Shown: in pieces, positions 1 through 64,000 of the stretch
Numbering within the stretch: position 1 is the stretch's first letter
How the letters are laid out: each line of letters opens with the position of its first letter
Source of the DNA: Phycisphaeraceae bacterium
Lineage (GTDB): Bacteria; Planctomycetota; Phycisphaerae; Phycisphaerales; Phycisphaeraceae
Direction: 5' to 3'
Length of the DNA stretch: 64,000 nucleotides
Assembly: GCA_020849625.1 (NCBI GenBank)
Contig: JADLFV010000109.1
Coordinates: 1 to 64,000, forward strand
Notes under the pieces: model-generated
The model's database searches: none
Seen by the model: the letters and a program-made list of their open reading frames with translations, nothing else
Told to the model about the DNA's origin: nothing
Program-made: the position numbers and the translations under genes

Positions 1-1
1 C

Positions 2-121
2 CGAAGGCGAAGCATTGCGCCAAAAGCCTACGGCTTCCGCACCTTCGACGCCGTACAAGTCGCGCTCTATCACCAACTTAGCTGTCTACCCGAACCGCAG
101 ATCACCCATAGATTCTGCTGA
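2..121 (+). CDS. C-terminal tail of a possible transposase (partial)
   Basis: An open frame runs in from the left edge and stops at 121 after 39 codons. It reads like the end of a planctomycete transposase: an aromatic YGFRTFDAVQVALYHQL stretch followed by a short tail ending in THRFC. I recall similar C-termini in DDE transposases of this phylum, but only 39 residues are visible and no catalytic residue is among them, so the family is not assigned. It sits 14 nt from the convergent end of pabB. The 19-bp repeats around pabB fit a mobile-element neighbourhood. Confidence 0.35.
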   Translation, partial: RRRSIAPKAYGFRTFDAVQVALYHQLSCLPEPQITHRFC

Positions 122-134
122 GGAGGCAATTTCT

Positions 135-1412
135 TTAGCCGCTTGCGGCTTCGCGGAACGGTTGCACCCTGCTTGAACTTGCGGCTTTCAAAGCTGTACG
201 CATCGCCTCGGCTTTCACCAGCGTCTCCTCGTATTCATCCCCGGGGTCGGAGTCAGCCACGATGCCGCCGCCGACGTGCAGGTCGAGCGTGCGGTTTTCG
301 ATCATCATGGTGCGGATGGCGATGTTGAGACATGCCTGCTGACCGCGCAGGAAACCGATGGCGCCGCAGTAGGGCCCGCGCTGCACCGGCTCCAGTTCGT
401 CGATGATCTGCATGGCCCGCACCTTGGGCGCCCCGGTGATCGAGCCGCCGGGCATGGTGGCCCGCAGCAGTTCCACCAGATCGCGCGGGCCGTGCAGCGT
501 GCCGCTGATGGTCGCCACGCCGTGATGCACGGTGGGGTGCGTTTCGATCGTGCGCGGCTCATCCACGCGGATCGAGCCATAGGCGCAGACTCTACCCAGG
601 TCATTGCGCAGCAGGTCCACGATCATGTGCAGTTCGGCTGCGTCCTTGGCGCTGTCGCGCAACTGCTCGGGCGGCACATTGGCGGGGCGCGTGCCCTTGA
701 TGGGGCGGGTCACCACGCGCCGCTGAGCATCAACTTCTAGAAAAAGCTCCGGCGAAATCGAGCAGATCGTGTGCCGCGGGTCGAACTCCAGGTGCGCGCC
801 ATACCAGGCGGGGCTGGTTTGGGCCAGTTGCGCGTAGAGTTGGCGAGGGTTTCCCTTGCAGGTGGCGGTGAATCGCTGTGACAGGTTGACCTGGAACACA
901 TCCCCGGCCGCGATGTAGTCGATCACTTGCTGGACCCGGCTTTCATAGTCCTGTTGTGACAGCAGCGCCGTCAGTGGACCGGCCTCGAACGGCTGCGATT
1001 CGACGGGCTTGTTCAACAACTGCGGCGGTCGCCCGTGATGCGACCACTGCCCCGTTGCTGCATCGTGCACCGACCAGCTCGTGCAACCGGCCAGCCAGAT
1101 CACCGGCCAACCACGATCGCGCGCCGCCCGGCTGGGCAGCTTTTCGATCCAATGCCCCAACTCATAACCCAGATAGCCGATCCATATCACCTGCGGATCG
1201 CGCAGCAGATCACGCAGCTCGGCAAACGGCTTGCCCTCACCGGGGGGTTGATCGAAGCGATAGAACCGATCGGGGGCCGCCACGTAGCTGTACCGGCTCC
1301 AACGCGGATGAAAACGACCCGAGTGCAGCATCATCAGCCGTCGATCGCCCGGCCAGCGGCGCAGCACCTCCAGCGGGGTCAGTGCGGCCCAGTCTCGTTC
1401 GGCGCGGGGCAT
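135..1412 (-). CDS. pabB: Aminodeoxychorismate/anthranilate synthase component I (PabB-like)
   Basis: This 425-residue protein belongs to the chorismate-utilising enzymes. The C-terminal half has the family signatures: KGTRP near residue 240, the DLLRNDLGRV block, MPGGSITGAPK and the GGGIVADSDPGDEYEETLVKA end. The N-terminal half is the more divergent TrpE/PabB domain. It would aminate chorismate to 4-amino-4-deoxychorismate for folate. TrpE is the alternative; I prefer PabB because of the shorter N-terminal domain and the absence of trp neighbours. No glutaminase partner is visible here. The last residues (REAASG) and the TAA stop are encoded by a 19-bp repeat that recurs just upstream of the gene. 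Confidence 0.85.
   Translation of the reverse strand: MPRAERDWAALTPLEVLRRWPGDRRLMMLHSGRFHPRWSRYSYVAAPDRFYRFDQPPGEGKPFAELRDLLRDPQVIWIGYLGYELGHWIEKLPSRAARDRGWPVIWLAGCTSWSVHDAATGQWSHHGRPPQLLNKPVESQPFEAGPLTALLSQQDYESRVQQVIDYIAAGDVFQVNLSQRFTATCKGNPRQLYAQLAQTSPAWYGAHLEFDPRHTICSISPELFLEVDAQRRVVTRPIKGTRPANVPPEQLRDSAKDAAELHMIVDLLRNDLGRVCAYGSIRVDEPRTIETHPTVHHGVATISGTLHGPRDLVELLRATMPGGSITGAPKVRAMQIIDELEPVQRGPYCGAIGFLRGQQACLNIAIRTMMIENRTLDLHVGGGIVADSDPGDEYEETLVKAEAMRTALKAASSSRVQPFREAASG
137..155. repeat. 19-bp direct repeat, copy 1 (pabB 3' end)
   Basis: AGCCGCTTGCGGCTTCGCG occurs here and again at 1457-1475. It contains the small hairpin CCGC-TT-GCGG. This copy overlaps the stop codon of pabB. Confidence 0.9.
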
Positions 1413-1910
1413 GGCAGCATGTTACCCGGATTCAATCGTGAACCGTCCAGTCATGCAGCCGCTTGCGGCTTCGCGAAGCGCCACGACCAAAGGAATATCA
1501 CGTACAACAACGTGTGGCTGGAAAGTGGTGTCAGCGCACTGGCAGGGCGGACCTGTCAGTGCGCGACTCCTCCATGACACCATCAAAATCACACCGGCCC
1601 GCCGGCAGCGGACGCACCGCGGCCCGGGCTGGGAAGTCGCTCAGCTTGCGTTGTGAAGTGGGAACGGCTCAAAAACATTTGTGAATTGCAAACCGGCCGC
1701 GAAGGGATGCACGTCAGAGTTAAGCAGTGGAAAGACAAATTAACTTCAGTATCAGAATATGATAAAGCCTTCTCCGTACCGCCCCGAAGCTTTCCATCCG
1801 GCTGCCATGACGTGCATCCCAAGGCGGCCGCAAGACTCAACCGAACCGTGCGGTACGTTCAATCATTGTAGTCTCTGAAGACGGCGCGTCCACCGTGGCG
1901 ACGATTTTTT
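1413..1910. other. Intergenic stretch without a supported gene
   Basis: I see no convincing coding frame between the starts of pabB and the end of the ABC ATPase gene. It holds the second 19-bp repeat and an imperfect inverted repeat at 1530-1566 (GTCAGCGCACTGGCAGG, 5-nt loop, CCTGTCAGTGCGCGA) that could be a hairpin. The stretch 1640-1870 is noticeably less GC-rich. An ABC-2 permease gene would be expected downstream of the ATPase and is not here. Confidence 0.6.
1457..1475. repeat. 19-bp direct repeat, copy 2 (pabB 5' side)
   Basis: Exact copy of the repeat at 137-155, in the same orientation and 1320 bp away. Here it is followed by GAAGCG, which lengthens the palindrome CGCTTCGCGAAGCG. 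Confidence 0.9.
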
Positions 1911-2852
1911 TCACGCCCCGTTTTCCAGACTGCGACCGGTCAGGTGCAAAAACACATCGTCCAGACTGGGCGGCCCCAGGCTGATACGCTGCACCCGCGG
2001 GCCCAACTGCTCGCTCAGTCTGCTGACCAGCGGGCCGGCTCCGTCGCTCTCGAAATGGATCATCCCCTCGCGCACGTGCATCGGCAGCTCACCCAACTGA
2101 CCGCGCAGCTCATCCAGCACCGCTTGTGTCATCTGCGGCGAGGTCTGGATGCTGATCACCTGCCCGCCCAGGCCGGCCTTGAGCGCAGCGGGTGTATCCA
2201 GAGCCACGCGCTTGCCGCCGTCGAGAATCGCCACCCGATCACAGCGGTCCGCCTCGTCCAGCAGATGCGTGGTCAGCAGCACGGTCAGGCCCGTCTGCTG
2301 CCGCAGGTCATCGAGCAGTTGCCAGAGATTGCGCCGCACCAGCGGGTCCAGCCCGGAGGTCGGCTCATCCAGCAGCAGCAGCTTCGGTTCGTGCAGCAGG
2401 GCCTTGGCCAGTTCGACGCGACGCTGCTGGCCGCCGCTGAGTTTGCCGGTGCGTTTTTCGAGGATGGAAGTCAGGTCGAAGCGTTGCACCGCGGCGTCGA
2501 TGGCCGACCGTAGCTTCGAGCCGGTCAATCCGTAAAGTCGGCCGTGGTGCGTCAGGTTCTCCCGCCCGGTCAGTTCGCCATCGAGGCTCGCATGCTGGAA
2601 CACCACGCCCAACAGCCGGCGGACCTGGGCCTGTTGACTGACCAGATCGCAGTCAAAGATGCTGATCTTGCCCCGCTGCATCGGGAGCAATGTGGCCAGC
2701 AGGCGGAACAGCGTGGTCTTGCCGCTACCGTTAGGCCCGAGCAGGGCGAAGCTTTCGCCCGGGGTGACCTGGAAGCTCACCGCATCGAGCGCGGCTTTTT
2801 CGCTGCGCGGATAGCGGAACGTCAGATCATCAATCGCGATCGCTGCCGTCAT
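1911..2852 (-). CDS. ABC transporter ATP-binding protein (DrrA/CcmA type)
   Basis: The 313-residue ATPase starts at the ATG at 2852; the frame is open further upstream but that part is a shadow of ctaB. Walker A GPNGSGKTT lies at residues 39-47, the signature LSGGQQRR and Walker B LLLLDEPTSGLD follow, and the H-loop is in LLTTHLLDEADRCD. The C-terminal 80 residues are the accessory domain usual in ABC-2 export ATPases. Its ATG overlaps the ctaB stop (ATGA), so it is probably translationally coupled to ctaB. In related genomes such an ATPase is normally followed by an ABC-2 permease; none follows here. Function in cytochrome oxidase or heme handling is inferred from position only. Confidence 0.85.
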   Translation of the reverse strand: MTAAIAIDDLTFRYPRSEKAALDAVSFQVTPGESFALLGPNGSGKTTLFRLLATLLPMQRGKISIFDCDLVSQQAQVRRLLGVVFQHASLDGELTGRENLTHHGRLYGLTGSKLRSAIDAAVQRFDLTSILEKRTGKLSGGQQRRVELAKALLHEPKLLLLDEPTSGLDPLVRRNLWQLLDDLRQQTGLTVLLTTHLLDEADRCDRVAILDGGKRVALDTPAALKAGLGGQVISIQTSPQMTQAVLDELRGQLGELPMHVREGMIHFESDGAGPLVSRLSEQLGPRVQRISLGPPSLDDVFLHLTGRSLENGA

Positions 2853-3763
2853 GGTCGATCCAGCAACAGGGCGGCGAAGACCACCGGCAGGTAGATCAGG
2901 GAAGTCAGGAACAACCGCCTTGCTCGCAGGCGCGAGGGCTGAAACACCAGCGCCACCGCCGCCGCGGCAAACAGCAGTCCGCACGCCAGCGTGATGCCGT
3001 AGGACGTCCACCCGCTGACGCCCATCGCCGTGGGCAGCACGCCCAGCGGAATCAGCAGCATGGTGGTCATCAGGATCTGTCGAAACGTTCGTTGTCCGCT
3101 GGGATCGATCACCGGCAGCATCACCAGGCCGGCACGGGCATACTCCTCGCGGTACAGCCAGGCGATGGCTTGGAAATGCGGCAGTTGCCAGACGTACATG
3201 ATCGCCAGCAGCATCAGGGCCGGTTCTCCCACCGCGCCCGCCGCCGCCGCGTAGCCGATCACCGGCGGCATCGCACCCGGCAGCGCCCCGATCTCCAACG
3301 CCAGCGTGCTCTTGCGCTTCATCGGCGTGTAGAGCAACGCATAGACCAGCACCGTCGCGGCGCACAGCGCACTGGAAAGCGGGTTGCAGCTAATCGCCAG
3401 CAACGCCACGCCCACGATCGACAGCAGCACACCCAGCAGCAATCCGTTGCGTGCCGCCACGCGCCCGGCGGGGATGGGTCGATTGGCGGTGCGCTTCATC
3501 AGGGCATCGGTCCGCCACTCGATCACCTGGTTGAGCGCCGCCGCTCCCGAGCAGGCAAGACCAACGCCGCCGATCATCGCCGCGAACCGGGGCCAGTCCC
3601 AGACCTCGCTTGACCCGAAGGCATAGCCGATGGCCGCGGTGATGACCACCATCAGCGTGATGCGCGGCTTGGTCAACTCCACGTAGTCCGGCCAGGAGGA
3701 TGCCGCGGCCCGGTCATCGCCGAGAAAGATGGTGGCTGGTTCGTTGCCTGCTGCTTGGGTCAT
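2849..3763 (-). CDS. ctaB: Protoheme IX farnesyltransferase (heme O synthase)
   Basis: A 304-residue UbiA-family membrane prenyltransferase. After a soluble start it carries the YVELTKPRITLMVV entry helix, the prenyl-diphosphate/Mg2+ site in the N-Q-V-I-E-W-R-T-D-A-L-M-K-R-T loop with NRPIPAGR behind it, and the second polar loop YTPMKRKS. It farnesylates heme b to heme o in the membrane. I start it at the ATG at 3763, which overlaps the ctaA stop as ATGA; an upstream in-frame ATG would lie deep in ctaA and lacks family similarity. The order ctaA-ctaB-ATPase with two 4-nt overlaps indicates one transcript. Confidence 0.9.
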   Translation of the reverse strand: MTQAAGNEPATIFLGDDRAAASSWPDYVELTKPRITLMVVITAAIGYAFGSSEVWDWPRFAAMIGGVGLACSGAAALNQVIEWRTDALMKRTANRPIPAGRVAARNGLLLGVLLSIVGVALLAISCNPLSSALCAATVLVYALLYTPMKRKSTLALEIGALPGAMPPVIGYAAAAGAVGEPALMLLAIMYVWQLPHFQAIAWLYREEYARAGLVMLPVIDPSGQRTFRQILMTTMLLIPLGVLPTAMGVSGWTSYGITLACGLLFAAAAVALVFQPSRLRARRLFLTSLIYLPVVFAALLLDRP

Positions 3764-4860
3764 GGGGCAGTCGCGTTCCGGAGGTTTGGATTCCGGGGGT
3801 TTCCGGGGGCGAATTGTAGCCCAACCGCGATGGCTACGGCCACCGCCAGGATCAACGCCCCCACCGCCTGGTGCCCCGTGGCGATCTCCCACCGCTTGAC
3901 CGACCAGATCACGCTCAGCCCCAGCAGCACCTGCAGCAGCAGCAGGGCGACCAGCCCCAGCAGCAAACTGCCTTGCGGCAGTGACTTACCTTCTTGACGC
4001 CACCCGGAAAGCCGGTAACCCAGCACAACCACCAGCACCGGGATCAGCAGCATCCCGATCACCCGATGCACCCATTGCAGCCACACCATGCCCACGGACG
4101 ATGGCGTGGCGGGTCGGGTCGGCGCGTTCTCCAGCAGGTTCGGCGTGTGGTCGGCTTCCACCGCCTCCATGGGTAAGGCCGGCTCTTCGATGTAAACGCG
4201 AAAACGCTCGCCGAGATACTCGTGAAAGAGTTGATCGACCTTCTCCTGCGAGGTCGGCGGCAGGAGTTTGCCGAACACCAGCGGGGCATCGGGAATCGCC
4301 GAAGCCGCCTGCGTGTGCCGGAGTGTCGCACCTAAACCAAGTTGCACCAGCACCACGGCCACCAGCACCCATGCGGTCACGATGCCGCGCCCACCGGGAT
4401 TGACCTTCCGGGGGCGCACCAGTGTGGACAGCACCACGGTCAGTCCCAGCACAATCTGGCCGTGGATCCCGTGCACGATGGCCAGCGGAATGGACTTGTT
4501 GGTCACGCGGATGCCGCCCAGCACGCCCTGGACGATGTAGAGCACCAGGATCAATCCCGCCAACAGCGTCAGGCGATGCTTCCAGCCGAAGCGCCTGCCC
4601 ACCGCGATCAGGGCGGCGATGGCGATCAAACCGCTGACCGCGCCGGTGATGCGATGGTTATGCTCCAGGGCCACGCCGGCATCGGCCCACAGGCGAAGCG
4701 GAATGATCAGCCACTTGCCGAAACTGGTGGGCCAGTCCGGCACCGCCAGGCCCGCGCCGCGGCTGGTGACCAGACCGCCGGTGGTGATGAGAATGAAGGT
4801 GACCACCGCCAGCAGGCTGGTGATACAGCGGACGGCCCGAGAGTTGTTCCTGTCGGTCAT
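3760..4860 (-). CDS. ctaA: Heme A synthase (COX15/CtaA family)
   Basis: This 366-residue polytopic protein oxidises heme o to heme a. The heme-ligand histidines of the family are visible: EHNHRITG after the second helix, the VHGIHGQ pair, TLRHTQ, WVHRVIG and GHQAVGA in the C-terminal bundle. TTGGLVTSRGAGLAVPDWPTS near residue 27 is the usual first periplasmic motif. It lacks the cysteine pair of the Bacillus-type first loop. A long polar loop of about 70 residues (roughly 190-260) separates the two four-helix halves. It is first in the ctaA-ctaB-ABC ATPase operon and feeds heme a to an aa3-type oxidase not present in the window. Confidence 0.9.
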   Translation of the reverse strand: MTDRNNSRAVRCITSLLAVVTFILITTGGLVTSRGAGLAVPDWPTSFGKWLIIPLRLWADAGVALEHNHRITGAVSGLIAIAALIAVGRRFGWKHRLTLLAGLILVLYIVQGVLGGIRVTNKSIPLAIVHGIHGQIVLGLTVVLSTLVRPRKVNPGGRGIVTAWVLVAVVLVQLGLGATLRHTQAASAIPDAPLVFGKLLPPTSQEKVDQLFHEYLGERFRVYIEEPALPMEAVEADHTPNLLENAPTRPATPSSVGMVWLQWVHRVIGMLLIPVLVVVLGYRLSGWRQEGKSLPQGSLLLGLVALLLLQVLLGLSVIWSVKRWEIATGHQAVGALILAVAVAIAVGLQFAPGNPRNPNLRNATAP

Positions 4861-5239
4861 GGATCAGCCCATTGTGTTGCGAGCAAGCATGGTTGTAAAG
4901 CGAACAGCAATTCGGGCAGTGGCAGGTAAGACGAGTTGCTGCTAATGATTTGCGGCCGACATGAGGTGATGGCTATGTGTTCGCGGAGCAGCAATATGGA
5001 AAGGATGTGTTTGCAGTTGCGTTTGCCGTTTCGATTACACCGTGTCTGTCAGATTGTCGCCCCACAGCAGAGAAACGAAATTTTACTGCAAATGAGAAAA
5101 TGCTCAATCTTGATACTGGAAGTCTTGATTCTGTAAAAAATGTCGTAATAATTAAAAATATAAGGAGGACGCTCCAAGTCGAAACTGGCTGGTCACGTTA
5201 ACTCACAATCAGGGTCGTGGGAGTAGAAGGGTGTAAGAG
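4861..5239. other. AT-rich intergenic region upstream of a PEP-CTERM gene
   Basis: No supported gene. Composition drops from strongly GC-rich to AT-rich between about 4940 and 5170. It lies between the divergent starts of ctaA and the PEP-CTERM gene and should hold both promoters. AAGGAGG at 5163 does not precede a sensible start. Confidence 0.5.
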
Positions 5240-5986
5240 ATGAAAACTTGCACGTGGAGCGCTTCCATTCTGGTGGCAGCGGTGGTGTTGTTTGCTGCGC
5301 CCGGAATTTCGCGAGCGTCATTGATAGGTCCGCCGCAGTCGCCAACCATTACCATATCGATCGAGGGCGTGTCGTCACAGTTCCAATCAACACCAGCCCT
5401 GAACCAATTCGCCAATCGGGGCGGCAATCGGCGGGAGCTGACTACACCGATCGCTTTTCAAGGTGTATTGGAGAACCAAGCTGACGTGGTCATCGAGCAG
5501 TTGGAGTTTGACCCCGATCCGTTTGTCGTGAACAACATCCTGATCACCAACCTCACCGGTTCAACGCAGGTTTACACGGTGGGCATCGCGCTGCCGACAG
5601 CATTCGCCGCGCCCAATCTGATCAGCGGCAACATCACCAGCAGCGTGATCGACAGCGGAGGAGTCCCCGGCGCCACGTTGGCATCCGTAGCCGGTTTCTC
5701 GATTTACTCAGCCCAGATCGACTTTGCCACGGTGGCTACTTTGCAGGATCACCCGTTCACTCTCATCGCTGCCTCGGGTGGATCCAATTCGTCACCCGCG
5801 TCCTTCGGACCTAATGTTAATGCCATTGCCGTCACCAGCAATATTGGCATTCAACTGCGCTTCAGCATCACGGCAGGTGATACCGCGTCAATCCTCAGCC
5901 GGTTTGACGTGGTGGACATTCCCGAGCCGGCCAGCATGATGCTGTTGGGACTCGGGGCGCTGGCGCTGGTCCGTCGCCGTCATTGA
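5240..5986 (+). CDS. PEP-CTERM sorted surface protein of unknown function
   Basis: The 248-residue product has a Sec signal peptide (KTCTWSASILVAAVVLFAAPG, cleavage near ASRAS) and ends with DIPEPASMMLLGLGALALVRRRH. That is the PEP motif, hydrophobic helix and basic tail processed by an exosortase (none in this window). The middle is beta-rich, with repeated V-x-I strands, and I cannot assign a fold. It is monocistronic: AT-rich DNA precedes it and a strong terminator follows. There is no dockerin-like repeat, unlike two of the three PEP-CTERM proteins at 19-23 kb. Confidence 0.85.
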   Translation: MKTCTWSASILVAAVVLFAAPGISRASLIGPPQSPTITISIEGVSSQFQSTPALNQFANRGGNRRELTTPIAFQGVLENQADVVIEQLEFDPDPFVVNNILITNLTGSTQVYTVGIALPTAFAAPNLISGNITSSVIDSGGVPGATLASVAGFSIYSAQIDFATVATLQDHPFTLIAASGGSNSSPASFGPNVNAIAVTSNIGIQLRFSITAGDTASILSRFDVVDIPEPASMMLLGLGALALVRRRH

Positions 5987-6025
5987 GCAGAGCAAACGCT
6001 CCGTCATCACCTTCACAGGCAATAG

Positions 6026-6055
6026 TCGGCGAGTTGCGTCTCGCCGGCTTTTTCA
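6026..6055 (+). terminator. Rho-independent terminator after the PEP-CTERM gene
   Basis: Stem CGGCGAG (6027-6033), loop TTGCGT, stem CTCGCCG (6040-6046), then GCTTTTTC. Nearly the same hairpin, GGCGAG-N6-CTCGCC, recurs at 60259-60280. Confidence 0.8.
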
Positions 6056-6079
6056 TTGCGCTTCGAATCAGCAATCGCC

Positions 6080-6523
6080 TCAGCGCTGCCGGTACGCCGG
6101 CACGACGCCTTTTCTGATCATGATGTTGCCGTACTGGCGGGTTTCGCCGGTCATCACCACCACAAACGCGACGCGGGCCTGCTCGTAGAAATCAAAACGC
6201 TCCACGCGCGTGATCGGCGGCGCCTGCGGTTCGTACCGGTCCAACACGTTGCGATAGGCCGCCTCCACCGCCGGGTCGAGCCGGTCGCCCTGCACCGGCG
6301 CCATCATCACCAGCGGGGCTTCGACATACGTGTCCACCGGATACAGCGGCAGAATCGCCTCCAGCACTTGCGTGATGTTTAACCCGTCCGCCCGGATCAC
6401 CGGCACACCCAGGCTGTGGCCGGGAAAGTGGGCGTCGGCCAGCACCAGCACGTCGCCGTGCCCCATGCGATACATCGCGGCCAGCAGTTCCGGCGAAAGC
6501 AACGGTGAAATGCCCTTGAGCAT
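6080..6523 (-). CDS. fucU: RbsD/FucU family sugar mutarotase (FucU-like)
   Basis: The 147-residue protein interconverts sugar anomers, L-fucose in the FucU branch. Starting at the ATG at 6523 gives MLKGISPLL, the canonical beginning, and puts the catalytic histidine of MGHGD at residue 22, its position in RbsD/FucU. GAGGCACC lies in Shine-Dalgarno position. The VLADAHFP segment and the terminal Y-G-N-I-M-I-R-K-G are also typical. Ribose pyranase is the alternative; residue choice fits FucU better. Fucose handling would suit a sulfated-polysaccharide degrader, but no fucose operon is nearby. Confidence 0.85.
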   Translation of the reverse strand: MLKGISPLLSPELLAAMYRMGHGDVLVLADAHFPGHSLGVPVIRADGLNITQVLEAILPLYPVDTYVEAPLVMMAPVQGDRLDPAVEAAYRNVLDRYEPQAPPITRVERFDFYEQARVAFVVVMTGETRQYGNIMIRKGVVPAYRQR

Positions 6524-6580
6524 GACGGTGCCTCGAAACGCTTGTTGTTGCGAGTATATCACGCGCGATCATCCAGATGG

Positions 6581-6599
6581 CCCGGCCATCCTGGCCGGG
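6581..6599. repeat. REP-like hairpin CCCGGCCA-TCC-TGGCCGGG
   Basis: Perfect 8-bp stem with a 3-nt loop between the ends of two minus-strand genes. The same CCCGGCCA/TGGCCGGG core forms both arms of the element at 15968-16039. Confidence 0.75.
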
Positions 6600-6608
6600 T
6601 TCCACCCA

Positions 6609-7754
6609 TCACGGCAGGGCGTCGGCGAAACGGTCGATCTGCTCCAGCGTGTTGTAGAAGTGCGGACTGATGCGCAATCGACCGGCCCGCAGAGCGATCT
6701 CGATCCGCTCCTGCTGCAGCTTCATCAATATGCGCTGCGGATCGATGGTGTCATCGGGCGGGGTGAAACTGAGGATGCCGCTGCGCTCGTGCTCGTGCCG
6801 GCGCGGGGAGAAGATGCGGTAGCCTTTGTCCAGCAGCCGCCGCTCGGCATGCGCGGTCAGCACCTCGATGCGGTGCCAGATCGGCTCCAGGCCCACCTCA
6901 AGCAGAAGCTCCAGGCTGGCGCCCAGGGCCAGAATGCCCGGGATGTTGTAACTGCCCGGCTCGAACCGCCGCGCGTCCGGCAGCAGGGCGAAGCGATAGT
7001 GGTCGTAGTCCAGCGCCTCCTCCATGCACATCCAGCCCACCACGTTCGGCTCCAGGCGATGGGCCAGGTCAGCCCGGCAATAAAAAATCCCGCAGCCCTC
7101 CGGACCCAGCATCCACTTGTGCCCGTCGGCCGCCAGAAAATCAATGCCTTCACTTTGCACGTCGATCGGCATGGCGCCCACGCTCTGGATGGCATCGACG
7201 CACAGCAATCCACCCGCCTGGTGCAGCAGGTCGGCGATGGGACGCAGGGCGATGCGGAAGCCGCTGGCGTACTGCACGTGCGACAAGGCCACCACCCGCG
7301 TGTGATCGGTGATAGCCTCCAGCACGTCCTCGACGTCGATTCTGCCGTCCGGCAGTTGCGGGACTTCGTACAGCTCCACGCCGCGGGTGCGGGCCAGGTT
7401 TTCCCACGGGTATCGATTGGCGGGGTATTCGACGTTGCTGATGACCACGCGGTCGCCGGGCCCGAGCTTGAGGCCGTTGGCCACCTGAGCCAGGCCGCTG
7501 GTGGTGTTGGCTACGAAAGCGATCTCATGCTCGCCGGCGGCGTTGATCAACCGTGCGGCCAGTTGCTTGACCTGGCGGGCCTGCTGATACCAGTTGCTCT
7601 TGATGTAAGCCTGTGTGGCAGCCTGCTCGGCGTAACGATAGATCGCCTCGGCGGCCGGGGCGCTCAGCGGCGCCACTGCGGCATGGTTGAGAAAAACCAT
7701 GCGCCCCATGATCGGGAAAGAGGCGGCATAGTCGGCCGGGCCGGAGGGAATCAT
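6609..7754 (-). CDS. Class V aminotransferase / cysteine desulfurase-like PLP enzyme
   Basis: A 381-residue fold-type I PLP enzyme. From the ATG at 7754 the motifs are LNHAAVAPLS near residue 22, the cofactor-phosphate region VANTTSGLAQVANGL, SHVQYASGFR, the D-A-I-Q-S-V-G aspartate and the Schiff-base lysine K213 in DGHKWMLGPEG. The set fits the isopenicillin-N-epimerase/cysteine-desulfurase-like group. There is no mobile-loop cysteine of an authentic IscS/NifS in a recognisable context, so a desulfurase role is not assured. A TACGAT box 6 nt before the ATG suggests a leaderless message. It stands alone between fucU and the FHA gene. Confidence 0.8.
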   Translation of the reverse strand: MIPSGPADYAASFPIMGRMVFLNHAAVAPLSAPAAEAIYRYAEQAATQAYIKSNWYQQARQVKQLAARLINAAGEHEIAFVANTTSGLAQVANGLKLGPGDRVVISNVEYPANRYPWENLARTRGVELYEVPQLPDGRIDVEDVLEAITDHTRVVALSHVQYASGFRIALRPIADLLHQAGGLLCVDAIQSVGAMPIDVQSEGIDFLAADGHKWMLGPEGCGIFYCRADLAHRLEPNVVGWMCMEEALDYDHYRFALLPDARRFEPGSYNIPGILALGASLELLLEVGLEPIWHRIEVLTAHAERRLLDKGYRIFSPRRHEHERSGILSFTPPDDTIDPQRILMKLQQERIEIALRAGRLRISPHFYNTLEQIDRFADALP

Positions 7755-7824
7755 ACATCGATCGTAACACAAACAGCGAAGTTCCAGCCACGAGGGAGCA
7801 AGGTGCCCCAACTCGGGTCCATCA

Positions 7825-7851
7825 TGGCTAGTGGCTGATGGCTAGTGGCTT
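7825..7851. repeat. Heptad repeat (TGGCTAG/TGGCTGA type)
   Basis: Four 7-nt units starting TGGCT in tandem. The TAG stop and last two sense codons of the FHA gene lie inside it. Single-arm member of the heptad element class. Confidence 0.75.
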
Positions 7852-9920
7852 TTCCCGGCCGGCAGCTTGATCAGGTCGGGGTCGCTGTCGGACTGTTCGC
7901 TGTTGCGGGCTGCCTGCTGCTGAAGGCGCATGCGCTCGGCGAAGTCGTCCATCAGATACCACTCGCGCCAGGTCTTGATGCCGGCCGCTTTGGCCGCGGC
8001 GGGATCGAGCGTGCGGCCATCGGAGACTTCACCGGTCAGTGGATTATGTCGGCCGCTGCCGAGGGTGACGGGCTGCCCGGTGTCAAAGGCGGTCTTGTAG
8101 GCCAGTTCCGTGGTGCTCAGGGCGGCTGTGTCATCACCGGCAAGGCTGTCAGCCGGCAGCAAGGCCGAGGACATGGAGACGCGGGTGCTCGCTGATGCTT
8201 GCCCGTCGATGATGGCCGGAGACTCGGCAGGCTCGCTGCTGTTTCTGGCCACAGCCGCGGGAGCAGCAGGCTTGGCAGGCGCAGCGCCCTGAAGGCGGGT
8301 GTCCAGTTCGCTGCGGATCGCGGCCCGCAACTCATCCATGCTGGCGATGGCCTTGGAGCGCAGCTCGCGCAGCACCTGTCGCAGCACCTCGTCACTGGGG
8401 CCTTCCGAGCGGTTGCGCAGCTCGGCCAGCACCTGCTGCAACAGGTCGTTGGTCTGATCCGACTGCGTCGGCTGAGCGCCGGCCAGCTCGATCAACTCGG
8501 CCAGGCGGGCGTCGGCCTGCTCACGGGCGCTGGCAGCGGCGCGGATTTCATTGAGGATCGCGTCCGGCGTGGTGCGCTGAGCGTCGGCCAATTGCTGAAG
8601 TTGCTGACGCAGTTGATCGAGTGACTCGCTCTGGACGCCGGCCTGTTTCTCGATGACCGTCTGCAACGCGGCGGCCATCTGCTGCGGCGATGTCTGGGCG
8701 TCGAGCTTGCTGAGCACCTGGTCGAGCTTGTCGGAAGCGTCAGGCGGCAGGGCTGAGCGAATCTGTTCGACAGCCGAGGCCACGGCGGTCGCGTCCTGCC
8801 TGGTGGCCAGGTCCGCCACGGCATCGTGCAGTAGCCGGCGTGTCTGGTCGGGTTGAGCGGCCACCAGATCGCGCAGCTCGGTGATCTGCCCGGAAAGCTG
8901 GCGCTGATCGTCGAGGTTGGCCACGATCTGCTGCAGCAGCGAAGCGTTGGCGTCGCTGGAGGCCTGCAGTTGTTCGCTGACGCGGGTGGCCAGTTGCCCG
9001 CTGATCTGCTCAGCCAACTGGTCGGCATCGATCTGGGGCGCGGTCGGCTGCTGATCGAGGCGGGCGAGAATGGTGTCGAGTTTTTCGGCCGTCTGCGGAT
9101 CGGCGGCCGGCTTGATGGGCTGATCCAGCCGGGCCAGCACGTGGTCGAGCTTCTGATCAGCCTGACGGGAAGCGGTCTGCTGCTGCTGGATCAGGTCATC
9201 GCGCATCGAGGCCAGCGTCTGCCAGTGCTGCGATTGCAGATCGACCTTGGCCAGCAGCGTGTCGAGCTTGACGGTGGGATCGGGTTGAGCAGCCAGCGCG
9301 GTGCGGATTTCATTGAGCACGGCATCGCGCTGCTGCTGATCGTCCAGCCGGGCCAGGATGTCGCGCAGCAGCGGGTCGTCGTTCTGGTTGATGGCCGCCA
9401 GTTGATCCTGCAACGAGCGGTTCATCACGCGGGCCTGGATCATGGAATAGACCACCAGGCTGGTGACGATGGTGAACGCGGCCGCCAGCGCCAGCGGCGC
9501 CAGCCTCGAGCGTGAATCACCGAACCCCGTGGCCCGCAGCGCTTCCTTTTCACTGAGCGGCTCGCCCAGCAGGTCCGCTCGCTCAGCCATGTCGCCGGCC
9601 ATGTCGGAGTCGGTCACCTCCATCTGGCTGACGCCGATGCGTATGCAGTCGCCGGGGCAGACGGGCACGATGTCGTGTCCGATGGATTTGCCGTTGAGGT
9701 ACGTGCCGTGGCGCGACTCCAGATCGCGCAGCATCCATCGGCCGTCCTCCAGCCAGACGCGGGCATGGCGGCGCGAAGCCTGGCGGTCAGCCAGCTTGTG
9801 CTGATCGCCCTGGCGGCCGAGGATCAGCGGGCGCTGCTCATCCAGTTCAAAACTGCGACCTTTGTCGGGTCCACTGGAGACATTGATAATCAGCACGGCA
9901 GGGGTCTCCGAGGCTTCCAT
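7842..9920 (-). CDS. FHA-domain membrane protein with long coiled-coil region
   Basis: This 692-residue protein begins with a forkhead-associated domain (about residues 8-102) with the phosphothreonine-binding landmarks LGR at 34-36, S49/R50/H52 and HGTYLNG at 71-77. One transmembrane helix (about 141-161) follows. Residues 165-560 are heptad-rich, with many imperfect copies of an L-D-x-I-L-A-R-L-D-Q-Q pattern, and are predicted coiled coil; the C-terminus is low-complexity and then a polar tail. It would recognise a phosphorylated partner at the inner membrane while projecting the coiled coil, but no kinase is adjacent. Its start lies about 100 bp from the divergent ispG start. Confidence 0.8.
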   Translation of the reverse strand: MEASETPAVLIINVSSGPDKGRSFELDEQRPLILGRQGDQHKLADRQASRRHARVWLEDGRWMLRDLESRHGTYLNGKSIGHDIVPVCPGDCIRIGVSQMEVTDSDMAGDMAERADLLGEPLSEKEALRATGFGDSRSRLAPLALAAAFTIVTSLVVYSMIQARVMNRSLQDQLAAINQNDDPLLRDILARLDDQQQRDAVLNEIRTALAAQPDPTVKLDTLLAKVDLQSQHWQTLASMRDDLIQQQQTASRQADQKLDHVLARLDQPIKPAADPQTAEKLDTILARLDQQPTAPQIDADQLAEQISGQLATRVSEQLQASSDANASLLQQIVANLDDQRQLSGQITELRDLVAAQPDQTRRLLHDAVADLATRQDATAVASAVEQIRSALPPDASDKLDQVLSKLDAQTSPQQMAAALQTVIEKQAGVQSESLDQLRQQLQQLADAQRTTPDAILNEIRAAASAREQADARLAELIELAGAQPTQSDQTNDLLQQVLAELRNRSEGPSDEVLRQVLRELRSKAIASMDELRAAIRSELDTRLQGAAPAKPAAPAAVARNSSEPAESPAIIDGQASASTRVSMSSALLPADSLAGDDTAALSTTELAYKTAFDTGQPVTLGSGRHNPLTGEVSDGRTLDPAAAKAAGIKTWREWYLMDDFAERMRLQQQAARNSEQSDSDPDLIKLPAGKSH

Positions 9921-10008
9921 GAGACTGTCGGGTGGGTCCCATTAAGTTACACAATGAACAGTGTTTCGGCAACATAAATTGCCGGCCGCGTCCGTGGACC
10001 GGGGGGGC

Positions 10009-10014
10009 TATAAT
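10009..10014 (+). promoter_or_regulatory. -10 box of ispG, probably leaderless
   Basis: TATAAT ends 7 nt before the ATG at 10022, so transcription should start at or next to the start codon. One of several such arrangements in the window. Confidence 0.6.
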
Positions 10015-10021
10015 CGCGGAC

Positions 10022-11290
<1,269 letters not shown>

Positions 11291-11312
11291 TGGGTCCACA
11301 AGAGTTTGGGGC

Positions 11313-11980
11313 ATGACACAATCGACAAACACAGCCCGGGCGGCATGGTGGGACTTGATCCTGCCGTTGCTGGGGGTGTTGTTTGTGCTCTACGTCTGCG
11401 TGTATGGCAATCAGTACGCGGCAGGTACACGCAATGACATGAACCACGTGTTCGGCGTCGGTATGTCGGCGTGCTTTTTTGGCGTACCAGCCATGATGCT
11501 GGTTACCGCTGGACAACTTGCCTGGGTCATGGTCAGTTGGTTGCGGCGCAACGACTTGGCGCGTATCACCGGTGTCGAACGCTGCTGACGTTGCCGCTCG
11601 CGGTGGTACTTATCTTCGCGCTGAATGGAGGGCAACACAGCTACATGGATGGCTTCGTGCTCTGGGCGAAGCAGAACGCCAATGCCGCCATGCTGCAAAA
11701 TCTTCGCCCCGCGCTGGTGCAAGCGGCCGCGGCGCAACCAGCCCAGAGCAACGAGCCTTGCGTTAACCTGCCGCGTAGTTCGTGGCCGGCACCGATCGCC
11801 GCTTTGCAGCCGAGCTATGTGTTTGTTTATCCCGATGATTCGATCGACTTGGTTTGGGGCGGTGGTTTCGGGCATTGGGGCTTGTATCTGCATGGCAACG
11901 GGCCGCCACAGAGCGTCATGCTCAGCAACTCGTTGGTGTGGCCGGTCGAGCCTGGGCTGGATGCTTGGTCGGGGCATTGA
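11313..11980 (+). pseudogene. Membrane protein gene split by a frameshift
   Basis: A frame from ATG 11313 encodes two hydrophobic helices (DLILPLLGVLFVLYVCVYG and a second near residues 56-77) and stops at 11588. A second frame picks up at about 11580 with a third helix (LTLPLAVVLIFALNG) and a soluble domain of about 120 residues to 11980. The two parts join sensibly with a -1 shift (one missing base) around 11565-11585. No slippery heptamer is present there, so a mutation or a sequencing error is likelier than programmed shifting. Joined, it would be about 220 residues. Family unknown. It lies 22 bp after ispG. Confidence 0.55.
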
Positions 11981-12020
11981 GCGTGATATTCTTCTGAACA
12001 AGACCGCCTCCGCGGCGAAT

Positions 12021-12049
12021 TTTGGAGCCGTCTGGTATTCACCTATAAT
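12021..12049 (+). promoter_or_regulatory. Promoter upstream of small lipoprotein-like gene
   Basis: TTTGGA at 12021-12026, 17-bp spacer, TATAAT at 12044-12049. The next start codon is at 12103 with AAAGGGG before it, so this gene has a normal leader. Confidence 0.5.
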
Positions 12050-12102
12050 GCATCCGTTGAATCACACGGTTGAATGACGCTAACTTCCGAAAGGGGCGGA
12101 AC

Positions 12103-12510
12103 ATGAAAGTCATCATGATTCTGATTGTGCTGGCTATCGCGGTGGTGGTGGGGCTGTACTACGTCGGCGGCGTCTCCACGCTCGATCCGGCCCAGCAGGC
12201 CACTGAGTTTTACAACAGCCTGCAGACCGGCATGTCCTGGGAGCAGGTGGTGGCGATGAAGGCGCCCAAAAAGTTTTTCCTGCCCAACCCCGATGCCATG
12301 GGCGGCCGCACGCAGCCGCAGGAGTACAACGAGCAGGTGATCCGCGAGGCGATTCAGAACGATACTGTGCCCGGCGGGTTCATGTTCGACTACATGTTCA
12401 CCGGCGACCACGCCTGGACGCTGAACTTCGACAGCCAGGGAAGGCTCACCGGCACGGAGCCGATCCTGACTACCAAGCAACTGTTCGAGGGCAAAGCCTT
12501 CCAACAGTGA
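12103..12510 (+). CDS. Small membrane-anchored protein of unknown function
   Basis: The product has 135 residues: an N-terminal helix (MKVIMILIVLAIAVVVGLYYV) acting as uncleaved anchor or signal, then a soluble domain with Q-A-T-E-F-Y-N-S-L-Q-T-G-M-S-W-E-Q-V, reminiscent of small outer-membrane assembly (SmpA/OmlA-like) domains that place a conserved G-M-S/T next to a helix. That resemblance is weak and I do not assign it. The start at 12103 has AAAGGGGCGGAAC in front; an in-frame ATG 33 nt upstream has no such site. It is followed after 20 bp by the zinc-ribbon membrane protein, probably co-transcribed. Confidence 0.7.
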   Translation: MKVIMILIVLAIAVVVGLYYVGGVSTLDPAQQATEFYNSLQTGMSWEQVVAMKAPKKFFLPNPDAMGGRTQPQEYNEQVIREAIQNDTVPGGFMFDYMFTGDHAWTLNFDSQGRLTGTEPILTTKQLFEGKAFQQ

Positions 12511-12530
12511 ACCTTCCGGGCTGACCAGCA

Positions 12531-13292
12531 ATGCACGACGATACGATTCAATGTCCCGACTGCGGCACCCGCTACAAATGGCGGCCGAGCTTCGCCAACA
12601 AGCAGATGCACTGCCGTTGCGGTTGTGTCTTTATCGCCAAGCCCCCGGTCGGCGCACCCACCGACGGCACGCCTGCGCCTGAACCGGCCGCTGAACCGAA
12701 TGTCAATAATCCCTTTTCCACCAGCACCAGTCCCATCCAGCAGGCCCTGGATCAGCGCGCGTTTGACGCCAAGGCTCCGGTGATCGCGGACAAGGTGATG
12801 CCGGCCGTGATACTGGGCGCGGGCTTCCTGCTGGGGGCGCTGCTGGCTCTGACGGTGACGGACACCTGGCTGCAGTGGCTGGGCGCTCTGGCAGGGCTGG
12901 TGGCCTTCGAGGTGGTGGTGGGTGTGCCCGCCATGCTGGGGACTATGGCCTGGATGGCGCAGATCTTTGATGAGGGCTTCGGCTCGCTGGGGCAGGTGCT
13001 GTTCAAGCTGGCGGCTGTGTGCCTGGGCACGGGCATGATCGCCAACGTGCTGTTCGCCTACATGATGGTCAACCTGCACCTGTACGGCCAGGATTTCGGC
13101 AACACCTATTTCGCCTACACCGGCGGATTCTGTGCCGGGCTGGCTCTTTACGTCTTTTTCCAGGGTCTGCCCCTGTGGCCCATGTTCCGCAGCGGCGCGG
13201 CCATGACCGTGTCCGTGGTGGCCATCAGCTTCATCCCGCGCTTCGGCATGTTCTTCGTCGCCTACTTCGCCCTGCGCGACCTGTGGAAGTGA
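12531..13292 (+). CDS. Zinc-ribbon membrane protein of unknown function
   Basis: The 253-residue protein starts with a zinc-ribbon-like cluster (C8, C11, C28, C30, C32) of the MJ0042/rubredoxin-like kind, then a proline/alanine-rich linker to about residue 75 and about five transmembrane helices. The soluble ribbon is presumably cytoplasmic. No catalytic motif is visible in the membrane part, and I do not recognise the family. A paired-arm heptad element begins directly after its stop. Confidence 0.7.
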   Translation: MHDDTIQCPDCGTRYKWRPSFANKQMHCRCGCVFIAKPPVGAPTDGTPAPEPAAEPNVNNPFSTSTSPIQQALDQRAFDAKAPVIADKVMPAVILGAGFLLGALLALTVTDTWLQWLGALAGLVAFEVVVGVPAMLGTMAWMAQIFDEGFGSLGQVLFKLAAVCLGTGMIANVLFAYMMVNLHLYGQDFGNTYFAYTGGFCAGLALYVFFQGLPLWPMFRSGAAMTVSVVAISFIPRFGMFFVAYFALRDLWK

Positions 13293-13294
13293 GC

Positions 13295-13424
13295 GGAAAC
13301 TCGAAATTCGAAACTCGAAATAAATCCCAAATCTCAAATCCACAGTTGATCGACGGCTGGCATCAGTTTCGAGTTTTGAGTTTTCTGTTTATTTCGAGTT
13401 TCGAGTTTCGAATTTCGAGTTTTA
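13295..13424. repeat. Paired-arm heptad element, TTTCGAG family
   Basis: Left arm (13295-13320) is built of GAAACTC/GAAATTC units and right arm (13368-13424) of 7-nt TTTCGAG/TTTCGAA units, the reverse complement. About 45 bp of unrelated sequence separate them. The right arm ends 5 bp before the TACACT -10 box of the following permease gene. Confidence 0.8.
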
Positions 13425-13429
13425 ACCGT

Positions 13430-13435
13430 TACACT
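13430..13435 (+). promoter_or_regulatory. -10 box of ABC permease gene, probably leaderless
   Basis: TACACT followed by 7 nt and the ATG at 13443. It sits directly at the edge of a heptad element. Confidence 0.5.
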
Positions 13436-13442
13436 CTTGCCC

Positions 13443-15212
13443 ATGACGATCCGTCCGCGCGATGTCTATCGCTACGGCCTGCTGGCGCTGCTGCTGGCGA
13501 TCCTCGCCGCCTTCCTGCTGCTGCCGATCTGGCAAACCGTCCAGGGCGCGTTCGTCAATCCTGACCCCGGAAGTGGTGGCGGCTGGACGCTGCGCTACTT
13601 CATCGGTGACGGCGTGGGTGTGCTGCGCGATCCGCTTTATCGCCAGGGCCTCTACAACAGCCTGCTGATCGCTTTCTGCACCACGGGTCTGTGCCTGCTG
13701 ATCGCGCTGCCGCTGGCGGTGCTGACCGTGCGCTACGACTTTTTCGGCAAGGGCGTGCTGGGCAGCCTGGTGCTGGTGCCGCTGGTGCTGCCGCCGTTCG
13801 TGGGCGCGATCGGTATGCGGGCGCTGCTTGGTCGGTATGGCGCCATCAATGCGCTTCTGGGCTATGACGGACCGGGCATTGATTTTTTAGGTGGCGGCTT
13901 CGCCCCCGGAAGTGGCGGCCGCCTTCCGGGGGTGATCCTGATGGAGGCGCTGCACCTCTATCCGATTCTGTACCTGAACGTCACCGCCGCGCTGGCCAAC
14001 CTCGACCCGGCGCTCGATGAGGCGGCGATCAACCTCGGGGCCGGGCGTTTGCGGCGATTCTTCCGGCTCACCTTCCCCCTCATCCTTCCGGGGGTCTTCG
14101 CCGGCGGCACGATCGTGTTCATTTGGAGCTTCACCGAACTGGGTACGCCGTTGATGTTCGACTACTACGACGTGACGCCGGTGCAGGTGTTCTGGGGCAT
14201 CAACGAACTGGCGGAGAGCCCGCGGCCGTATGCCCTGGTGGTGGTGATGCTGGCGGTGGCGGTGCTGATGTACGTGCTGGGCAAGTGGCTGCTGGGTGGG
14301 CGGGCGTACGCCATGCAGTCGCGGGCCTCGATCGCCGCCCAGACCAGGCGTTTGCGCGGACTTCCGGGTGTCGCTGCCATGGCGCTATTCGCCATCGTCA
14401 CCATCCTGGCCATCATGCCGCATGTCGGCGTGGTGCTCGAGGCGTTCGCCAAAGAGGGGAGCTGGTTCAACAGCGCGCTGCCGAAGGTGTTCACGCTGGA
14501 TCACTTCCGGGGGGCGCTGACGCATGACCTGGCCACCGACGCGATCACCAACAGCGTGATCTACGCCCTGACGGCCATGCTGCTGTGCAGTATCGTGGGC
14601 ATGGCCATCGCCTACCTGAACGTGCGGGGCAAGGTCAAAGGCGCAGGGTTGCTCGATGCGTTGGCCATGTTGCCGCTGGCGGTGCCGGGCATTGTGATGG
14701 CGTTCGGTTACGTGGCGATGACGCTGCACTGGCCGTTCGGCGATCAGGGACCGTTGGGCAGCTTTGTCAGCGTGCTGGGGCAACATCCCAATCCCGTGCC
14801 GCTGCTGGTGATCGCCTATGCCGTGCGGCGATTGCCCTACATCGTGCGCTCCACCACGGCCGGGCTGGAGCAGACTTCCGTGCAACTGGAAGAAGCGTCG
14901 CTGAACCTGGGTGCATCGCTGGCCACGACGCTCCGCCGTGTGGTGGTGCCGTTGATCCTGGCCAACCTGATCGCCGGCGGCATCCTGGTGTTCGCCTTCA
15001 GCATGTTGGAAGTCAGCGACTCACTGATCCTGGCCCAGAAGGCGGAGCACTTCCCCATTACCAAGGCCATCTGGGAGTTCTTCAGCCGCCTCGGTGACGG
15101 CCCCTACATCGCCAGCGCCATGGGCGTCTGGGGCATGGCCCTGCTCACCGTCACCCTGGTCGGCGCCAGCGTGCTGATGGGCCGCAAACTCGGCGCGATC
15201 TTCCGCGTGTAA
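13443..15212 (+). CDS. Iron(III)-type ABC transporter permease (fused two-domain, FbpB-like)
   Basis: A 589-residue inner-membrane permease with two homologous halves, each with about six helices and an EAA loop for the ATPase: DEAAINLGAGRLRRFF in the first half and LEEASLNLGASLATTLRR in the second. This duplicated architecture is typical of FbpB/AfuB-type ferric-ion importers and of some sulfate, thiamine and phosphonate importers. No binding protein or ATPase gene is adjacent, so the substrate is open. A Gly/Pro-rich stretch in the first half (GGGFAPGSGGRLPG) looks inserted and is encoded by a perfect inverted repeat of the CTTCCGGGGG motif (13903-13932). Confidence 0.85.
   Translation: MTIRPRDVYRYGLLALLLAILAAFLLLPIWQTVQGAFVNPDPGSGGGWTLRYFIGDGVGVLRDPLYRQGLYNSLLIAFCTTGLCLLIALPLAVLTVRYDFFGKGVLGSLVLVPLVLPPFVGAIGMRALLGRYGAINALLGYDGPGIDFLGGGFAPGSGGRLPGVILMEALHLYPILYLNVTAALANLDPALDEAAINLGAGRLRRFFRLTFPLILPGVFAGGTIVFIWSFTELGTPLMFDYYDVTPVQVFWGINELAESPRPYALVVVMLAVAVLMYVLGKWLLGGRAYAMQSRASIAAQTRRLRGLPGVAAMALFAIVTILAIMPHVGVVLEAFAKEGSWFNSALPKVFTLDHFRGALTHDLATDAITNSVIYALTAMLLCSIVGMAIAYLNVRGKVKGAGLLDALAMLPLAVPGIVMAFGYVAMTLHWPFGDQGPLGSFVSVLGQHPNPVPLLVIAYAVRRLPYIVRSTTAGLEQTSVQLEEASLNLGASLATTLRRVVVPLILANLIAGGILVFAFSMLEVSDSLILAQKAEHFPITKAIWEFFSRLGDGPYIASAMGVWGMALLTVTLVGASVLMGRKLGAIFRV
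13903..13932. repeat. Inverted repeat of CTTCCGGGGG inside the permease gene
   Basis: CCCCCGGAAG, a 10-bp GC-rich spacer and CTTCCGGGGG: a perfect 10-bp inverted repeat within coding sequence. Two further copies of the 10-mer are in the same gene (14085, 14504). Confidence 0.85.
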
Positions 15213-15226
15213 TGTTATGTTTCAAG

Positions 15227-15276
15227 TTTAGCGGGCGAGCTTGCTCGCCTAACACGGAGCAAACTCCGTCGCTAAA
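15227..15276. repeat. 50-nt element that can fold as a perfect three-way junction
   Basis: Outer stem TTTAGCG (15227-15233) with CGCTAAA (15270-15276). Inside are two perfect hairpins: GGCGAGC-TT-GCTCGCC (15234-15249) and ACGGAG-CAAA-CTCCGT (15254-15269). It lies between the permease stop and the Shine-Dalgarno region of the next gene, so it may end one message or shape the leader of the next. Confidence 0.8.
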
Positions 15277-15288
15277 CAGGGGCCAATC

Positions 15289-15936
15289 ATGGACGAATCA
15301 CCACGCACCATCGAAGGTCCGGTTCCGTGCATCCGCTGCGGCTACGACCTGCGCGGCGTGGCGGTCAATGGCACGTGTCCCGAATGCGGCGCTACGGCCG
15401 TCGAATCACTGGCGGCATCGCGCAGTATCACCAAGCGTGAGGTGGCGGAGCTGTTCTGTCGGATTTTAGCCGTGTGGATGGGATTTTATGGTGGTATTCA
15501 ATTGGTGCAGAATGCCATTCACTTCATTTTCAATCCGACCATTAACATTGGCGCATCCTTGCTGATTCGCATCTGGGTGGGCGTAACTGCTTATCCTTTG
15601 GTAGGGGCACTGTTATGGTGGATGTCGCCCTGGATAGCCAGGCACACGATCTCACAAGATGGTCCCGCCATACCGTCTGCTACTTGGACCGGCAGAGACC
15701 TGATGGCCGTTGCGGTCTGCCTGTTGGGCTTGTATCTGATTGCCACCGGGGCTGAACAGTTGATTGGTAACTTTTTCGGTGAAACGATCGTTAGCATGGC
15801 AGGTTACAATCCATCCGGCTCCGTGAAGATCAGCAGCACGGTGCGCCTGCTGGCGGGGCTGTTCATGATCATCGGCCGCAAGCGTCTGGCGCGATGGCTG
15901 CACAAGGTGCGCACTGCGGGGAGGCCGCAGGGGTGA
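15289..15936 (+). CDS. CGYDLRG/CPECG zinc-ribbon membrane protein
   Basis: The 215-residue protein starts with the four-cysteine ribbon C14-x2-C17-GYDLRG...C30-PEC33-G that I recall as common at the N-terminus of many otherwise unrelated Phycisphaerae membrane proteins. Four or so transmembrane helices follow (about 60-80, 88-112, 135-155, 178-196). The family is lineage-specific and of unknown role. AGGGGCC stands ahead of the ATG. The inverted-repeat element at 15968-16039 lies just after it and could end its transcript. Confidence 0.75.
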   Translation: MDESPRTIEGPVPCIRCGYDLRGVAVNGTCPECGATAVESLAASRSITKREVAELFCRILAVWMGFYGGIQLVQNAIHFIFNPTINIGASLLIRIWVGVTAYPLVGALLWWMSPWIARHTISQDGPAIPSATWTGRDLMAVAVCLLGLYLIATGAEQLIGNFFGETIVSMAGYNPSGSVKISSTVRLLAGLFMIIGRKRLARWLHKVRTAGRPQG

Positions 15937-15967
15937 AAATTGACGGCAATACATCGGGCGGGAAGCC

Positions 15968-16039
15968 ACCCGGCCAAATGGCCGGGCTATATGGGGTATC
16001 GCGCCAACGGTGTCATATAGCCCGGCCGTTTGGCCGGGT
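15968..16039. terminator. Bidirectional terminator-like inverted repeat between convergent genes
   Basis: Arms 15968-15993 and 16014-16039 are reverse complements at 25 of 26 positions, with a 20-nt spacer. Each arm is itself palindromic (CCGGCCAAATGGCCGG). It separates the ends of the convergent CGYDLRG gene and clpS. The core matches the hairpin at 6581-6599. Confidence 0.75.
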
Positions 16040-16068
16040 CTTGCCCAATCAATACGATCAGTCCGATA

Positions 16069-16368
16069 TCACGTTGCCGGCTCGATGGTCACCGTCAGGT
16101 TTCGCCGCGCGAATTGCAGCACGTACAACTCCGCCCGCTCCAGGTGCGTCGTCAGCAGCAGGCTCAGGCCGCGGCGGTGAGCTTCCAGCATCTTGGCGGC
16201 TGCATCGCGCAACGGCAGTGGCGTCAGTGAGACGATCGTCTGCACCACGTACAGCATCTCGTTCTGCTCGTCGTTGTGCAGCAGCACCCGGTAGGGCGGA
16301 AGCTGCTTGCGCTTCGGCTTCAGCGGCAGGGTCTTGAGGTCGGCCTTGTCATCCGTTGGCCCGCTCAT
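16069..16368 (-). CDS. clpS: ATP-dependent Clp protease adaptor
   Basis: ClpS delivers N-degron substrates to ClpAP/ClpCP. The 99-residue protein has a short charged N-terminal tail and then the core: PPYRVLLHNDE, VVQTIVSLTPLPLRDAAAKMLEAHRRG and the terminal TVTIEP strand. N-D-E in place of the common N-D-D retains an acid at the N-degron pocket. I chose the ATG at 16368 because AAGGAG lies 7 nt before it. No clpA or clpC gene is close. Confidence 0.9.
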   Translation of the reverse strand: MSGPTDDKADLKTLPLKPKRKQLPPYRVLLHNDEQNEMLYVVQTIVSLTPLPLRDAAAKMLEAHRRGLSLLLTTHLERAELYVLQFARRNLTVTIEPAT

Positions 16369-16492
16369 CGCACACTCCTTGTGCAGAGATCTTTCTGATC
16401 CCACATTGTTCCAATGCTGAGTATAGAGCCAGCCGCAGCATGGAGCAAGACTTTTCCGCTAGACTGATCAGCATCCAAAACAGGAGCTGAGC

Positions 16493-17893
16493 TTGCGAAC
16501 GCACACCCGATGTTGCGGGCTCGGGAGGGCAGCGCTGACGGCTGGCGCGGTGGCTGTCGGGCCGACCAGTGCCGCGATCGCACAGGCCACGGAACCACCA
16601 GCGCGGCCAAATGTCGTTTTCCTGCTGGTTGACGACTTGGGCTGGGCTGACCTTGGTTGCACCGGCAGCACGTTCTATCAGACTCCCAACGTCGATCATC
16701 TCGCGGCTGAGGGCGTGCGCTTCACCAATGCGTATGCCGCATGCCCCGTCTGTTCACCCACCCGGGCCAGCATTCTCACCGGTCGCTATCCCGCACGCCT
16801 CAACCTCACCGACTGGATTCCCGGCCACGATCATCCAGAAGCCCCACTGGTCGTCCCGCAGTTCAATCAACAGTTGCCGCTGGAAGAAGTCACCATCGCT
16901 GAAGTGCTGCGCGATGCCGGCTACGCCACTGCGGCCATCGGCAAGTGGCACCTAGGTGGCAAGGACTATTTCCCGCAGCATCAGGGCTTCGACCTCAACG
17001 TGGCCGGCAATCATATGGGCCAGCCCGCCAAGGGTGGTTACTACGACGCCAGCCTGATCGAATCCATGCCGCCCGGGCACGAAGGGCAATACCTCACCGA
17101 TGCCTTGACCGACGAGGCCTGCAAGTGGATCGAAGCCAATCGCCAACGCCCGTTCTTTCTCTACATGAGCTACTACGTCGTGCACACGCCCATCGAGGGC
17201 AAGCCGGAGAAGGTCGAGAAATACAAAGCCCTGGCCCGCGAGGACAATCCCCAGCACAATCCCGGCTACGCTGCCATGGTCGAAACCATGGACGACTCGG
17301 TCGGCGTCATCCGGGCCAAGCTCGCTGAGCTGGGCATTGCTGATCGCACCATCGTGATCTTCATGTCCGACAACGGCGGCCTGTCCCACGTCACCAGCAA
17401 CGCACCGCTGCGCGATGGCAAGGGCTGGCTCTACGAAGGCGGCATCCGCGAGCCGATGATCGTTTACGCACCCGGTGTCACGCGGGCGGGAACGCTCGAA
17501 GACACGCAGGTGATCAGCACCGACTTTTTTCCCACGATTCTCGACCTGCTCGGTCTGCCCCTGCAACTGGACTTGCACCTGGACGGCATCAGCTTCGCGC
17601 CGTTGCTTCGTCGCACGGGAACGCTTCCCCCGCGACCGCTGTTCTGGCACTACCCGTACTATCACCAAACCACGCCCGCCGGGGCCGTGCGCTTCGGCGA
17701 CTGGAAGCTGATCGAGTATTTCGAGGATGATCGCGTCGAGTTGTACAACCTGGCCGATGACATCGGTGAGCAGAACGATCTGTCCCAGCAGAATCCGCAG
17801 AAGACGCAGGAGCTTCTGGACACGCTCCATCAATGGCGACAGCAGGTGGACGCCAAAATGCCCACCGTGCGCCAGACACAACCGGAGCCCTGA
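16493..17893 (+). CDS. Secreted sulfatase (formylglycine-dependent, S1 family)
   Basis: A 466-residue arylsulfatase-like enzyme. RPNVVFLLVDDLGWADLGC carries the metal-binding D47/D48, and C87 in CSPTR is the cysteine matured to formylglycine. GKWHLGG, MSDNGG and the GLPLQLDLHLDG end region are also standard. The start is a TTG at 16493 with AGGAGC before it; no in-frame ATG fits better. The N-terminus is a signal peptide with a hydrophobic stretch around 12-32. It should desulfate polysaccharide fragments outside the cytoplasm. A second sulfatase starts 1 nt after its stop, so the pair is one operon. Confidence 0.9.
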   Translation: MRTHTRCCGLGRAALTAGAVAVGPTSAAIAQATEPPARPNVVFLLVDDLGWADLGCTGSTFYQTPNVDHLAAEGVRFTNAYAACPVCSPTRASILTGRYPARLNLTDWIPGHDHPEAPLVVPQFNQQLPLEEVTIAEVLRDAGYATAAIGKWHLGGKDYFPQHQGFDLNVAGNHMGQPAKGGYYDASLIESMPPGHEGQYLTDALTDEACKWIEANRQRPFFLYMSYYVVHTPIEGKPEKVEKYKALAREDNPQHNPGYAAMVETMDDSVGVIRAKLAELGIADRTIVIFMSDNGGLSHVTSNAPLRDGKGWLYEGGIREPMIVYAPGVTRAGTLEDTQVISTDFFPTILDLLGLPLQLDLHLDGISFAPLLRRTGTLPPRPLFWHYPYYHQTTPAGAVRFGDWKLIEYFEDDRVELYNLADDIGEQNDLSQQNPQKTQELLDTLHQWRQQVDAKMPTVRQTQPEP

Positions 17894-17894
17894 C

Positions 17895-19271
17895 ATGCAA
17901 AGCGACCTGACCCGTCGGCAATTCCTGGCAAGATCCGCGGCGAGCGCGGCATTGGTCCTGACCGGCTTGCGAGGCCGCGCACGTGCCATGCAAAGCCCGG
18001 ATGGCCGGCGGCTCAACATCCTCTGGATCTTCGGCGACGACCTGGGGCCCGAACTGGGCTGCTACGGAAATCCGCTGGTGCACACGCCCCACATCGATCG
18101 CCTCGCGGCCGAGGGCGTGCGCTTCACCCGTGCCTTCACCACCGCGCCGGTCTGTTCCGCCAGCCGCTCCGCCATGGCCACCGGCATGTACCAGACCGCC
18201 ATCGGCGCTCACAACCATCGCAGCCATCGCGACGACGGCTATCGCCTGCCCGGCGGCATCATCACGGTGGCTGAGCACTTCGCTGCGGCCGGCTACTTCA
18301 CCTGCAACGACAAGGACACCGAACTGAGCGGCACCGGCAAGAACGACTACAACTTCCAGTGCGATCAGCCCTTCCTCGGCACCGACTGGCGCCAGCGGGC
18401 GGATGGTCAACCCTTCTACGGGCAGATCAACTTCCACCCGCCGCACCGCAAGTTCAAGCCCGATCCGCAACACCCGATCGATCCTGACCTGATTCAGCTT
18501 ACCCCGTATTACCCCGATGATCCGATCGCCCGCCAGGATTACGCGCTCTACCTCGAGCACGTGCAGAACCTCGACCACCTGGTCGGCCACGCCCTCGACC
18601 GTCTCGAAGCCGACGGCCTGGCGCAGAACACGGCGGTCTTCTTCATCGGTGACAACGGCCGGCCGCACTTCCGCGACAAGCAGTTTCTCTACGAGGGCGG
18701 TTTGCACGTGCCGCTGATCGTGCGCTGGCCCGAACGCATCGTCCCCGGTTCCGTGCGCGATGACCTGGTCAGCGCCATCGACATGACCGCCAGCAGCCTG
18801 GACATCGCTGGGCTCAACGTGCCTGACACCATGCACGGCCGCTCGCTGTTCGCACCCGATCGTCAGCCTCGCCGCTACATCTTCGGGGCTCGCGATCGCT
18901 GCGATGAAACCGTCGATCGCATCCGTTCCGTGCGCAACGATCGCTACAAGCTCATCCGCAACTACATGCCCGATCGTCCTTACATGCAGGACAACAGATA
19001 CAAGCAGCAGCAGTACCCCGACTGGGAACTGATCAAGCAGCTCAAGGCGGAGGGCAAGCTGACCCCGCAGCAGGCCTTGTTCGCTGCCGATTCCCGTCCG
19101 CCGCAGGAGTTGTACGACCTGCAGACCGATCCGCATGAGTTGCGCAACCTGGTGGATGACCCCCAGTATGCCCCGGTGTTGTGGGAGCTACAGACCGTCC
19201 TGGATGAATGGATCGAACAAACCCACGACCAGGGCGCGATACCTGAAGAATCAATGTCCGCGACGACGTAG
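17895..19271 (+). CDS. Tat-exported sulfatase (formylglycine-dependent, S1 family)
   Basis: The 458-residue enzyme begins with a twin-arginine signal (LTRRQFLARSAASAALVLTG). The catalytic domain shows D48/D49 in WIFGDDLG, formylglycine site C87 in CSASR (a C-x-A-x-R sulfatase), HNHRSHR downstream and FFIGDNGRPHFRDK. It belongs to a different S1 subfamily from its upstream partner, so the two probably act on different sulfate positions. The ATG follows the first sulfatase's stop after 1 nt. Its 3' end overlaps the convergent PEP-CTERM esterase gene by 21 bp. No sulfatase-maturase is in the window. Confidence 0.9.
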   Translation: MQSDLTRRQFLARSAASAALVLTGLRGRARAMQSPDGRRLNILWIFGDDLGPELGCYGNPLVHTPHIDRLAAEGVRFTRAFTTAPVCSASRSAMATGMYQTAIGAHNHRSHRDDGYRLPGGIITVAEHFAAAGYFTCNDKDTELSGTGKNDYNFQCDQPFLGTDWRQRADGQPFYGQINFHPPHRKFKPDPQHPIDPDLIQLTPYYPDDPIARQDYALYLEHVQNLDHLVGHALDRLEADGLAQNTAVFFIGDNGRPHFRDKQFLYEGGLHVPLIVRWPERIVPGSVRDDLVSAIDMTASSLDIAGLNVPDTMHGRSLFAPDRQPRRYIFGARDRCDETVDRIRSVRNDRYKLIRNYMPDRPYMQDNRYKQQQYPDWELIKQLKAEGKLTPQQALFAADSRPPQELYDLQTDPHELRNLVDDPQYAPVLWELQTVLDEWIEQTHDQGAIPEESMSATT

Positions 19272-20939
19272 CATCAGCACGCAACCAAGGCCGGCCAGCG
19301 CCAGGCAGCTCGGCTCGGGGATCGATATGCCCAGCGATGCCAGCGCCTGATCGAAGCTGAAATCTGTGGCCGCGCCGTAGCCCCAGTTGTCACCGATGAT
19401 CTGCAGGTCCGCCAGGTTCACGTTGCCGTCGCCGCTGAAGTCAGCCTGCGACCATGATGCGGATGCGGATTGCCAGTTGTCGCCGAGGATTTGCAGGTCC
19501 GCCAGGTTGACAAGCCCGTCACCGTTGGCGTCGCCGGCATGGATCACGGTGAGGCGGAAGTCATCCAGCGCCCCTTCCAAGGTGGTGCGGAAGAACTGGA
19601 AGCCGACGTTGCTGATGTTGGGCGTGCCCAGGTACGCCACGTTGGTGAGGACATTGATGCCGTTGACCACGAGGCTGACGGTGTCGGCCGCCGAGTTGTA
19701 GGTCAACTGCACATGGTTATAGCCATCGGCGTCGGGCGAGCCGGGGATGGCGGACTTGATCATCGTGTTGTCCGCGCCCGTGCCGCCTAGGGCGCCGAAC
19801 ACGGCAATCTCATCGGAGCGGGTGGTGTCCTGGCGCATCAGCAGCCATGTGTCACCGGCCGCATAACAGGAGCCGGCACTGTCGAGAAACCCGATGGCGA
19901 TCCAGTTGTCGATGCCATTGGAGTTAAAGGATTTGATGCGGGCTTCGATGGTCGCAACTTCGCCGGTGTTCATGTTCAGCGGCAGACTGGCGTAAGTGCT
20001 GAGGCTCGTGAGGTTGGTCGAATAGACGTAGCCGTCCGTGCCGGAGCCGTTCTGGCCCAGCAGGTAATCGCCGGTGCCGAGCCACAGTCCGCCACCTTCT
20101 TCGGTGTACGTGCCCGCCAGCGGATCGCCCGGATCGCGCGACGTGTTGCCGCCGGCATTATTGACCGCGAAGCTGTCGTAGTACTGACTGGACGGGGGAG
20201 GGAAAGGATTGTTGTTGGTGATGAACGTGTTGGCCATCAACTGGGCATAGGGCCCGTACTGATCCGTCTCCAGGTGCCAGGTGTCGCGGCGGATGTAAGG
20301 GCGGCTGTCCACCGCCACGCCGTAGTTGAAATCCAAGCCGATCTGCGTCTGCACGTCGCGCAACTGGTTGACCAGCACCTTGTGGGCCTCGGTGAGATTG
20401 TTGTTAATCCCGTAATCGATGATCGACATGCAGAAGTCGATTGGCGCGCTGAGGCCCAGGTCCTGCTGCAGCATGTCCAGCATGCCCAGATAGCGTCCGC
20501 GATAGGCGCTGACTTCGCCGGCGTAATCCGTGTCGGATTCGCCCTGGAACCAGAAAAATCCTCGGAAAACCGGGGTATCGCCGTTCTGAATCACCTGTGC
20601 GATGGTTTGCTGCAGCAGGCCGGTGCCCGAGGGATTGTAAAAGTCGTTGAGGTAGTTGATCTGTTTGCTGTAGCTGCCATCGCTGGCTTCCAACACCCAG
20701 TTGGCGATGGTCTCGCCGGGGTGGCGGGCGTGAACCAACTGCAGGTTCTGGTAGTACCCGCTGCCAGCCAGCACCGACAGGATGTTGGTGGCCCAGGGAT
20801 CGTACACGGCATTGGACTGGCCGCCGGCATAGAAGATATCGACGTTGGACGCCGTCGCCTGTGGTGCGGCGGCCAGCAGCATGAAGCACAAGCCGAACAT
20901 GAATGCCACAAAACGATACCCATACTGCGGTTGTTGCAT
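19251..20939 (-). CDS. SASA-type carbohydrate esterase with LamG-like, dockerin-like and PEP-CTERM regions
   Basis: A 562-residue multidomain surface protein. After the signal peptide (cleavage near ATASN) residues of about 30-255 form a sialate-O-acetylesterase/SGNH-like domain: GQSNA block I and FWFQGESD with the catalytic-type Gly-Glu-Ser. Next comes a LamG-like domain (DSFAVNNAGGNTSRDPGDPLAGT...) shared with the two downstream genes. Then two copies of G-D-G-x-V-N-L-A-D-L-Q-I-x-G-D-N-W (dockerin/calcium type) and the SIPEPSCLALAGLGCVLMLRRRGH sorting tail. Deacetylation next to two sulfatases fits a decorated-polysaccharide locus. GAGGATC precedes the ATG at 20939. Confidence 0.85.
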   Translation of the reverse strand: MQQPQYGYRFVAFMFGLCFMLLAAAPQATASNVDIFYAGGQSNAVYDPWATNILSVLAGSGYYQNLQLVHARHPGETIANWVLEASDGSYSKQINYLNDFYNPSGTGLLQQTIAQVIQNGDTPVFRGFFWFQGESDTDYAGEVSAYRGRYLGMLDMLQQDLGLSAPIDFCMSIIDYGINNNLTEAHKVLVNQLRDVQTQIGLDFNYGVAVDSRPYIRRDTWHLETDQYGPYAQLMANTFITNNNPFPPPSSQYYDSFAVNNAGGNTSRDPGDPLAGTYTEEGGGLWLGTGDYLLGQNGSGTDGYVYSTNLTSLSTYASLPLNMNTGEVATIEARIKSFNSNGIDNWIAIGFLDSAGSCYAAGDTWLLMRQDTTRSDEIAVFGALGGTGADNTMIKSAIPGSPDADGYNHVQLTYNSAADTVSLVVNGINVLTNVAYLGTPNISNVGFQFFRTTLEGALDDFRLTVIHAGDANGDGLVNLADLQILGDNWQSASASWSQADFSGDGNVNLADLQIIGDNWGYGAATDFSFDQALASLGISIPEPSCLALAGLGCVLMLRRRGH

Positions 20940-21010
20940 GTTGCGTGATCCTCGAATGCCCATCGGTCCCAACCCGTTACGGTTGGAGGTTGTAAATAGT
21001 TGAACAACGG

Positions 21011-21044
21011 TAAAGGCGGCCGGACCTTTCACCGTCCAGCCGCC
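21011..21044 (-). terminator. Terminator-like hairpin after LamG/PEP-CTERM gene
   Basis: GGCGGCCGGAC (21015-21025), 8-nt loop, GTCCAGCCGCC (21034-21044), 10 of 11 paired. On the minus strand the stem is followed by TTTA, a short U-tract. Confidence 0.6.
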
Positions 21045-21058
21045 GGTTCCATCACGAC

Positions 21059-21862
21059 TCAATCGTCATGTGCACCGCGGCGGAACACCAGCAATCCGCC
21101 CAGGGCAAATAAGGCCATCGCGGCCGGCTCGGGCGCCGGTGTCACGGTGACCTTGAAGTCATCCACCGCGCCTTCCACCGTGTTCCTGAAGTGCTGGAAA
21201 CCCACATGGGTGATGGTCGGTGTGCCGAGGTTCGCCACGTCAGACAGGAGCGTCTGGCCGTTGATGACCGCTGTGACCGTGTTGGCACCCGAATCGTAGG
21301 TAAGCAGCACCACGGTGTATCCATCGGCATCCGGCGATCCGGGTGTGGCGGTTTTGATCAAGGTGTTGCCGGCACTTGTTCCACCCAGTGCGCCCAGTAC
21401 GACGATTTCGTCCGTTCGCGTCGTGTCCTGGCGCACAATCATCCAGGTTTTACCGTTGGCGAGCAACGAACCCGAAGCGCTGGCATAGCCAATTGCGGTC
21501 CAGTTGTCGGTTCCAGCCGAGTTGAACGATTTAATGCGGGCTTCGACGGTCACCACATCGCCCGCGTTGAGGGATAGTGGCAGGGCCGCATAGAGTGACG
21601 TGCTGGTCGCACTGGTGGCATAGACATAGCCATCGGTGGTGGCGCCGACCTGGCCCAGATTGATGCCGGCGCTGGTGGCCCACGTGCCGCCGCCGATTTC
21701 CGTAATGGTGCCCGCCAGTGGATCACCCGGGTCGCGGGCGGTGTCACCACCGGCATTGTTCACGGCAAAACTGTCCTGATACACCACCGCGGCTTGAACT
21801 GCGGGTTGAACCCAGCAAGTCGCTGCGGCCACGATGACCGAAGTTAAAAGTTGCATTCTCAT
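21059..21862 (-). CDS. LamG-like PEP-CTERM protein without dockerin repeat
   Basis: The 267-residue protein has a signal peptide, one LamG/concanavalin-like domain and the tail PAPEPAAMALFALGGLLVFRRGAHDD. The domain is clearly paralogous to those of the two flanking genes: they share DSFAVNNAGGDTARDPGDPLAGT in shorter stretches, the T-D-G-Y-V-Y turn and the RQDTTRTDEI strand. It lacks the dockerin-like pair found in both neighbours. A GGAGATC site precedes the first ATG; a second ATG two codons on is possible. Probable surface carbohydrate-binding protein. Confidence 0.8.
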   Translation of the reverse strand: MRMQLLTSVIVAAATCWVQPAVQAAVVYQDSFAVNNAGGDTARDPGDPLAGTITEIGGGTWATSAGINLGQVGATTDGYVYATSATSTSLYAALPLSLNAGDVVTVEARIKSFNSAGTDNWTAIGYASASGSLLANGKTWMIVRQDTTRTDEIVVLGALGGTSAGNTLIKTATPGSPDADGYTVVLLTYDSGANTVTAVINGQTLLSDVANLGTPTITHVGFQHFRNTVEGAVDDFKVTVTPAPEPAAMALFALGGLLVFRRGAHDD

Positions 21863-21917
21863 CCTGCGATCTCCTCTCAGAAAAAGTAAGGACTCATATC
21901 ATTGAAACAGTTGTGAC

Positions 21918-22943
21918 TCACACAGTCGTCCGCCGGCGAACCAGCAGCAGGCTGCCGACACCCAGCACCGCCAGGCCGGCTGGCTCGGGGATGGCCAGAC
22001 CCGCCTGCTCCAAAGCCTGATCCAGGGCGAGGTCCGGACCGGCGCCGAAGCCCCAGTTGTCGCCGAGGATCTGAAGATCCGCCAGGTTCACCGTGCCATC
22101 GCCGGTGAAGTCAGCTTCAGCCCAGCCGGCGGTGGTGGACTGCCAGTTATCGCCGAGGATCTGCAGATCAGACAGGTTGACCAGCCCATCGCCATTGGCG
22201 TCACCTGGATGCAGGCTTGACATGACGGTGACTCGGAAATCATCCAGCGCACCCTCCACCGTGGTTCTGAAGAACTGGAAGCCGACGTGGCTGATGGTCG
22301 GTGTGCCGAGGTCCGCCACCTGGTCCAGAACGGTTTCGCCGTTGACCACGAGGGATACGGTGTTAGCGCCGGAGTCGTAAGTGAACTGCACCAGGTTGAA
22401 GCCGTCAGCGTCTGGAGTTCCCGGGATGGCGGATTTGATCAGTGTGTTGCCGGCCCCCGTGCCGCCCAGGGCGCCGAACACCGCGATCTCATCCGTGCGG
22501 GTGGTGTCCTGCCGCATCAGCAGCCAGGTTTTGCCGGCGGAGTAGCAGGAGTTGGCATTGTCCAGGAAGCCGATGGCGGTCCAGTTGTCAGTGCCGGCAT
22601 TGTTGAACGACATGATGCGGGCTTCAATCGTGGCCACATCGCCGGGATTCAGCGTCAGCGGCAGCGCCGCATACGTGTTCAGACTGGTGGTATTGGTGGA
22701 ATAGACATAGCCATCGGTGGTGGCTGCGACTTGCCCCAGCAGATAATCCCCGGTGCCTGCCCAGACGCCGCCGCCGACTTCCGTGGTGGTGCCCGCCAGT
22801 GGATCGCCCGGATCGCGAGCGGTGTCGCCGCCGGCGTTGTTGACGGCGAAACTGTCGATGTACACGTCGGCAGCATGCGCGGTCGATGCGAGACTCAGAG
22901 TAACCACAGTCGCAAATCCCAATACGGTGTGACGAACTTGCAT
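21918..22943 (-). CDS. LamG-like, dockerin-like PEP-CTERM protein
   Basis: This 341-residue protein is signal peptide, LamG-like domain, two dockerin-type repeats (GDANGDGLVNLSDLQILGDNW and a second copy) and AIPEPAGLAVLGVGSLLLVRRR. The LamG-like domain is nearly the same as that of the esterase at 19251-20939 minus the esterase module, so the two differ by gain or loss of one domain. GGAGATC is in front of the ATG. It is the first of three consecutive PEP-CTERM genes on the minus strand. Confidence 0.85.
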   Translation of the reverse strand: MQVRHTVLGFATVVTLSLASTAHAADVYIDSFAVNNAGGDTARDPGDPLAGTTTEVGGGVWAGTGDYLLGQVAATTDGYVYSTNTTSLNTYAALPLTLNPGDVATIEARIMSFNNAGTDNWTAIGFLDNANSCYSAGKTWLLMRQDTTRTDEIAVFGALGGTGAGNTLIKSAIPGTPDADGFNLVQFTYDSGANTVSLVVNGETVLDQVADLGTPTISHVGFQFFRTTVEGALDDFRVTVMSSLHPGDANGDGLVNLSDLQILGDNWQSTTAGWAEADFTGDGTVNLADLQILGDNWGFGAGPDLALDQALEQAGLAIPEPAGLAVLGVGSLLLVRRRTTV

Positions 22944-23026
22944 GGCATGATCTCCTCAAAACGGTGTTGCAAGTGATGGAACCTGTGAACGCTGCGAGGG
23001 GTTGACGGGGTTGTCAGGGCAGTGCG

Positions 23027-23788
23027 TTAACCCAAATCCTCCAGTTCTTTTCGCACTTCCAGCGGTAACGACAGCGGGAAACGCTCGCTGGGCTCGCCTT
23101 CACGCTGACGCAGATCGAAATCAGCCAGCGCCTCTTTTTGACTGATGCGGATGTGCCGGCTCATCCAGAACCGGGCGCTTTCCGCTTTCTTCTTTTTTAG
23201 TTCCCTCAGAATTCGACTGTGATAGAGATATGTGCCGCAGATGAACCACAACGCATACTTGTGATAGCGCGACATGCAGAGAATCTGCGTCAGCACCCGC
23301 GATCGCTCGACTTCATGCACGATCTTCTGATTGCTGGTGGCACAGAGAATGACCATGTGAAACGCCAGGTCCACGGATAAAGCTTCCTCGATCATTTCCT
23401 TGCTGAGGGTGGCCTGGCCGCTCTCGCGGAACTTCACCGCGATCTGGCGCAGCCGCTGGCACATCCGCTCCATCAGCTCCAGTTCCTTGGGCTTGATGCG
23501 GTCGATGGCCAGCAGAATGGCGTGGTTCTCCAGGGCTTCGCGATACTCGTACAATTCGATGATCTGGCGACGGGAGGGTGTCCGCACGATGGTTCCCACG
23601 CGGGGCACCTGTTCCAGAAGGCCTTCAACTTCCAGCCGTCGGATGGCCTCCCGCACGGGGGTTTTGCTGATGCCCATCTCATTGGCCACGGAGATTTCCG
23701 ACAGCCGCGTTCCGGCCGGCAGGTTTCCCGACAAAAGACGGCTGCGGATGTGTGCGTAGGCTTGATCTCTTAAAGGAGTTTGCGTCAT
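23027..23788 (-). CDS. GntR-family transcriptional regulator, FadR/FCD subgroup
   Basis: The 253-residue regulator has an N-terminal winged helix (PLRDQAYAHIRSRLLSGNLPAGTRLSE and the recognition helix ISKTPVREAIRRLEVEGLL) and a C-terminal all-helical FCD ligand domain. The FCD metal-binding histidines are only partly recognisable (FHMVILCATSN, HSRILREL). It lies between the PEP-CTERM/esterase/sulfatase genes and the pseudopilin gene and is the obvious candidate regulator of this locus, responding to a sugar acid or similar; that is inference. It is 31 bp downstream of the pseudopilin gene and probably in its transcript. Confidence 0.9.
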   Translation of the reverse strand: MTQTPLRDQAYAHIRSRLLSGNLPAGTRLSEISVANEMGISKTPVREAIRRLEVEGLLEQVPRVGTIVRTPSRRQIIELYEYREALENHAILLAIDRIKPKELELMERMCQRLRQIAVKFRESGQATLSKEMIEEALSVDLAFHMVILCATSNQKIVHEVERSRVLTQILCMSRYHKYALWFICGTYLYHSRILRELKKKKAESARFWMSRHIRISQKEALADFDLRQREGEPSERFPLSLPLEVRKELEDLG

Positions 23789-23819
23789 GGATGAACTTCT
23801 ATCTTCACGGAAACATTAG

Positions 23820-24641
23820 TCAAGGTGACCACGGTAGCAGGATGCGGTCTGTGCGACCCGGCATCAGCATGTCGAGCAGCCGATCGTCATTGCCGGCCAA
23901 GTTAGAAACGCTGCCATCCACGAAGGCGAAATTTCCCGAGCTTTGCGCCCTGCGGTCAAGCGGTGTGACCAGGTCGATGTAGTAGGTGGCTGCGAAGGTA
24001 CCGGGATCGGTGAAAAACTTGCGATCCACGAAGGTGTACCCCTGCAGGGCCTTGATGTGATTGACTTTGGTGCGACTGAGGGCGTCATAAACAAGATGGT
24101 CACCCAGCATCACGCGCATCTTGTGACCTTCGTAGGTCCAGATGTCCTGCGATTTGGTCCAGCGTTGCTCCTCGTATGCCCCGTTCTTATAGCTGGACCA
24201 TCGCCCGGGGATCATGTCGAAATCCACATACACGTTTTTACCTGCATTGGCGGGAATGGCCGCCGGAGAACGATCCCAAAATGGAAGCAGACCGCAGCGG
24301 TAATAGTTGGCGTCCACGTAGTACTTCATCAGTAGGCGCACATCCTCGGGCCGATTTCGCAAGGCGACCGCGTCGGAGTAGAGCCCGCTGAACCCGGGTA
24401 ACTCGCTGAGACTCAGCGTCAACCGCCCCTCATCCACTTCATAGGCCAGCATCCCGGCAGCGACCTGGCGCTGATTTGTCATACAGACTGCTTCATTCGC
24501 CGCTTCCTTTGCTTTACTCAGGGCGGGCAGAAGAATGGCGATCAGCAGCGCAATGATGCTGATGACCACCAGCAACTCAATCAGCGTGAAACCTTGGGAC
24601 TGCTTGTCGGTTGGCACATAACTACTCACGTGCGGTTGCAT
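23820..24641 (-). CDS. Type II pseudopilin-like protein (prepilin N-terminal methylation domain)
   Basis: The 273-residue protein begins with a charged leader and QGFTLIELLVVISIIALLIAI, the prepilin-peptidase site (G before F) and pilin helix. The C-terminal head ends with GNFAFVDGSVSNL, the H/D-G-S/H motif of planctomycete DUF1559-like prepilins. The ATG at 24641 has AGGAGTCCTCGC in front; a further-upstream ATG has none. Such proteins are abundant in Planctomycetes and often sit by sugar-degradation loci; the exact role (pseudopilus or surface sorting) is unknown. Confidence 0.85.
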   Translation of the reverse strand: MQPHVSSYVPTDKQSQGFTLIELLVVISIIALLIAILLPALSKAKEAANEAVCMTNQRQVAAGMLAYEVDEGRLTLSLSELPGFSGLYSDAVALRNRPEDVRLLMKYYVDANYYRCGLLPFWDRSPAAIPANAGKNVYVDFDMIPGRWSSYKNGAYEEQRWTKSQDIWTYEGHKMRVMLGDHLVYDALSRTKVNHIKALQGYTFVDRKFFTDPGTFAATYYIDLVTPLDRRAQSSGNFAFVDGSVSNLAGNDDRLLDMLMPGRTDRILLPWSP

Positions 24642-25109
24642 GCGAGGACTCCTGTTGGTGGTGTGCACATCGTGAGCATGTCGATGCGAGAGAGCCAAAG
24701 GCGAAGCTGGTCATCCGGTTGCTGATCGCTTTACCGCTAAACATGCTGGCATTCTTGTGGAGTATCACTGGAATATCAGTTTAATGCTGGAGCCATTACC
24801 AGTCAATACAAGTTAACAAGTCGGTGTGAAAATTTTATTAGCTATGCAATATCAGTATTTTACAATTTTTTGTAATCGATGAGTGAGGTCTTGATGTTGC
24901 CAATAGCGGTATGGGTATACTGGGTCTGCTCCTCCTGATTGCACGCCTGGTCAGGAATCGCAGTCAGAATCAGACTGCAACACTTCTGGTAGCAGTGAGC
25001 TGGAGCCTGAGCCAGCTAAGATCAGTTGCTCAATTGGCGACCCTTGGTGCTGCTGCACGAATATGGCATCGGAACATCAGCAAATGCTGATTCCCGCGGG
25101 ACGGGCGTA
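24642..25109. other. Gene-free stretch, partly AT-rich
   Basis: No supported coding frame. The part 24760-24900 is strongly AT-rich and probably holds the promoter of the pseudopilin-regulator operon. The rest is unremarkable up to the tRNA-Ala remnant. Confidence 0.5.
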
Positions 25110-25156
25110 TCGAAGTGGGCCAACCGGAATTGAAGCGGTGACCTCCTGCTTGCAAA
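25110..25156 (-). repeat. Degenerate copy of tRNA-Ala 3' half (candidate attachment site)
   Basis: Aligns with 44949-44996 at 44 of 48 columns (three mismatches, one gap) and shares an uninterrupted 21-nt block around CCTCCTGCTTGCAAA. It spans the anticodon loop through the 3' end of tRNA-Ala(TGC) plus 6 nt of flank. The 5' half of the tRNA is missing, so it is not a functional tRNA. Direct orientation relative to the intact gene. Confidence 0.75.
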
Positions 25157-25237
25157 ACGCCTCCATGGTGCAGTTTTGAGCCAATATCGCTGTTTTTCGT
25201 TGCATAGTCAACGCTGTTTTGCATCGATTGCGGTCAA

Positions 25238-25256
25238 TTGCGCGGTAATTACCGCA
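25238..25256. repeat. Palindrome TTGCGCGGTAATTACCGCA
   Basis: Core matches the palindrome 5' of the truncated integrase at 44859-44881. Both lie 75-95 bp inside the two tRNA-Ala-derived repeats. Confidence 0.6.
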
Positions 25257-25346
25257 TTTTCAGTTGCAAGTGGATCGAACTTACACTGCTTTCAATATGT
25301 GTTTGGTCAAGTCCCAGTTATGCTGGAAATTCGTGAAGGGGTTTGG

Positions 25347-25490
25347 CTTGAGCAGGGCCCGTTCGCCGAAGGCGGGGGCATCACCTTGGTACGACGACGC
25401 TCCTCCTCGAAGAGGCGCTCGAGCAGGTTGGTGGTGCGGATGGCTTGGCGATGGCCCAACGGGAAGCGCAGGTGGATACGCATGCCAAGC
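25347..25490 (-). pseudogene. IS256-family (Mutator) transposase remnant
   Basis: About 45 residues are recognisable on the minus strand: LRFPLGHRQAIRTTNLLERL, then EEERRRTKVMP and, after a frameshift, AFGERALLK. This is the conserved region near the C-terminus of IS256-type transposases (R-T-T-N-x-x-E-R-L-F-x-E-x-R-R-R-T-K). Catalytic acids and both ends are gone. The surrounding 25.2-25.8 kb has no intact gene. Confidence 0.7.
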
Positions 25491-25851
25491 TCCGCGGCGC
25501 CACCCTTGAATCGGTCCGGCACAGCATCGTGGGGGAGACGCAACCGGCAGGATGCCATAAACACCAATAGCGAAAGAGCCTGTGGGGCCAAGCCGAGATG
25601 CAGTAGGGGTAATTCTGCAAAACGAAGCCAAAACGAAGGCATGCTCGTCGCCTCAAGCTGGCGAAAACGGCACTCAACTGAACTGAACATGAACTACCAG
25701 GGCGGTGATGTCTTTGCCGCCAGGTATCGCAAGACAGGCGGCGACAGCCGGGTCGGCCTCTACACGAAAGTCATAGGTGATAGCTCATGGCCCGACACAG
25801 CAACAGTCAGTTGATCCAATGCAGCCACTGGTCCCCCCCGCCCCCGGAAGG
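25491..25851. other. No supported gene; decayed DNA at putative island edge
   Basis: Frames here are short and unlike known families. At 25841-25850 is a CCCCCGGAAG copy which, with the shorter CTTCCGGGG at 25872-25880, could form a hairpin at the end of the next gene. Confidence 0.4.
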
Positions 25852-26871
25852 TCAAAACCAGGGATGGCATACTTCCGGGGTGTGCGCGATCAGCAAGTAC
25901 CGCAACCCGGTCAGTCTGGGAGTGTGTGCCTGAAGGCCTGCTCGCTGGGTCCGAAACTCACCCACATCACGATCGAACGTGCAGAGCCAGTGCGACATGG
26001 CACAGATGGAGCGGATCAAAGGGTTGCGAATGTCGGAATCGAGGAAGTCGCGGCGAAAGGCTTCCTTCAGGCCGGCGATCACGTGGGACAGCAGGTCGCC
26101 GTCCAGCGTATGCCATTGATGATCGCGCAGATCAGGGATGTTGAAGGCTCCCGCGCCGACGCTGTAGATGAGTTTGCCGGTGCCGGCATCACCGTGGACG
26201 TAATCGGGCGGGATGTCGTGGCGAGTATCGAACAGGTGAATGCCGAACCAGTAATAGTCGCCGAAGTGCGCATCGCCGGGGTCGAGTTTCTGGATAGTGA
26301 AGTAGATATTGAACTGGCTGCCGTGGATCCTGCGATCGAAACCGGGCTTGATGTTGGGATCGTCGTGAACGAGCTTGGCGTTCAGATGGAACTTAAGTGC
26401 TCTGACCTCTGAGAGCCAGGGGACACGTTTGGCCCATTCACCTCCGGGGGCGGCGATGTTCTGTTCCACCAGCAGATGGGCCCAGGGTTGGCCGGTCTTG
26501 CGATAGACGCCGCCATATTCATGGTCACCGTTGACCGCCAGTTCCAGCTTGTAGTCAGCAACCGCGGTCGGGCCCAGGATCACGTGCTTCATCGGATCGG
26601 CCCACTGGTACATGTCGTCGTCCAGCGGCTGACGATCGGCATCGGCGAGCGTGGTTTTGCTGTTCCACTGGGCCAAGGACCAGAGCAGAGGGGCGCGAGT
26701 TGCCCCGGGGAATATCAACGCACCTTGTACCTCGCCCCCGGCGGGTTTTTTGACCTGCACGCCGCGCTGGAAGGAAGGATCGGGGATCAACTGGACATCG
26801 CCCGGCGCCGGTGCGGCGAAGCTGCAGGCCACTATTGCGAACACCTGGCCGATCAACGTGGCGTGATTCAT
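25852..26871 (-). CDS. Secreted protein of unknown function
   Basis: A 339-residue protein with a signal peptide (MNHATLIGQVFAIVACSFAA, cleavage near APAPG). The mature part is rich in aromatic residues and Asp/His: WAHLLVEQNI, FNIYFTIQKLD, YYWFGIHLFD, QWHTLDGDLL. It reads like a planctomycete family of secreted beta-sandwich proteins, but I cannot name it or find catalytic residues. It is transcribed away from the TPR-like gene. Its stop lies in the region of CTTCCGGGG repeats. Confidence 0.65.
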   Translation of the reverse strand: MNHATLIGQVFAIVACSFAAPAPGDVQLIPDPSFQRGVQVKKPAGGEVQGALIFPGATRAPLLWSLAQWNSKTTLADADRQPLDDDMYQWADPMKHVILGPTAVADYKLELAVNGDHEYGGVYRKTGQPWAHLLVEQNIAAPGGEWAKRVPWLSEVRALKFHLNAKLVHDDPNIKPGFDRRIHGSQFNIYFTIQKLDPGDAHFGDYYWFGIHLFDTRHDIPPDYVHGDAGTGKLIYSVGAGAFNIPDLRDHQWHTLDGDLLSHVIAGLKEAFRRDFLDSDIRNPLIRSICAMSHWLCTFDRDVGEFRTQRAGLQAHTPRLTGLRYLLIAHTPEVCHPWF

Positions 26872-27073
26872 GAGAGAACCGCTTCCAATCAGGATGGTGT
26901 TGTCATGCTTATCGTGGATTTTGCTTGGGGCATCAAACTGCCGCCTTGGCAGGGATGAGGGGGCTGCTGGAAATTGTCAGATAGGAGAAGGCGAATATTG
27001 CTCGACACGCCCGATGCCGCCCGATAAAATGGACAGGCAAGTCCGACTCGAACCTGATCCATGGGGGTGGCAC

Positions 27074-28147
27074 ATGCGCTTGTCACGGTTGCGGATCCTG
27101 CTGATGATTGTGGCTTTGATGACGCCCGTGTTCTGGGAGGCGCAGCACTGCGCCGGAGCCTGAGGCGGCGCGTCGCGATCGAGTTTCTCGATCCGACGTT
27201 CGACCTCAGGGCAGGTCACCACCAGAAAGTTGACTCAAGCCGATCGCGACCGTTGCGAGCAGTTGTTGAAGTTGGTTGAAAGCATGCTGCTGCAGGGCCG
27301 CCTGGAAATGGCCTATCGTTACGCGGTGCTGGCCGATTCGGTGGCAGGTTTCGATGCCGGTATGCGGACCAAGATCAAGGCCACTGCCGCCAAGGTCACC
27401 GAGGCCGCCAACAAGGTGATCAAGGACGCCGATCAACTGAGCAGCGAAGGCAAGTTCGCCGAGGCCATCGACCTGTACGCCAAGATTTCGGGCCTGAAGC
27501 ACATCCCCAGTTCCAAGGAAGCTTTGCGCAAGCTGGCAGACCTTCGCCGCAATCCCGCGGCGCAATCGAGCCTGCGCCAGATCCTGGCCATGCAGAAGCT
27601 GGAGCAGGTGCTGCATGCGATCGACCTGGAAGTGCTGGGCGTGGAGGTCGTCACCGAAGAACCGCAGCAAGGCGATGATCCAGCGAAAACGCCGGAGGCG
27701 GTCGAAGCGGTCACCGAGCCGGGCTTCGATCTCAAGACCACCGTCGCGGCCGCCGAGGTGATCGCCACCGAGCAGAACGAACAGACCGATCAGGTGGAAG
27801 ATGACAGCCTGTCCGAAGTGGATCTGGCACTGTTGCTGGAAACGCCCGACCGCATCAAGTTCATCGACGGCCTCGAATCGGTCGTCACCCACTACGGCGA
27901 CACCAGCGCCGGTCAGCGGGCCCAGACTCTGATCGAACAACTGCATGCCTGCGATCTGTTCATGAACGGCCTTGAAGAGTTTCGCATCAACACAAAAGTC
28001 TTGGAGTGCCTGTCCATGGCCCAGCAGTACGAGGGGATTGGGATGATAGACCTGGCGATCGAGCAGTACCGCATGGCCTATGAGACGGCCCCGGACAGCG
28101 AATCAGGCCGGGCAGCCCAGGCGGCCCTGGCGCGACTGAAACGTTGA
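27074..28147 (+). CDS. Secreted TPR-like helical protein with an in-frame TGA after the signal peptide
   Basis: From the ATG at 27074, preceded by GGGGGTGG and a GATAAAAT promoter element at about 27024, 29 codons encode a good signal peptide (RLSRLRILLMIVALMTPVFW, ending HCAGA). An in-frame TGA at 27161 follows, after which the same frame runs on to 28147. The downstream part is helical and repeat-like (LLKLVESMLLQGRLEMAYRYA, KVIKDADQLSSEGKFAEAIDLYAKI) and resembles secreted TPR proteins. Three readings are possible: Sec insertion, a nonsense mutation or sequencing error, or an independent start at TTG 27230, which has no clear ribosome site. I cannot decide between them. Confidence 0.5.
27177..27193 (+). 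promoter_or_regulatory. Hairpin 13 nt downstream of in-frame TGA (possible SECIS)
   Basis: GATCGAG-TTT-CTCGATC, a perfect 7-bp stem. Spacing from the TGA at 27161-27163 resembles bacterial SECIS elements, but the loop lacks the G usually needed in the first two positions. Confidence 0.25.
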
Positions 28148-28195
28148 TTCGGCGCGGCTGCCGGCCACGCGGATCACATGGAGTTCAATAACGGA

Positions 28196-28993
28196 TCAGA
28201 TTGTTGTGCTGCGCGCATGATCAGCAGCCAGCAGCGCCGCGCCCAATGCGCCGGTCAATTGCGGTTCGGGTGACAGCGCCAGCGGATGATCGATGGCTTC
28301 ACTGAGCACGCGCCGCATGCCGCGGGTCCGCGCCACACCGCCGGTGAACACAACCGGGCAGGTCAGACGTCGGCCGGCCATGGAGGCGATACGCCGGGCG
28401 ATGGCCAACTGCACGCCGGCGGCAATGTCGCAGGGTGCTTGACCGCCGGCCAGCAGGCCGATGATCTCCGTCTCCGCGAAGACGGCACACATGCTGGAGA
28501 TCGTGGCCGGTTGCTTGCTGCCCTCAGCCAGTTCGCCAAGCTCGTTCAGATTGACGCCGAGTCTGCGCGCCACCAGCTCCAGGAAGCAGCCGGTCCCTGC
28601 GGCGCAGCGATCGTTCATGGTGAAATCCTCAACACGTCCCTGCGCGTCCAGGTGAATCACCTTCGAGTCCTGGCCGCCGATCTCGATGATGGAGCGCGTG
28701 TTCGGCAAATGCTTCTGCACGCCGCGGGCATGGCAGGTGATTTCGGTGATGGCCTTGTCAGCGAAATCAAGCAGGTGACGAGCGTAACCCGTGGCGACGA
28801 CGAAGCCCACGTCCTGCATCGTGTGCCCGGCCTCCTGCAAAACACGATCCAGCACCCGCTGGGCGTGGGCGGCCTGATCGGGGCTCGAATCTTCCAAATC
28901 ACTGGCCAGCACGCCGGGTTCCGTCCCATTGTCAGTTGACAACAGCACCACCTTGACGGCTCGTGACCCGGCATCGATACCTGCAACAATCAT
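28196..28993 (-). CDS. BadF/HgdC-type ATPase, activator of a 2-hydroxyacyl-CoA dehydratase-like enzyme
   Basis: A 265-residue ASKHA-fold ATPase. GIDAGSRAVK is phosphate loop 1, IIEIGGQDSK and GGVA the other nucleotide motifs. C130 (NDRCAAGTGCF) and C169 (SSMCAVFAETE) are 39 residues apart, the spacing of the two cysteines that hold the dimer-bridging [4Fe-4S] cluster in HgdC. It therefore should drive ATP-dependent one-electron reduction of the partner reductase. It is last in a five-gene operon, its ATG overlapping the previous stop (ATGA), and would serve either the dehydratase-like pair or the double-cubane protein or both. Confidence 0.9.
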   Translation of the reverse strand: MIVAGIDAGSRAVKVVLLSTDNGTEPGVLASDLEDSSPDQAAHAQRVLDRVLQEAGHTMQDVGFVVATGYARHLLDFADKAITEITCHARGVQKHLPNTRSIIEIGGQDSKVIHLDAQGRVEDFTMNDRCAAGTGCFLELVARRLGVNLNELGELAEGSKQPATISSMCAVFAETEIIGLLAGGQAPCDIAAGVQLAIARRIASMAGRRLTCPVVFTGGVARTRGMRRVLSEAIDHPLALSPEPQLTGALGAALLAADHARSTTI

Positions 28994-30369
28994 GATCGCC
29001 TCCGGGTATGCACGATTTCCATCAGGGCTTCCAGGCGCGTCCGCAGCGCAGGCTCCACCGTATCACTGATCGGCGGCACTTCAATTTCCAGGACGGGCAG
29101 CCCAAGCTCTCGTCTGATCATCTTCCCGATCACGTCGCCCTCGTAAGCACAATGGCTCGCCCCCGGAATGCGGCTGATAATCACTGCTTCACTGCCGAAA
29201 TCCTTCGCCTGTTGACACGCGCGCTGTCCGCGATCGCCAACCGTGCCCACCATTGGATCGCTCAGGGCACAGCGGGCCAATGCCTCGAAAGGCTCGAGAT
29301 CCTGGGGGATCGGCTCCAGCGCGTGACAGAACATGTAGTCGCTGCCGGCGATGCGGCCGCCCACCTTCTCCAGCAGGTTCATCACACGCAGGTCGGCCAC
29401 GGGATTGATCCAGAACACCCGCACCGCATCCTTCTCCAGGACACCCACACCTTCCTGCGCCCGCTGCTGCACCTCGTCCAGCAACGCCTCCAGCACGGCC
29501 AGCGACTCCGGCTGATCCGAGCAGAAGTGGATGGCCAGCATTTCCGCAATCAACATCTCGAGGGCCGGCAATGGACAGGGATCAACCGTGTAAGCAAGCC
29601 GGCGCAGTTCGTGGAGCGTTTGTCGCACTTTGTTGGCTTGTTGAAAGCCGCGTTGCAACCGGGTCGCATCGAGGCGCTGGCCGGTCAACTGCTCCAAGGC
29701 TCGGGCCACGCGACGCAGCTCTCGGCTCACGAATGCCACCTGCTGCGGCGACACCGTGAAACCCGTCGGCAGCAACACGGTCGGCTCTCCGGGCGCGGGC
29801 GAGCGCCTCGGCGGCATCTCCCACCAGACGATCGGATGACCAAGTCCCTCGATCCGCTGGGCAATGGCGGAAAAATCATCACACACCGCGCCCACGCTGC
29901 ACAGCAGCATGTCGGGGATGGGAAAATGATTGCCCGTGACAAATGCACCGGCCATGGCCCGCACGGGGCAGAACGATTCATCCAGTCCCAGCGAATCCGC
30001 CACGCGCAACAGTTTATCACTGTGCCGCATGACGCAGGGTGTCCACCACGCGCCGTCGGGATAGAAAGCCACGACGTTATCGAGGGCATAAGCCAGCACC
30101 GGCACGGTGCCCAGGTCTTTCATCGTGCCGACGATGCACTTGCCGGCCATGCGGGCGTCGTGCAGCCGATCTTCTTCGCTGAGCAGAAAATTCCACAGGC
30201 GCAACGCAGCCGGCGAGTTGTCGAATTGCAACTCGCACAGGCGCAGGTCGCCATCCTGGACGTGGCGGCCGAGCGGACCACCGTAGGAAGGCTCCATCAT
30301 GCCCGCGCGGCAAAGCTCGCCATGGCGGCGATCCCACTGCTGCAGCGAGATGACGGCCGGGGCGCCCAT
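28990..30369 (-). CDS. 2-hydroxyacyl-CoA dehydratase-like subunit (HgdB/BcrB family)
   Basis: The 459-residue protein resembles the D-component/benzoyl-CoA reductase subunit family: G-T-M-K-D-L-G near residue 80, the GNHFPIPDMLLCSVGAVCDD segment, the linker helices and the late VISRIPGASHCAYEGDVIGKMI with DTVEPALRTRLEALME at the end. Several cysteines (in CPVRAM, LLCSVGAVC and SHCAYEG) could bind an Fe-S cluster. It lacks obvious CoA-pathway neighbours, so the substrate is unknown. Its start shares one base with the preceding stop (TGATG), and its stop overlaps the activator start, implying stoichiometric co-translation. Confidence 0.75.
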   Translation of the reverse strand: MGAPAVISLQQWDRRHGELCRAGMMEPSYGGPLGRHVQDGDLRLCELQFDNSPAALRLWNFLLSEEDRLHDARMAGKCIVGTMKDLGTVPVLAYALDNVVAFYPDGAWWTPCVMRHSDKLLRVADSLGLDESFCPVRAMAGAFVTGNHFPIPDMLLCSVGAVCDDFSAIAQRIEGLGHPIVWWEMPPRRSPAPGEPTVLLPTGFTVSPQQVAFVSRELRRVARALEQLTGQRLDATRLQRGFQQANKVRQTLHELRRLAYTVDPCPLPALEMLIAEMLAIHFCSDQPESLAVLEALLDEVQQRAQEGVGVLEKDAVRVFWINPVADLRVMNLLEKVGGRIAGSDYMFCHALEPIPQDLEPFEALARCALSDPMVGTVGDRGQRACQQAKDFGSEAVIISRIPGASHCAYEGDVIGKMIRRELGLPVLEIEVPPISDTVEPALRTRLEALMEIVHTRRRS

Positions 30370-31361
30370 CAGTGCAGCATCTCCATGAAGGCGGCAATCC
30401 GTCCCAGCGCACGTTGCGGGGCACTCGCATCTACGTCGAGGTCAAGGTCAAGCACGGGAACACAGGCCGAGGCTTTGATCCGAGCCACCTCCGCATGCCA
30501 CAGATCGCACCAGAGGTTTCGTCGCAAAATCAGACCGCGCACGTGGCGATGCGCCATGCGCTCGTGCAGCCAGTGAAACAAACCGTCATTGGGCCGCTGG
30601 CGAACGTGCGGCATAGCCAGATAGGCCGCGGCCAACGCTTCCAGGGGATCGTCAGCCAGCAATTGCGCGTCGAAGGGCCTCGGCAACCCGCGCTCGCCGT
30701 AGTCGGTGGCGTCCAGCACCACGCGGCCTCCGTGCTGTTCGATTGCGTCGTACAACCACCACTGATAGCGCGGCACTGTCGAGCCGAGCAGGGCGATGGG
30801 GGTATGGGAGGCTGACTCATCCGTGGCGTGATCCGGCGCGGCAGGTGAGTCATCTTCGGTCATGTCCCCGTGGAGTTTTGCAACTGCATCAGCGTGTGGT
30901 CGGCCGCGCAGGTCATCGAACATGGCACGCATGGCCTGACGCTCGCGGTCGTAATCCATCATGTTATGTCGCAGTTGCTGCGGCGTGGGCGATTGGCCGC
31001 CGATCTGTTCCAGGAAGCGTCCCAGGCGGAGCAATTCATCACGATAGCACTGTCTGGCGGCGCTGGTCTGCCACGTGGCGGGGACATGAAACAACAGCAC
31101 CGGCGGCGAGGAAGGATCGATCAACCATTCGCTGACGCGGCGGATCTGGTCACAGACGGCAGCCACCACGATCCCCACCACATCCCGGCGGCTGGATACT
31201 TCCGCCACGAACGCCCGTGCGCAGGAGCAGCAACCGTCTTGGGAAACACCCTCACGCGTTGCCGCATCAGAGATCCGCAACGTCGGCCGCCACGGCTGCA
31301 ACTGATGCGCGGCGATCCACTCCGGCGGAACGTATGCCGAGTTGTAGCCGACGCATGGCAT
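30369..31361 (-). CDS. 2-hydroxyacyl-CoA dehydratase-like subunit (short paralog)
   Basis: This 330-residue protein is a shorter relative of the same family, read from the ATG at 31361 (MPCVGYNSAYVPPEWIAAH, the typical Y-x-P-x-E-W/I-I entry). Cysteines in DGCCSCARAF, AAVCDQIRR and LWCDLWHAE occupy the places of the three cluster-binding cysteines. An Asp/Glu-rich linker (about 170-200) interrupts the fold. With its 459-residue neighbour it probably makes a heterodimer like HgdA/HgdB. It starts 13 nt after the double-cubane gene's stop. Weak ribosome site. Substrate unknown. Confidence 0.7.
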   Translation of the reverse strand: MPCVGYNSAYVPPEWIAAHQLQPWRPTLRISDAATREGVSQDGCCSCARAFVAEVSSRRDVVGIVVAAVCDQIRRVSEWLIDPSSPPVLLFHVPATWQTSAARQCYRDELLRLGRFLEQIGGQSPTPQQLRHNMMDYDRERQAMRAMFDDLRGRPHADAVAKLHGDMTEDDSPAAPDHATDESASHTPIALLGSTVPRYQWWLYDAIEQHGGRVVLDATDYGERGLPRPFDAQLLADDPLEALAAAYLAMPHVRQRPNDGLFHWLHERMAHRHVRGLILRRNLWCDLWHAEVARIKASACVPVLDLDLDVDASAPQRALGRIAAFMEMLH

Positions 31362-31374
31362 GACAGTCTCGGGA

Positions 31375-32595
31375 TCAGGTGTGGGCGGTCTGAGGCCGAC
31401 TCTGGACCGTCTCGAACAACGCTTCAATGCGGACGGCGATGCGGGCGCTGTCGGCGGGTGCGTAATCGGTCATGATGCGCAGGTAAGGCAGGCCCAGTTG
31501 CTCTTCGGCCAGTTGTTTGACCAGGGCCGACTCGATGTCGTATGTCAAACAACCCTGCCAGATCAATTCGATGACGCACCGAGGGCGATACGCGCGCGTC
31601 AATTGCCGCAGCAGGTCGAAGCGGTTCGTGTTGGGGGTCATCACCGAGCAGGGCAGATGGAAGTATTTGGCTGCGATGGCATCGATGGGATCACCGCCAG
31701 TGGCGACGTCCTCGGTGATTGGCTTTAGCCCGGTGCAGTTTTCCATGGCCACCACGCAACCGCCGTGGCTTTCGATCAGATCGATGACCCGCTCCGCTCC
31801 ATGGACGGTGGGCACGCCGGTCATCAGCACGCGCACAGGAGACGGGGCAGTGTGTGATTGTTTGTGGTCACGCAGATGCTGGAGGATCTGTTCGTAGGCC
31901 TGCAGGTCGGAGCCTATCCCGCTGATGCTGCTCTTGAGGTTCAGCAGTTGTCGGCCGGTCAGTGGCGGGTGCTCGCGCCGCATCAGTTCCGCCAGTTGTC
32001 GCCGCAGACTGCGCTCGCGGTTCATCAACGTGATCGCCTGGCGCAGCTTCTCGTCGGTGATCCGCACGTTGAATCGCTGCTCCAGTTCGGTGCGAAACTT
32101 GACCAACTCGGCCCTCCAATGGAGCAGGGCGTCGGGATCGTTCGGTTTCTGCGGCAGCTCCAGGATGTAGACCGGACGCTGCTGGGCTAGCAGTTCGTAC
32201 ATCTTTTTCTTGGCGTCGCAGGTGGTCTCAGCCACGATCAGGTCCGCCATCTCCTGGAACGGATTGTTCTTAAGCAGGTGATAGCCGAACGTGCTGCGGA
32301 TCAGCGGACAGATGCCCGGCGAGAGCACGGTCTCCGCGGCTTCCGCGGTCTTCTGCGAACCACCGCACAGGCACACGGGCACCGCGCCGGCCGCCATGAT
32401 CAACTCCCGTGGCGTGAACTCGCACATGATGCCCACGATCGGCTTGCCTTGCTCCTTGGCGCTGCGGGCGTAGCTCAGACAGTGCTCGATCATGTGGTCA
32501 AAGTGAGACAGCAGCCCGGCCGCGCTGGCTGGGCAAGGCGTCTTCGTGCTGCCACAACAGGTGTCCTCGGCGGAGCCGGTGCATGGTTCATTCAA
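31375..32595 (-). CDS. Double-cubane-cluster-type anaerobic reductase (2-hydroxyacyl-CoA dehydratase superfamily)
   Basis: A 406-residue protein like the DCCP/YjiM group: VGIMCEFTPRELIMAAGAVP with CLCGG, then C96 (GICPLIRS), C126 (ETTCDAKKKMYELL) and a second set at about C287, C316 and C349 (IWQGCLTYDIES). This two-fold three-cysteine pattern fits the [8Fe-9S] double cubane. Such proteins carry out ATP-driven low-potential reductions with a BadF-type ATPase. An added N-terminal tail is cysteine-rich (PCTGSAEDTCCGSTKTPCP). The start is TTG 32595 with GGGAGG 8 nt before; it overlaps the methyltransferase stop (TTGA). Reduced substrate unknown. Confidence 0.8.
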   Translation of the reverse strand: MNEPCTGSAEDTCCGSTKTPCPASAAGLLSHFDHMIEHCLSYARSAKEQGKPIVGIMCEFTPRELIMAAGAVPVCLCGGSQKTAEAAETVLSPGICPLIRSTFGYHLLKNNPFQEMADLIVAETTCDAKKKMYELLAQQRPVYILELPQKPNDPDALLHWRAELVKFRTELEQRFNVRITDEKLRQAITLMNRERSLRRQLAELMRREHPPLTGRQLLNLKSSISGIGSDLQAYEQILQHLRDHKQSHTAPSPVRVLMTGVPTVHGAERVIDLIESHGGCVVAMENCTGLKPITEDVATGGDPIDAIAAKYFHLPCSVMTPNTNRFDLLRQLTRAYRPRCVIELIWQGCLTYDIESALVKQLAEEQLGLPYLRIMTDYAPADSARIAVRIEALFETVQSRPQTAHT

Positions 32596-33407
32596 GGGGC
32601 GACCTCCCTTTTTCGAGCAATGAATCGACCTTGGATGAGCTTTCTGTCGTGGGCCAGTTGACGGACGAAGTGCAGCTCAACGCCAAGCTGGGCCAGCATG
32701 GATTGATCGAAGCCGATCAACTGGAGGGCGTCAAACGTGAGTTGCTTTTCGACCATCTGGATGTAGAGATCGGCGTGTTCAGGGAATCGCCCCGTGTCGG
32801 CCGCCTCGATCACATGGCAGCCGGCATCCTGAAGCAGGCGGCGATAATCCTGCAGCGAGGCCAATGAAGGGAATTTCATGAATGACAGGAAGCGCTTGGC
32901 CTGCTCGTCGTTCAGCGGGCTTGGTCCTTGGCACCAGTCGGTGAACGCGATGACGCCACCGGGTCGTACCAGTCTTGCCGCCTCGGCGATCAGTGCGGGC
33001 TTATCCGCCACGTAGCACCAGGCGTCCTCACCCCAGACGAAGTCAACAGCACCGCCAGGCAGGCCCGTGTCGATCGCTTCGGCCAGCACGAATTCGATGC
33101 GGGTGTCCAGTCCTTCAGCTTGACAGCGACTGCGGCCGAGATCCACCCTCTGTGCGGTGGCGTCCACACCCTGCATCGCAGCCACGTTGCGGAAACGGAC
33201 CAGAAACCGCATGCCCGCGCCGGTACAGCAGCACAAGTCCACCCCGCGACTGCCTGTTTTGATGTGCGCTCGCTCCGCCAGATCCTGCGATGAGCACAAG
33301 CCGCCGATGTGAATCTGTTCGCCCATGAGCAACTCCCACAATCGACCTTCTGCACCGCTGTAAACGCGTTGCACATCGGCCAACGTGATCGTGACGAGTT
33401 GATGCAT
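32592..33407 (-). CDS. Class I SAM-dependent methyltransferase
   Basis: The 271-residue protein is a Rossmann-type methyltransferase: motif I reads GVDLCCCTGAGMRF, with three consecutive cysteines where G-C-G is usual, then GVDATAQRV, the FVLAEAIDTGLP acidic loop, FVWGEDAWCYV and LVRPGGVIAFTDW. The ATG at 33407 has GGGAGG in front. It leads the operon with the double-cubane and dehydratase-like proteins, overlapping the next gene by 4 nt, so a joint pathway is likely. The cysteine-rich motif and context would suit a thiol, metalloid or selenium substrate, but that is a guess. Confidence 0.75.
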   Translation of the reverse strand: MHQLVTITLADVQRVYSGAEGRLWELLMGEQIHIGGLCSSQDLAERAHIKTGSRGVDLCCCTGAGMRFLVRFRNVAAMQGVDATAQRVDLGRSRCQAEGLDTRIEFVLAEAIDTGLPGGAVDFVWGEDAWCYVADKPALIAEAARLVRPGGVIAFTDWCQGPSPLNDEQAKRFLSFMKFPSLASLQDYRRLLQDAGCHVIEAADTGRFPEHADLYIQMVEKQLTFDALQLIGFDQSMLAQLGVELHFVRQLAHDRKLIQGRFIARKREVAP

Positions 33408-33454
33408 GAAACCTCCCGGCATGTTGTGTGATGAGGCGATGTCTCAATTGTGAA

Positions 33455-33460
33455 ATTGTA
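33455..33460 (-). promoter_or_regulatory. -10 box of the methyltransferase/reductase operon
   Basis: TACAAT on the minus strand, about 48 nt before the ATG at 33407, in the 155-bp divergent intergenic region. Confidence 0.4.
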
Positions 33461-33483
33461 CCTTGTTTTGCGACCCGGAGGCA

Positions 33484-33512
33484 TTGCTGAGGCGTATCGG
33501 CTTCTATATAAT
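33484..33512 (+). promoter_or_regulatory. Promoter of the selenoprotein candidate gene / sel operon
   Basis: TTGCTG (33484-33489), 17-bp spacer, TATAAT (33507-33512). The GTG start at 33563 has AAAGGGGG at a good distance, so the leader is about 45 nt. Confidence 0.5.
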
Positions 33513-33562
33513 CAATGCTCAACAGTCAGGAATGGCTCCATCAGCAACGAAAGGGGGTACCC

Positions 33563-34972
33563 GTGAAACGTTCGCAAAAGTGGGACAGATTTGTCCTCGC
33601 AGCGGCGCTCGTGTCACTGTGCCTGTGTCCGGTTCCGGCCCGGGCGGATGAGCCGGCAGGCGGTGACGGCACGACCTGGCTCAGTTACTGCCAGAGCAGC
33701 GACACCAACTCGCTATTGCGATATGTGAGCCGTCAACAGTTAAAGATCGAAAAGGATCGCCCGGCCGATCTGGCATTGCCCGCGGCGCTGGGTGAGCAAG
33801 TGCAGGTCACCCGATGGACCACGCCCATGGACGCGGCGGGGTTCCGCCGGGTTGCCTTGTCGCGCAGCGCCGCCAGTGACCTGTGCGACCAGTTGGTGAT
33901 CGACAGCAACGGTGACGGCCGCCTGGACGACGAAACGATTTGCCAGCCGCATGACCAGCGGCAATACGGCTCGGGCCAGGGCCAGACGATGTTCGGCCCC
34001 GTCGCCATGCACTTCGACAGCGAGGACGGCCCGATCCTCTATCACCTGAACTTCACGGTTTACAGCAGCGGTCTTAACGAGGATTACTACGTGATGGCCA
34101 CGACCGCCTGCTGGTATCAGGGGACCGTGGTCCTCAACGACAGGCCCGTGACGTGCCAACTGATCGACTACAACGCCAATGGCACGTTCAACGACGTCTG
34201 CGACCAACAGGAGTCAAGCTACGCATCGGCCGACCGTGTGCGGTTCACCGACAATGCCGAGATCGAGCCGATGTTCGCCGGCCGGTACGTGCGTGACGGA
34301 CAGCAGTTGTACGAGTTCAGCGCGGCCAAAGATGGGGCCTACGTGACGATTCGTGAAGCTGAGGGCCCTGCCACCGGCTTCATCAAGCCGCAGGACGGTT
34401 TTTATCAAGTCAAGGTCTATGGCCCCCAAGGCTCCTTTGTGATCTCGAAGGAAGACGAGCAGCAGGTGCCCGTCGGCCGATACAAGCTGGCATCGTGGCA
34501 GCTCCAGCCCACCCCCGTCAGCGGAAAGCAATGGCAGTTCACGGGTGCAGGCTTTCCCGAGCAAAGCGGGGTGGACGTTGCCACCGATGCGGTGGTCGAG
34601 TTGAACCTGGGCGGGCCATGGACAGCGAAGTTGGAGGATCAGGTTCGCAATCGCCAGCACACGTTTAATCAAGTGGTCATCGGCCGTTACGGCGAGCATG
34701 TGAACGTCGCGTACGCCGACGGCAGTCAGCCGCCGGCCCCGCGCCTGCGCATCGTCAGCGATGACGGGAAATACGACAAGACCTTCAAGTTCGAGTATGG
34801 CTGAGGCGGCACCTGTTCGCTCTCATGGCGAGAGCCCACCAACGTCAAAGGACCCTTCACCGCCACGCTGCTGCTGGATTGTCCGGTTGAGTTGAAGCAG
34901 GAGCCGCAGAAGATCGGCCAAGTGACTGATGCCGATAGTGCGGCTCCGCGCGCCGCCAAGGCCGGCCAGTGA
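33563..34972 (+). CDS. Candidate new selenoprotein: secreted protein with in-frame TGA (Sec414)
   Basis: The GTG start at 33563 gives a signal peptide (cleavage near ARADE) and a beta-rich protein with two calcium-loop-like segments (DSNGDGRLDDE at 114-124, DYNANGTFND at 202-211). The frame meets TGA at 34802 but continues for 55 well-formed codons to TGA 34970: FKFEYG-U-GGTCSLSWREP, then VKGPFTATLLLDCPVELK. The extension keeps normal codon usage and a U-x3-C redox-type pair. I recall secreted planctomycete proteins with Cys in an E-Y-G-C-G-G-T-C context, which would be Cys homologs, but this was not searched. A hairpin starts 14 nt after the TGA, and selA, selB, selD and tRNA-Sec are in the same 10 kb. 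Function unknown; probably extracytoplasmic redox. Confidence 0.75.
34819..34835 (+). promoter_or_regulatory. Candidate bacterial SECIS stem-loop
   Basis: GCTCTC-ATGGC-GAGAGC: perfect 6-bp stem, 5-nt loop with GG. The stem begins 14 nt after the in-frame TGA (34802-34804) and the loop 20 nt after, within the range known for bacterial SECIS elements read by SelB. The first two loop bases are A and U, not the usual G. Confidence 0.5.
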
Positions 34973-35059
34973 CAGGTCCGCGCCTGCTGTCATTGTGCCT
35001 GCCGCGATGAGTGTGTCCTGTTCTATTGCCGTATTACTGCCAACAGGAAGGGGCGTGCC

Positions 35060-37453
35060 ATGAAATTGGCTCATCTGTTGATGGTCAGCTTCCTCGTGCT
35101 GATCACGATCACCGCGCTTGTGTTCGCCCAGGAGCAGGCTCCGCTGCCGGTAGCCCTGGATGGCAAGGTCGTCAACACGCTCGGTGCACCGGTTCCCGAA
35201 GCGGACATCGTCGTGTACGGGGCCCGCCAGGATAACTTCGTCGGCTGGATCAACACGTTGCTGGCTCAGGCCAAATCAGACAGCGAGGGGCAATTCCATA
35301 TCGAAGCCCCCAATCTTCCTGATTACGACCGCGTCCTGGTGGTGTCACGGCATGACGGACTTGCCCTGGGATCGTGGAACGGGGCCATGGCCGAGTTGCG
35401 CTACCCGGTGATGCTGCGTATGGACGAGCCGCAGCAGATCAGCGGCGTGGTGGTTGACGTTTCCGGGCAGCCGGTGGCCGGGGCCACGATCAAAGCGATG
35501 CTGCAGTGGCACACCGACGGCCGGCCGCACGTCGTGGTGGGAGACAAGTTGATTCCGGAACTGATGGTCAACAGCGATCAGCAGGGCGGCTTCGTGATCA
35601 ACGCGGTGCCCAGGGGTGCTTTGGCATCGCTTGCAGTCACCGGCCGGGGATTTGCCGGCATTGTCTGGCCCAACAGGACGCCCAGTATCCCCGCTGGATC
35701 GCAGGATACTTGCATCGAGTTAACCAGGGAGGCGACCATCAACGGCGTCGTGCAATGTCACGAGCCCGGGCAATCTGTTGCAGGCTTGCAAGTAAGCGCC
35801 CTGTTTGCGACCAGCTTTCTCAACCCCTGCCGGACGACGACAGATGCGGACGGGCACTTCACCGTCACGGGATTGCCCGCGGGCTCGGTGCAACTGGTGG
35901 TGATGTCGGAGGCACAGGACCAGGAACTGCCCCGGGTCGGCCAGGCTGAGGGTTTGACACTCCAGGCCGGCCAGGCGATGGACAATGTCACGATCGAGCT
36001 TCAGCGGGCTGCGCTGATGGTCGTATCGGTGACCAGTTGGAAAGATCAACATCCCCTGGCGGACGCGAAGATCAACGTGCGCGCGGCCAATAACAGCTAC
36101 GGTTTTGCCTGCCACACCGATCCGAATGGCACCGCTCGGATTTTCGTACTGCCTGGAAACTACCTGCTCGGCGCTGAGCATCCCATGTGCTCGCCCACAA
36201 ACAGTCAGCAACTGTGTCAGGCCACACCCGGCCAGACGCAAGAGGTGTCGCTTATATTGACCGACGCCATGATGCTGCAGGGTGAGGTGGTCAATGCTGA
36301 GGGTCAGCCCGTGCCTGATGTGGAAGTCCAGGTGGTGCCGCAAAACGGCGAGCGCTCGGTGCGCACAGATCCGCAGGGCCGATTCAGCATGCGCTGGCAG
36401 CCGGCTGAATGGGTCGAAGCCGGCACGTCCATGCTGGTGGCGCGTCACGAGGCCAGCAACAGCGCCGCCGCGGTCGTGATCGAAGATCCCGCCTTGCCCG
36501 TGAATGTGAAGCTCGAAAGCGCCTGTGCGTTCACCGGCCGCGTGCTCAACGATCAGGACCAGCCGCTGCACGGTGCGAACATCATGCTGATGATTTACGG
36601 CAGTCGCTGGGGCGCACCCCTGAGTGATCAGCGATCGATCCAGACTGATGCGGATGGACGATTCCAGCTTGCCGTGCTGCCGCTGGGCATCGAGTATCAC
36701 ATCACCGCCAGCGCCAACGGTTACGGACAGAACAATTGGCAGCAGGAAGCTTTGGACGGCGGCACAATCGACCTGGGTGAGGTCAAACTACCTCGGGCTG
36801 ATCAGAAGATTACCGGCCTCGTGGTTGACAGTGCCGGCGAACCGCTGGCCAATGTGCAGGTGCAGATCCACGGCGAGCAGCAGCCCTATCGTGATGCCAC
36901 TAGCGACAAAGACGGTCGCTTCACCATCACCGGCGTCTGCCCCGGGGGCGCCAACCTGTATGCCCACATTCAGAATCCATATCGTTACGGCCAGACCTAT
37001 GTGAATGTCGGCGGCGGCGATGAAGTGAAACTCATCGTCTCCTCCAGCGACTTATCGCAAAGGCCGGCCGCCAAGCCGCAGCCCAAGCCGTTGACCGGCC
37101 GGCAACTGCCCGACATGACCACGCTCGGCCTCGAAGCAGCGCCGCAAGGTAAGCCGGTCCTGCTGCTGTTCTTCGACGCTCGGCAGCGGCCGTCACGTCA
37201 CGCAGTCAAGCAGATTCAGGCCCAGGCCGCCGCCTCGACCAGCGCCTACTTCGCTCTCGTGCAGGTGGGACCGGTCGAAGATTCGTTGCTGGAGGGCCTT
37301 CACATCACGCTGCCGCTGGCCAGGGCCACCGAGGCGGTGGATGAAACCTGCCTGCAATGGGGTTTGCCCGCCCTGCCCTGGTACATCCTGGCCGACCCGA
37401 CCGGCAAGGTGATCCTGTCGGATTCGACGTTGACCGCCGGTGCGAAAAAGTAA
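35060..37453 (+). CDS. Secreted multi-domain protein: carboxypeptidase-regulatory-like repeats plus cysteine-less thioredoxin fold
   Basis: The 797-residue protein has a signal peptide (LAHLLMVSFLVLITITALVFA). About six CarboxypepD_reg/CnaB-like beta-sandwich repeats follow, each opening with G-x-V-x-x-x-x-G-x-P-(V/L) and closing with T-D-x-x-G-x-F. The last 130 residues are a thioredoxin-like domain (KPVLLLFFDARQRPSRHAVKQI ... GLPALPWYILADPTGKVI) in which no Cys remains at the usual CxxC site. It is co-directional with, and 87 bp from, the selenoprotein candidate, so the two may work together: one with a redox Sec, the other with a Cys-less redoxin fold. AGGAAGGGG precedes the ATG. Confidence 0.75.
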   Translation: MKLAHLLMVSFLVLITITALVFAQEQAPLPVALDGKVVNTLGAPVPEADIVVYGARQDNFVGWINTLLAQAKSDSEGQFHIEAPNLPDYDRVLVVSRHDGLALGSWNGAMAELRYPVMLRMDEPQQISGVVVDVSGQPVAGATIKAMLQWHTDGRPHVVVGDKLIPELMVNSDQQGGFVINAVPRGALASLAVTGRGFAGIVWPNRTPSIPAGSQDTCIELTREATINGVVQCHEPGQSVAGLQVSALFATSFLNPCRTTTDADGHFTVTGLPAGSVQLVVMSEAQDQELPRVGQAEGLTLQAGQAMDNVTIELQRAALMVVSVTSWKDQHPLADAKINVRAANNSYGFACHTDPNGTARIFVLPGNYLLGAEHPMCSPTNSQQLCQATPGQTQEVSLILTDAMMLQGEVVNAEGQPVPDVEVQVVPQNGERSVRTDPQGRFSMRWQPAEWVEAGTSMLVARHEASNSAAAVVIEDPALPVNVKLESACAFTGRVLNDQDQPLHGANIMLMIYGSRWGAPLSDQRSIQTDADGRFQLAVLPLGIEYHITASANGYGQNNWQQEALDGGTIDLGEVKLPRADQKITGLVVDSAGEPLANVQVQIHGEQQPYRDATSDKDGRFTITGVCPGGANLYAHIQNPYRYGQTYVNVGGGDEVKLIVSSSDLSQRPAAKPQPKPLTGRQLPDMTTLGLEAAPQGKPVLLLFFDARQRPSRHAVKQIQAQAAASTSAYFALVQVGPVEDSLLEGLHITLPLARATEAVDETCLQWGLPALPWYILADPTGKVILSDSTLTAGAKK

Positions 37454-37540
37454 TTGCTGGATTCGAGTCTTCTCGGGCCAACTTTTTCCGGATCGAAAGC
37501 CGCCGATGCGGTAACATGGTTGTGCCGTTGGAGGTCCGAG

Positions 37541-38956
37541 GTGGGTTCAACGATCCAGAAAGACTTGTTGCGCAGCTTGCCCTCGGTCGGCGAATTGTTG
37601 GCCAGTGCCCGGGCAGCGGCCTGGCTGCAACAACAGCCGCAGACGCTGGTGGCGGACTGCCTGCGGGCGGCGGTGGATCAACTGCGACAGCAGATTCTCA
37701 ATGACGGCGGCGGACGATGCGGGCCGCAGCACGTCAACGCCGATGCGGTGCTGGACCGGGCTGAACTTGAGTTGAAGCAGCGCACCCAGCCGCGCCTGCG
37801 GGCCGCCATCAATGCCACCGGCATCATTCTGCACACGGGGCTTGGTCGGGCGGTGCTGCCCGGTTGCGTGGTCGAGAGCATGGCTGCGGAACTGGATGGT
37901 TACGTGACATTGGCGGTGGATCGCCAATCGGGGTTGCGCATCAATCGCGATCAGATGGTCGAGCCGTTGCTGTGCGAATTGACCGGAGCGGAGGCGGCCA
38001 CGGTGGTCAACAACAATGCGGCTGCCACCATGCTCGTGCTCACAGCCTTGGCGGCGGGGCGCGAGGTGATCGTCTCGCGCGGCGAGCTGATCGAGATCGG
38101 CGGGGCGTTCCGCTTACCTGACGTCATGGCCCAGAGCGGCGCGCAGATGGTGGAAGTGGGCACGACCAATCGTACGCACCTGCGCGATTATGAATCGGCC
38201 ATCACCGAGCAGACCGCGCTGCTGTTCCGCGCCCATCCCAGCAATTTCCGAATCATCGGGTTCAGCAGTGCCGTGCCGGTGCCGGAACTGGCTGAGTTGG
38301 CTCATGCCCGGAAACTGGTGCTGGTCGATGACCTGGGGGCCGGTGCATTGATCGGCTTGGAGCATTTCGGTCTGCCGCATGAGCCGACGATGGCTGAGTC
38401 GATCGCAGCTGGTGCGGACGTGGCCTTAGCAAGTGCCGACAAACTGATCGGGGCCGGGCAGGGCGGCATCATCGTGGGCAAGCGCGGGCTGATCGAGAAA
38501 ATCCGCAAACACCCGCTGGCCCGGGCGTTCCGCGCGGACAAGACCTGCCTGATGGCCATGGAGCGCACGCTGCCGCTGTTCCGCGACATCGAGCGGCTCA
38601 AGCGCGATCATCCGCTCTATCGCATGCTGGCCACCCCGATGTCCGAACTGAACCACCGGGCTGAGGCGCTGGCAGCCCAACTGAAGCAAGTTGCACCCGC
38701 AGCGGAGGTCCAGGTCAGCGACGACGTCGGCTACCTCGGGTCCGGCTCACTGCCCACCGAAGCATTGCCCACGCGCGTGGTCACCATTCGCAGCGCAAAT
38801 CTCAAAGCCGATCCCCTGGCCAAAGCGTTGCGATTGGATGAAACCTGTGTATTCACCCGCCTGGCTGGCGACGCGGTGGTCATGGACATGCGCACCATCA
38901 CCGACGCGCAGATCGAGCTTATTGCCGCCGCCGTGGCTCGTGTACTTTCAATGTGA
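37541..38956 (+). CDS. selA: L-seryl-tRNA(Sec) selenium transferase
   Basis: SelA converts Ser-tRNA(Sec) to Sec-tRNA(Sec) with selenophosphate. The 471-residue PLP enzyme shows INATGIILHTGLGRA, VNNNAAATML, SRGELIEIGGAFRLPD, VGTTNRTHLRDYE, FRAHPSNF, DDLGAGAL and the PLP lysine K301 in SADKLIGAGQGGIIVGK. I start it at the GTG at 37541, which has GGAGG 5 nt before and gives the typical N-terminus (IQKDLLRSLPSV); the open frame upstream is unrelated. selB follows after 12 nt. Confidence 0.95.
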   Translation: MGSTIQKDLLRSLPSVGELLASARAAAWLQQQPQTLVADCLRAAVDQLRQQILNDGGGRCGPQHVNADAVLDRAELELKQRTQPRLRAAINATGIILHTGLGRAVLPGCVVESMAAELDGYVTLAVDRQSGLRINRDQMVEPLLCELTGAEAATVVNNNAAATMLVLTALAAGREVIVSRGELIEIGGAFRLPDVMAQSGAQMVEVGTTNRTHLRDYESAITEQTALLFRAHPSNFRIIGFSSAVPVPELAELAHARKLVLVDDLGAGALIGLEHFGLPHEPTMAESIAAGADVALASADKLIGAGQGGIIVGKRGLIEKIRKHPLARAFRADKTCLMAMERTLPLFRDIERLKRDHPLYRMLATPMSELNHRAEALAAQLKQVAPAAEVQVSDDVGYLGSGSLPTEALPTRVVTIRSANLKADPLAKALRLDETCVFTRLAGDAVVMDMRTITDAQIELIAAAVARVLSM

Positions 38957-38968
38957 CCAGCCAACGTC

Positions 38969-40957
38969 ATGGCGCGAAAAAATATCATGCTGGGCACCGC
39001 CGGCCATGTCGATCACGGCAAGACGGCCCTGGTGAAGCTGTTGACCGGCTGCGACACCGATCGCCTGGCGGAGGAAAAACGCCGCGGACTCACCATCGAA
39101 CTGGGTTTCGCTCCCTGTCGCATGGCGGACGATCGCATCGTGGGCATCGTCGACGTCCCCGGGCATGTCTCGTTCATCCGCCAGATGGTGGCCGGGGCGC
39201 ACGGCGTTGACGTGATGATCCTGGTGGTCGCGGCAGACGACGGCGTGATGCCGCAGACGCGCGAACACCTGGACGTACTCACCTTCATGGGCGCCCGGCA
39301 CGGCGTCATTGCCCTGACCAAGATCGACATGGTCGATGCGCAGATGCGCGAGCTGGCCGTGCAGGATGTGCAGCAGTTCGTGCAGGGCACATTCCTGGCC
39401 GACGCGCCAATCTGTCCGCTGTCCAACATCACGGGCGAGGGATTCGATGGTTTCTTCGAGGCACTCGGTCAACAGGTACAGGCGTGTCAGCCGCGCGTGA
39501 CACATGGACCGTACAGGCAGTGGGTCGAACGTTCGTTTACAGCCCACGGCTTTGGTGTGGTGGCATCGGGGGTGCCATGTGCCGGGCGGGTGCAGGTGGG
39601 TGATTGCCTGCGCGTGCTGCCGGGCGATCGCCGCGGGCGGGTGCGATACCTACAGGTTTACGGTGAAAATTCCGATGCAGCCCAGGCCGGCGAATGTGTG
39701 GCGGTCAATCTGGCGGACCTCGAACTTGACGACACGCCGCGCGGCGTGCTGCTGACTGACTCGCCGACACTTGGTCTGGTGCAGCGCTGTGCGGTGCGTC
39801 TGCGCCTGCTGGATCGCATGCGCCGGCCGATCAAGGATGGTGCGGAAGTTCACCTGCATGTGGGCACCGCCCATTGCCAGGCAACGCTGGTTCCGTTGGA
39901 AGCTGATCCGTTGGCGCCGGGCGCTGACACGCTGGCACAACTTCGCCTGGATCGACCGCTGCCGCTGGCGCCGGGGGACCGCTTCGTGGTGCGCTCTCAT
40001 GTGGAGGAGGAGGGCGGGCTGACCACCATCGGCGGCGGGCGCGTGCTTGACACCTCGGAAAGAAGATTCCGTCGCCAACGTGTGGAAACGATTTCACCAT
40101 TGCTGGAGCGGGAAAAAACAATCGATGACCCCCCGTTGTGGTGCCTGACTATGCTGATCGAGGCCGCCGGGCCGCGGACGGTGCAGGAGCTGGCCTCTGC
40201 CGCGCATCTGTTGCCCGATGAGGCAGACACCCACGTGCGCCGACTATGCGAACAGGGACAGGTGGTGCTGCTCGACAATAAACGCTTCATGGCCCAGCGC
40301 ACGATTGACCAGACCATGATGCGCATGGCCGATCACCTTAAGCAGGCGCACCAGGCTCATCCCGAGCAACTGGGGGTGAACGCCGGGGAACTGCTCCAGG
40401 CGCTGGCGTGCGATACGGCGGTTTTCGATGCGGCGGAGTCTGACCTGATCAGGCGCAGTATGGTGGTGCGACAAGGTGAACTGTTGGCCTTGGCCGAGCA
40501 TCGGCCGCGCATGGATGAGGGCGAGCGACGCCTGCTCGAACAACTGGCCGAAGCGTTTCGTAAGGATCACAGCATGCCGCGGCGTCCGGCCGATCTGGCC
40601 GAAGCGCTGAAACAGCCGGAGAAGAAGGTGCGGCAAATGATCCAGGTGCTTGCCGATCGCGGCGATCTGGTTCACCTGAGCGAGCAGATCTTCATGCACC
40701 GGGATGCGGTGGCTGCCGCCGAGGCTGTGGTGAGAACGCTCTTTGCACAGGCGGATTCCGGGCATTCCGCAACTTCCGGCACTTCCGGGGGCGGGGGTGA
40801 GGGGCGATTTACCACGGCTGAGTTTCGCAATGCCTTGGGTGCCAGTCGCAAATATGCCATTCCATTGCTGGACCATTTTGACCGCACGCGGTTGACGATC
40901 CGTCACGGCAGTGTGCGCACACCGGGGGTTTTGGTGCGAAACAATTCGCCACAATAG
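38969..40957 (+). CDS. selB: Selenocysteine-specific elongation factor
   Basis: A 662-residue translational GTPase that carries Sec-tRNA to UGA codons marked by a SECIS. GTAGHVDHGKT (9-19), DVPGHVSF, and TKID are the G motifs; then come EF-Tu-like domains II/III and a C-terminal array of winged helices ending in the typical FTTAEFRNALGASRKYAIPLLDHFDR that binds the SECIS. A low-complexity stretch before the last winged helix (HSATSGTSGGGG) is encoded by tandem TTCCGG units including one CTTCCGGGGG, and looks inserted. It lies between selA and selD. Confidence 0.95.
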   Translation: MARKNIMLGTAGHVDHGKTALVKLLTGCDTDRLAEEKRRGLTIELGFAPCRMADDRIVGIVDVPGHVSFIRQMVAGAHGVDVMILVVAADDGVMPQTREHLDVLTFMGARHGVIALTKIDMVDAQMRELAVQDVQQFVQGTFLADAPICPLSNITGEGFDGFFEALGQQVQACQPRVTHGPYRQWVERSFTAHGFGVVASGVPCAGRVQVGDCLRVLPGDRRGRVRYLQVYGENSDAAQAGECVAVNLADLELDDTPRGVLLTDSPTLGLVQRCAVRLRLLDRMRRPIKDGAEVHLHVGTAHCQATLVPLEADPLAPGADTLAQLRLDRPLPLAPGDRFVVRSHVEEEGGLTTIGGGRVLDTSERRFRRQRVETISPLLEREKTIDDPPLWCLTMLIEAAGPRTVQELASAAHLLPDEADTHVRRLCEQGQVVLLDNKRFMAQRTIDQTMMRMADHLKQAHQAHPEQLGVNAGELLQALACDTAVFDAAESDLIRRSMVVRQGELLALAEHRPRMDEGERRLLEQLAEAFRKDHSMPRRPADLAEALKQPEKKVRQMIQVLADRGDLVHLSEQIFMHRDAVAAAEAVVRTLFAQADSGHSATSGTSGGGGEGRFTTAEFRNALGASRKYAIPLLDHFDRTRLTIRHGSVRTPGVLVRNNSPQ

Positions 40958-41046
40958 GATTGTGCCGCGCAGCCTGTGCAGTAGAATGGACGGGTTCGCA
41001 GCGAGGTGTTTCACGCCCGAAGCCCGCAGCCTGTCCGGTGCAAAAC

Positions 41047-42612
41047 ATGACCGTGGATATCCAAAAACGCCGTCGTGTCATGGCTCGTTCCCGTGAACTT
41101 GGTCACTGCATCTGCGATCCGCGGAGACCGTGCCCGTGTGACGTGTTCACTTCGCAGGGCATCTGTCCCTGTGCCGGCGAGCGGCCGGATCCGGTGCCCG
41201 CCGAGCAGGTGCGCTTGACGGAATTGGTGCGCAATGCCGGCTGCGCATCCAAGATCGCGCCGGGTGATCTGGAGGAGATCCTGTCGCGCCTGCCAGCGGT
41301 GGATGATCCACGCGTGCTGTGCGGCGTGGCGGCTGGTGACGATGCGGGGGTGTATCAGCTTGACGGGAAATGCCTGGTGCAGACGGTGGATGTCATGACG
41401 CCGTGCGTGGATGACGCCCGCACCTTCGGACGGATTTGTGCCGCCAACTGCGTGTCGGATGTGTATGCCATGGGTGGCACACCGTTGACCGCGCTGAGCA
41501 TCTTGGCGTTTCCCAGCGAAACGATGTCGAGCCAGATCATGTACGAAATGCTGGCCGGGGCAATGGAAGTGCTGGCTGAGGCCGAGGTGGCGCTGATCGG
41601 CGGGCACAGCATCAAGGACGAGCAGATCATGCTCGGCTTCGCCATCACCGGCACCGTCGATCCGCAACACGTCACCGAGCGCGGCAAGGCGGCCGTGGGC
41701 GATGTGCTGGTGCTGACCAAGCCGCTGGGCAGCGGCGTGCTCAACTTCGCCAAACAGATCGGCCGCGCTCATGAAGCGGGACTGCGCCAGGCCGAGCAAT
41801 CGATGGCCATGTTGAACCGCGTTGCTTCACAGGCTATGACCCGCTGCAATGCCACGGCCTGCACCGATATCACCGGCTTCGGCCTGTTCGGGCACCTGGC
41901 GGGTATGGTGCGGCACTCGAAGGTTACTGCTCGCATTGACGTGGAGCATTTGCCGGCTTTCGATGGGGCACTGGCATTGCTGGCTGGCAACGTCATCCCC
42001 GGAACGATTGAACGCAACAGTGAATACGTCGGCGATGACCTGGTGCGTGAACCGGGCACCGATGAATCGCACGTGCTGCTGGGGCTGGACGCTCAGACCT
42101 CTGGCGGCCTGCTGATCGCCATCAGCCCAGCGCGGGTGGACGAACTGTTGAATCTGCTGGCCGAAGGCGGTGTCAGCGGCCACGTCATCGGGCGCGTCAG
42201 CGAAGCTTCGCAGGGTCGTATCATCGCTGCCGGCAGTGGGGCGGTGGTGAGTGAGAGAGTGATTGCTCGTCGTGAACCTGCGCCGGCAGTCGTGCCGGAA
42301 GCGGCCGGTACGAGCATTGCGGAGGCTCGGCGTTCGTTCGGATCGCTGATGCGCAGCACGGCTCAAGCGGGAGCGGTGGATCAGAAGACCAAGGCACTGA
42401 TCAATATCGCGCTGGTGACCATCCAGCGTTGCGGGCCATGTTTGCTGTCGCATCTGGCCAAGGCGCGCACATTGGGCATTGCGCAGGAGCAGATCGACGA
42501 GGCCATCTGGTGCGCCATCGCCATGGGCGGCGCGTGCGTCAAAGTGTTTTATGATGAGCTGATGCAGTCGCAGGCCGAAGCCGACAAAGGCACTGGCAAA
42601 TCCTGCTGTTGA
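41047..42612 (+). CDS. selD: Selenide, water dikinase fused to a Cys-rich N-terminal and an AhpD-like C-terminal domain
   Basis: The 521-residue protein makes selenophosphate. The central AIR-synthase-like core has the active pair C66/K69 (NAGCASKI), GDDAGVY, LVQTVDVMTP, NCVSDVYAMGG, GGHSIKD and the GFGLFGH motif; catalytic position 17-equivalent is Cys, not Sec. Two additions are unusual. Residues 20-45 carry six cysteines as C-x-C, C-x-C, C-x-C (CICDPRRPCPC, CPCAGE). The last 100 residues form an AhpD/carboxymuconolactone-decarboxylase-like helical domain with CGPC (462-465), H469 and a KSCC end. Both suggest an attached redox function. I start at ATG 41047; ATG 41080 is an alternative. Confidence 0.85.
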   Translation: MTVDIQKRRRVMARSRELGHCICDPRRPCPCDVFTSQGICPCAGERPDPVPAEQVRLTELVRNAGCASKIAPGDLEEILSRLPAVDDPRVLCGVAAGDDAGVYQLDGKCLVQTVDVMTPCVDDARTFGRICAANCVSDVYAMGGTPLTALSILAFPSETMSSQIMYEMLAGAMEVLAEAEVALIGGHSIKDEQIMLGFAITGTVDPQHVTERGKAAVGDVLVLTKPLGSGVLNFAKQIGRAHEAGLRQAEQSMAMLNRVASQAMTRCNATACTDITGFGLFGHLAGMVRHSKVTARIDVEHLPAFDGALALLAGNVIPGTIERNSEYVGDDLVREPGTDESHVLLGLDAQTSGGLLIAISPARVDELLNLLAEGGVSGHVIGRVSEASQGRIIAAGSGAVVSERVIARREPAPAVVPEAAGTSIAEARRSFGSLMRSTAQAGAVDQKTKALINIALVTIQRCGPCLLSHLAKARTLGIAQEQIDEAIWCAIAMGGACVKVFYDELMQSQAEADKGTGKSCC

Positions 42613-42624
42613 CAGGCAACGCGA

Positions 42625-43488
42625 TCAAGCTTCGGTAGCGGAGGCAGGCAGGTGCTTCTGCGGCGATTCCGGTTCGCGCCCGGCGATGGTCACCGTGATG
42701 GCGGGGCAATTGGTGCATTCCAGGCAGCGCACGCACGAGCCGTTGTTGATCGACTGGTCCAGCTTCACGTCGTACTTGCACCGGCTGCGGCAGAGATTGC
42801 ATTCCGTGCAGCGGCCGGCGTTGTAGTGCAGGTAAAGCAGGCTGCCTCGATTGAACAGGGCAAAGATCCCGCCCAGCGGGCAGAGCACCCGGCACCACGG
42901 CCGATAGGTGAACAGGGCCAGACCCAGAACCAGGATCGTCACCGTGATCTTGATGGTGTTGGGGATAAACAACTGGCCGCGATAGATTGACTGGCCCATC
43001 GCCCCTTCAAGGGCCCCGGCTGGACAGACGTTGCAGAAAAACAGCCAGTGCTCTGCGCCCAGCAGTACCGGCACGATCAGCACCAATCCGATCAATGTCA
43101 GGTATCTGCCATGGCCCATCCACGACGGCAGCGAAAACTTGGGCGTGGGAATCCTGGCTAGCAGATCCTGCATGAAGCCGAAGGGACATGCCCAACCACA
43201 TACGGCCGTGCCCACCAGCGCCCCGACCACCACCAGCACGCCGATGGCCATCAGCGGGATCACGTGCACGGCCGCGAACTGAGCCATTAGACCGATAGGG
43301 CACGCCACTGTCGCCAGCGGGCAGGCATAACAGTGAAAGACACAGCCGGGCACCGCGTGCCAACGCAGCATCAGGGGATCGAGCCACACCGCTAGAAAAC
43401 CGGTCTGCACCCATGGTCGGATGCGGGCAAGGTTCCAGCGTCGCTGTTTTGTGATATTTGCGATCATTGGTCTGGCCATGGCACGCAT
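42625..43488 (-). CDS. Polyferredoxin-type membrane protein (NapH/YccM-like 4Fe-4S protein)
   Basis: A 287-residue membrane protein with about five helices. It has cytoplasm-facing cluster motifs CGWACPFGFMQDLL and CRVLCPLGGIF, cysteine groups CVFHCYACPLATVACP and CNVCPAG, and a C-terminal 2x[4Fe-4S] ferredoxin-like part (CTECNLCRSRCKYD, CVRCLECTNCP). This family passes electrons from quinol or ferredoxin across or along the membrane. It could supply low-potential electrons to the reductase operon 9 kb away, but that is inference. It converges on selD (12 bp apart). The start is uncertain among ATGs at 43488, 43479 and 43467. Confidence 0.8.
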   Translation of the reverse strand: MRAMARPMIANITKQRRWNLARIRPWVQTGFLAVWLDPLMLRWHAVPGCVFHCYACPLATVACPIGLMAQFAAVHVIPLMAIGVLVVVGALVGTAVCGWACPFGFMQDLLARIPTPKFSLPSWMGHGRYLTLIGLVLIVPVLLGAEHWLFFCNVCPAGALEGAMGQSIYRGQLFIPNTIKITVTILVLGLALFTYRPWCRVLCPLGGIFALFNRGSLLYLHYNAGRCTECNLCRSRCKYDVKLDQSINNGSCVRCLECTNCPAITVTIAGREPESPQKHLPASATEA

Positions 43489-43507
43489 GACCCGAGGATT
43501 ACTTGAC

Positions 43508-43855
43508 TCACGTCGGGCAAAAGTCATCCTGGGTCTGATCGTCATTCTTGAACGCGGCTTGAGCATCGCCGTCATTCTGATTATTCAGCAGAGACACGAT
43601 GGTCTGATCCAGAGCAGACGGGGCCGGCTCCGTTCGGCGCGGCCCGCCCACCGTGACCGCCTGATTCAAACGCCATTCCGAGATCTTCACCGAGCCATCC
43701 CGGAACACATCATGCACACGACTCGGCGCCACGCCCGCCAGCAGCAGCCCCAGTCCCGCCAGCGCTATCGCCAACCACCAGGGACGCCGCCCCGTGGGAT
43801 GAGCCCAGCGATCGATCGGAGGTTGTGGTTTGATGCGCAGACGTTTGCGGGTCAT
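43508..43855 (-). CDS. Small single-helix membrane protein of unknown function
   Basis: The 115-residue protein has a basic N-terminus (TRKRLRIKPQPPIDRW), one transmembrane helix (WWLAIALAGLGLLLAGVAP) and a polar outer domain with an acidic, Gln/Asn-rich tail. AAAAGGGA precedes the ATG. It is 20 bp upstream of the polyferredoxin gene, so the two are likely one operon and it may be an accessory subunit. tRNA-Sec lies just upstream. I do not recognise the family. Confidence 0.6.
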   Translation of the reverse strand: MTRKRLRIKPQPPIDRWAHPTGRRPWWLAIALAGLGLLLAGVAPSRVHDVFRDGSVKISEWRLNQAVTVGGPRRTEPAPSALDQTIVSLLNNQNDGDAQAAFKNDDQTQDDFCPT

Positions 43856-43916
43856 CCGAAATCCCTTTTCAACTCACCATTGGTCGGCTCGTATTCGGTC
43901 CACCGCGCTGCGGGAA

Positions 43917-44010
43917 CGGAGGTGCATGGGAATCGAACCCACCCGGGACTCATTCAAGCCCCACACTGGTTTTGAAGACCAGGAGCGTCACCAGACCGCC
44001 GGGCACCTCC
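43917..44010 (-). tRNA. selC: tRNA-Sec (anticodon UCA)
   Basis: Read on the minus strand: 8-bp acceptor stem GGAGGTGC/GCACCTCC with discriminator G, anticodon stem CTGG/CCAG around CTTCAAAA with anticodon TCA, a long variable arm (GTGGGGCTTGAATGAGTCC region) and a GGTTCGATTCC T-loop. The 94-nt length, UCA anticodon and 8-bp acceptor identify selenocysteine tRNA. CCA is not encoded. It completes the selA/selB/selD set 1.3 kb away. Confidence 0.92.
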
Positions 44011-44085
44011 AGCAGATCGGCTTCATGATACCACCCTGCTGCAGAATCCGTTTACTTATCTCGTCGTGACCTGACGAACTGCGAC

Positions 44086-44280
44086 TCAGTATCTGAGAGT
44101 CGCAAATCTGCATCGGTGGAAGATAAAAATCAGAGTGACGACGCTCAGCAGCAAGATGGCGGCGCTCGGATCGGACACGGGTATGCCGGCCAGGCGCGGG
44201 GCTTCGTGGAAGGCCAGGTCGGTGTTGGTGCTGAATCCCCAGCGGTGGCGAAATAGATCACACACGTCGGGAAACGTCAA
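44086..44280 (-). pseudogene. Remnant of a dockerin-like/PEP-CTERM protein C-terminus
   Basis: The minus-strand frame gives WGFSTNTDLAFHEAPRLAG then IPVSDPSAAILLLSVVTLIF and a basic end. It lines up with the C-termini of the proteins at 19-23 kb (NWGFGAGPDLALDQALEQAG, then AIPEPAGLAVLGVGSLLLVRRR): W-G-F, D-L-A, AG-I, a degenerate S-D-P for P-E-P, hydrophobic helix, R. The dockerin part upstream is unreadable and there is no plausible start. A decayed copy near the island's right edge. Confidence 0.55.
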
Positions 44281-44444
44281 GCATGAACTGACATCGGCTG
44301 TGGTTTATTCGGCTACCGCTCCATCACTTCTGCCCTGGTCATCTGCCGCATTCGGTTCTGGGCGAACAGACTGTTCCACATGAAGTTGTAGAGGGCCATG
44401 GACATAGCTTCAGCGTTGGAACGTGCGGTAGCTGACGATCGAGA

Positions 44445-44840
44445 TCAGGTGGCATCCCGCACCATCTCCAGTTGCATGGGTGTGAAACCTGCTGCGGACG
44501 TACTGCCGTAGAGCTGACGCGGGATGCGGAGGGCTGACTTTATGGCCTGCACTTGACCCGGGCAATGGTAGCTGCTGGCGTGCTTCCAGTAGGCCAGGAT
44601 CAGTTCGCCAATGGTTGAGCCACCGTCGTCATCCAGTCCGCTGGGGCGATTCAGCTGTGGCAGCCGCCGATCGTTGGATGCCCAGGCTCTGACCAATCGA
44701 GCATACCGCTCGTGTGATTCCGGTTCACCCCAGGGGCCGCAATAGAAATCGTGCCGTCGGCCGGTGGCAGAATCGGTCAACGTGACCACGGCTCGCCCGG
44801 ATGCTTTGTGCTGTCTGAGTAGGGGTTTGCGCTTCGTCAT
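44445..44840 (-). pseudogene. Truncated site-specific integrase (N-terminal part)
   Basis: The 131 residues match the start of planctomycete tyrosine recombinases as I know them: KPLLRQHKASGRAVVTLTD, FYCGPWGEPESHERYARL, a LxxAYWKHASSYH helix and IKSALRIPRQLYGSTSA. The frame stops after LEMVRDAT, so the whole catalytic domain (R-H-R-Y) is missing. It starts 115 bp from the 3' end of tRNA-Ala, the classical place for an integrase that used the tRNA as attachment site. Certainly inactive. Confidence 0.7.
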
Positions 44841-44858
44841 GTGAGCATTTCCGGTAGG

Positions 44859-44881
44859 TTGCGCGGTAAATTACCGCGCAA
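44859..44881. repeat. Palindrome GCGCGGTAAATTACCGCGC with TT/AA flanks
   Basis: Near-perfect 23-bp palindrome 19 nt upstream of the integrase start, in operator or recombinase-arm position. A shorter match is at 25238-25256. Confidence 0.65.
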
Positions 44882-44954
44882 ATCTTGGGAATCCTGCTGC
44901 ACCGTCGAAGCGGGTTGATGTGCTAACTTCACATCACAGCACGAGTTGTCGAAG

Positions 44955-45027
44955 TGGAGCCAACCGGGATCGAACCGGTGACCTCCTGCTTGCAAAGCAG
45001 GCGCTCTCCCAGCTGAGCTATGGCCCC
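44955..45027 (-). tRNA. tRNA-Ala (anticodon UGC)
   Basis: Minus strand, 73 nt: acceptor GGGGCCA/TGGCTCC with A discriminator, D-arm GCTCAGCTGGGAGAGC, anticodon stem CCTGC/GCAGG with loop TTTGCAA (TGC), T-arm CCGGTTCGATCCCGG. CCA is not encoded. Intact, unlike its partial copy at 25110-25156. Confidence 0.95.
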
Positions 45028-45140
45028 GATGGGGAACATGATAGCAGGGGATACGGTGTAGGGGGTAGAGCCAGGTCCTCGGGATTGATTCTGCTTTCTG
45101 ATGCCTAACAGCCTACCACCTGCTCTTTGCACGCTTCCTC

Positions 45141-45146
45141 TATACT
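45141..45146 (+). promoter_or_regulatory. -10 box of M50 protease gene, probably leaderless
   Basis: TATACT, 6 nt, then ATG 45153. No Shine-Dalgarno sequence is possible between them. Confidence 0.5.
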
Positions 45147-45152
45147 TGCCTC

Positions 45153-45881
45153 ATGCTCGCAGACAATGCTGGAACATTTCGCCTCTTCCGCGTCTTCGGG
45201 GTCACGGTCTATCTGCACTGGTCGTGGCTGGCGGTGGCGTACATCCAGTACCTGTTTCTGCGGGATGCCCACCTGCTGGAGCACTTCGCCCTGTACGGGT
45301 CGCTGTTCGGCATCGTGCTGCTGCACGAGTTCGGCCACGCCCTGGCCTGCCGGTCGGTGGGCGGACGGGCGGAGAAGATCATTCTCTGGCCGCTGGGCGG
45401 GATCGCCTTTGTGCAGCCGCCGAGAAGGCCGGGCGCGGTGTTGTGGTCGATCGCCGCCGGGCCGCTGGTCAACCTGGTACTGGTGCCGGTGACGGTGGGG
45501 CTGGTGGTGGGTGCGGCCGTGATGCTGGGCGATGCCCTGCCCGCGCTGCAGGATTACCTTTACTGGCTGACGGCCATCAACGCCATCCTGCTGGCGTTCA
45601 ACATGCTGCCGATCTATCCGCTCGACGGCGGGCAGATCGTGCAGGCGTTGCTGTGGTTTTTTGTCGGCTACACCAGGAGCCTGCTGTGGAGCGCATGGTT
45701 CGGACTGATCTGTGCCGTGCTTTTAGGAGTCAGCATGTTGTGGATCGCCGTGAGCCAGGCCAGCGAGCAGGCCGCGTGGCTGGTTGTCATGGCCCTGTTC
45801 GTCGGGTGGCAATCCTGGCGCGGGATTGTGATCGCGCGGACACTGGCCCAGTACGAGCAGCAGTGGGGCCAGTCGGTCTAA
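45153..45881 (+). CDS. Site-2 protease family (M50) membrane metalloprotease
   Basis: The 242-residue intramembrane protease has the zinc motif HEFGH at 58-62 in helix 2 (LFGIVLLHEFGHALAC) and the second zinc/Asp motif NMLPIYPLDGGQ near residues 150-160. Six helices are predicted. There are no PDZ or CBS domains, so it is the minimal SpoIVFB-like kind. It would cleave a membrane-bound regulator; no anti-sigma factor is close. It begins 100 bp beyond the tRNA-Ala gene, outside the putative island. Confidence 0.9.
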   Translation: MLADNAGTFRLFRVFGVTVYLHWSWLAVAYIQYLFLRDAHLLEHFALYGSLFGIVLLHEFGHALACRSVGGRAEKIILWPLGGIAFVQPPRRPGAVLWSIAAGPLVNLVLVPVTVGLVVGAAVMLGDALPALQDYLYWLTAINAILLAFNMLPIYPLDGGQIVQALLWFFVGYTRSLLWSAWFGLICAVLLGVSMLWIAVSQASEQAAWLVVMALFVGWQSWRGIVIARTLAQYEQQWGQSV

Positions 45882-45966
45882 ATGGCGGACCGTCGCGGCA
45901 GGTCTGACGGCTGATCGAGGGCGTTCAGCTTGAACTATCAGGCGGGTGGACGAGCGGGCTGAGCAT

Positions 45967-45972
45967 TACAAT
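45967..45972 (+). promoter_or_regulatory. -10 box of CPBP protease gene, probably leaderless
   Basis: TACAAT, 6 nt, ATG at 45979. Confidence 0.5.
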
Positions 45973-45978
45973 CGCGAC

Positions 45979-46782
45979 ATGAATGACGATGCCTGGCCCA
46001 GTTCGATTCCGGTGTTCGATATCGGAGCCGCGCCGCGGCATGTGCCGGAGCCGGCGCCGGAGCGGGCCTGGGGGCCGTGGGCCACGGTGGGTTGGACGGT
46101 GCTGGCGATGCTGGTCGGATCGGTGGTCTGCCTGGCGCTGGGTCTGGCGGCGGGGATCGTCATCGGGATCATCAGCGTGGCGACGTCACGCATGGACCTT
46201 GATGCGGAGCAGGCGGTCAAGGCTCACGAAGGGTTGATCCAATTGCTGGCCTACCTGCCGATGATGGGGGTGACGCTGGCGTTTCTGGTGATTCCGGTGC
46301 GGATGCGAAAGTTTGGATACGGCTGTTACATGGGCCTCACGCGGACGCGGGCCGGGTGGTATGTGCTGGGGCTGGCAGCCATCGTGGGATTCCTGTCCCT
46401 GGAAGAAGGGGCGATGGTCCTGGCCGATCGGTCGGCGCCGCAGTGGATGAGCCAGGTGTGGGCCACTTGCGACTCGGTGCTGCTGCTTTGGGCGGTGGTG
46501 GTGATCGCGGCCCCGCTCAGCGAGGAGATGTTGTTTCGAGGATTTCTGTTTCGCGGGCTGGCTCAGTCACGGCTGGGGATTTGGCCGGCGATTGTGATCA
46601 GTTCGCTGCTGTGGACGGGGGTGCACGTGCAATACGGACTGCCGGAGTTGACGTCGATCTTCCTGTCGGGGTTGATGCTGGGCTGGATCCGCCACGTCAG
46701 CGGCTCAATCGGGCCGGCCATCGTGATGCACGTGGCGATGAATCTATTCGCCATGGTGCTGTTCGCCGTGGCTTACTCCTGA
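45979..46782 (+). CDS. CPBP-family (Abi/CAAX-like) intramembrane metalloprotease
   Basis: A 267-residue protein with a short soluble start and about eight helices. The conserved motifs are SEEMLFRGFLFRGL (E-E-x-x-x-R), the WTGVHVQYG histidine and HVAMNLFAM (H-x-x-x-N), i.e. the Rce1-like glutamate protease fold. Targets in bacteria are mostly unknown; roles range from prenyl-protein processing to bacteriocin immunity. I start at ATG 45979, which follows the TACAAT box; an ATG 33 nt upstream precedes that box. argB follows after about 130 bp. Confidence 0.85.
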   Translation: MNDDAWPSSIPVFDIGAAPRHVPEPAPERAWGPWATVGWTVLAMLVGSVVCLALGLAAGIVIGIISVATSRMDLDAEQAVKAHEGLIQLLAYLPMMGVTLAFLVIPVRMRKFGYGCYMGLTRTRAGWYVLGLAAIVGFLSLEEGAMVLADRSAPQWMSQVWATCDSVLLLWAVVVIAAPLSEEMLFRGFLFRGLAQSRLGIWPAIVISSLLWTGVHVQYGLPELTSIFLSGLMLGWIRHVSGSIGPAIVMHVAMNLFAMVLFAVAYS

Positions 46783-46914
46783 GTGGCCGCGTTGCGGGTG
46801 GCGCGGGGCAGCGGTACACTACTCCGTTTCCCCGCAAACGCCCAGTCCCGGCCACCGCAAGGCGCAAGTGTTGACTCGGAGCCAGGGTGTCATAGGGGAT
46901 CATGGAGTACCTCC

Positions 46915-47790
46915 GTGCAGGAAGCGATCGCCAAGGCAGCCGCACTGGTTGAAGCTCACCAGTACATTCGCTCATTCCGCGGGCGGGTGGTGGTGGTAAA
47001 GATGGGCGGGTCATTCATGGATGAGCCGGCCGACCTTGCTCGCGTGGTGGGCGACATCTGCTTCATGGCCGCGGTGGGCATGCGCCCCATCATCGTGCAT
47101 GGCGGCGGCAAGGCGATCAGCTCAGCGATGAAACAGGCGGGCCTGGAAGCCCAGTTCGTGCAGGGCCGCCGTTACACTGACGAGCCGACGCTGGCCATTG
47201 CCGAGTATGTGCTGGTCAACCAGATCAACAAACAGATCCGCGACCTGATCCAGTCCGACGGTCATCGGGCCATGGGGCTGCACAGCCTGGGCAGTTGCGC
47301 GGTGTTCGCCAAGCGCATGTTCCTGGGCGGCGAGAACGGCCGCAAGATCGACATCGGCTACGTGGGCGAAGTTGATTGGGTCAATGCCGACCTGCTGGGA
47401 GCGGTGATCGAGACGGGCGTGATCCCGGTGATCGCGCCGATCGCCCGCGACCCGGCCGGGGGCAAGCTGAACGTCAACGCCGACTCCGTGGCCGGTCACG
47501 TCGCCGCCGCCGTCAAGGCCGACAAGCTGGTGCTGATCAGCGACACGCACGGCATCCGCACGGACCCCCGGAAGGATGATCTGGCCACCCATTTGACCAA
47601 GGGCCAAATTGAGAAGCTGATCGACACGGGCGTGATCAATGAAGGCATGCTGCCCAAGGTGGAGGCAGCCGTGACGGCTTTAGAGGCCGCAGTCACCAAG
47701 GTTCACATCATTGACGGGCGCATCCCGCACTCGCTGCTGCTGGAAATCTACACCGCCAAGGGCATCGGCACGGAAATCGTGCTGGGGTAA
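46915..47790 (+). CDS. argB: Acetylglutamate kinase
   Basis: ArgB phosphorylates N-acetylglutamate in arginine synthesis. The 291-residue protein has VVVVKMGGSFMD, IIVHGGGKAIS (the phosphate-binding Gly-rich turn), the RYTDEPTL loop, VNADSVAGHVAAAVKADKLVLISDTHG and the NEGMLPKVEAAVTALE end. I start at the GTG at 46915, 8 nt after a GGAG; the open frame upstream is low-complexity and unlike the family. argF follows 67 bp on, with a paired-arm repeat element between. Confidence 0.9.
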   Translation: MQEAIAKAAALVEAHQYIRSFRGRVVVVKMGGSFMDEPADLARVVGDICFMAAVGMRPIIVHGGGKAISSAMKQAGLEAQFVQGRRYTDEPTLAIAEYVLVNQINKQIRDLIQSDGHRAMGLHSLGSCAVFAKRMFLGGENGRKIDIGYVGEVDWVNADLLGAVIETGVIPVIAPIARDPAGGKLNVNADSVAGHVAAAVKADKLVLISDTHGIRTDPRKDDLATHLTKGQIEKLIDTGVINEGMLPKVEAAVTALEAAVTKVHIIDGRIPHSLLLEIYTAKGIGTEIVLG

Positions 47791-47902
47791 GGGGATTTTT
47801 GATTTTGGATTGAGGATTTTTGATTGGGGATTGTTGTTTGGAAATAGAGGACGCGGAATGTCTGAAAAAATCAAAAATCCTCAATCAAAAATCAAAAATT
47901 TT
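47790..47902. repeat. Paired-arm heptad element, GATTTTT family, running into argF
   Basis: Left arm 47791-47829 (GATTTTT/GATTTTG/GATTGAG 7-nt units) and right arm 47863-47902 are reverse complements with only a few mismatches. The 33-nt between them holds GAGG and the argF ATG. The right arm lies inside the argF coding sequence. Confidence 0.85.
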
Positions 47903-48772
47903 CTATCCCTGTCCCAAATCAACAGCGATCAACTGCGCCTCATCCTCGACAAGGTCTTCGAGCTGCACGGCCGGCAGTGCGATCTGCTGGCGGGCAAGAC
48001 GCTGGCGATGATCTTTGAGAAGCCGAGTCTGCGCACGCGCGTCAGCTTCGAGCAGGCGATGTACGAACTGGGTGGGCAGGCCATCGTGATCCGCCAGGAC
48101 GAGGTCGGCCTGGGCAAACGCGAAGCGATCAGCGACGTGGCCCGCGTGCTCGGCGGCATGGTGCACGGCATCGCGGCCCGCGTGTTCGATCACAACGTGC
48201 TGGTGCAACTGGCTGAGTTTTCCGGCATTCCGGTGATCAACATGCTCTGCGACGACGAACATCCCGCCCAGGCACTGGCGGATGTGATGACGCTGATGCA
48301 GGAGTTTTCGCCGGACCATCATGACCTGGCCTGCCGCAAGCTGGCGTGGATCGGAGATGGCAACAACGTAGCCCGCAGCCTGGCACAGATCAGCAAACTG
48401 CTGGGCATGAAGATGATGCTCGCCTCGCCGGCCGGTTACGAGTTGACCGACGCGGCGCAGTGGGGAGCGACACAGGTGCGCGATCCGAAGCAGGCGGTGG
48501 CGGATGCCGATGCGGTGGTCACCGACACGTTTGTGTCCATGGGCCAGGAAGCGGAGAAAGCCAAGCGGCTGGAAGCATTCCGCGGTTACCAGGTCAACGA
48601 CGAACTGCTGGCCGCAGCGCCGAAGCATGCGGTGGTGCTGCACTGTCTGCCGGCCTATCGCGGCGTGGAGATCACCGACTCGGTCATGGACGGGCCGCGC
48701 AGCCGTGTGTTCCGTGAAGCGCACAATCGTCTGCACGCACAGAAAGGTCTTCTGGCGGTGCTGTTGAGTTGA
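47858..48772 (+). CDS. argF: Ornithine carbamoyltransferase
   Basis: ArgF makes citrulline from ornithine and carbamoyl phosphate. The 304-residue protein has FEKPSLRTRVSFE (Ser-x-Arg-Thr-Arg), the H-P-A-Q variant of H-P-C-Q in EHPAQALAD, TDTFVSMGQE for ornithine and HCLPAYRG. Leu for Thr in S-T-R-T-R and Ala for Cys in H-P-C-Q are unusual but not disabling. The family normally begins K-N-F-L-S-L; here an extra SEKIKNPQSK precedes that, encoded by a repeat arm. The ATG and its GAGG lie in the loop of the element, so a hairpin could affect initiation. Confidence 0.9.
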   Translation: MSEKIKNPQSKIKNFLSLSQINSDQLRLILDKVFELHGRQCDLLAGKTLAMIFEKPSLRTRVSFEQAMYELGGQAIVIRQDEVGLGKREAISDVARVLGGMVHGIAARVFDHNVLVQLAEFSGIPVINMLCDDEHPAQALADVMTLMQEFSPDHHDLACRKLAWIGDGNNVARSLAQISKLLGMKMMLASPAGYELTDAAQWGATQVRDPKQAVADADAVVTDTFVSMGQEAEKAKRLEAFRGYQVNDELLAAAPKHAVVLHCLPAYRGVEITDSVMDGPRSRVFREAHNRLHAQKGLLAVLLS

Positions 48773-48787
48773 CCCGAGCAACAAGCC

Positions 48788-48853
48788 GAGCCGGACTCTG
48801 TGAGTCCGAGCTTGAGGATAATCCGGGGACACCGGACTCATAGAGTCCGGCTC
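48788..48853. repeat. Paired palindromic element (CCGGACTC type)
   Basis: Arms 48788-48808 and 48833-48853 are reverse complements at 20 of 21 positions, and each arm is itself palindromic (CGGACTC...GAGTCCG). A single arm recurs at 52451-52471 with 20 of 21 matches. Confidence 0.85.
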
Positions 48854-48904
48854 AGAAATGAACCATGCGTTCGCTCCACCCTTGCCATACACTATTGCCA
48901 CACG

Positions 48905-50407
48905 ATGAATATCGCCCTCTCCAGGTTCCTGTTGATCGTCAGCCTGTTTTGTTCAACCGCCTTCGCCCAGTCGCTGGACGAAACGGGCCAGTCGGCTGCG
49001 TTCCTCCTGCACGAAGCGGTCACGCCCAGGCGCGACGGCGGCCATGAGGCCCTGCTCGAATCGCTGCGCCACATGCGCGATCCCCAGATGCGTCCGCTGT
49101 ACGAAGCCCTGGCCAACGCGGCCCAACCTTCGCTGCAACTGCACGGCCTGCTGGGGCTGATCGAGACCGATGAATCGCACCAGGTCGATTTGGAAGCGAT
49201 CGGCCAGATGTCGCTGGCCCCGCTACAGGCGGAGCTGATCGCCCGCGCCCTGGATGAAAAGCTGATGAGCACCGAGGTTGCCGATCAACTGCTGACCTGG
49301 CCAGGCATGGAGCCGGCGGTGAAGCTGATCGTCGCCACACGACTGCTGGCCCAGGGACAGTTCAACGATCCGGAGATTCCCGCGGCCGCCATGCAGGGTG
49401 GCAGCCTCGGCCGCCGCGCTTTGGCAGCCCTGTTGCTGGCGCAATTGCAGGACCCGCGCGGAACTGAGGCGCTCAGCGCCTTGAACGCCTCAACCGAGCC
49501 ACAGCGCGACACCGTGCGGGCCGAGATGCTCCAGACCGCCATGCGTCACAAGTTCAACCAGGTGGCAGCCTGGGCCTACTCGATCGCCACCGAGCCGCAG
49601 GTCAACGGCGAACTGGAGATGCTGGCACTCAACACCGGCCTGCGTTTCGGTCACGTGCCGTCCATGCAACGCTGGACGAAGCAGTATGAGGCCCTGGCTG
49701 ACAATCTGCCCCGTCGGCGGCGCATGGGATTGCTGGCACTGACGGTGGCGCCCTACGTCAAGGCTGACCTGTTCGACGTGATGATCGCCGACAGCGATTC
49801 GATGCTGGCAGCCACGGGCCGTGCGGGCCGGGCCATCGCCTCCGAATCGCCCGAGGCCGGCGACCGCATCGCCGAGTTGATCGAATTGCAGCATCCACTG
49901 TTGAACAAATGGGTCCTGCGCTATGCGGAGCACGAGGCTTCGCCGCAGTCGGCCCAGTTTGTGCTGTTGGGATTGATCGTGGCGTTTGAAAAAGGCGAAG
50001 TCTCCGATCGTTTGTCGCGGCTGGACGACGCGGCCCAGGCTGCCAAGCTGCTGATGGACATGGACCCGCAGTCAAGCGCCAAGCTGCTGCGGCCGATCCT
50101 GGCGTCCGACGGTTCAGACGACGTGCTCAAGCAGGCGGTGCTGCTGGGGCTGATCCGTTGCCAGTTGCCTTCGGTCAGCGATGTGATCGACGGCTTGACC
50201 TTCAACCAAAGCGACACGCGCACGCTGGCATTGCTGCTGCGGGCTCGCGATGGTCAGAAGCTGGACGGCCGGGATCTGGAGGATTTCAAGCTGATCGTGC
50301 AAGGCGGCAGCCGCCTTCAGGACTCGCTGCGCATCCAGGCGGCATGGGCGTATCTGAAAATGACCGACCAGATCCGCGCGGGCATCGACCGCGCGTTGGA
50401 ATTGTGA
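48905..50407 (+). CDS. Secreted helical (HEAT-like) protein of unknown function
   Basis: The 500-residue protein has a signal peptide (NIALSRFLLIVSLFCSTAFA) and is then almost wholly alpha-helical. There are repeated L-x-x-L-L-A and A-x-x-A-L pairs spaced by 30-40 residues, as in HEAT/armadillo solenoids. No cysteine cluster or catalytic motif is visible. The ATG at 48905 lies 11 nt after TACACT, so the leader would be very short. It stands between two repeat elements. Periplasmic scaffold is a guess. Confidence 0.65.
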   Translation: MNIALSRFLLIVSLFCSTAFAQSLDETGQSAAFLLHEAVTPRRDGGHEALLESLRHMRDPQMRPLYEALANAAQPSLQLHGLLGLIETDESHQVDLEAIGQMSLAPLQAELIARALDEKLMSTEVADQLLTWPGMEPAVKLIVATRLLAQGQFNDPEIPAAAMQGGSLGRRALAALLLAQLQDPRGTEALSALNASTEPQRDTVRAEMLQTAMRHKFNQVAAWAYSIATEPQVNGELEMLALNTGLRFGHVPSMQRWTKQYEALADNLPRRRRMGLLALTVAPYVKADLFDVMIADSDSMLAATGRAGRAIASESPEAGDRIAELIELQHPLLNKWVLRYAEHEASPQSAQFVLLGLIVAFEKGEVSDRLSRLDDAAQAAKLLMDMDPQSSAKLLRPILASDGSDDVLKQAVLLGLIRCQLPSVSDVIDGLTFNQSDTRTLALLLRARDGQKLDGRDLEDFKLIVQGGSRLQDSLRIQAAWAYLKMTDQIRAGIDRALEL

Positions 50408-50514
50408 GATGAGCAAAGGCACCAAGGGACCGAGGCACCAAGGAACCGAGGGATCGGCAATGGATACCCTTGCTCATCCCTTGGTGCCTCGATGCCCTGG
50501 TGCCTCGGTCCCTT
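50408..50514. repeat. Paired-arm repeat element (8-nt ACCGAGGC/ACCAAGGG units)
   Basis: Left arm 50408-50453 and right arm 50470-50514 are largely reverse complements, with an 8-nt internal period. It starts one base after the HEAT-like gene's stop and ends 12 bp before the DegT gene's ATG. Confidence 0.8.
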
Positions 50515-50526
50515 CAGGATAAAACC

Positions 50527-51714
50527 ATGAGTGAAATCCCCCTCAGCAGCCCCGACATCACCGACGCCGAGATCGCGGCCGTCACGTCGGTGCTGCGCAG
50601 CGGTCGCTTGAGCATCGGGCCGCGGCAGGACCTGTTCGAGCAGATGGTGGCCGAGCGGGCCAAGCGGCGTCACGGCGTGGCGGTCAGTTCCGGCACCGCA
50701 GGCCTGCACCTGGCGCTGGCGGCCCTGGGCATCGGGCCCGGCGACGAAGTGGTCACCACCCCTTTCAGCTTCATCGCTTCAGCCAATTGTATCCTGATGA
50801 CCGGCGCCAAGCCGGTGTTCGTGGATATCGACCCGGTGAGCTTGAACATGGACCCGGCCAAGGTCGAGGCTGCCATCACACCGCGGACCAAAGCCATCCT
50901 GGCGGTGGAGGTGTTCGCCAACTGCGCCCACATGCAGCGCCTGGCCCAGATCGCCCAGGCCCACGAGATACCGCTGGTCGAGGACTGCTGCGAAGCGTTG
51001 GGGGCCCAATATCACGGCAAGCCGGCCGGTTCATTCGGGCGCGTGGGCGTGTTCGGGTTCTATCCCAACAAGCAGATCACCACCGGCGAAGGAGGCGTGA
51101 TCGTCACCGATGACGACAAGTTGGCCGACGCCTGCCGCTCCATGCGCAACCAGGGCCGAGCCGTGGCTGTGGGTGAACCGACGCAGGGCGGCCCGCACGG
51201 CAGTCACATCGGATCGTGGCTCATGCACGAACGCATGGGCTACAACTACCGCTTGAGCGAAATCAACGCAGCCCTGGGCGTGGTGCAGATGGAGCGTCTG
51301 GATGAAATCCTGCAGCGCCGCCGCAACGTGGCGATGATGTATCTTCGCCGGCTGCTGGACTGGGACCAGTTGATCGTGCCCACCGTGGAGGCCGGTTGCG
51401 AGCAAGAGGTGTCGTGGTTCGTGTTCGTGGTGCGGATGATCAGCCAGTACGGACAGGTGGAACGCGACCGCATCATCTCCGGGCTTCGCCGCCACGAGGT
51501 GGGCAGCTCCAACTATTTCCCCTGCATTCACCTTCAGCCGTTCTACCGCCAGCAGTTCGGGCACGCCAAGGGCGACTTCCCGGTGGCGGAGAGCATCAGC
51601 GAGCGCACCCTCGCGCTGCCATTCCACAACCGCCTCGACGAGACGCATGTGGAGCTGGTCTGCCACACGCTCAAGATCATGGTGCAGCGAGAGCAGTTGC
51701 TGAAGCGCAATTAG
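50527..51714 (+). CDS. DegT/DnrJ/EryC1/StrS sugar aminotransferase
   Basis: A 395-residue fold-type I PLP enzyme of the nucleotide-sugar aminotransferase family. SSGTAGLHLALAALGIGPGDEV, VEDCCEALGAQY, the PLP lysine in FGFYPNKQITTGEGG, RMGYNYRLSEINAALG and SSNYFPCIHLQPFY are family landmarks. It would transaminate a UDP- or dTDP-keto-sugar for glycan or antigen synthesis, but no sugar-nucleotide genes are adjacent. AGGA in the edge of the repeat element serves as ribosome site for the ATG at 50527. Confidence 0.9.
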   Translation: MSEIPLSSPDITDAEIAAVTSVLRSGRLSIGPRQDLFEQMVAERAKRRHGVAVSSGTAGLHLALAALGIGPGDEVVTTPFSFIASANCILMTGAKPVFVDIDPVSLNMDPAKVEAAITPRTKAILAVEVFANCAHMQRLAQIAQAHEIPLVEDCCEALGAQYHGKPAGSFGRVGVFGFYPNKQITTGEGGVIVTDDDKLADACRSMRNQGRAVAVGEPTQGGPHGSHIGSWLMHERMGYNYRLSEINAALGVVQMERLDEILQRRRNVAMMYLRRLLDWDQLIVPTVEAGCEQEVSWFVFVVRMISQYGQVERDRIISGLRRHEVGSSNYFPCIHLQPFYRQQFGHAKGDFPVAESISERTLALPFHNRLDETHVELVCHTLKIMVQREQLLKRN

Positions 51715-51782
51715 AAAATGAATGACTAATGACTAATGTCTAATGTCTAAACCTCTGTCATCAGCATTAGACATTAGTCATT
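51715..51782. repeat. Paired-arm heptad element (GACTAAT/GTCTAAT units)
   Basis: Left arm is four 7-nt units (GACTAAT twice, GTCTAAT twice); right arm 51766-51782 is the exact reverse complement of 51729-51745. It fills the gap between the DegT and ASCH genes. Confidence 0.85.
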
Positions 51783-51797
51783 GGGAATCTTCCCCTT

Positions 51798-52466
51798 ATG
51801 TCCGTCCACGTCGCCATTCTCCTGCCGCGCTACGTGGACCTGATTCTGCGCGGGGTCAAGACGATCGAGAGTCGGCTGTATCGCAACCAGATGCCGCCGA
51901 TCGGCTGCGCCAAAGTTGGCGAGCGGATTTACCTGAAACAGTCCGGCGGCCCCTTCCGCGCCATTGCCCGCATCGCCGCGGTCGATGAGCATCGCAACCT
52001 GATCCCGCGCGATGTGAACGAACTGGCCCGCCGTTACAACGAATCAGTCTGCGGCGACCCTGAATATTGGAAATCCAAGCGGGGCAGCCTCTTCGCAGCA
52101 TTCATCACGCTGAGCGACGTTGAGCCGATTGACGTCGGGCCGAGCTATGCAAAATCCATGCGTGCGTGGCACGTGCTGGCCGACGATTCGGACGTGATCC
52201 ATGATTTCATCCTCACCGATGGCGCGATTCGTAACCGTTACGCTCGATTGTCCAACGCCCGGGGAGTACGTTTCACACTGCTGCTGCCCGACGGCCAACA
52301 GGTGGACACCGACCTGGTGCGAGGCAACATGTTTCGCTGGCGCTGCTGGGGTCGCTACTATGATCAGCACAAGTTGCGACCCGGCGACCGCGTGCGGCTG
52401 ATCGCCCTCGGCGGACGAAGCTACCGGGTCTGCTTCGTCCACGCAGATCAGAGCCGTACTCTGTGA
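51798..52466 (+). CDS. ASCH-domain protein with extra C-terminal domain
   Basis: The 222-residue protein opens with an ASCH/PUA-like fold: VHVAILLPRYVDLILRGVKTIESRL and the Gly-rich GERIYLKQSGG, with L-x-x-I-x-x-G-x-K-T-I-E being the diagnostic substrate/RNA-binding loop. Residues 140-222 are a second domain of arginine-rich beta strands (RFTLLLPDGQQVDTDLV, RWRCWGRYYD, GDRVRLIALGG). It reads like a small nucleic-acid-binding barrel, which I cannot name. Its last codons and stop lie within a CCGGACTC-type repeat arm. Possible RNA-modification or DNA-binding role. Confidence 0.7.
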   Translation: MSVHVAILLPRYVDLILRGVKTIESRLYRNQMPPIGCAKVGERIYLKQSGGPFRAIARIAAVDEHRNLIPRDVNELARRYNESVCGDPEYWKSKRGSLFAAFITLSDVEPIDVGPSYAKSMRAWHVLADDSDVIHDFILTDGAIRNRYARLSNARGVRFTLLLPDGQQVDTDLVRGNMFRWRCWGRYYDQHKLRPGDRVRLIALGGRSYRVCFVHADQSRTL

Positions 52467-52471
52467 GTCCG
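52451..52471. repeat. Single arm of the CCGGACTC-type element
   Basis: Matches 48788-48808 at 20 of 21 positions. It covers the end of the ASCH gene and the leader of nadC. Confidence 0.8.
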
Positions 52472-52486
52472 GTCGGAGAACTGACC

Positions 52487-53356
52487 ATGCCTCGCCTCGA
52501 CGAATTTGTCAGCGATGACGCGCTGGATCAGTTGATCGCCCTGGCGGTGCGGGAGGACATGGGCTGGCAACGCCGCGACCTGACCAGTGAGGCGATTATC
52601 CCAGTCGATGCCAGCGCAACCGCCCGCATGGTCAGCCGCTCACCCGGCATCGTCTGTGGATTATCAATGCTCCAGCGCATCGCGGCCGCGTTCGATCCGA
52701 AGCTGGCCGTCAAGTTGTACGCGGCCGACGGCGATGCGGTGACCCCCGGAAGTTGCGTGGCTGAGATTACCGGGACGTTGCGATCCATCCTTGCAGCCGA
52801 GCGCACCGCGTTGAACTTCGTCTGCCACCTGTCGGGCATCGCCACCTTCACCAGCCGCTTCGTCGAGGCCGTCGCGGGAACCAGGGCCAAAATCTACGAC
52901 ACGCGCAAGACCATTCCCGCTTACCGGGGCCTGGCCAAGTTTGCCGTGGTCTGCGGCGGCGGCTGTTCGCACCGCATGGGCCTCCACGATGCCGTACTGA
53001 TCAAAGACAATCACCTGGCCTACACCGCGATGGACGAACTGGCCCAGGCCATCGCGCGGGCGCGCTCCGGGGCGGCGTTCGTCGAGATCGAGGTCGATAC
53101 CCGCCAGCAGTTGCAGCAGGTGCTGACCATGGGCGCCGACATCGTGCTGCTGGACAACATGCCCCCGGAAGTGCTCAAACAGGCGGTGGACTTGCGCGAT
53201 CAGATCGCCCCGCAGGTGAAGCTGGAAGCCTCCGGCGGCGTGACGCTGGACAATGTGCCGGTCATCGCCGAAACCGGCGTCGATCGCATCGCCATCGGCG
53301 CCCTGACGCATTCGGCGCCCGCCTTGGACCTGGGCCTGGACATCGAGCAGGCATGA
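52487..53356 (+). CDS. nadC: Nicotinate-nucleotide pyrophosphorylase (carboxylating)
   Basis: NadC makes NaMN from quinolinate and PRPP. The 289-residue protein shows EDMGWQRRDLTSEAI, SPGIVCGL, the substrate motif ERTALNFVCHLSGIAT, YDTRKTIPAYRGLAKFAV, GGGCSHRMGLHDAVLIKDNHL, VEIEVDT, ILLDNMPP-like VLLDNMPPE and LEASGGVTLDN. The ATG at 52487 has GGAG 9 nt before; a GTG at 52463 is less likely. The stop overlaps the birA start as ATGA. Confidence 0.95.
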   Translation: MPRLDEFVSDDALDQLIALAVREDMGWQRRDLTSEAIIPVDASATARMVSRSPGIVCGLSMLQRIAAAFDPKLAVKLYAADGDAVTPGSCVAEITGTLRSILAAERTALNFVCHLSGIATFTSRFVEAVAGTRAKIYDTRKTIPAYRGLAKFAVVCGGGCSHRMGLHDAVLIKDNHLAYTAMDELAQAIARARSGAAFVEIEVDTRQQLQQVLTMGADIVLLDNMPPEVLKQAVDLRDQIAPQVKLEASGGVTLDNVPVIAETGVDRIAIGALTHSAPALDLGLDIEQA

Positions 53357-54258
53357 GTGAGTTGAACGTCAAGCTGTTGTGGCGACTGTTGCGCGAGACG
53401 GAGCCGATCGCGGATGTGCCGGCCGATCAGTTGCGACTGCTGCGCCAGAGCGGGTGCAAGCTGGAAGTGCATCCAGCCCACGGTGTGCGCCTGCTGGAGT
53501 CGGGGCTGGGTGTGTGGGCGGATCTGCTCGAGAGCGTCGTGCCGCAGGCGGTGGTGTACGGGCGGACTGCCAGCACGCAAGACGTGGCCCGGCAGATGTT
53601 CGAGCAGCGCGGCAAAGAGGCTGACAGCTGCGTGGCGACGACGCATGAACAGACGCGCGGCCGGGGCCGACTGGGCAGAACCTGGTCCGCACCGGCGGGA
53701 AGTGCCGCGATTTTCAGCCGCGTTTGTTTGCTCAGCGAGCGTGCCAACGCCGCCACGGACCGCATCACGCTGGCGGCGAGCGTGGCGGTGGCGCGGGCGA
53801 TCGAGCCGATGCTGCACCGATCCGTGCGGATCAAGTGGCCCAACGACGTGATCGTGTCCGATCGCAAAATTGCCGGCATCCTGGTGGAAACCGCACAAGC
53901 CCGCGGCTGCCTGGCGGCCATCCTCGGCATTGGCATCAACGTCAACATGCCCCCGGAAGCGCTGCCCGTCCCCACCGCCACCAGTTTCACCGCGTTGGGT
54001 GAGCGTGCCGACCGCCTGCTGGTGATCGCCGAGACACTGCGCCAGCTTGACATCGCCCTGCACAGCGACGCCGATGACCTGCTCGATGAGTGGCGGAAGC
54101 GAAGTCTGCTGCTGCACCACCAGGTCGAACTACTGCACGACGGCCGGTCGGTGCGCGGCGAGGTGATCGATCTGGACCCGCTGGACGGTCTGATCGTGCG
54201 CACGGGTGACGGCCGGCTCGTTCACCTGCCGGCTGCAACGACCACGGTGGTCAAGTAG
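53353..54258 (+). CDS. birA: Biotin--[acetyl-CoA-carboxylase] ligase
   Basis: A 301-residue biotin protein ligase. A divergent N-terminal region of about 65 residues, only faintly like the BirA winged helix, precedes the catalytic domain: RTASTQDVAR, the biotin-AMP loop HEQTRGRGRLGRTWSAP, IKWPNDVIVSDRKIAGILVE and GIGINVNMP. The C-terminal SH3-like domain ends with GEVIDLDPLDGLIVRTGDGRLVHLP. It biotinylates acetyl-CoA carboxylase. Overlap with nadC indicates coupling; the pair also occurs in other bacteria with NadC-BirA linkage. Confidence 0.92.
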   Translation: MSELNVKLLWRLLRETEPIADVPADQLRLLRQSGCKLEVHPAHGVRLLESGLGVWADLLESVVPQAVVYGRTASTQDVARQMFEQRGKEADSCVATTHEQTRGRGRLGRTWSAPAGSAAIFSRVCLLSERANAATDRITLAASVAVARAIEPMLHRSVRIKWPNDVIVSDRKIAGILVETAQARGCLAAILGIGINVNMPPEALPVPTATSFTALGERADRLLVIAETLRQLDIALHSDADDLLDEWRKRSLLLHHQVELLHDGRSVRGEVIDLDPLDGLIVRTGDGRLVHLPAATTTVVK

Positions 54259-54284
54259 GCCGTTCTTTTTTGCGACCTTCCCGG

Positions 54285-54290
54285 TATCAT
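54285..54290 (+). promoter_or_regulatory. -10 box of DUF1570-like gene, probably leaderless
   Basis: TATCAT, 7 nt, ATG at 54298, only 40 bp after the birA stop. Confidence 0.45.
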
Positions 54291-54297
54291 GTAACTC

Positions 54298-55287
54298 ATG
54301 GGGCACGTCTTTCCATCCGGCGGCAGGCTGATTCTTTTGCTTATCTTCATGCTGTCGGCCGCCACAGCATCAGCGGCGGAACGCACGAGCAAGCAGAACA
54401 ACGGCTGGGAGTGGGCACCGCTGGATATCGAAACCATGCGCGGCATGGCCCGGTCGATCGAGCAGCGCGATCGGGGTTACCTGCTGGCCGGGGCTGGCTG
54501 GTGGGTCTGGTCGGATGTCTCATCGGAGTTCACCGTGCAGGTGGCGTATTACCTGCAGCGCTTCGAACAACTGTTCAGTCAGATCGCCCCGCTGGCCGGC
54601 CGCCCGATTGATCCAGCCATTCCACGGGTGATGTTCTTCGAGCGACAACTGGCGTACAAACAGATGATCGCCAACCGCGACGCCAGCGGGCATGCCGAGT
54701 ATCGCTGGGACACCGACCGCATCACGGAGATCGGCTTCGCCACGCGACTCGATCAGTACCAGCAGAAGGACTTCGATCGCCTCAACCGCGCCACGCTTCA
54801 GCACGAGGCGGTCCACTGCCTGCTCCAGAAATCGCTCGGCCCACATGCAGCCCCAAGCTGGTTCCACGAAGGTCATGCTGAATACTTCGAGCGATGGGAC
54901 CCGCGACAGACCGTGAATGAAAACCGACACAGGCTGTTTCTGCGCAACGCTACCGGACCGGTCGGTGTTGAGTTCCAGCGCAGCGGGCAGTTACCCTCTA
55001 TCATCGAGGCGTTGAACCTGCAACAGGCCAGCGACATGTTCGGCCGCGATGGTGGGCACGACAGTCACTACTACTACGATCTGACGCGCAGCCTGATGGA
55101 GACTCTGCTCAACGACCCCGAAGGCATTGCCCTTTATCAGAAGCTGTTCGAGCGCCTGCGGCAGGATGAGCCGGTGTTGATCACGCAGGAAGAGGCCGCC
55201 ACGCTGCAAACCCGCTGGCACCAGCGCCTCAGAGATGCCATCCGAGCCGCCGAACAGGAAAAAGCACAGGAAGACAAGCGACGCTGA
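54298..55287 (+). CDS. Secreted gluzincin-like metallopeptidase (DUF1570-like)
   Basis: The 329-residue protein has a signal peptide (LILLLIFMLSAATASA) and a zinc-peptidase-like core: HEAVHCLL carries an H-E-x-x-H and WFHEGHAEYFE the downstream glutamate helix. An aromatic YYYDLTRSLMETLL helix resembles the G-W-x-x-x-W region of planctomycete DUF1570 proteins. The C-terminus is a charged helix (RAAEQEKAQEDKRR). Probably a periplasmic or secreted peptidase; substrate unknown. Confidence 0.75.
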   Translation: MGHVFPSGGRLILLLIFMLSAATASAAERTSKQNNGWEWAPLDIETMRGMARSIEQRDRGYLLAGAGWWVWSDVSSEFTVQVAYYLQRFEQLFSQIAPLAGRPIDPAIPRVMFFERQLAYKQMIANRDASGHAEYRWDTDRITEIGFATRLDQYQQKDFDRLNRATLQHEAVHCLLQKSLGPHAAPSWFHEGHAEYFERWDPRQTVNENRHRLFLRNATGPVGVEFQRSGQLPSIIEALNLQQASDMFGRDGGHDSHYYYDLTRSLMETLLNDPEGIALYQKLFERLRQDEPVLITQEEAATLQTRWHQRLRDAIRAAEQEKAQEDKRR

Positions 55288-55319
55288 GGGTGTTGCCGTC
55301 TGTGCGGACGCGGGAGCAC

Positions 55320-56462
55320 TCAGCCCTGAGCCAGATCGACCAGCACATCCAGCCCGGCCGCCAGCATATCGTCATCACAGGCGTAGCTGATGCGCAGATG
55401 CGTGTCGCGCTCGCTGAAGACGCCCCCCGGAATCACCAGAACATTTCGGGCTATGGCCCGCTCGACGAATTGCGTGGCGGTGAGTTTCAGCTTGTCCGGC
55501 ACCTTGGGAAATGCGTAGAACGCGCCGCCGGGGGTGACCAGTTCGAAGTGCCCTGACAGCTTGTCGATCAGCATGTCGCGCTTGCGGCGATAGTCCGCCA
55601 CGTGCTCGCTCATGTCCACGTCCATCGCGGCGACGCCGGCCACCTGCACCATGGACGGGGCGCAGACGAATGAATACTGCTGGAGCTTGGTCATTTGCTC
55701 GACGATGGGCTGCGGACCAGCCACGTAACCGAGGCGCCAGCCGGTCATGGCGTATGTTTTGGAGTAGCCGCGCATCAGCAGGACATTGGGGCTGAAATCG
55801 GCCGGAGACGGCAAACGGCCGTTTACTTTCTCGTGACAGAACTCGTCGTAGATTTCATCCGACAGCATCAGCAGCCCGCGTTGATCGCACAGTTGAGCCA
55901 GGTCCCTGCACACTTCCGGGGGCAGCACGACGCCGGTGGGATTGCAGGGTGAGTTGACCATCAGAAGTTTGCTGCGCGGAGTGAGTTTTTCAGCGACGCG
56001 CGCAGCTGTCAGTTGGAAGTCGGGGTAGGTGTCAACAAACACCGCCTTGCCCCCGGCCAGCGTGACCAGGTGCTTGTACATCACGAAATAGGGATCCGCG
56101 ATCAGCACTTCATCACCGGGCCCCACGCAGCACATCAGCGCCAGCAGCAATCCGCCGGAAACGCCGGAACTGATCAGCACGCCGCAGCCTTTGCCGTGCG
56201 TGTCAGGAAACTCCGTGGCGAGCTGGGCGCGGACCCGTGCGATCAGGTCGGCAATGCCCTGGGTCTGCGTGTAACGGTTGAAGCCGGCGTTGATGGCCTT
56301 GATGGCGCGTTCCTTGATCGCCTGCGGCACGTCGAAGTCAGGCTGGCCGATGGAGAGATTGATCGGCTTGTCCAGCTTGGCCGCCAGATCGAAAACGCGG
56401 CGAATGCCGGAGGCGTCGATGGCTCGCAGGCGATCGGTGATGAAGCTGTCAGCATTCCACAT
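55320..56462 (-). CDS. Class I/II pyridoxal-phosphate aminotransferase (aspartate-aminotransferase-like)
   Basis: The 380-residue enzyme shows INLSIGQPDFDVP, RYTQTQGIADLIARV, SSGVSGGLLLAL, NSPCNPTGVVLP, the LSDEIYDEFCHE aspartate/tyrosine pair, the PLP lysine in GYSKTYAMTGWRLGY and the substrate arginine near LRISYA. It falls in the I-gamma aspartate/aromatic group. The exact substrate cannot be read. TATAAT lies 8 nt before the ATG, again suggesting a leaderless transcript. Confidence 0.88.
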   Translation of the reverse strand: MWNADSFITDRLRAIDASGIRRVFDLAAKLDKPINLSIGQPDFDVPQAIKERAIKAINAGFNRYTQTQGIADLIARVRAQLATEFPDTHGKGCGVLISSGVSGGLLLALMCCVGPGDEVLIADPYFVMYKHLVTLAGGKAVFVDTYPDFQLTAARVAEKLTPRSKLLMVNSPCNPTGVVLPPEVCRDLAQLCDQRGLLMLSDEIYDEFCHEKVNGRLPSPADFSPNVLLMRGYSKTYAMTGWRLGYVAGPQPIVEQMTKLQQYSFVCAPSMVQVAGVAAMDVDMSEHVADYRRKRDMLIDKLSGHFELVTPGGAFYAFPKVPDKLKLTATQFVERAIARNVLVIPGGVFSERDTHLRISYACDDDMLAAGLDVLVDLAQG

Positions 56463-56470
56463 GGCGCGTG

Positions 56471-56476
56471 ATTATA
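56471..56476 (-). promoter_or_regulatory. -10 box of the aminotransferase gene, probably leaderless
   Basis: TATAAT on the minus strand, 8 nt before ATG 56462. Confidence 0.55.
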
Positions 56477-56718
56477 CGACCCGGCCGGCGCTCCTGCGTC
56501 ATGCGCACCAGGTGTCGGGACAGGTGGACACGACGGCTGGTGTTGCGTAAGTGGCGAGCGAGGCATTAGCGGTATGGGCGGCGGATGACAGGTTGACTGG
56601 TGCAGGTCAGTGTTGAGACATGAACCGTTGCGCGGGACACAACGGCCATCATGGGTGGATGGCGTGGTGAACGGCTGCGGGGCTGCGCGTGGTGTTGCTT
56701 GTGTGACGCGGGGTGAGG

Positions 56719-57027
56719 TTACTTCTTCTTGCCGCCGGCTTTGGCGCCGGCTTTGGCGTCGGCTTTGGCGACGGGAGCGGCGGCAGCAGGCGCGGCGGCG
56801 GCGGGAGCGGCCGCTTCGGCGCCGGGGGCGGCGGCCTCCTCCTTCTTCTTGGCCTTGCCGCCGGTGACCACCTTGCGGTTGGCGACCTTGGGCAGGCCGA
56901 GCGGATCGCCGGCCACGCGGTCGAAGCTTTTGCGATGGGCAAGGCGTTCGATGCGCTCAGCGCGGGACAGGACGTTGCGATGGCGGGCCAGGTTGCCGGC
57001 GGTCTTGAGGCTACGGTCGATGCTCAT
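56719..57027 (-). CDS. PVC-superphylum small basic protein
   Basis: The 102-residue protein starts SIDRSLKTAGNLARHRNVLSRAERIERL, followed by GLPKVANRKVV, which is the conserved block of the small basic protein family confined to Planctomycetes, Verrucomicrobia, Chlamydiae and relatives (TIGR04137 as I recall). The last 50 residues are Ala/Lys/Pro-rich and basic, histone-tail-like. It is thought to be a housekeeping, possibly ribosome- or nucleic-acid-associated protein; function is unproven. GAGGATC precedes the ATG. It is a strong phylum marker for this window. Confidence 0.9.
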   Translation of the reverse strand: MSIDRSLKTAGNLARHRNVLSRAERIERLAHRKSFDRVAGDPLGLPKVANRKVVTGGKAKKKEEAAAPGAEAAAPAAAAPAAAAPVAKADAKAGAKAGGKKK

Positions 57028-57159
57028 GTGATCCTCAGTTCAATTAATGATTTCCTGATTGCGGGATTGCCTGAATGGTTTCAAGTCTGAGCAGGCAACT
57101 GATTTCGTTTTCACACGCCCATTCGAGCAATCAGGCATTCACGCAATCTTTCATTCCAT

Positions 57160-57888
57160 TCACTCGTACTTGTCCCACCAGATGGAGCTGAGGTCTTCGC
57201 CTCGCCCGCCGTTCTGGGCTTTCCATTCCCGACCCAGCCGCTTGAGTTTGGTTTCATACTCTTCGCGGGCCGCCCGGAAGCCGCCATCGCCCCGCAGGCC
57301 ATGCAGGCCCACGAGGTGGTAAAGCTCCTCATTTTTACCGGAAATGATGAAAGTATCAACTCCCCCCTGGGCCAGGAAGGCTCCCAACCGCTTGGCCTCG
57401 GGCAGGGTGCAGTAAACCAGGATGGGGTAATTGAGGCCTTTTTGCCGGGGATCCGTAGTCCTGGTCACGGCTGCGCCCCCGCCCCCGGAAGGTGCCCTGG
57501 AGCTTGCCCCGGCACCGGCACCGTCTGAATCAGCGGCCGTCGGGTCCACCACCAGGGGAGCGGCTGAACTGCGGTAGTCCTGCACCGCCTGCATCTGCTT
57601 CTGGTAGCGGGAGTCAGCAGCAGCGCGGCCCCGTGACTGGCCCACCCAGTAGGCGATCATGATCAGCAGCAGCAGGCCCGCCACGATCAACAAGGCCATG
57701 CCCTTGGGCAGACGCAGCGACACCGGTTCGCCGCCGGTCAGCCAGTCGCTTAGCGAGAACTTTCCGCCCTCCTCAGCCTGCTCGCGCGGACGCGGCGAAC
57801 GCCAGGCATGATTCGGCTGGCGCATGGCCTCACGACCACCCGGCCTCATGATCTCGTACGGCGGGATGTCGGTCTTGCGAGGGGCCAT
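57160..57888 (-). CDS. Single-pass membrane protein of unknown function
   Basis: The 242-residue product has a cytoplasmic arm of about 70 residues, one helix (MALLIVAGLLLLIMIAYWVG), a spacer with a Gly/Ser/Ala-rich segment, and a folded C-terminal domain (LNYPILVYCTLPEAKRLGAFLAQGGVDTFII ... HLVGLHGLRGDGGFRAAREEYETKLK). That end resembles small SPOR-like ferredoxin folds, but the match is not firm. The low-complexity segment is coded around a CTTCCGGGGG copy (57482). I start at 57888; the open frame beyond is a repeat element. Confidence 0.65.
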   Translation of the reverse strand: MAPRKTDIPPYEIMRPGGREAMRQPNHAWRSPRPREQAEEGGKFSLSDWLTGGEPVSLRLPKGMALLIVAGLLLLIMIAYWVGQSRGRAAADSRYQKQMQAVQDYRSSAAPLVVDPTAADSDGAGAGASSRAPSGGGGAAVTRTTDPRQKGLNYPILVYCTLPEAKRLGAFLAQGGVDTFIISGKNEELYHLVGLHGLRGDGGFRAAREEYETKLKRLGREWKAQNGGRGEDLSSIWWDKYE

Positions 57889-57894
57889 GGTTAG

Positions 57895-57987
57895 TTTCAA
57901 GTTTCGAGTTTTGAGTTCCGAGTTTCGAGTTTCGAATTCTTTGTTTCGGTTCCGCAGCGAAAAACTCGAAACTCGGAACTCGAAACC
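57895..57987. repeat. Paired-arm heptad element, TTTCGAG family (second copy)
   Basis: Left arm has TTTCGAG/TTCCGAG 7-nt units; the right arm (57960-57987) has the complementary CTCGAAA/CTCGGAA units. It uses the same units as the element at 13295-13424, and separates acpS from the membrane protein gene. Confidence 0.8.
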
Positions 57988-57994
57988 ATGCCTT

Positions 57995-58381
57995 TTATCG
58001 GCCAACTCCGATGGCACTTGCCACCGAATGCGTCTGAATGTGGCTGAGGCTGATCCACCATTCGCTGATGCCAAGCTGCTCGGCTTTTCGGGCTGCCTCG
58101 CCATGCAGTAAGACGCTCGGCTGACCCGAAGGTTCGCGCAGCACTTCCACGTCGGTCCAGTGGATGCCACCCGACCAGCCGGTGCCCAGCACCTTGAACA
58201 CCGCCTCCTTGGCGGCGAAGCGACCGGCCAGATGCTCGACGCGACGGGGATTGTTGCGGTCGGCATAGGCCTGCTCGGCTGCGGTGTAGCAGCGATCGAG
58301 AAATCGTCGGCCGTGTTCCTCGAGCATCTGCCGCACCCGTGCGCTGTCCACCAGGTCGATACCGTGGCCGATGATCCGCAT
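57995..58381 (-). CDS. acpS: Holo-[acyl-carrier-protein] synthase
   Basis: AcpS transfers 4'-phosphopantetheine from CoA to ACP. The 128-residue protein has the two signatures GHGIDLVDSARV (Mg2+ Asp) and GRFAAKEAVFKVLGTG (Glu/Lys), and ends LSHIQTHSVASAIG. TACAAT 7 nt before the ATG indicates a leaderless message. It is divergent from mqnE across a paired-arm heptad element. Confidence 0.93.
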   Translation of the reverse strand: MRIIGHGIDLVDSARVRQMLEEHGRRFLDRCYTAAEQAYADRNNPRRVEHLAGRFAAKEAVFKVLGTGWSGGIHWTDVEVLREPSGQPSVLLHGEAARKAEQLGISEWWISLSHIQTHSVASAIGVGR

Positions 58382-58388
58382 GGGGGGT

Positions 58389-58394
58389 ATTGTA
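58389..58394 (-). promoter_or_regulatory. -10 box of acpS, probably leaderless
   Basis: TACAAT on the minus strand, 7 nt before ATG 58381, at the edge of the heptad element. Confidence 0.5.
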
Positions 58395-58486
58395 GTGAGT
58401 AGGCAGTAGGGAGTAGGGAGTAGGGGTGATGGCCTTGAGAGCCCTCGAATGCGGAACCCTACTGCCTACTGCCTACTCACTACTCC
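58392..58486. repeat. Paired-arm heptad element (GTAGGCA/GTAGGGA units) between divergent genes
   Basis: Left arm 58392-58426 and right arm 58457-58486 are reverse complements built of 7-nt units. The element lies exactly between the -10 boxes of acpS and mqnE, so both promoters must draw their -35 regions from its arms. Confidence 0.85.
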
Positions 58487-58496
58487 CTGTTCCCCC

Positions 58497-58502
58497 TACA
58501 AT
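58497..58502 (+). promoter_or_regulatory. -10 box of mqnE, probably leaderless
   Basis: TACAAT, 6 nt (all G/C), ATG at 58509. Confidence 0.5.
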
Positions 58503-58508
58503 GCCCCC

Positions 58509-59675
58509 ATGGACCAGGCACTCGCACCCATTGCCCGCAAGGTGGAAGCCGGCCAACGGCTCAGCGCCGAGGATGGCCGGGTGCTGTTGCATGCGCGGGA
58601 CATCTGGACCATCGGCGAGCTGGCCAATCTCGTTCGCCGACGCAGGCACGGCGATGCGGCCTACTACAACATCAATCGGCACCTGAACTACACCAACGTC
58701 TGCGCCCTGTCGTGCAAGTTCTGCGGCTTTTATCGCAAGCAGGGCCAGGATGGGGCGTACGAATACGCCGTCGAGCAGATCGCTCAAGAAGCCCGCAAGG
58801 CATCTTCCGGGGGGGCCACGGAAATTCACATCGTCGGCGGGCTGCATCCCTATCTGCCGTTTTCCTACTACACCGACATGCTGCGGGCGATCCGGGCGGC
58901 GGCCCCGAAGATGCACATCAAGGCCTTCACCGCGGTGGAGATCGTACACCTGGCCCGCATTGACAAACGCCCCCGTGAGATCGGCCAGGTGCTCGCTGAT
59001 CTCAAGGAAGCGGGGCTCGGTTCACTGCCGGGCGGCGGCGCGGAAGTGTTTGACGATCGCGTGCACGATCAGGCGTTCAAAGGCAAAATTCGCTCCGGCC
59101 AGTGGCTGCAGGTGCATCGCACGGCTCACGAGCTGGGTCTGATGTCCAACGCCACCATGCTCTACGGCCACGTCGAGTCGCTCGAAGATCGCCTGCACCA
59201 CTTCATGCTGCTGCGCGACGAGCAGGATTACGCCCTGGAGCATCAATTGCCGGCGCGGTTCCAGGCCATCATTCCGTTGCCCTTCCTGCCCGACGGCAGT
59301 GATCTGAAGCATCTGCCCGGGCCCAGCGGATTGGAGAACCTGCGCCTGCTGGCGGTGGCGCGATTGCTGCTGGACAACTTCGATCACGTCAAGGCGTTCT
59401 GGATCATGCAGACGCTGCCGCTGGCCCAGGTCATGCTCGACTACGGGGCCGACGACATCGACGGCACCGTGGTCTGGTACGACATCACCAAGGTCACCGG
59501 TGGCACCACGCATCAGCAGGTGGATGTGCCCTCGCTGCGGCGGGCGATCGTCGAAGCGGGCTACCGCCCGGTGGAACGCGACACGCTGTACCGGCGAATC
59601 GAACGGCACGGCGCCGACTGGCGCGTGCTGGAGGATGAACCTGAACTGCTGATATCAAGTGACGCCAAGCCCTGA
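58509..59675 (+). CDS. mqnE: Aminodeoxyfutalosine synthase (radical SAM)
   Basis: MqnE joins 3-carboxyvinyl-oxybenzoate to adenosine in the futalosine route to menaquinone. The 388-residue protein has the radical-SAM cluster motif C-A-L-S-C-K-F-C-G-F-Y-R, preceded by INRHLNYTNVC, then IHIVGGLHPYLPFSYY, FTAVEIVHLA, GLGSLPGGGAEVFDD and FQAIIPLPF. These favour MqnE over the similar CofH and MqnC. The stop codon lies in a dispersed repeat shared with the 3' side of dapL. No other mqn gene is in the window. Confidence 0.9.
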   Translation: MDQALAPIARKVEAGQRLSAEDGRVLLHARDIWTIGELANLVRRRRHGDAAYYNINRHLNYTNVCALSCKFCGFYRKQGQDGAYEYAVEQIAQEARKASSGGATEIHIVGGLHPYLPFSYYTDMLRAIRAAAPKMHIKAFTAVEIVHLARIDKRPREIGQVLADLKEAGLGSLPGGGAEVFDDRVHDQAFKGKIRSGQWLQVHRTAHELGLMSNATMLYGHVESLEDRLHHFMLLRDEQDYALEHQLPARFQAIIPLPFLPDGSDLKHLPGPSGLENLRLLAVARLLLDNFDHVKAFWIMQTLPLAQVMLDYGADDIDGTVVWYDITKVTGGTTHQQVDVPSLRRAIVEAGYRPVERDTLYRRIERHGADWRVLEDEPELLISSDAKP

Positions 59676-59703
59676 GCAGTCCGCGACGAAGGGCTGGATC
59701 GTC
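59668..59703. repeat. Dispersed 3'-end repeat, copy 1 (mqnE)
   Basis: AGCCCTGAGCAGTCCGCGAC, then GAAGGGCTGGATC. The outer AGCCCT/AGGGCT can pair. A longer version follows the dapL stop at 62795-62833. Confidence 0.7.
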
Positions 59704-59776
59704 TGTGACGTGGGCGCGCGACCCGACCTTTCGCCCGCTGCTCGTTGAGCATCACGTCCAGCATCAACGTGGGCGC

Positions 59777-59893
59777 TCAGTTGACGACGCTTTCGAACTC
59801 GTATTCCTCCAGGTCGGCACAGGCGATCGCAGCAAGGTCGTCCTGCTCCAGGTCGCGGCGGGCCGGTGCGTTGTCGCGTCCGCACAAGGTCAA
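59777..59893 (-). CDS. Possible very small acidic protein
   Basis: A 38-codon frame from a TTG that overlaps the preceding gene's stop (TTGA) encodes a strongly acidic end (ADLEEYEFESVVN). Codon usage is similar to neighbours and the overlap resembles that used for the double-cubane gene. No family is recognisable; it may be chance. Confidence 0.25.
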   Translation of the reverse strand: MTLCGRDNAPARRDLEQDDLAAIACADLEEYEFESVVN

Positions 59894-60189
59894 TCTTCCA
59901 CGCAGTAGTGCAGGGGCTGCCAGTCATCCTCATCATGCTGGACCGTCAGCGACAACCGGCCGCAGACCATCTCCAGCCGGTCCGTGCCCTGCGGCAACCG
60001 GCAGCCGCGCTGGGCAGCGAACTGGCGGATGGCCTGGATCAGCTCGCGCTTGCTCAGCGTCACCGCAACCGAGCAACGGCTGCCCAGGGCCTGGCTCTGG
60101 CCCGGCATCCCGCCGCCGCGGCGTCCCGAGCTGCAGGAAATGTCCACCGCTCGCCATCCCTTCTCCTTGGCTGTGAGCCAGTATATCAT
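59890..60189 (-). CDS. Small hypothetical protein
   Basis: The convincing part is the last 72 residues (VTLSKRELIQAIRQFAAQRGC, RLEMVCGRLSLTV, a D-E-D-D acidic turn), which could be a compact alpha/beta domain. The start is uncertain: ATG 60189 has no ribosome site, a GTG at 60147 follows AAGGAG at 15 nt, and ATG 60108 is internal. An AT-rich stretch with TATACT-like sequence lies at 60180-60230. I do not recognise it. Confidence 0.4.
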   Translation of the reverse strand: MIYWLTAKEKGWRAVDISCSSGRRGGGMPGQSQALGSRCSVAVTLSKRELIQAIRQFAAQRGCRLPQGTDRLEMVCGRLSLTVQHDEDDWQPLHYCVED

Positions 60190-60258
60190 ATATGTTCGTA
60201 TTCTGATAGGGTATTTTCTAATCGATTCCTGACCGTGCAGAATCTGGTTACCCCCTAG

Positions 60259-60280
60259 CCGGCGAGCCACGTCTCGCCGG
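60259..60280. repeat. Hairpin CCGGCGAG-CCACGT-CTCGCCGG
   Basis: Perfect 8-bp stem. Stem and part of the loop match the terminator at 6026-6055. No U-tract on either side here. Confidence 0.7.
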
Positions 60281-60398
60281 ACGTACCGCCGCACATCTCC
60301 CGACCGCCACAGCCTCACCAACCCCCGTTTGTCCAGCCGCATGCAATCGGCTAAAATGCGTGGCTCGCCCGGCATCCTCACCACTGGAGCCCTTGGCT

Positions 60399-60668
60399 AT
60401 GATCGAAGCCCTCAAGGATGACAAGGTCATTAACGCCCTCGGCGGACGATTCCAGTTCACCAGTCTGGTGCAGCACCGCATCCGCGAGCTGATGGAAGGC
60501 GCTCGCCCATTGGTTGAACGCGCCGGCCGCACCGATTTCGAAGTGGCCGTGCAGGAAGTGGTTGAAGGCAAGATCGCCATCGGCAAACCTGTGGACGCGC
60601 TGTCCTCGCTGTCCCAGGAGGGCGCCTCCGATGTCGCCCCCGCGGATACTTCGGCCGCGGAAATCTGA
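60399..60668 (+). CDS. rpoZ: RNA polymerase omega subunit
   Basis: The 89-residue protein starts MIEALKDDKVINALGGRFQFTSLVQHRIRELM, the core of omega (R-F-x-L-T-x-L-V-x-x-R-x-x-x-L), and continues with a short region ending in an Ala/Asp-rich tail. Omega chaperones beta' in RNA polymerase. TAAAAT lies about 45 nt upstream. It precedes the coaC-like gene by 43 bp, an order seen in many bacteria (rpoZ-coaBC), which supports the call. Confidence 0.85.
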   Translation: MIEALKDDKVINALGGRFQFTSLVQHRIRELMEGARPLVERAGRTDFEVAVQEVVEGKIAIGKPVDALSSLSQEGASDVAPADTSAAEI

Positions 60669-60711
60669 ACCGGCCCCGTGGCAACCGGCCGCGCCCAATG
60701 CGGGCTGACGC

Positions 60712-61266
60712 ATGGCTGATCCCCTGCAAGATCGTCGTCTGTTGGTCGCACTCAGCGGCGGTATCGCCTGCTACAAAATCGCCACACTCGTCAGTCGCCT
60801 CGCTCAGCGCGGGGCTGACGTCCGCGTCATCATGACCGAAGCCGCCACCCGCTTCATCACCCCGCTCACCCTCCAGTCGCTCTCCGGTCACCCCGTGCTC
60901 ATTAGCATCTGGCAGCACGACGACCGCCCCGATGCCCAGCACGTGGGACTCGCCCGCTGGTGCCAATCCTTCATCCTCGCCCCCGCCAGTGCCAACACCA
61001 TCGCCAAAATCGCCCACGGCCAGTGCGACGACATCGTCTCGCTCACCGCCTGTGCCCTGCCGCAGCAGACCCCCAAACTCATCGCCCCCGCCATGAACGC
61101 TGAAATGTGGGCCAACCCCGTCGTGCAGAAAAACATCACCACCCTGCGCGACGAACTGGGTTACACGTTGATCGGCCCCGAAGAAGGCTGGCAAGCCTGC
61201 CGCACCAGCGGCGCCGGGCGGATGAGCGAACCCGAGGCGATCCTGGCTGCGATCGAACAAGCTTAA
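60712..61266 (+). CDS. coaC: Phosphopantothenoylcysteine decarboxylase (flavoprotein)
   Basis: The 184-residue flavoprotein corresponds to the CoaC half of Dfp alone: ALSGGIACYKIATLVSRLAQRGADV, TEAATRFITPLTLQSLSG, H-V-G-L-A-R-W (active-site His), the FMN motif LAPASANTIAKIAHGQCDD, PAMNAEMW (the P-x-M-N-x-x-M-W clamp) and the CRTSGAGRMSEPEAI lid Cys. The ligase half (CoaB) is absent and must be elsewhere. It acts in CoA synthesis and is co-directional with rpoZ. Confidence 0.9.
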   Translation: MADPLQDRRLLVALSGGIACYKIATLVSRLAQRGADVRVIMTEAATRFITPLTLQSLSGHPVLISIWQHDDRPDAQHVGLARWCQSFILAPASANTIAKIAHGQCDDIVSLTACALPQQTPKLIAPAMNAEMWANPVVQKNITTLRDELGYTLIGPEEGWQACRTSGAGRMSEPEAILAAIEQA

Positions 61267-61268
61267 AG

Positions 61269-61354
61269 GCAGACAAGGCGACAAGGTGATTGCGCCAAGT
61301 TCGTCTAGGACAACGATCTCCTTGTCTCCGTGTCTCCTTGTCTCCTTGTCTCTT
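61269..61354. repeat. Paired-arm repeat element (CTCCTTGT units) entering the MFS gene
   Basis: The right arm (61315-61354) is tandem 8-nt CTCCTTGT units; the left arm (61269-61286) is GACAAGG-type, its reverse complement. The stop and last 13-15 codons of the MFS gene lie in the right arm. Confidence 0.8.
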
Positions 61355-62717
61355 CTCCGGCCCTTCGCCGATAACCCATCATCGCCGCAGGCGCCAGCAC
61401 GATCATCGCGACACCGAAGCCGAACAGCACGCTGCGGATGCCCATGCTCGTTGCCAGCAGCCCGGCGGTCAGGTTGCCCAGCGGCATGCCGAGGCGGAAG
61501 CTGAGCACCTGGAAGCTGGCGACGCGCCCTCGCACTTCATCCGGGCTCGAATGCAGAATGGTCGTGTTGATCTGAATCACCGCCGCGACAAACACCGCGC
61601 CGCCCAGCGCCACAATGCCAGCCGCCAGCGCGAACGGCCCATGCCAGCACAACGCCAGTTCACATACGCCCAGCAGCACGTACAGCGGCACCGCTCGCCA
61701 CGGGTTGGGTTTCTTGTGACTCTGCAGCGCCATGGCAGCCGCTCCCAGCACCGCGCCCAGACCGAACGCGCTGACCAGTTGCGAGTAACCAACTGCGCCC
61801 AGATGGAAGATCTCCTGGGCCACCACCGGCAGCATCTTGCCCGTGATGGGAGCAAACAGGAAACCGCCCATCGCGATCAGCACCATCATCATCATCAGGT
61901 CCGGCCGGGACCGCAGGTAGCGCACTCCGCCGCGCAGCGATTCGCCCACCGATTCTCGCCCGGGCAACGCGGCCGGCACGTTCCGCATCATCGCCACCGC
62001 CGCGATCACCGCCAGGAAGCTGGCCGCGTTGAACGTGAAGCTCCAACTGACGCCCAGGCTCACCAGTGACACGCCCGCCAGCGCCGGCCCGAGGGCCCGC
62101 GAGATGTTGAACTGGATCGAGTTGAGCGACATGGCGTTGACCAGGTCATCGCGCCCGACCAGCACCGGCACCAGCGACTGCGTGGCCGGGACGCGGATGG
62201 CATCGCTCAACCCGGTGCCCACCGACAGGGCGACGATCCACCACACGCGCTGGGCCGTGAGAAAATCCGTGGCCGCCATCACCGCCAATGTCGCCGCCAT
62301 CAGGGCGCTGACCAGGTTCGACCAGATCAGCAGCCAGCGCCGGTTAAGCCGATCCGCCATCACCCCGCCCAGCGGCAGCAGCGCCACCACCGGCAAACCA
62401 CTGGCGAAAGCATCAATGCCCAACCACGTGGCCGATTGCGTCAGGTCATAGATCAGCCACGCTTGGGCGACGTTCTGCATCCACGATCCGACGTTGCTGA
62501 CGAAGGCGCCCGCCCACAGCAGACGATAGTCGGAATGCCTAAACGCCCGCAGCGCCTTGGGCCAGCGTGCAAACCGCGGCAGCGCCCCCGGCCCGATACC
62601 ACCGGCCACACGCCCTTCACCGATGATCGGCGAAATGGCATCGCCGTTGTCCTCCTCCGTCTCGGCTGGATCGTCGGTTGTCGCAGATGTTTTTGATTCA
62701 GCGGCAGGATCACTCAT
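61305..62717 (-). CDS. MFS transporter (Enterobactin exporter EntS-like group)
   Basis: The 470-residue protein has twelve predicted helices with MFS motifs: GGVMADRLNRRWLLI between helices 2 and 3, and GASFLAVI-like FNAASFLAV plus ALGPALAG in helix 5. The FRHSDYRLLWAG entry and SWMQNVAQAWLIYDLT belong to the MFS_3 (EntS-like) exporters. The first 50 residues are a disordered acidic tail. The last ones (GEETRRQGDTETRRSLS) are translated repeat DNA, not native sequence. Substrate unknown. I start at 62717; ATG 62735 is possible. Confidence 0.85.
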   Translation of the reverse strand: MSDPAAESKTSATTDDPAETEEDNGDAISPIIGEGRVAGGIGPGALPRFARWPKALRAFRHSDYRLLWAGAFVSNVGSWMQNVAQAWLIYDLTQSATWLGIDAFASGLPVVALLPLGGVMADRLNRRWLLIWSNLVSALMAATLAVMAATDFLTAQRVWWIVALSVGTGLSDAIRVPATQSLVPVLVGRDDLVNAMSLNSIQFNISRALGPALAGVSLVSLGVSWSFTFNAASFLAVIAAVAMMRNVPAALPGRESVGESLRGGVRYLRSRPDLMMMMVLIAMGGFLFAPITGKMLPVVAQEIFHLGAVGYSQLVSAFGLGAVLGAAAMALQSHKKPNPWRAVPLYVLLGVCELALCWHGPFALAAGIVALGGAVFVAAVIQINTTILHSSPDEVRGRVASFQVLSFRLGMPLGNLTAGLLATSMGIRSVLFGFGVAMIVLAPAAMMGYRRRAGEETRRQGDTETRRSLS

Positions 62718-62794
62718 GGGGCATCGTGGTCCCATGATAGCGGGGAGAAAGGAGTGAGGTTTGAGGAATGAGTCTTGAGACCCAAACCACGCCG

Positions 62795-62833
62795 AGCCCT
62801 GAGGAGGAGTCCGCGACGACGAAGGGCCGGATC
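62795..62833. repeat. Dispersed 3'-end repeat, copy 2 (dapL)
   Basis: Similar to 59668-59703 with two 3-nt expansions (GAGGAG, GACGAC). It lies directly downstream of the dapL stop. A GA-rich heptad run (NNNTGAG units) at 62750-62780 is next to it. Confidence 0.6.
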
Positions 62834-62842
62834 TTGACGAGT

Positions 62843-64000
62843 TTACACCTTCAACCGCCTGGCAATGCGTGAAAGCGCTTCCTCGACGTTCGCCCGGCTG
62901 TTGAACGCGCTCAGTCGCAGATAACCTTCACCACTCTTACCAAAACCGCTTCCGGGGGTGCCGACGATGTGGCAGTCGGTCAGCAGCAGGTCGAAGAAGG
63001 CCCAGCTTGTCATCTGGTTGGGGGTGCGCAGCCACAGATACGGAGCGTTGACGCCGCCATAGACGGTGATGCCGGCGGCGGTCAGGCCTTCGCGCATCAG
63101 GCGGGCGTTTTCCATGTAGAAGTCGATCAGCTCGCGCACCTGGGCACGGCCGGCATCACTGTAGAGCGCTTCAGCCCCGCGCTGCACGATGTAGCTGACG
63201 CCGTTGAACTTGGTGTTTTGGCGGCGGCTCCAGAGTTGGTGCAGTTCCACCTTGCTGCCGTTGGCCGCGCTACCGGTCAGGCCTTTGGGGATGACGGTAT
63301 AGCCGCAGCGGGTGCCGGTGAAACCGGCCGTCTTGGAGTAGCTGCGGAACTCGACCGCACACTCGCAGGCCCCCGGAATTTCGTAGATCGAGTGCGGAAT
63401 CTCCGGCTCGGTGATGTATGCTTCGTACGCCGCATCGAACAGAATCAGCGCACCGCTCTGCCGGGCGTAGTCAACCCACTTCGCTATATCCAGCCGGCTG
63501 AGCACCGCGCCGGTGGGGTTGTTGGGCAGACAGAGATAGATCATGTCCACGTGCTTGTCGGGGATCGGCGCGGTAAAGTCGTTATCCGCGGTCATGGGCA
63601 GATAAACAAGCCCATCGAACTCACCGCGTTCGTTGGCAGCACCCGTGTTGCCTTCCATGACGTTGGTGTCAACGTAAACCGGATAGACCGGATCAGTGAC
63701 CGCAATCACGTTGCCGCCTTCACTTCCGGGGGCGTGGCCGGACCTGAAAATGTCCAGGAAGTTGCCGGTGTCGCTCTTGGCCCCGTCGGAGACGAAGATT
63801 TCCGATGCGTCAATCTCGCAGCCGCGCTGCTGGAAGTCGAAGCGGGCGATCTTGTCGCGCAGCCAGTCGTAACCCTGGCTGTCATCCATGTAGCCGCGGA
63901 AGGTTTCGCGCTTCGACTGGTCATCGACCGCCTTGTGCATGGCCTCGATCGCAGCCGGGGGAAGCGGCTCGGTGACATCGCCGATGCCGAGCTTGATGAT
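62843..64000 (-). CDS. dapL: LL-diaminopimelate aminotransferase (5' end beyond window)
   Basis: DapL makes LL-DAP directly from tetrahydrodipicolinate, the lysine/peptidoglycan route used in Planctomycetes and Chlamydiae. The visible 385 residues include [68 protein letters not shown] and the PLP lysine in [17 protein letters not shown]. Between DIF and NVIAVTDP there are about 10 extra residues ([11 protein letters not shown]) coded around a CTTCCGGGGG copy; relatives have a shorter turn there. The start lies past 64000. Confidence 0.92.

Follow-up and report, generated by a model that had tools for sequence, protein, structure and literature searches.

Five minus-strand open reading frames in the window, the 64,000-nucleotide stretch of Phycisphaeraceae DNA analyzed here, form a real operon that is widely conserved and selenium-associated, and the association is well supported. 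The genes occupy positions 28196 to 33407 and encode a methyltransferase (MT), a double-cubane-cluster protein (DCCP), two HGD-D subunits (HGD2 and HGD3), and a BadF-type activator (ACT). Because MT and the reductases travel with selenium-using machinery, the set probably carries out an intracellular conversion of selenium compounds whose chemistry is undescribed. We tentatively favor, at not quite even confidence, a selenium-metabolism operon in which an ATP-driven reductase would feed selenide to SelD and MT would act as a selenium methyltransferase. The protein families, the cysteine sets, the conserved linkage, and the co-occurrence with sel genes were observed directly.

Table. Features of the five-gene operon and its surroundings (window positions)
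Feature	Position	Strand	Basis
MT, SAM-dependent methyltransferase	32592..33407	-	Pfam Methyltransf_11, alignments, AF2 model
DCCP, double-cubane-cluster protein	31375..32595	-	NF040772, PDB 7yyl/6eno, Cys conservation
HGD2, HGD-D subunit	30369..31361	-	Pfam, Cys mapping
HGD3, HGD-D subunit with N-terminal extension	28990..30369	-	Pfam, orthologues, AF2 model
ACT, BadF-type ATPase/activator	28196..28993	-	PF01869, TIGR00241, invariant cysteines
Predicted selenoprotein	33515..34972 (start 33515 or 33611; UGA 34802-34804)	+	Motif YG-U-GGTC-SW, relatives
SECIS-like hairpin directly 3' of the selenoprotein UGA	34819..34835	+	Folding in 12 loci
selA	37454..38956	+	PF03841 (1.2e-129)
selB, assigned by sequence and place in sel operon, no family-model scan	38969..40957	+	ORF; homologue adjoins selA in other loci
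selD fused to C-terminal CMD/AhpD-like domain	40960..42612	+	TIGR00476 (333 bits), ahpD_dom
NapH-like membrane ferredoxin, below NapH cutoffs	42625..43467	-	Homologues recur in several cluster loci
tRNA-Sec	43917..44010	-	ARAGORN

The overlaps that an earlier note had described at three of the four junctions were read from the sequence as TTGA (MT/DCCP), TGATG (HGD2/HGD3), and ATGA (HGD3/ACT), and DCCP and HGD2 follow each other without overlap. HGD2 starts with ATG, with an alternative TTG possible further upstream at 31427. In Pfam searches, MT matched Methyltransf_11 (E = 3.9e-13), ACT matched BcrAD_BadFG (PF01869; E = 5e-59), and DCCP, HGD2, and HGD3 matched the HGD-D family (E = 1.5e-94, 3.2e-33, and 1.1e-40, respectively). 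A search of the 4.8-Mb source genome found no HGD-D genes besides these three. Selenocysteine inside the MT, DCCP, or HGD genes was considered and rejected, because every in-frame stop across the loci lay at the end of a gene, within SelD, or within an N-terminal extension of DCCP; the last case comes from a poorly aligned region in L036 and L087, which are one contig present twice.

The set is neither unique to this genome nor a random assembly, an outcome that the earlier note had left open; it is conserved across families and phyla. HGD3 orthologues (34 to 64% identity) were present in 18 of 392 Planctomycetota genomes, and an independent alignment search for MT returned 19 genomes, namely the same 18 and one genome that is 72% complete. 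The survey of MT with the reductases that had been proposed thus placed MT and HGD proteins together in 18 of the 19 genomes (P = 3.8e-30 for MT and HGD3). In the Planctomycetota neighborhoods, the five genes lie together, mostly in the order MT, DCCP, HGD2, HGD3, and ACT. Identities to the window in the standard form were about 50 to 61% for MT, 55 to 66% for DCCP, 28 to 41% for HGD2, 44 to 64% for HGD3, and 47 to 60% for ACT, and divergent forms of the cluster fell below these ranges. HGD3 and DCCP are fused into a single protein of 865 to 866 residues in L046 and L047, which suggests a pairing of the two. Among about 85,000 species genomes, 259 relatives of MT were found. The record titles of the best 80 of these name Planctomycetota, Verrucomicrobia, Lentisphaerae, Sumerlaeota, Hydrogenedentes, Deltaproteobacteria/Myxococcota, and a few others. 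Within these best 80 loci, 35 held all five genes and 22 held MT without DCCP or HGD3, as counted on the fetched stretches only, several of which end at contig ends. Gene maps of the loci were built from codon usage, since the longest open reading frames mislead at high G+C content (shadow ORFs). Many carriers of the set are uncultured bacteria of several phyla.

The co-occurrence with sel genes that the earlier note had asked about was found as physical linkage. selD, selA, or selB lay on the same stretch in 26 of 48 HGD3-bearing loci, and in 18 of the 48 a SelD homologue followed ACT by 110 to 353 bp on the same strand. tRNA-Sec was detected on 11 of 35 loci scanned. SelD was present in all 19 MT genomes and in all 23 DCCP genomes, compared with 247 of the 392 Planctomycetota genomes (P = 1.2e-4 and 1.6e-5, respectively, both uncorrected for kinship), and seven of the 23 DCCP genomes had no MT. 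The DCCP gene was located about 220 to 280 bp from selD in G012, G313, and G062, and L035 carries an additional pair of DCCP and ACT upstream of selD. Among MT genomes without the cluster beside MT, SelD was found in 16 of 17 and any HGD-D protein in just 8 of 17. In the phylum of the deltaproteobacterial genome G399, 5 of 5 MT genomes had SelD versus 119 of 188 (P = 0.10). SelD is mostly missing across the window's own order, which would fit an island transferred as one unit. Against the selenium reading, 63% of the background genomes have SelD anyway and the carrier genomes are interrelated, and anaerobic life by itself could favor both the set and SelD. Some genomes also have MT without the reductases, so the two halves need not share one substrate.

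The reductase subunits were compared with characterized relatives. DCCP passed the NF040772 double-cubane reductase model (395.4 bits; cutoff, 350) and matched PDB 7yyl/6eno (E = 3.5e-56). ACT passed TIGR00241 (247 bits; cutoff, 125), with the pair C130 and C169 invariant, in agreement with the ATP-dependent, low-potential reductase set that had been claimed. All six cysteines of the [8Fe-9S] cluster (C58, C96, C126, C287, C316, and C349) are present in DCCP and invariant in about 60 relatives, and their spacing agrees with the BzdN cluster cysteines 36/73/100/263/293/327 (PMC11971306). HGD2 and HGD3 failed NF040772 (69.8 and 60.9 bits; cutoff, 350) and retain about three of the six ligand positions. 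HGD2 has only three cluster cysteines (C45, C70, and C285); HGD3 has C134, C163, and C407, at positions equivalent or near-equivalent to published ligands by cysteine mapping, together with the further invariant C112 and C283. Thus, the cysteine set of DCCP resembles that of BzdN (six) and those of HGD2 and HGD3 resemble that of BzdO (three) (ligands from PMC11971306), and HGD2 and HGD3 are predicted to keep a three-cysteine [4Fe-4S] site. The AF2 model of HGD3 (pLDDT 94) matched BzdN (Z = 36.5) and DCCP (Z = 35.6), and HadC also fell within Z = 35 to 36. The two subunits had been called HgdA/B-like; their place in the HGD-D family stands, and by sequence both are nearer to DCCP than to HgdA/B.

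Compared with DCCP/DCCP-R (6eno, 7yyl), the window's DCCP is a full relative that is likewise paired with a BadF-type ATPase, but the known DCCP is a homodimer and the window adds two HGD-D subunits and a methyltransferase. The class I benzoyl-CoA reductase BzdNO(PQ) shares the combination of a double-cubane subunit, a three-cysteine [4Fe-4S] subunit, and a BadF ATPase, as well as the fold of HGD3, but it has two HGD-D proteins instead of three.

By analogy with BzdNO and DCCP, we infer that electrons flow from ACT through DCCP to HGD2/HGD3. DCCP would store these very-low-potential electrons, received from ACT, in its [8Fe-9S] cluster and would then pass them to HGD2/HGD3. At the three-cysteine [4Fe-4S] site of these subunits, the open iron would bind a selenium compound for reduction to hydrogen selenide, from which SelD, whose gene is close by, would make selenophosphate for selenocysteine. 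Using SAM, MT would methylate reactive selenium species, either capping surplus selenide for export or handling methylated selenium. The desulfidase TudS, with its [4Fe-5S] cluster, belongs to the same superfamily (PMC11971306), which makes selenium abstraction by such reductases plausible. The selenium substrate and the methyl-transfer direction are likewise proposals, and we give the substrate and mechanism of the operon somewhat less than an even chance. The proposal of an undescribed ATP-driven selenium reductase, in which a three-subunit double-cubane/[4Fe-4S] complex would free selenide for SelD from oxidized, elemental, or methylated selenium with a dedicated cysteine-rich SAM-dependent selenium methyltransferase as partner, is possible and a little less likely.

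In some loci, MT stands apart from the reductases. In four such loci (L077, L127, L128, and L129) the next gene encodes an SMR exporter, and in six others MT is adjoined by an EamA exporter. An SMR pump beside MT would suit a cationic product such as trimethylselenonium, but SMR/EamA exporters have wide substrate ranges, which also weighs against the selenium reading. In L048 and L049, MT is in one operon with genes for a corrinoid protein, URO-D methyltransferases (H-x-C...C zinc pattern), and RACo. These gene types are those of clusters implicated in methyl-selenide use (PMC10418091). They bear on an unlikely alternative, the strongest of the rivals, in which the cluster salvages methylated selenium reductively: MT would methylate a selenoether to a selenonium cation, a better leaving group, and the reductases would cleave the C-Se bond and free selenide. 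The near-perfect co-occurrence of MT and the reductases in Planctomycetota would suit this scheme, as would the nitrogenase-like MarHDK, which cleaves C-S bonds in methylthio compounds (cited in PMC10418091). However, demethylation at the expense of SAM would be costly, and the placement of MT beside exporters suits a product made for export.

The divergent neighbor of MT, which starts about 110 to 200 bp away, is a predicted selenoprotein whose UGA would be read through into GGTC-SW..P. The tie to this candidate proposed in the earlier note held up: UGGTC relatives lie upstream of MT in about 10 other loci, where the UGA has the matching position and the sequence beyond it is conserved. A count confined to the 19 MT genomes found relatives in 14, most of them with a single in-frame TGA. 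When the hairpin was folded in 12 loci, two of its pairs differed on both sides (GCUCUC/GAGAGC in the window versus GUACUC/GAGUAC in most). This distribution and the divergent arrangement are also what would be seen if the cluster did not supply selenium but built or matured something for UGGTC or other selenoproteins, or made a selenium-containing cofactor. We consider this slightly less likely again than salvage, since no such selenoprotein was found in five of the 19 MT genomes, all less than 90% complete, and since the selenoprotein looks exported and the reductases look cytoplasmic.

MT represents a new methyltransferase family on the phosphoethanolamine-methyltransferase (PMT/SDMT) fold, as judged from alignments and modeling; none of the curated NCBIfam equivalogs covers it. 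Its signature comprises WGEDAWCYV and motif I, DLCCCTG, the unusual form noted earlier, in which the glycine-rich motif at the cofactor site is Cys-Cys-Cys. The AF2 model (pLDDT 94) gave Z = 27 to 30 across the full chain against PMT/SDMT/RebM-like enzymes, and its structural neighbors were phosphoethanolamine methyltransferase (Z = 27 to 29), sarcosine/dimethylglycine methyltransferase, and AtmM/RebM. The nearest solved structures act on amines or natural products and none on selenium. In the alignment with PfPMT, Asp128 is kept, Leu131 is replaced by an invariant Cys131, and His132 is replaced by an invariant Tyr132. Therefore, of the catalytic dyad Tyr19-His132, MT retains the N-terminal tyrosine (Tyr16) and loses the histidine, and Cys131 stands just before the residue aligned with that histidine. 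Identity to PMT/SDMT enzymes is about 16 to 22%. Together, the His-to-Tyr change, Cys131, and the CCC motif replace the known dyad and bring soft ligands to where the cofactor binds, a feature that would not be surprising if the substrate were selenium or a metalloid.

The cysteine-rich cofactor site and the DMT-type exporters could also serve an operon that handles organometals or metalloids (As, Hg, or Te) with selenoprotein help, comparable to selenocysteine-assisted organometallic (SAO) operons, and the MT profile weakly matched ArsM-selenoprotein fusions (49 bits). This seems improbable, because all ArsM-type models scored far under their cutoffs, the profile placed phosphoethanolamine methyltransferase far above ArsM in the PDB (E = 6.7e-25 versus 2e-4), and no ars genes were seen among the neighbors examined. 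The arsenite methyltransferase ArsM itself was ruled out, as the curated model PRK11873 gave 31 to 37 bits against a cutoff of 263. It is just as improbable that MT is an ordinary small-amine N-methyltransferase of the PMT/sarcosine type whose selenium link merely reflects an anaerobic lifestyle. Fold and profile do put MT closest to PMT and SDMT, and SMR exporters move quaternary cations, but the catalytic histidine is tyrosine in all MT members, motif I is CCC, and selD is attached directly to the operon in many loci, beyond mere presence. That the set ferments or degrades aromatics as a 2-hydroxyacyl-CoA dehydratase or a benzoyl-CoA reductase is scarcely credible despite the shared Pfam families, and such a pathway was ruled out, in line with the earlier note: the set scored far under the equivalog cutoffs (TIGR03190, 85 of 454; TIGR02263, 63 of 421; HadC, 58 of 700), the BzdO-type catalytic histidine at +3 from the second cluster cysteine is missing (C163-D-D-F in HGD3 and C70-D-Q-I in HGD2), and neither a CoA ligase nor beta-oxidation genes turned up next to the set.

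In our search, which covered part of the selenoprotein literature, we came across no account of the MT family, the HGD2/HGD3 pair, or the five-gene operon, and nothing on DUF3034 and selenium. The claim that no described pathway has this set is thus upheld, in that no characterized one was found; its novelty is qualified, since DCCP and CoA-activase genes had already been tied provisionally to selenium (PMC10418091 and PMC5322559). Type I mlp clusters/SdmABC, as presented in PMC10418091 and the work it cites, share the selenium link, DCCP, and sel neighbors, and L048/L049 join MT and HGD genes with the corrinoid, URO-D, and RACo genes. In contrast to those clusters, genes for a corrinoid protein, Mlp2/Mlp3 (URO-D), or a corrinoid activase are absent from the set in the window and in most loci, and MT is SAM-type; such gene types, compared at the level of gene type, appeared only in L048/L049. 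The accessible text of PMC10418091 mentions no counterpart of HGD2/HGD3. Lin et al. 2015 (PMC5322559) placed DCCP-like subunits and CoA activases close to YedE/YedF/SelD; these agree in gene types and selenium linkage but, in the part of that paper at hand, come without a methyltransferase and without the HGD2/HGD3 pair.

Double-cubane proteins reduce hard substrates in vitro, and their physiological function is unknown (PMC11971306). The cluster offers a concrete, testable proposal for them, selenium reduction for SelD, which is backed by linkage in multiple phyla and by the strict co-occurrence of DCCP with SelD in the 392 genomes. The MT family marks selenium-using bacteria. If the proposal is true, an ATP-driven selenium reductase would be the first physiological role for a double-cubane protein.

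The family of the UGA-containing predicted selenoprotein in the window, which matched nothing in an NCBIfam search, was also found at other loci carrying relatives of the cluster genes (L035, L064, L072, L073, L078, L084, L094, L096, L100, L112, and L118). Several paralogues were present per genome, and L094 encodes a Sec-free form reading FEYGRNWMC. In the SelD fusion protein of the window, the usual Sec position is occupied by Cys. The thioredoxin-like domain of the protein encoded between the selenoprotein gene and selA is without CxxC cysteines, and relatives of this protein are carried by L037, L103, and L133. The NapH-like membrane ferredoxin recurs close to the cluster and selD.

Features in the window and at related loci
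Feature	Locus	Position	Remark
Predicted selenoprotein	Window	33515-34972	Family motif YG-U-GGTC-SW-R; family has SECIS-like hairpin
Carboxypeptidase-regulatory repeats, thioredoxin-like C-terminus	Window	35060-37453	Between selenoprotein and selA
SelD, Cys-rich N-terminal extension (CICDPxxPCPCD), fused CMD/AhpD-like domain	Window	40960-42612	
Same	L035	7846-9456	
NapH-like membrane ferredoxin	Window	42625-43467	Scores under NapH cut-offs
Hybrid cluster: methyltransferase and HGD genes with corrinoid protein, URO-D methyltransferases, RACo	L048	3485-11708	
Same	L049	4771-13083	
DUF3034 protein	L066	10834-11835	Beside methyltransferase
Same	L121	5543-6490	

The methyltransferase was adjoined in 13 loci by a DUF3034 protein with a signal-like N-terminus. 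The hybrid cluster of L048 and L049 is possibly an intermediate with methyl-selenide clusters. Because SelD was found in just a few relatives within the family and order of the window's genome, its distribution suggests that the sel island was acquired by transfer.

Follow-up and report, generated by a model that had tools for sequence, protein, structure and literature searches.

Glycine reductase selenoprotein A (GrdA) is small and cytosolic and carries a CxxU motif (see also PMC13188914). It has been described as a selenoprotein without Cys-containing homologs (PMC12013277). Selenoprotein catalogues depend largely on the pairing of Sec with Cys, through known or Cys-containing homologs; the most recent, from 2026, holds 119 families (PMC13188914), and the authors of deep-Sep have noted that filtering may remove proteins lacking Cys homologs (PMC12013277). 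In the bSECIS model, the element that follows a bacterial Sec codon has a stem of 4–16 bp, a loop of 3–9 nt, a distance from UGA to loop of 16–37 nt, a minimum free energy of −7.5 kcal/mol or lower, and a G at one or both of the first two positions of the loop, and some selenoprotein genes fail this model (PMC13188914). Double-cubane proteins have also been tied to selenium metabolism by others, according to work cited in PMC10418091.

Here we describe a gene within a 64,000-nucleotide stretch of a Phycisphaeraceae contig (JADLFV010000109.1), referred to below as the window, that almost certainly specifies a secreted selenoprotein belonging to a large, uncatalogued family; no experiment shows selenium in any member. 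The features of the locus are collected in Table 1.

Table 1. Features of the window around the proposed selenoprotein gene
Feature	Position	Strand	Description
Divergent operon	28196..33422	-	Five genes: methyltransferase, double-cubane anaerobic reductase, two more HGD-D proteins, BadF/HgdC-type activase
Proposed selenoprotein gene	33563..34972	+	469 aa with Sec414; signal peptide, beta-rich body, C-terminal Sec-bearing beta-sandwich domain (~residues 350–457)
In-frame UGA, proposed Sec codon	34802..34804	+	Residue 414; TGA at the aligned position in homologs
Coding extension	34805..34969	+	55 codons past the UGA, predicted to complete the C-terminal beta-sandwich
bSECIS-like hairpin	34819..34835	+	Stem 34819–34824 with 34830–34835; loop 34825–34829 (AUGGC)
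Next gene	35060..37453	+	Carboxypeptidase-regulatory repeats and thioredoxin-like tail (FFDARQRPSRH, no CxxC)
selA	37454..38956	+	
selB	38969..40957	+	
selD	40960..42612	+	Cys form; Cys-rich N-terminal extension, C-terminal AhpD/CMD domain
NapH/NosR-like gene	42625..43575	-	Ferredoxin membrane protein; beside family genes at 15 loci
tRNA-Sec	43917..44010	-	

The reading frame and its extension

A sequence-only reading of this DNA had proposed that a TGA interrupting the frame encodes Sec. The frame is as that reading described it: 413 sense codons run from a GTG start at 33563, directly preceded by AAAGGGGG, to the TGA, and 55 further in-frame codons (GGTCSLSWREPTNVKGPFTATLLLDCPVELKQ...AGQ) lead to a second TGA at 34970–34972. 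An open run of 55 codons is not rare on its own in the composition of the window (P ~0.2). The extension is protein-like, as had been claimed, with a coding log-odds per codon of 0.235 in frame versus −0.39 and −0.29 in the other frames, and its in-frame score was matched by none of about 3000 off-frame gene windows. Homologs run beyond residue 413 and align on either side of the UGA (for example, with 39% identity over 410 aa, E 5e-93). A lack of conservation past the UGA had been named as grounds for refuting the proposal; residues 415–451 are conserved in homologs. That GUGGTC and W422 never vary in the homolog set is partly a product of the pattern used for retrieval. A sequencing error at 34802 can be ruled out, because the same codon is TGA in more than 100 assembled genes from many genomes.

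Homologs and their distribution

Full-length protein searches of 100 relatives and 400 genomes of the same order returned only the window itself and noise, a consequence of the family's patchy occurrence and its divergence. Homologs were obtained by scanning for degenerate DNA patterns: G-[UCW]-GGTC-xxx-W in 392 Planctomycetota genomes and [FY]-G-[UC]-GGTC-xxx-W in genome_contigs, where the counts are lower bounds. These scans recovered at least some 125 G-[TGA]-GGTC genes, chiefly from Planctomycetota and Verrucomicrobiota, with true homologs recognized by conservation flanking the Sec position (FEYGUGGTCxYSWRVP...G...D.GPF). The genome_contigs contained at least 107 true loci: by hand count from record titles, about 71 from Planctomycetota, 18 from Verrucomicrobiota and 2 from Lentisphaerae, the rest being 5 from Sumerlaeota/BRC1, 5 from Hydrogenedentota, 3 unlabelled, and single MAGs labelled Riflebacteria, Omnitrophota and Nealsonbacteria, whose labels may be binning errors. 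Nearly all family sequences come from MAGs. The plasmid collection yielded no family member, and the motif matches in viral_contigs were all junk frames. A family profile built from 59 C-terminal domains found matches in 88 of the 392 Planctomycetota genomes, the window's own genome having a single copy and other genomes as many as seven. Beyond the GUGGTC set, about 45 more divergent relatives are conserved on either side of the TGA.

The window protein had no match in NCBIfam (release 20.0) at E up to 1, and its Sec region had none in Pfam. A search of the available literature for the motif or the family found no paper naming either, which does not prove absence everywhere.

The residue at the Sec position

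Every true homolog from the pattern scans carries TGA at the Sec position, although the patterns admitted Cys codons equally, and every TGC or TGT match considered as a Cys homolog proved to be a junk frame. The profile search was not bound to the motif pattern; 66 distinct hits were inspected, and these had TGA (57), Cys (2), Gly (1), Tyr (1) or a gap (5). Weaker profile hits without a stop often finish ahead of the Sec site, and only some were inspected. Homologs with Cys aligned to residue 414, which the sequence-only reading had advised looking for, do therefore exist and are very rare (the 2 of 66). One of them, CCGGGY (L227), pairs directly with Sec forms reading CUGGGF. The other (L226) comes from a genome (G757) that is 99% complete and has neither SelA nor a tRNA-Sec above the cut-off. 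Both use the codon TGC, and both lack the hairpin described below.

That reading also placed the Sec in a U-G-G-T-C redox motif, a description that holds for one subfamily only. Distant members retain Sec and lose the Cys at +4 (GUGGGG, as in GUGGGGWAS, and GUGGLN, GUGSQA and CUGGGF), so that Sec is the constant feature of the superfamily and a Sec–Cys pair is not its general mechanism. It remains possible, as a refinement of the Sec reading rather than an alternative to it, that the protein is a thiol/selenol oxidoreductase with a U-GGT-C redox pair of Sec414 and Cys418, and we hold this only tentatively. Cys418 is found throughout the GUGGTC set, where the pattern imposed it, but some profile hits free of that bias also keep it (GUGFTC, GUGGYC, GUGGAC, GUGGWC), and the neighboring NapH-like ferredoxin and thioredoxin-like proteins would suit such a role. 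Against it are the many relatives with Sec and no +4 Cys, and a predicted structure that is not a thioredoxin-like fold. A redox function for the window protein is an inference.

Domain architecture and predicted structure

Family members have about 430 residues ahead of the Sec, followed either by about 41–55 residues or by extra segments, including a terminal membrane anchor, polytopic-looking stretches, ankyrin repeats and LamG/F5-8C domains. Membrane-like segments of about 280–300 aa lie downstream of the UGA in dozens of members, while one member (L044) has ankyrin repeats inside 206 aa and another (L046) LamG/F5-8C domains across 500 aa in that position; the presence of domains this long past the UGA argues strongly for readthrough. 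Both signal peptides and membrane segments were assigned by eye.

AlphaFold2, run on 44 homologs with Sec modelled as Cys, gave a model with a pLDDT of 89.6 and a pTM of 0.85, in which the post-Sec residues are predicted to form strands (418–423 and 432–437) of the C-terminal sandwich; the Sec loop itself is less certain. A fold search with the C-terminal domain gave a best Z of 7.7 (rmsd 3.4 over 96 residues), within background. Foldseek gave no match with E below 0.001, and a profile search for a PDB relative found none. Weak matches to superoxide reductases and copper-bound FetP likewise fell within the background of common sandwiches. The fold searches return only generic sandwiches, and any match to Ig/FN3/macroglobulin-like domains is tentative.

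Tandem family genes were seen about 2.1–2.3 kb apart (L111 228–3056; also L106, L119, L126, L133, L171, L186 and L245), each pair comprising one gene with a long membrane-like segment past the Sec and one of soluble type. This arrangement suggests a two-component envelope system.

Genomic neighborhood

A homolog of the gene that follows in the window neighbors a family gene at 18 other loci. The active-site region of its thioredoxin-like domain reads FFDxxQRPSR in place of CxxC, a feature conserved, for example, in L117, L128 and L186; no Sec was found at the QRPSR site of this protein. The double-cubane anaerobic reductase of the divergent operon matches NF040772 above the cut-off. Operons of this type recur beside family genes, in many cases immediately downstream and in the same direction, in Planctomycetota, Verrucomicrobiota (L175, L177, L089), Hydrogenedentota (L125, L155) and Sumerlaeota (L114), and this conservation with sel genes across phyla suggests an undescribed selenium- or Sec-linked pathway.

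A more speculative refinement of the Sec reading, and one that can be put forward with limited confidence, is that the Sec serves as a cell-envelope ligand or trap for soft metals, or for selenium or metalloid species, in a selenium/metalloid island made up of the double-cubane reductase, the methyltransferase and the sel genes. The conservation of Sec alone would fit this, as would the fact that in four phyla the family gene is repeatedly found clustered with genes for the double-cubane reductase, the activase and the methyltransferase and with sel genes, and the reported tie of double-cubane proteins to selenium metabolism (cited in PMC10418091). The protein has no metal-binding motif and no known fold, however, and its resemblance to superoxide reductase and FetP is too weak to stand out from other sandwiches. 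Our best guess for the biochemical role is an extracytoplasmic redox or soft-metal site.

Farther along the window, an ORF at 44445–44840 resembles by eye the N-terminal part of an integrase and lies near a tRNA-Ala (44954–45027), possibly marking an integration site beside the sel cluster.

A SECIS-like element downstream of the UGA

The perfect hairpin previously noted 14 nt past the UGA is indeed present, with a 6-bp stem (GCUCUC/GAGAGC) that folds alone at −9.3 kcal/mol. Its stem, its 5-nt loop, its UGA-to-loop distance of 20 nt and its energy are all inside the limits of the bSECIS consensus. The loop departs from that consensus in having no G at its first two positions, while 90 of 128 relatives have G as the first loop nucleotide. 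The minimum-free-energy z-score of the downstream region (0.42 for this gene) was not unusual; since folding-energy z-scores were not discriminating, codon-shuffle tests were used in their place.

The 128 sequences of the GUGGTC set align without gaps from the UGA. Each of the six stem pairs is present in 95–98% of them, and all six occur together in 120. When synonymous codons were permuted within columns, among identical residues, 89.9 sequences had all six pairs (maximum 98), and when codons were redrawn from the same genes only 4.8 did (maximum 12). The stem base pairs covary (UA/CG, AU/UA), and this covariation accompanies coupled residues in the protein (RYSWRVP versus SLSWREP, that is, Y...V versus L...E). 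Among the divergent members, 38 of 45 have a perfect stem of at least 6 bp, compared with 12.0 in the control (maximum 20), and their loops are often GGU, UGG or GGC. The TGG within the hairpin loop was forced by the search pattern, and the shuffled controls preserve protein and not phylogeny, leaving shared ancestry uncorrected. Judged from sequence comparison, the evidence for the hairpin is decisive, the plain folding z-score being uninformative. The Sec reading calls for a SECIS-like element immediately 3′ of the UGA, and one is found there, its stem kept far above codon-shuffled controls.

Association with the Sec machinery

The sequence-only reading had put selA, selB, selD and tRNA-Sec within 10 kb of the gene and the gene itself two upstream of selA; the distances hold, and the order is right because a single gene intervenes. 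The SelD fusion is unusual in that its AhpD/CMD domain carries CxxC; the same N-terminal extension occurs in L089 (Verrucomicrobiota). Within loci of about 8 kb, Sec genes lie near family genes repeatedly (SelA 17, SelB 19 with two weak hits, SelD 13). A tRNA-Sec adjoins a family gene at several loci, and family gene and Sec machinery share a contig in G410, G696, G429, G669, G520 and others. Across the 392 Planctomycetota genomes, SelA is found in 78 of 88 with the family versus 168 of 304 without (Fisher p 2e-9, uncorrected for shared ancestry). Seven TGA-carrying genomes have no SelA. A tRNA-Sec is clearly present in two of these (G675, G651). The remaining five, without a clear one, are incomplete MAGs (72–90% complete), among them G447, which has two borderline tRNA matches barely over the cut-off. 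No Sec-type formate dehydrogenase scored over the cut-off in the window's genome.

It is very improbable that the UGA is suppressed or reassigned in some other way, whether by another tRNA, by decoding as Trp or Cys, or by programmed readthrough under the control of the hairpin. Hairpins that follow leaky stops are known from cases of programmed readthrough too, and Sec itself has not been directly observed. However, UGA terminates the window gene and 42 homologous genes and is therefore a normal stop there, the genomes carry SelA and tRNA-Sec with the gene placed among sel genes, and the clear replacement at this position is Cys and not Trp. The notion that the UGA is an ordinary stop, with the protein ending at residue 413 and the extension a relic or chance open frame, has next to no credibility: the chance of 55 open codons in this composition and the absence of a Pfam or NCBIfam family spanning the region allow it, but protein-level conservation across the UGA in more than 100 homologs, large domains past it, the in-frame coding statistics and the predicted strands of the extension all contradict it. 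The assignment of residue 414 as Sec is thus supported by comparative evidence, namely conservation of the TGA, conservation of the protein across it, selection on the hairpin, and linkage and co-occurrence with the Sec machinery; incorporation has not been shown experimentally.

Proposed mechanism and significance

In the Sec reading, the UGA would be decoded by SelB and Sec-tRNA-Sec, helped by the downstream hairpin and supplied by machinery encoded in the same gene cluster; without Sec decoding, translation would end at residue 413. The full-length protein would be exported, an inference from a signal peptide assigned by eye. Sec414 is predicted to lie in a loop between two strands of an Ig/FN3-like C-terminal beta-sandwich that would be complete only once the UGA is read. 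The Sec is presumed to be the working residue, serving either extracytoplasmic redox chemistry or soft-metal binding, a choice that is undecided, and the local selenium island may provide the selenium for this single residue.

The family is probably a superfamily, large and old, whose exported beta-sandwich proteins use Sec almost exclusively, occur in one or several copies in a genome, bear varied fused domains and span Planctomycetota, Verrucomicrobiota, Lentisphaerae, Sumerlaeota and Hydrogenedentota; it may be a main reason why these bacteria keep the Sec machinery, and present discovery methods probably discard it because so few Cys homologs exist. With more than 100 members in several phyla, it is the type of case that discovery based on Sec/Cys pairing would miss, and the near-absence of Cys forms may be why it is so far uncatalogued among selenoproteins. 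Ordinary gene callers probably cut its members at the UGA, so that part of a conserved domain is lost. The family gives a purpose to the Sec cluster of the window's genome, where no Sec-type formate dehydrogenase was found, and places Sec at the cell envelope in a non-thioredoxin setting. It also adds about 170 SECIS-like elements whose covariation is clear, and it links double-cubane reductase clusters with exported selenoproteins.

Comparison with known systems

None of the motifs in the catalogue of 119 families clearly fits the window protein (PMC13188914). The only possible one is the GUxG of 'Hypothetical protein DG' (NF049953; PMC13188914, PMC12013277), which alone can be read as G-U-x-G. 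DG differs in having Cys homologs and being found in Desulfosediminicola, and the window protein has no NCBIfam match, though the presence of NF049953 in the scanned copy is unconfirmed. Thioredoxin-fold selenoproteins are alpha/beta proteins with UxxC or CxxU, whereas the model of the window protein is an all-beta sandwich with the motif UxxxC. The window operon resembles described double-cubane reductase/activase clusters (NF040772; PMC10418091) in having one NF040772 reductase, two relatives and an activase, but it joins these to a methyltransferase and an exported selenoprotein, a combination that we have not found described. For a family that is nearly Sec-only, GrdA is the closest precedent; the window family differs from it in being larger, exported, built on a beta-sandwich and multi-domain, with rare Cys forms.
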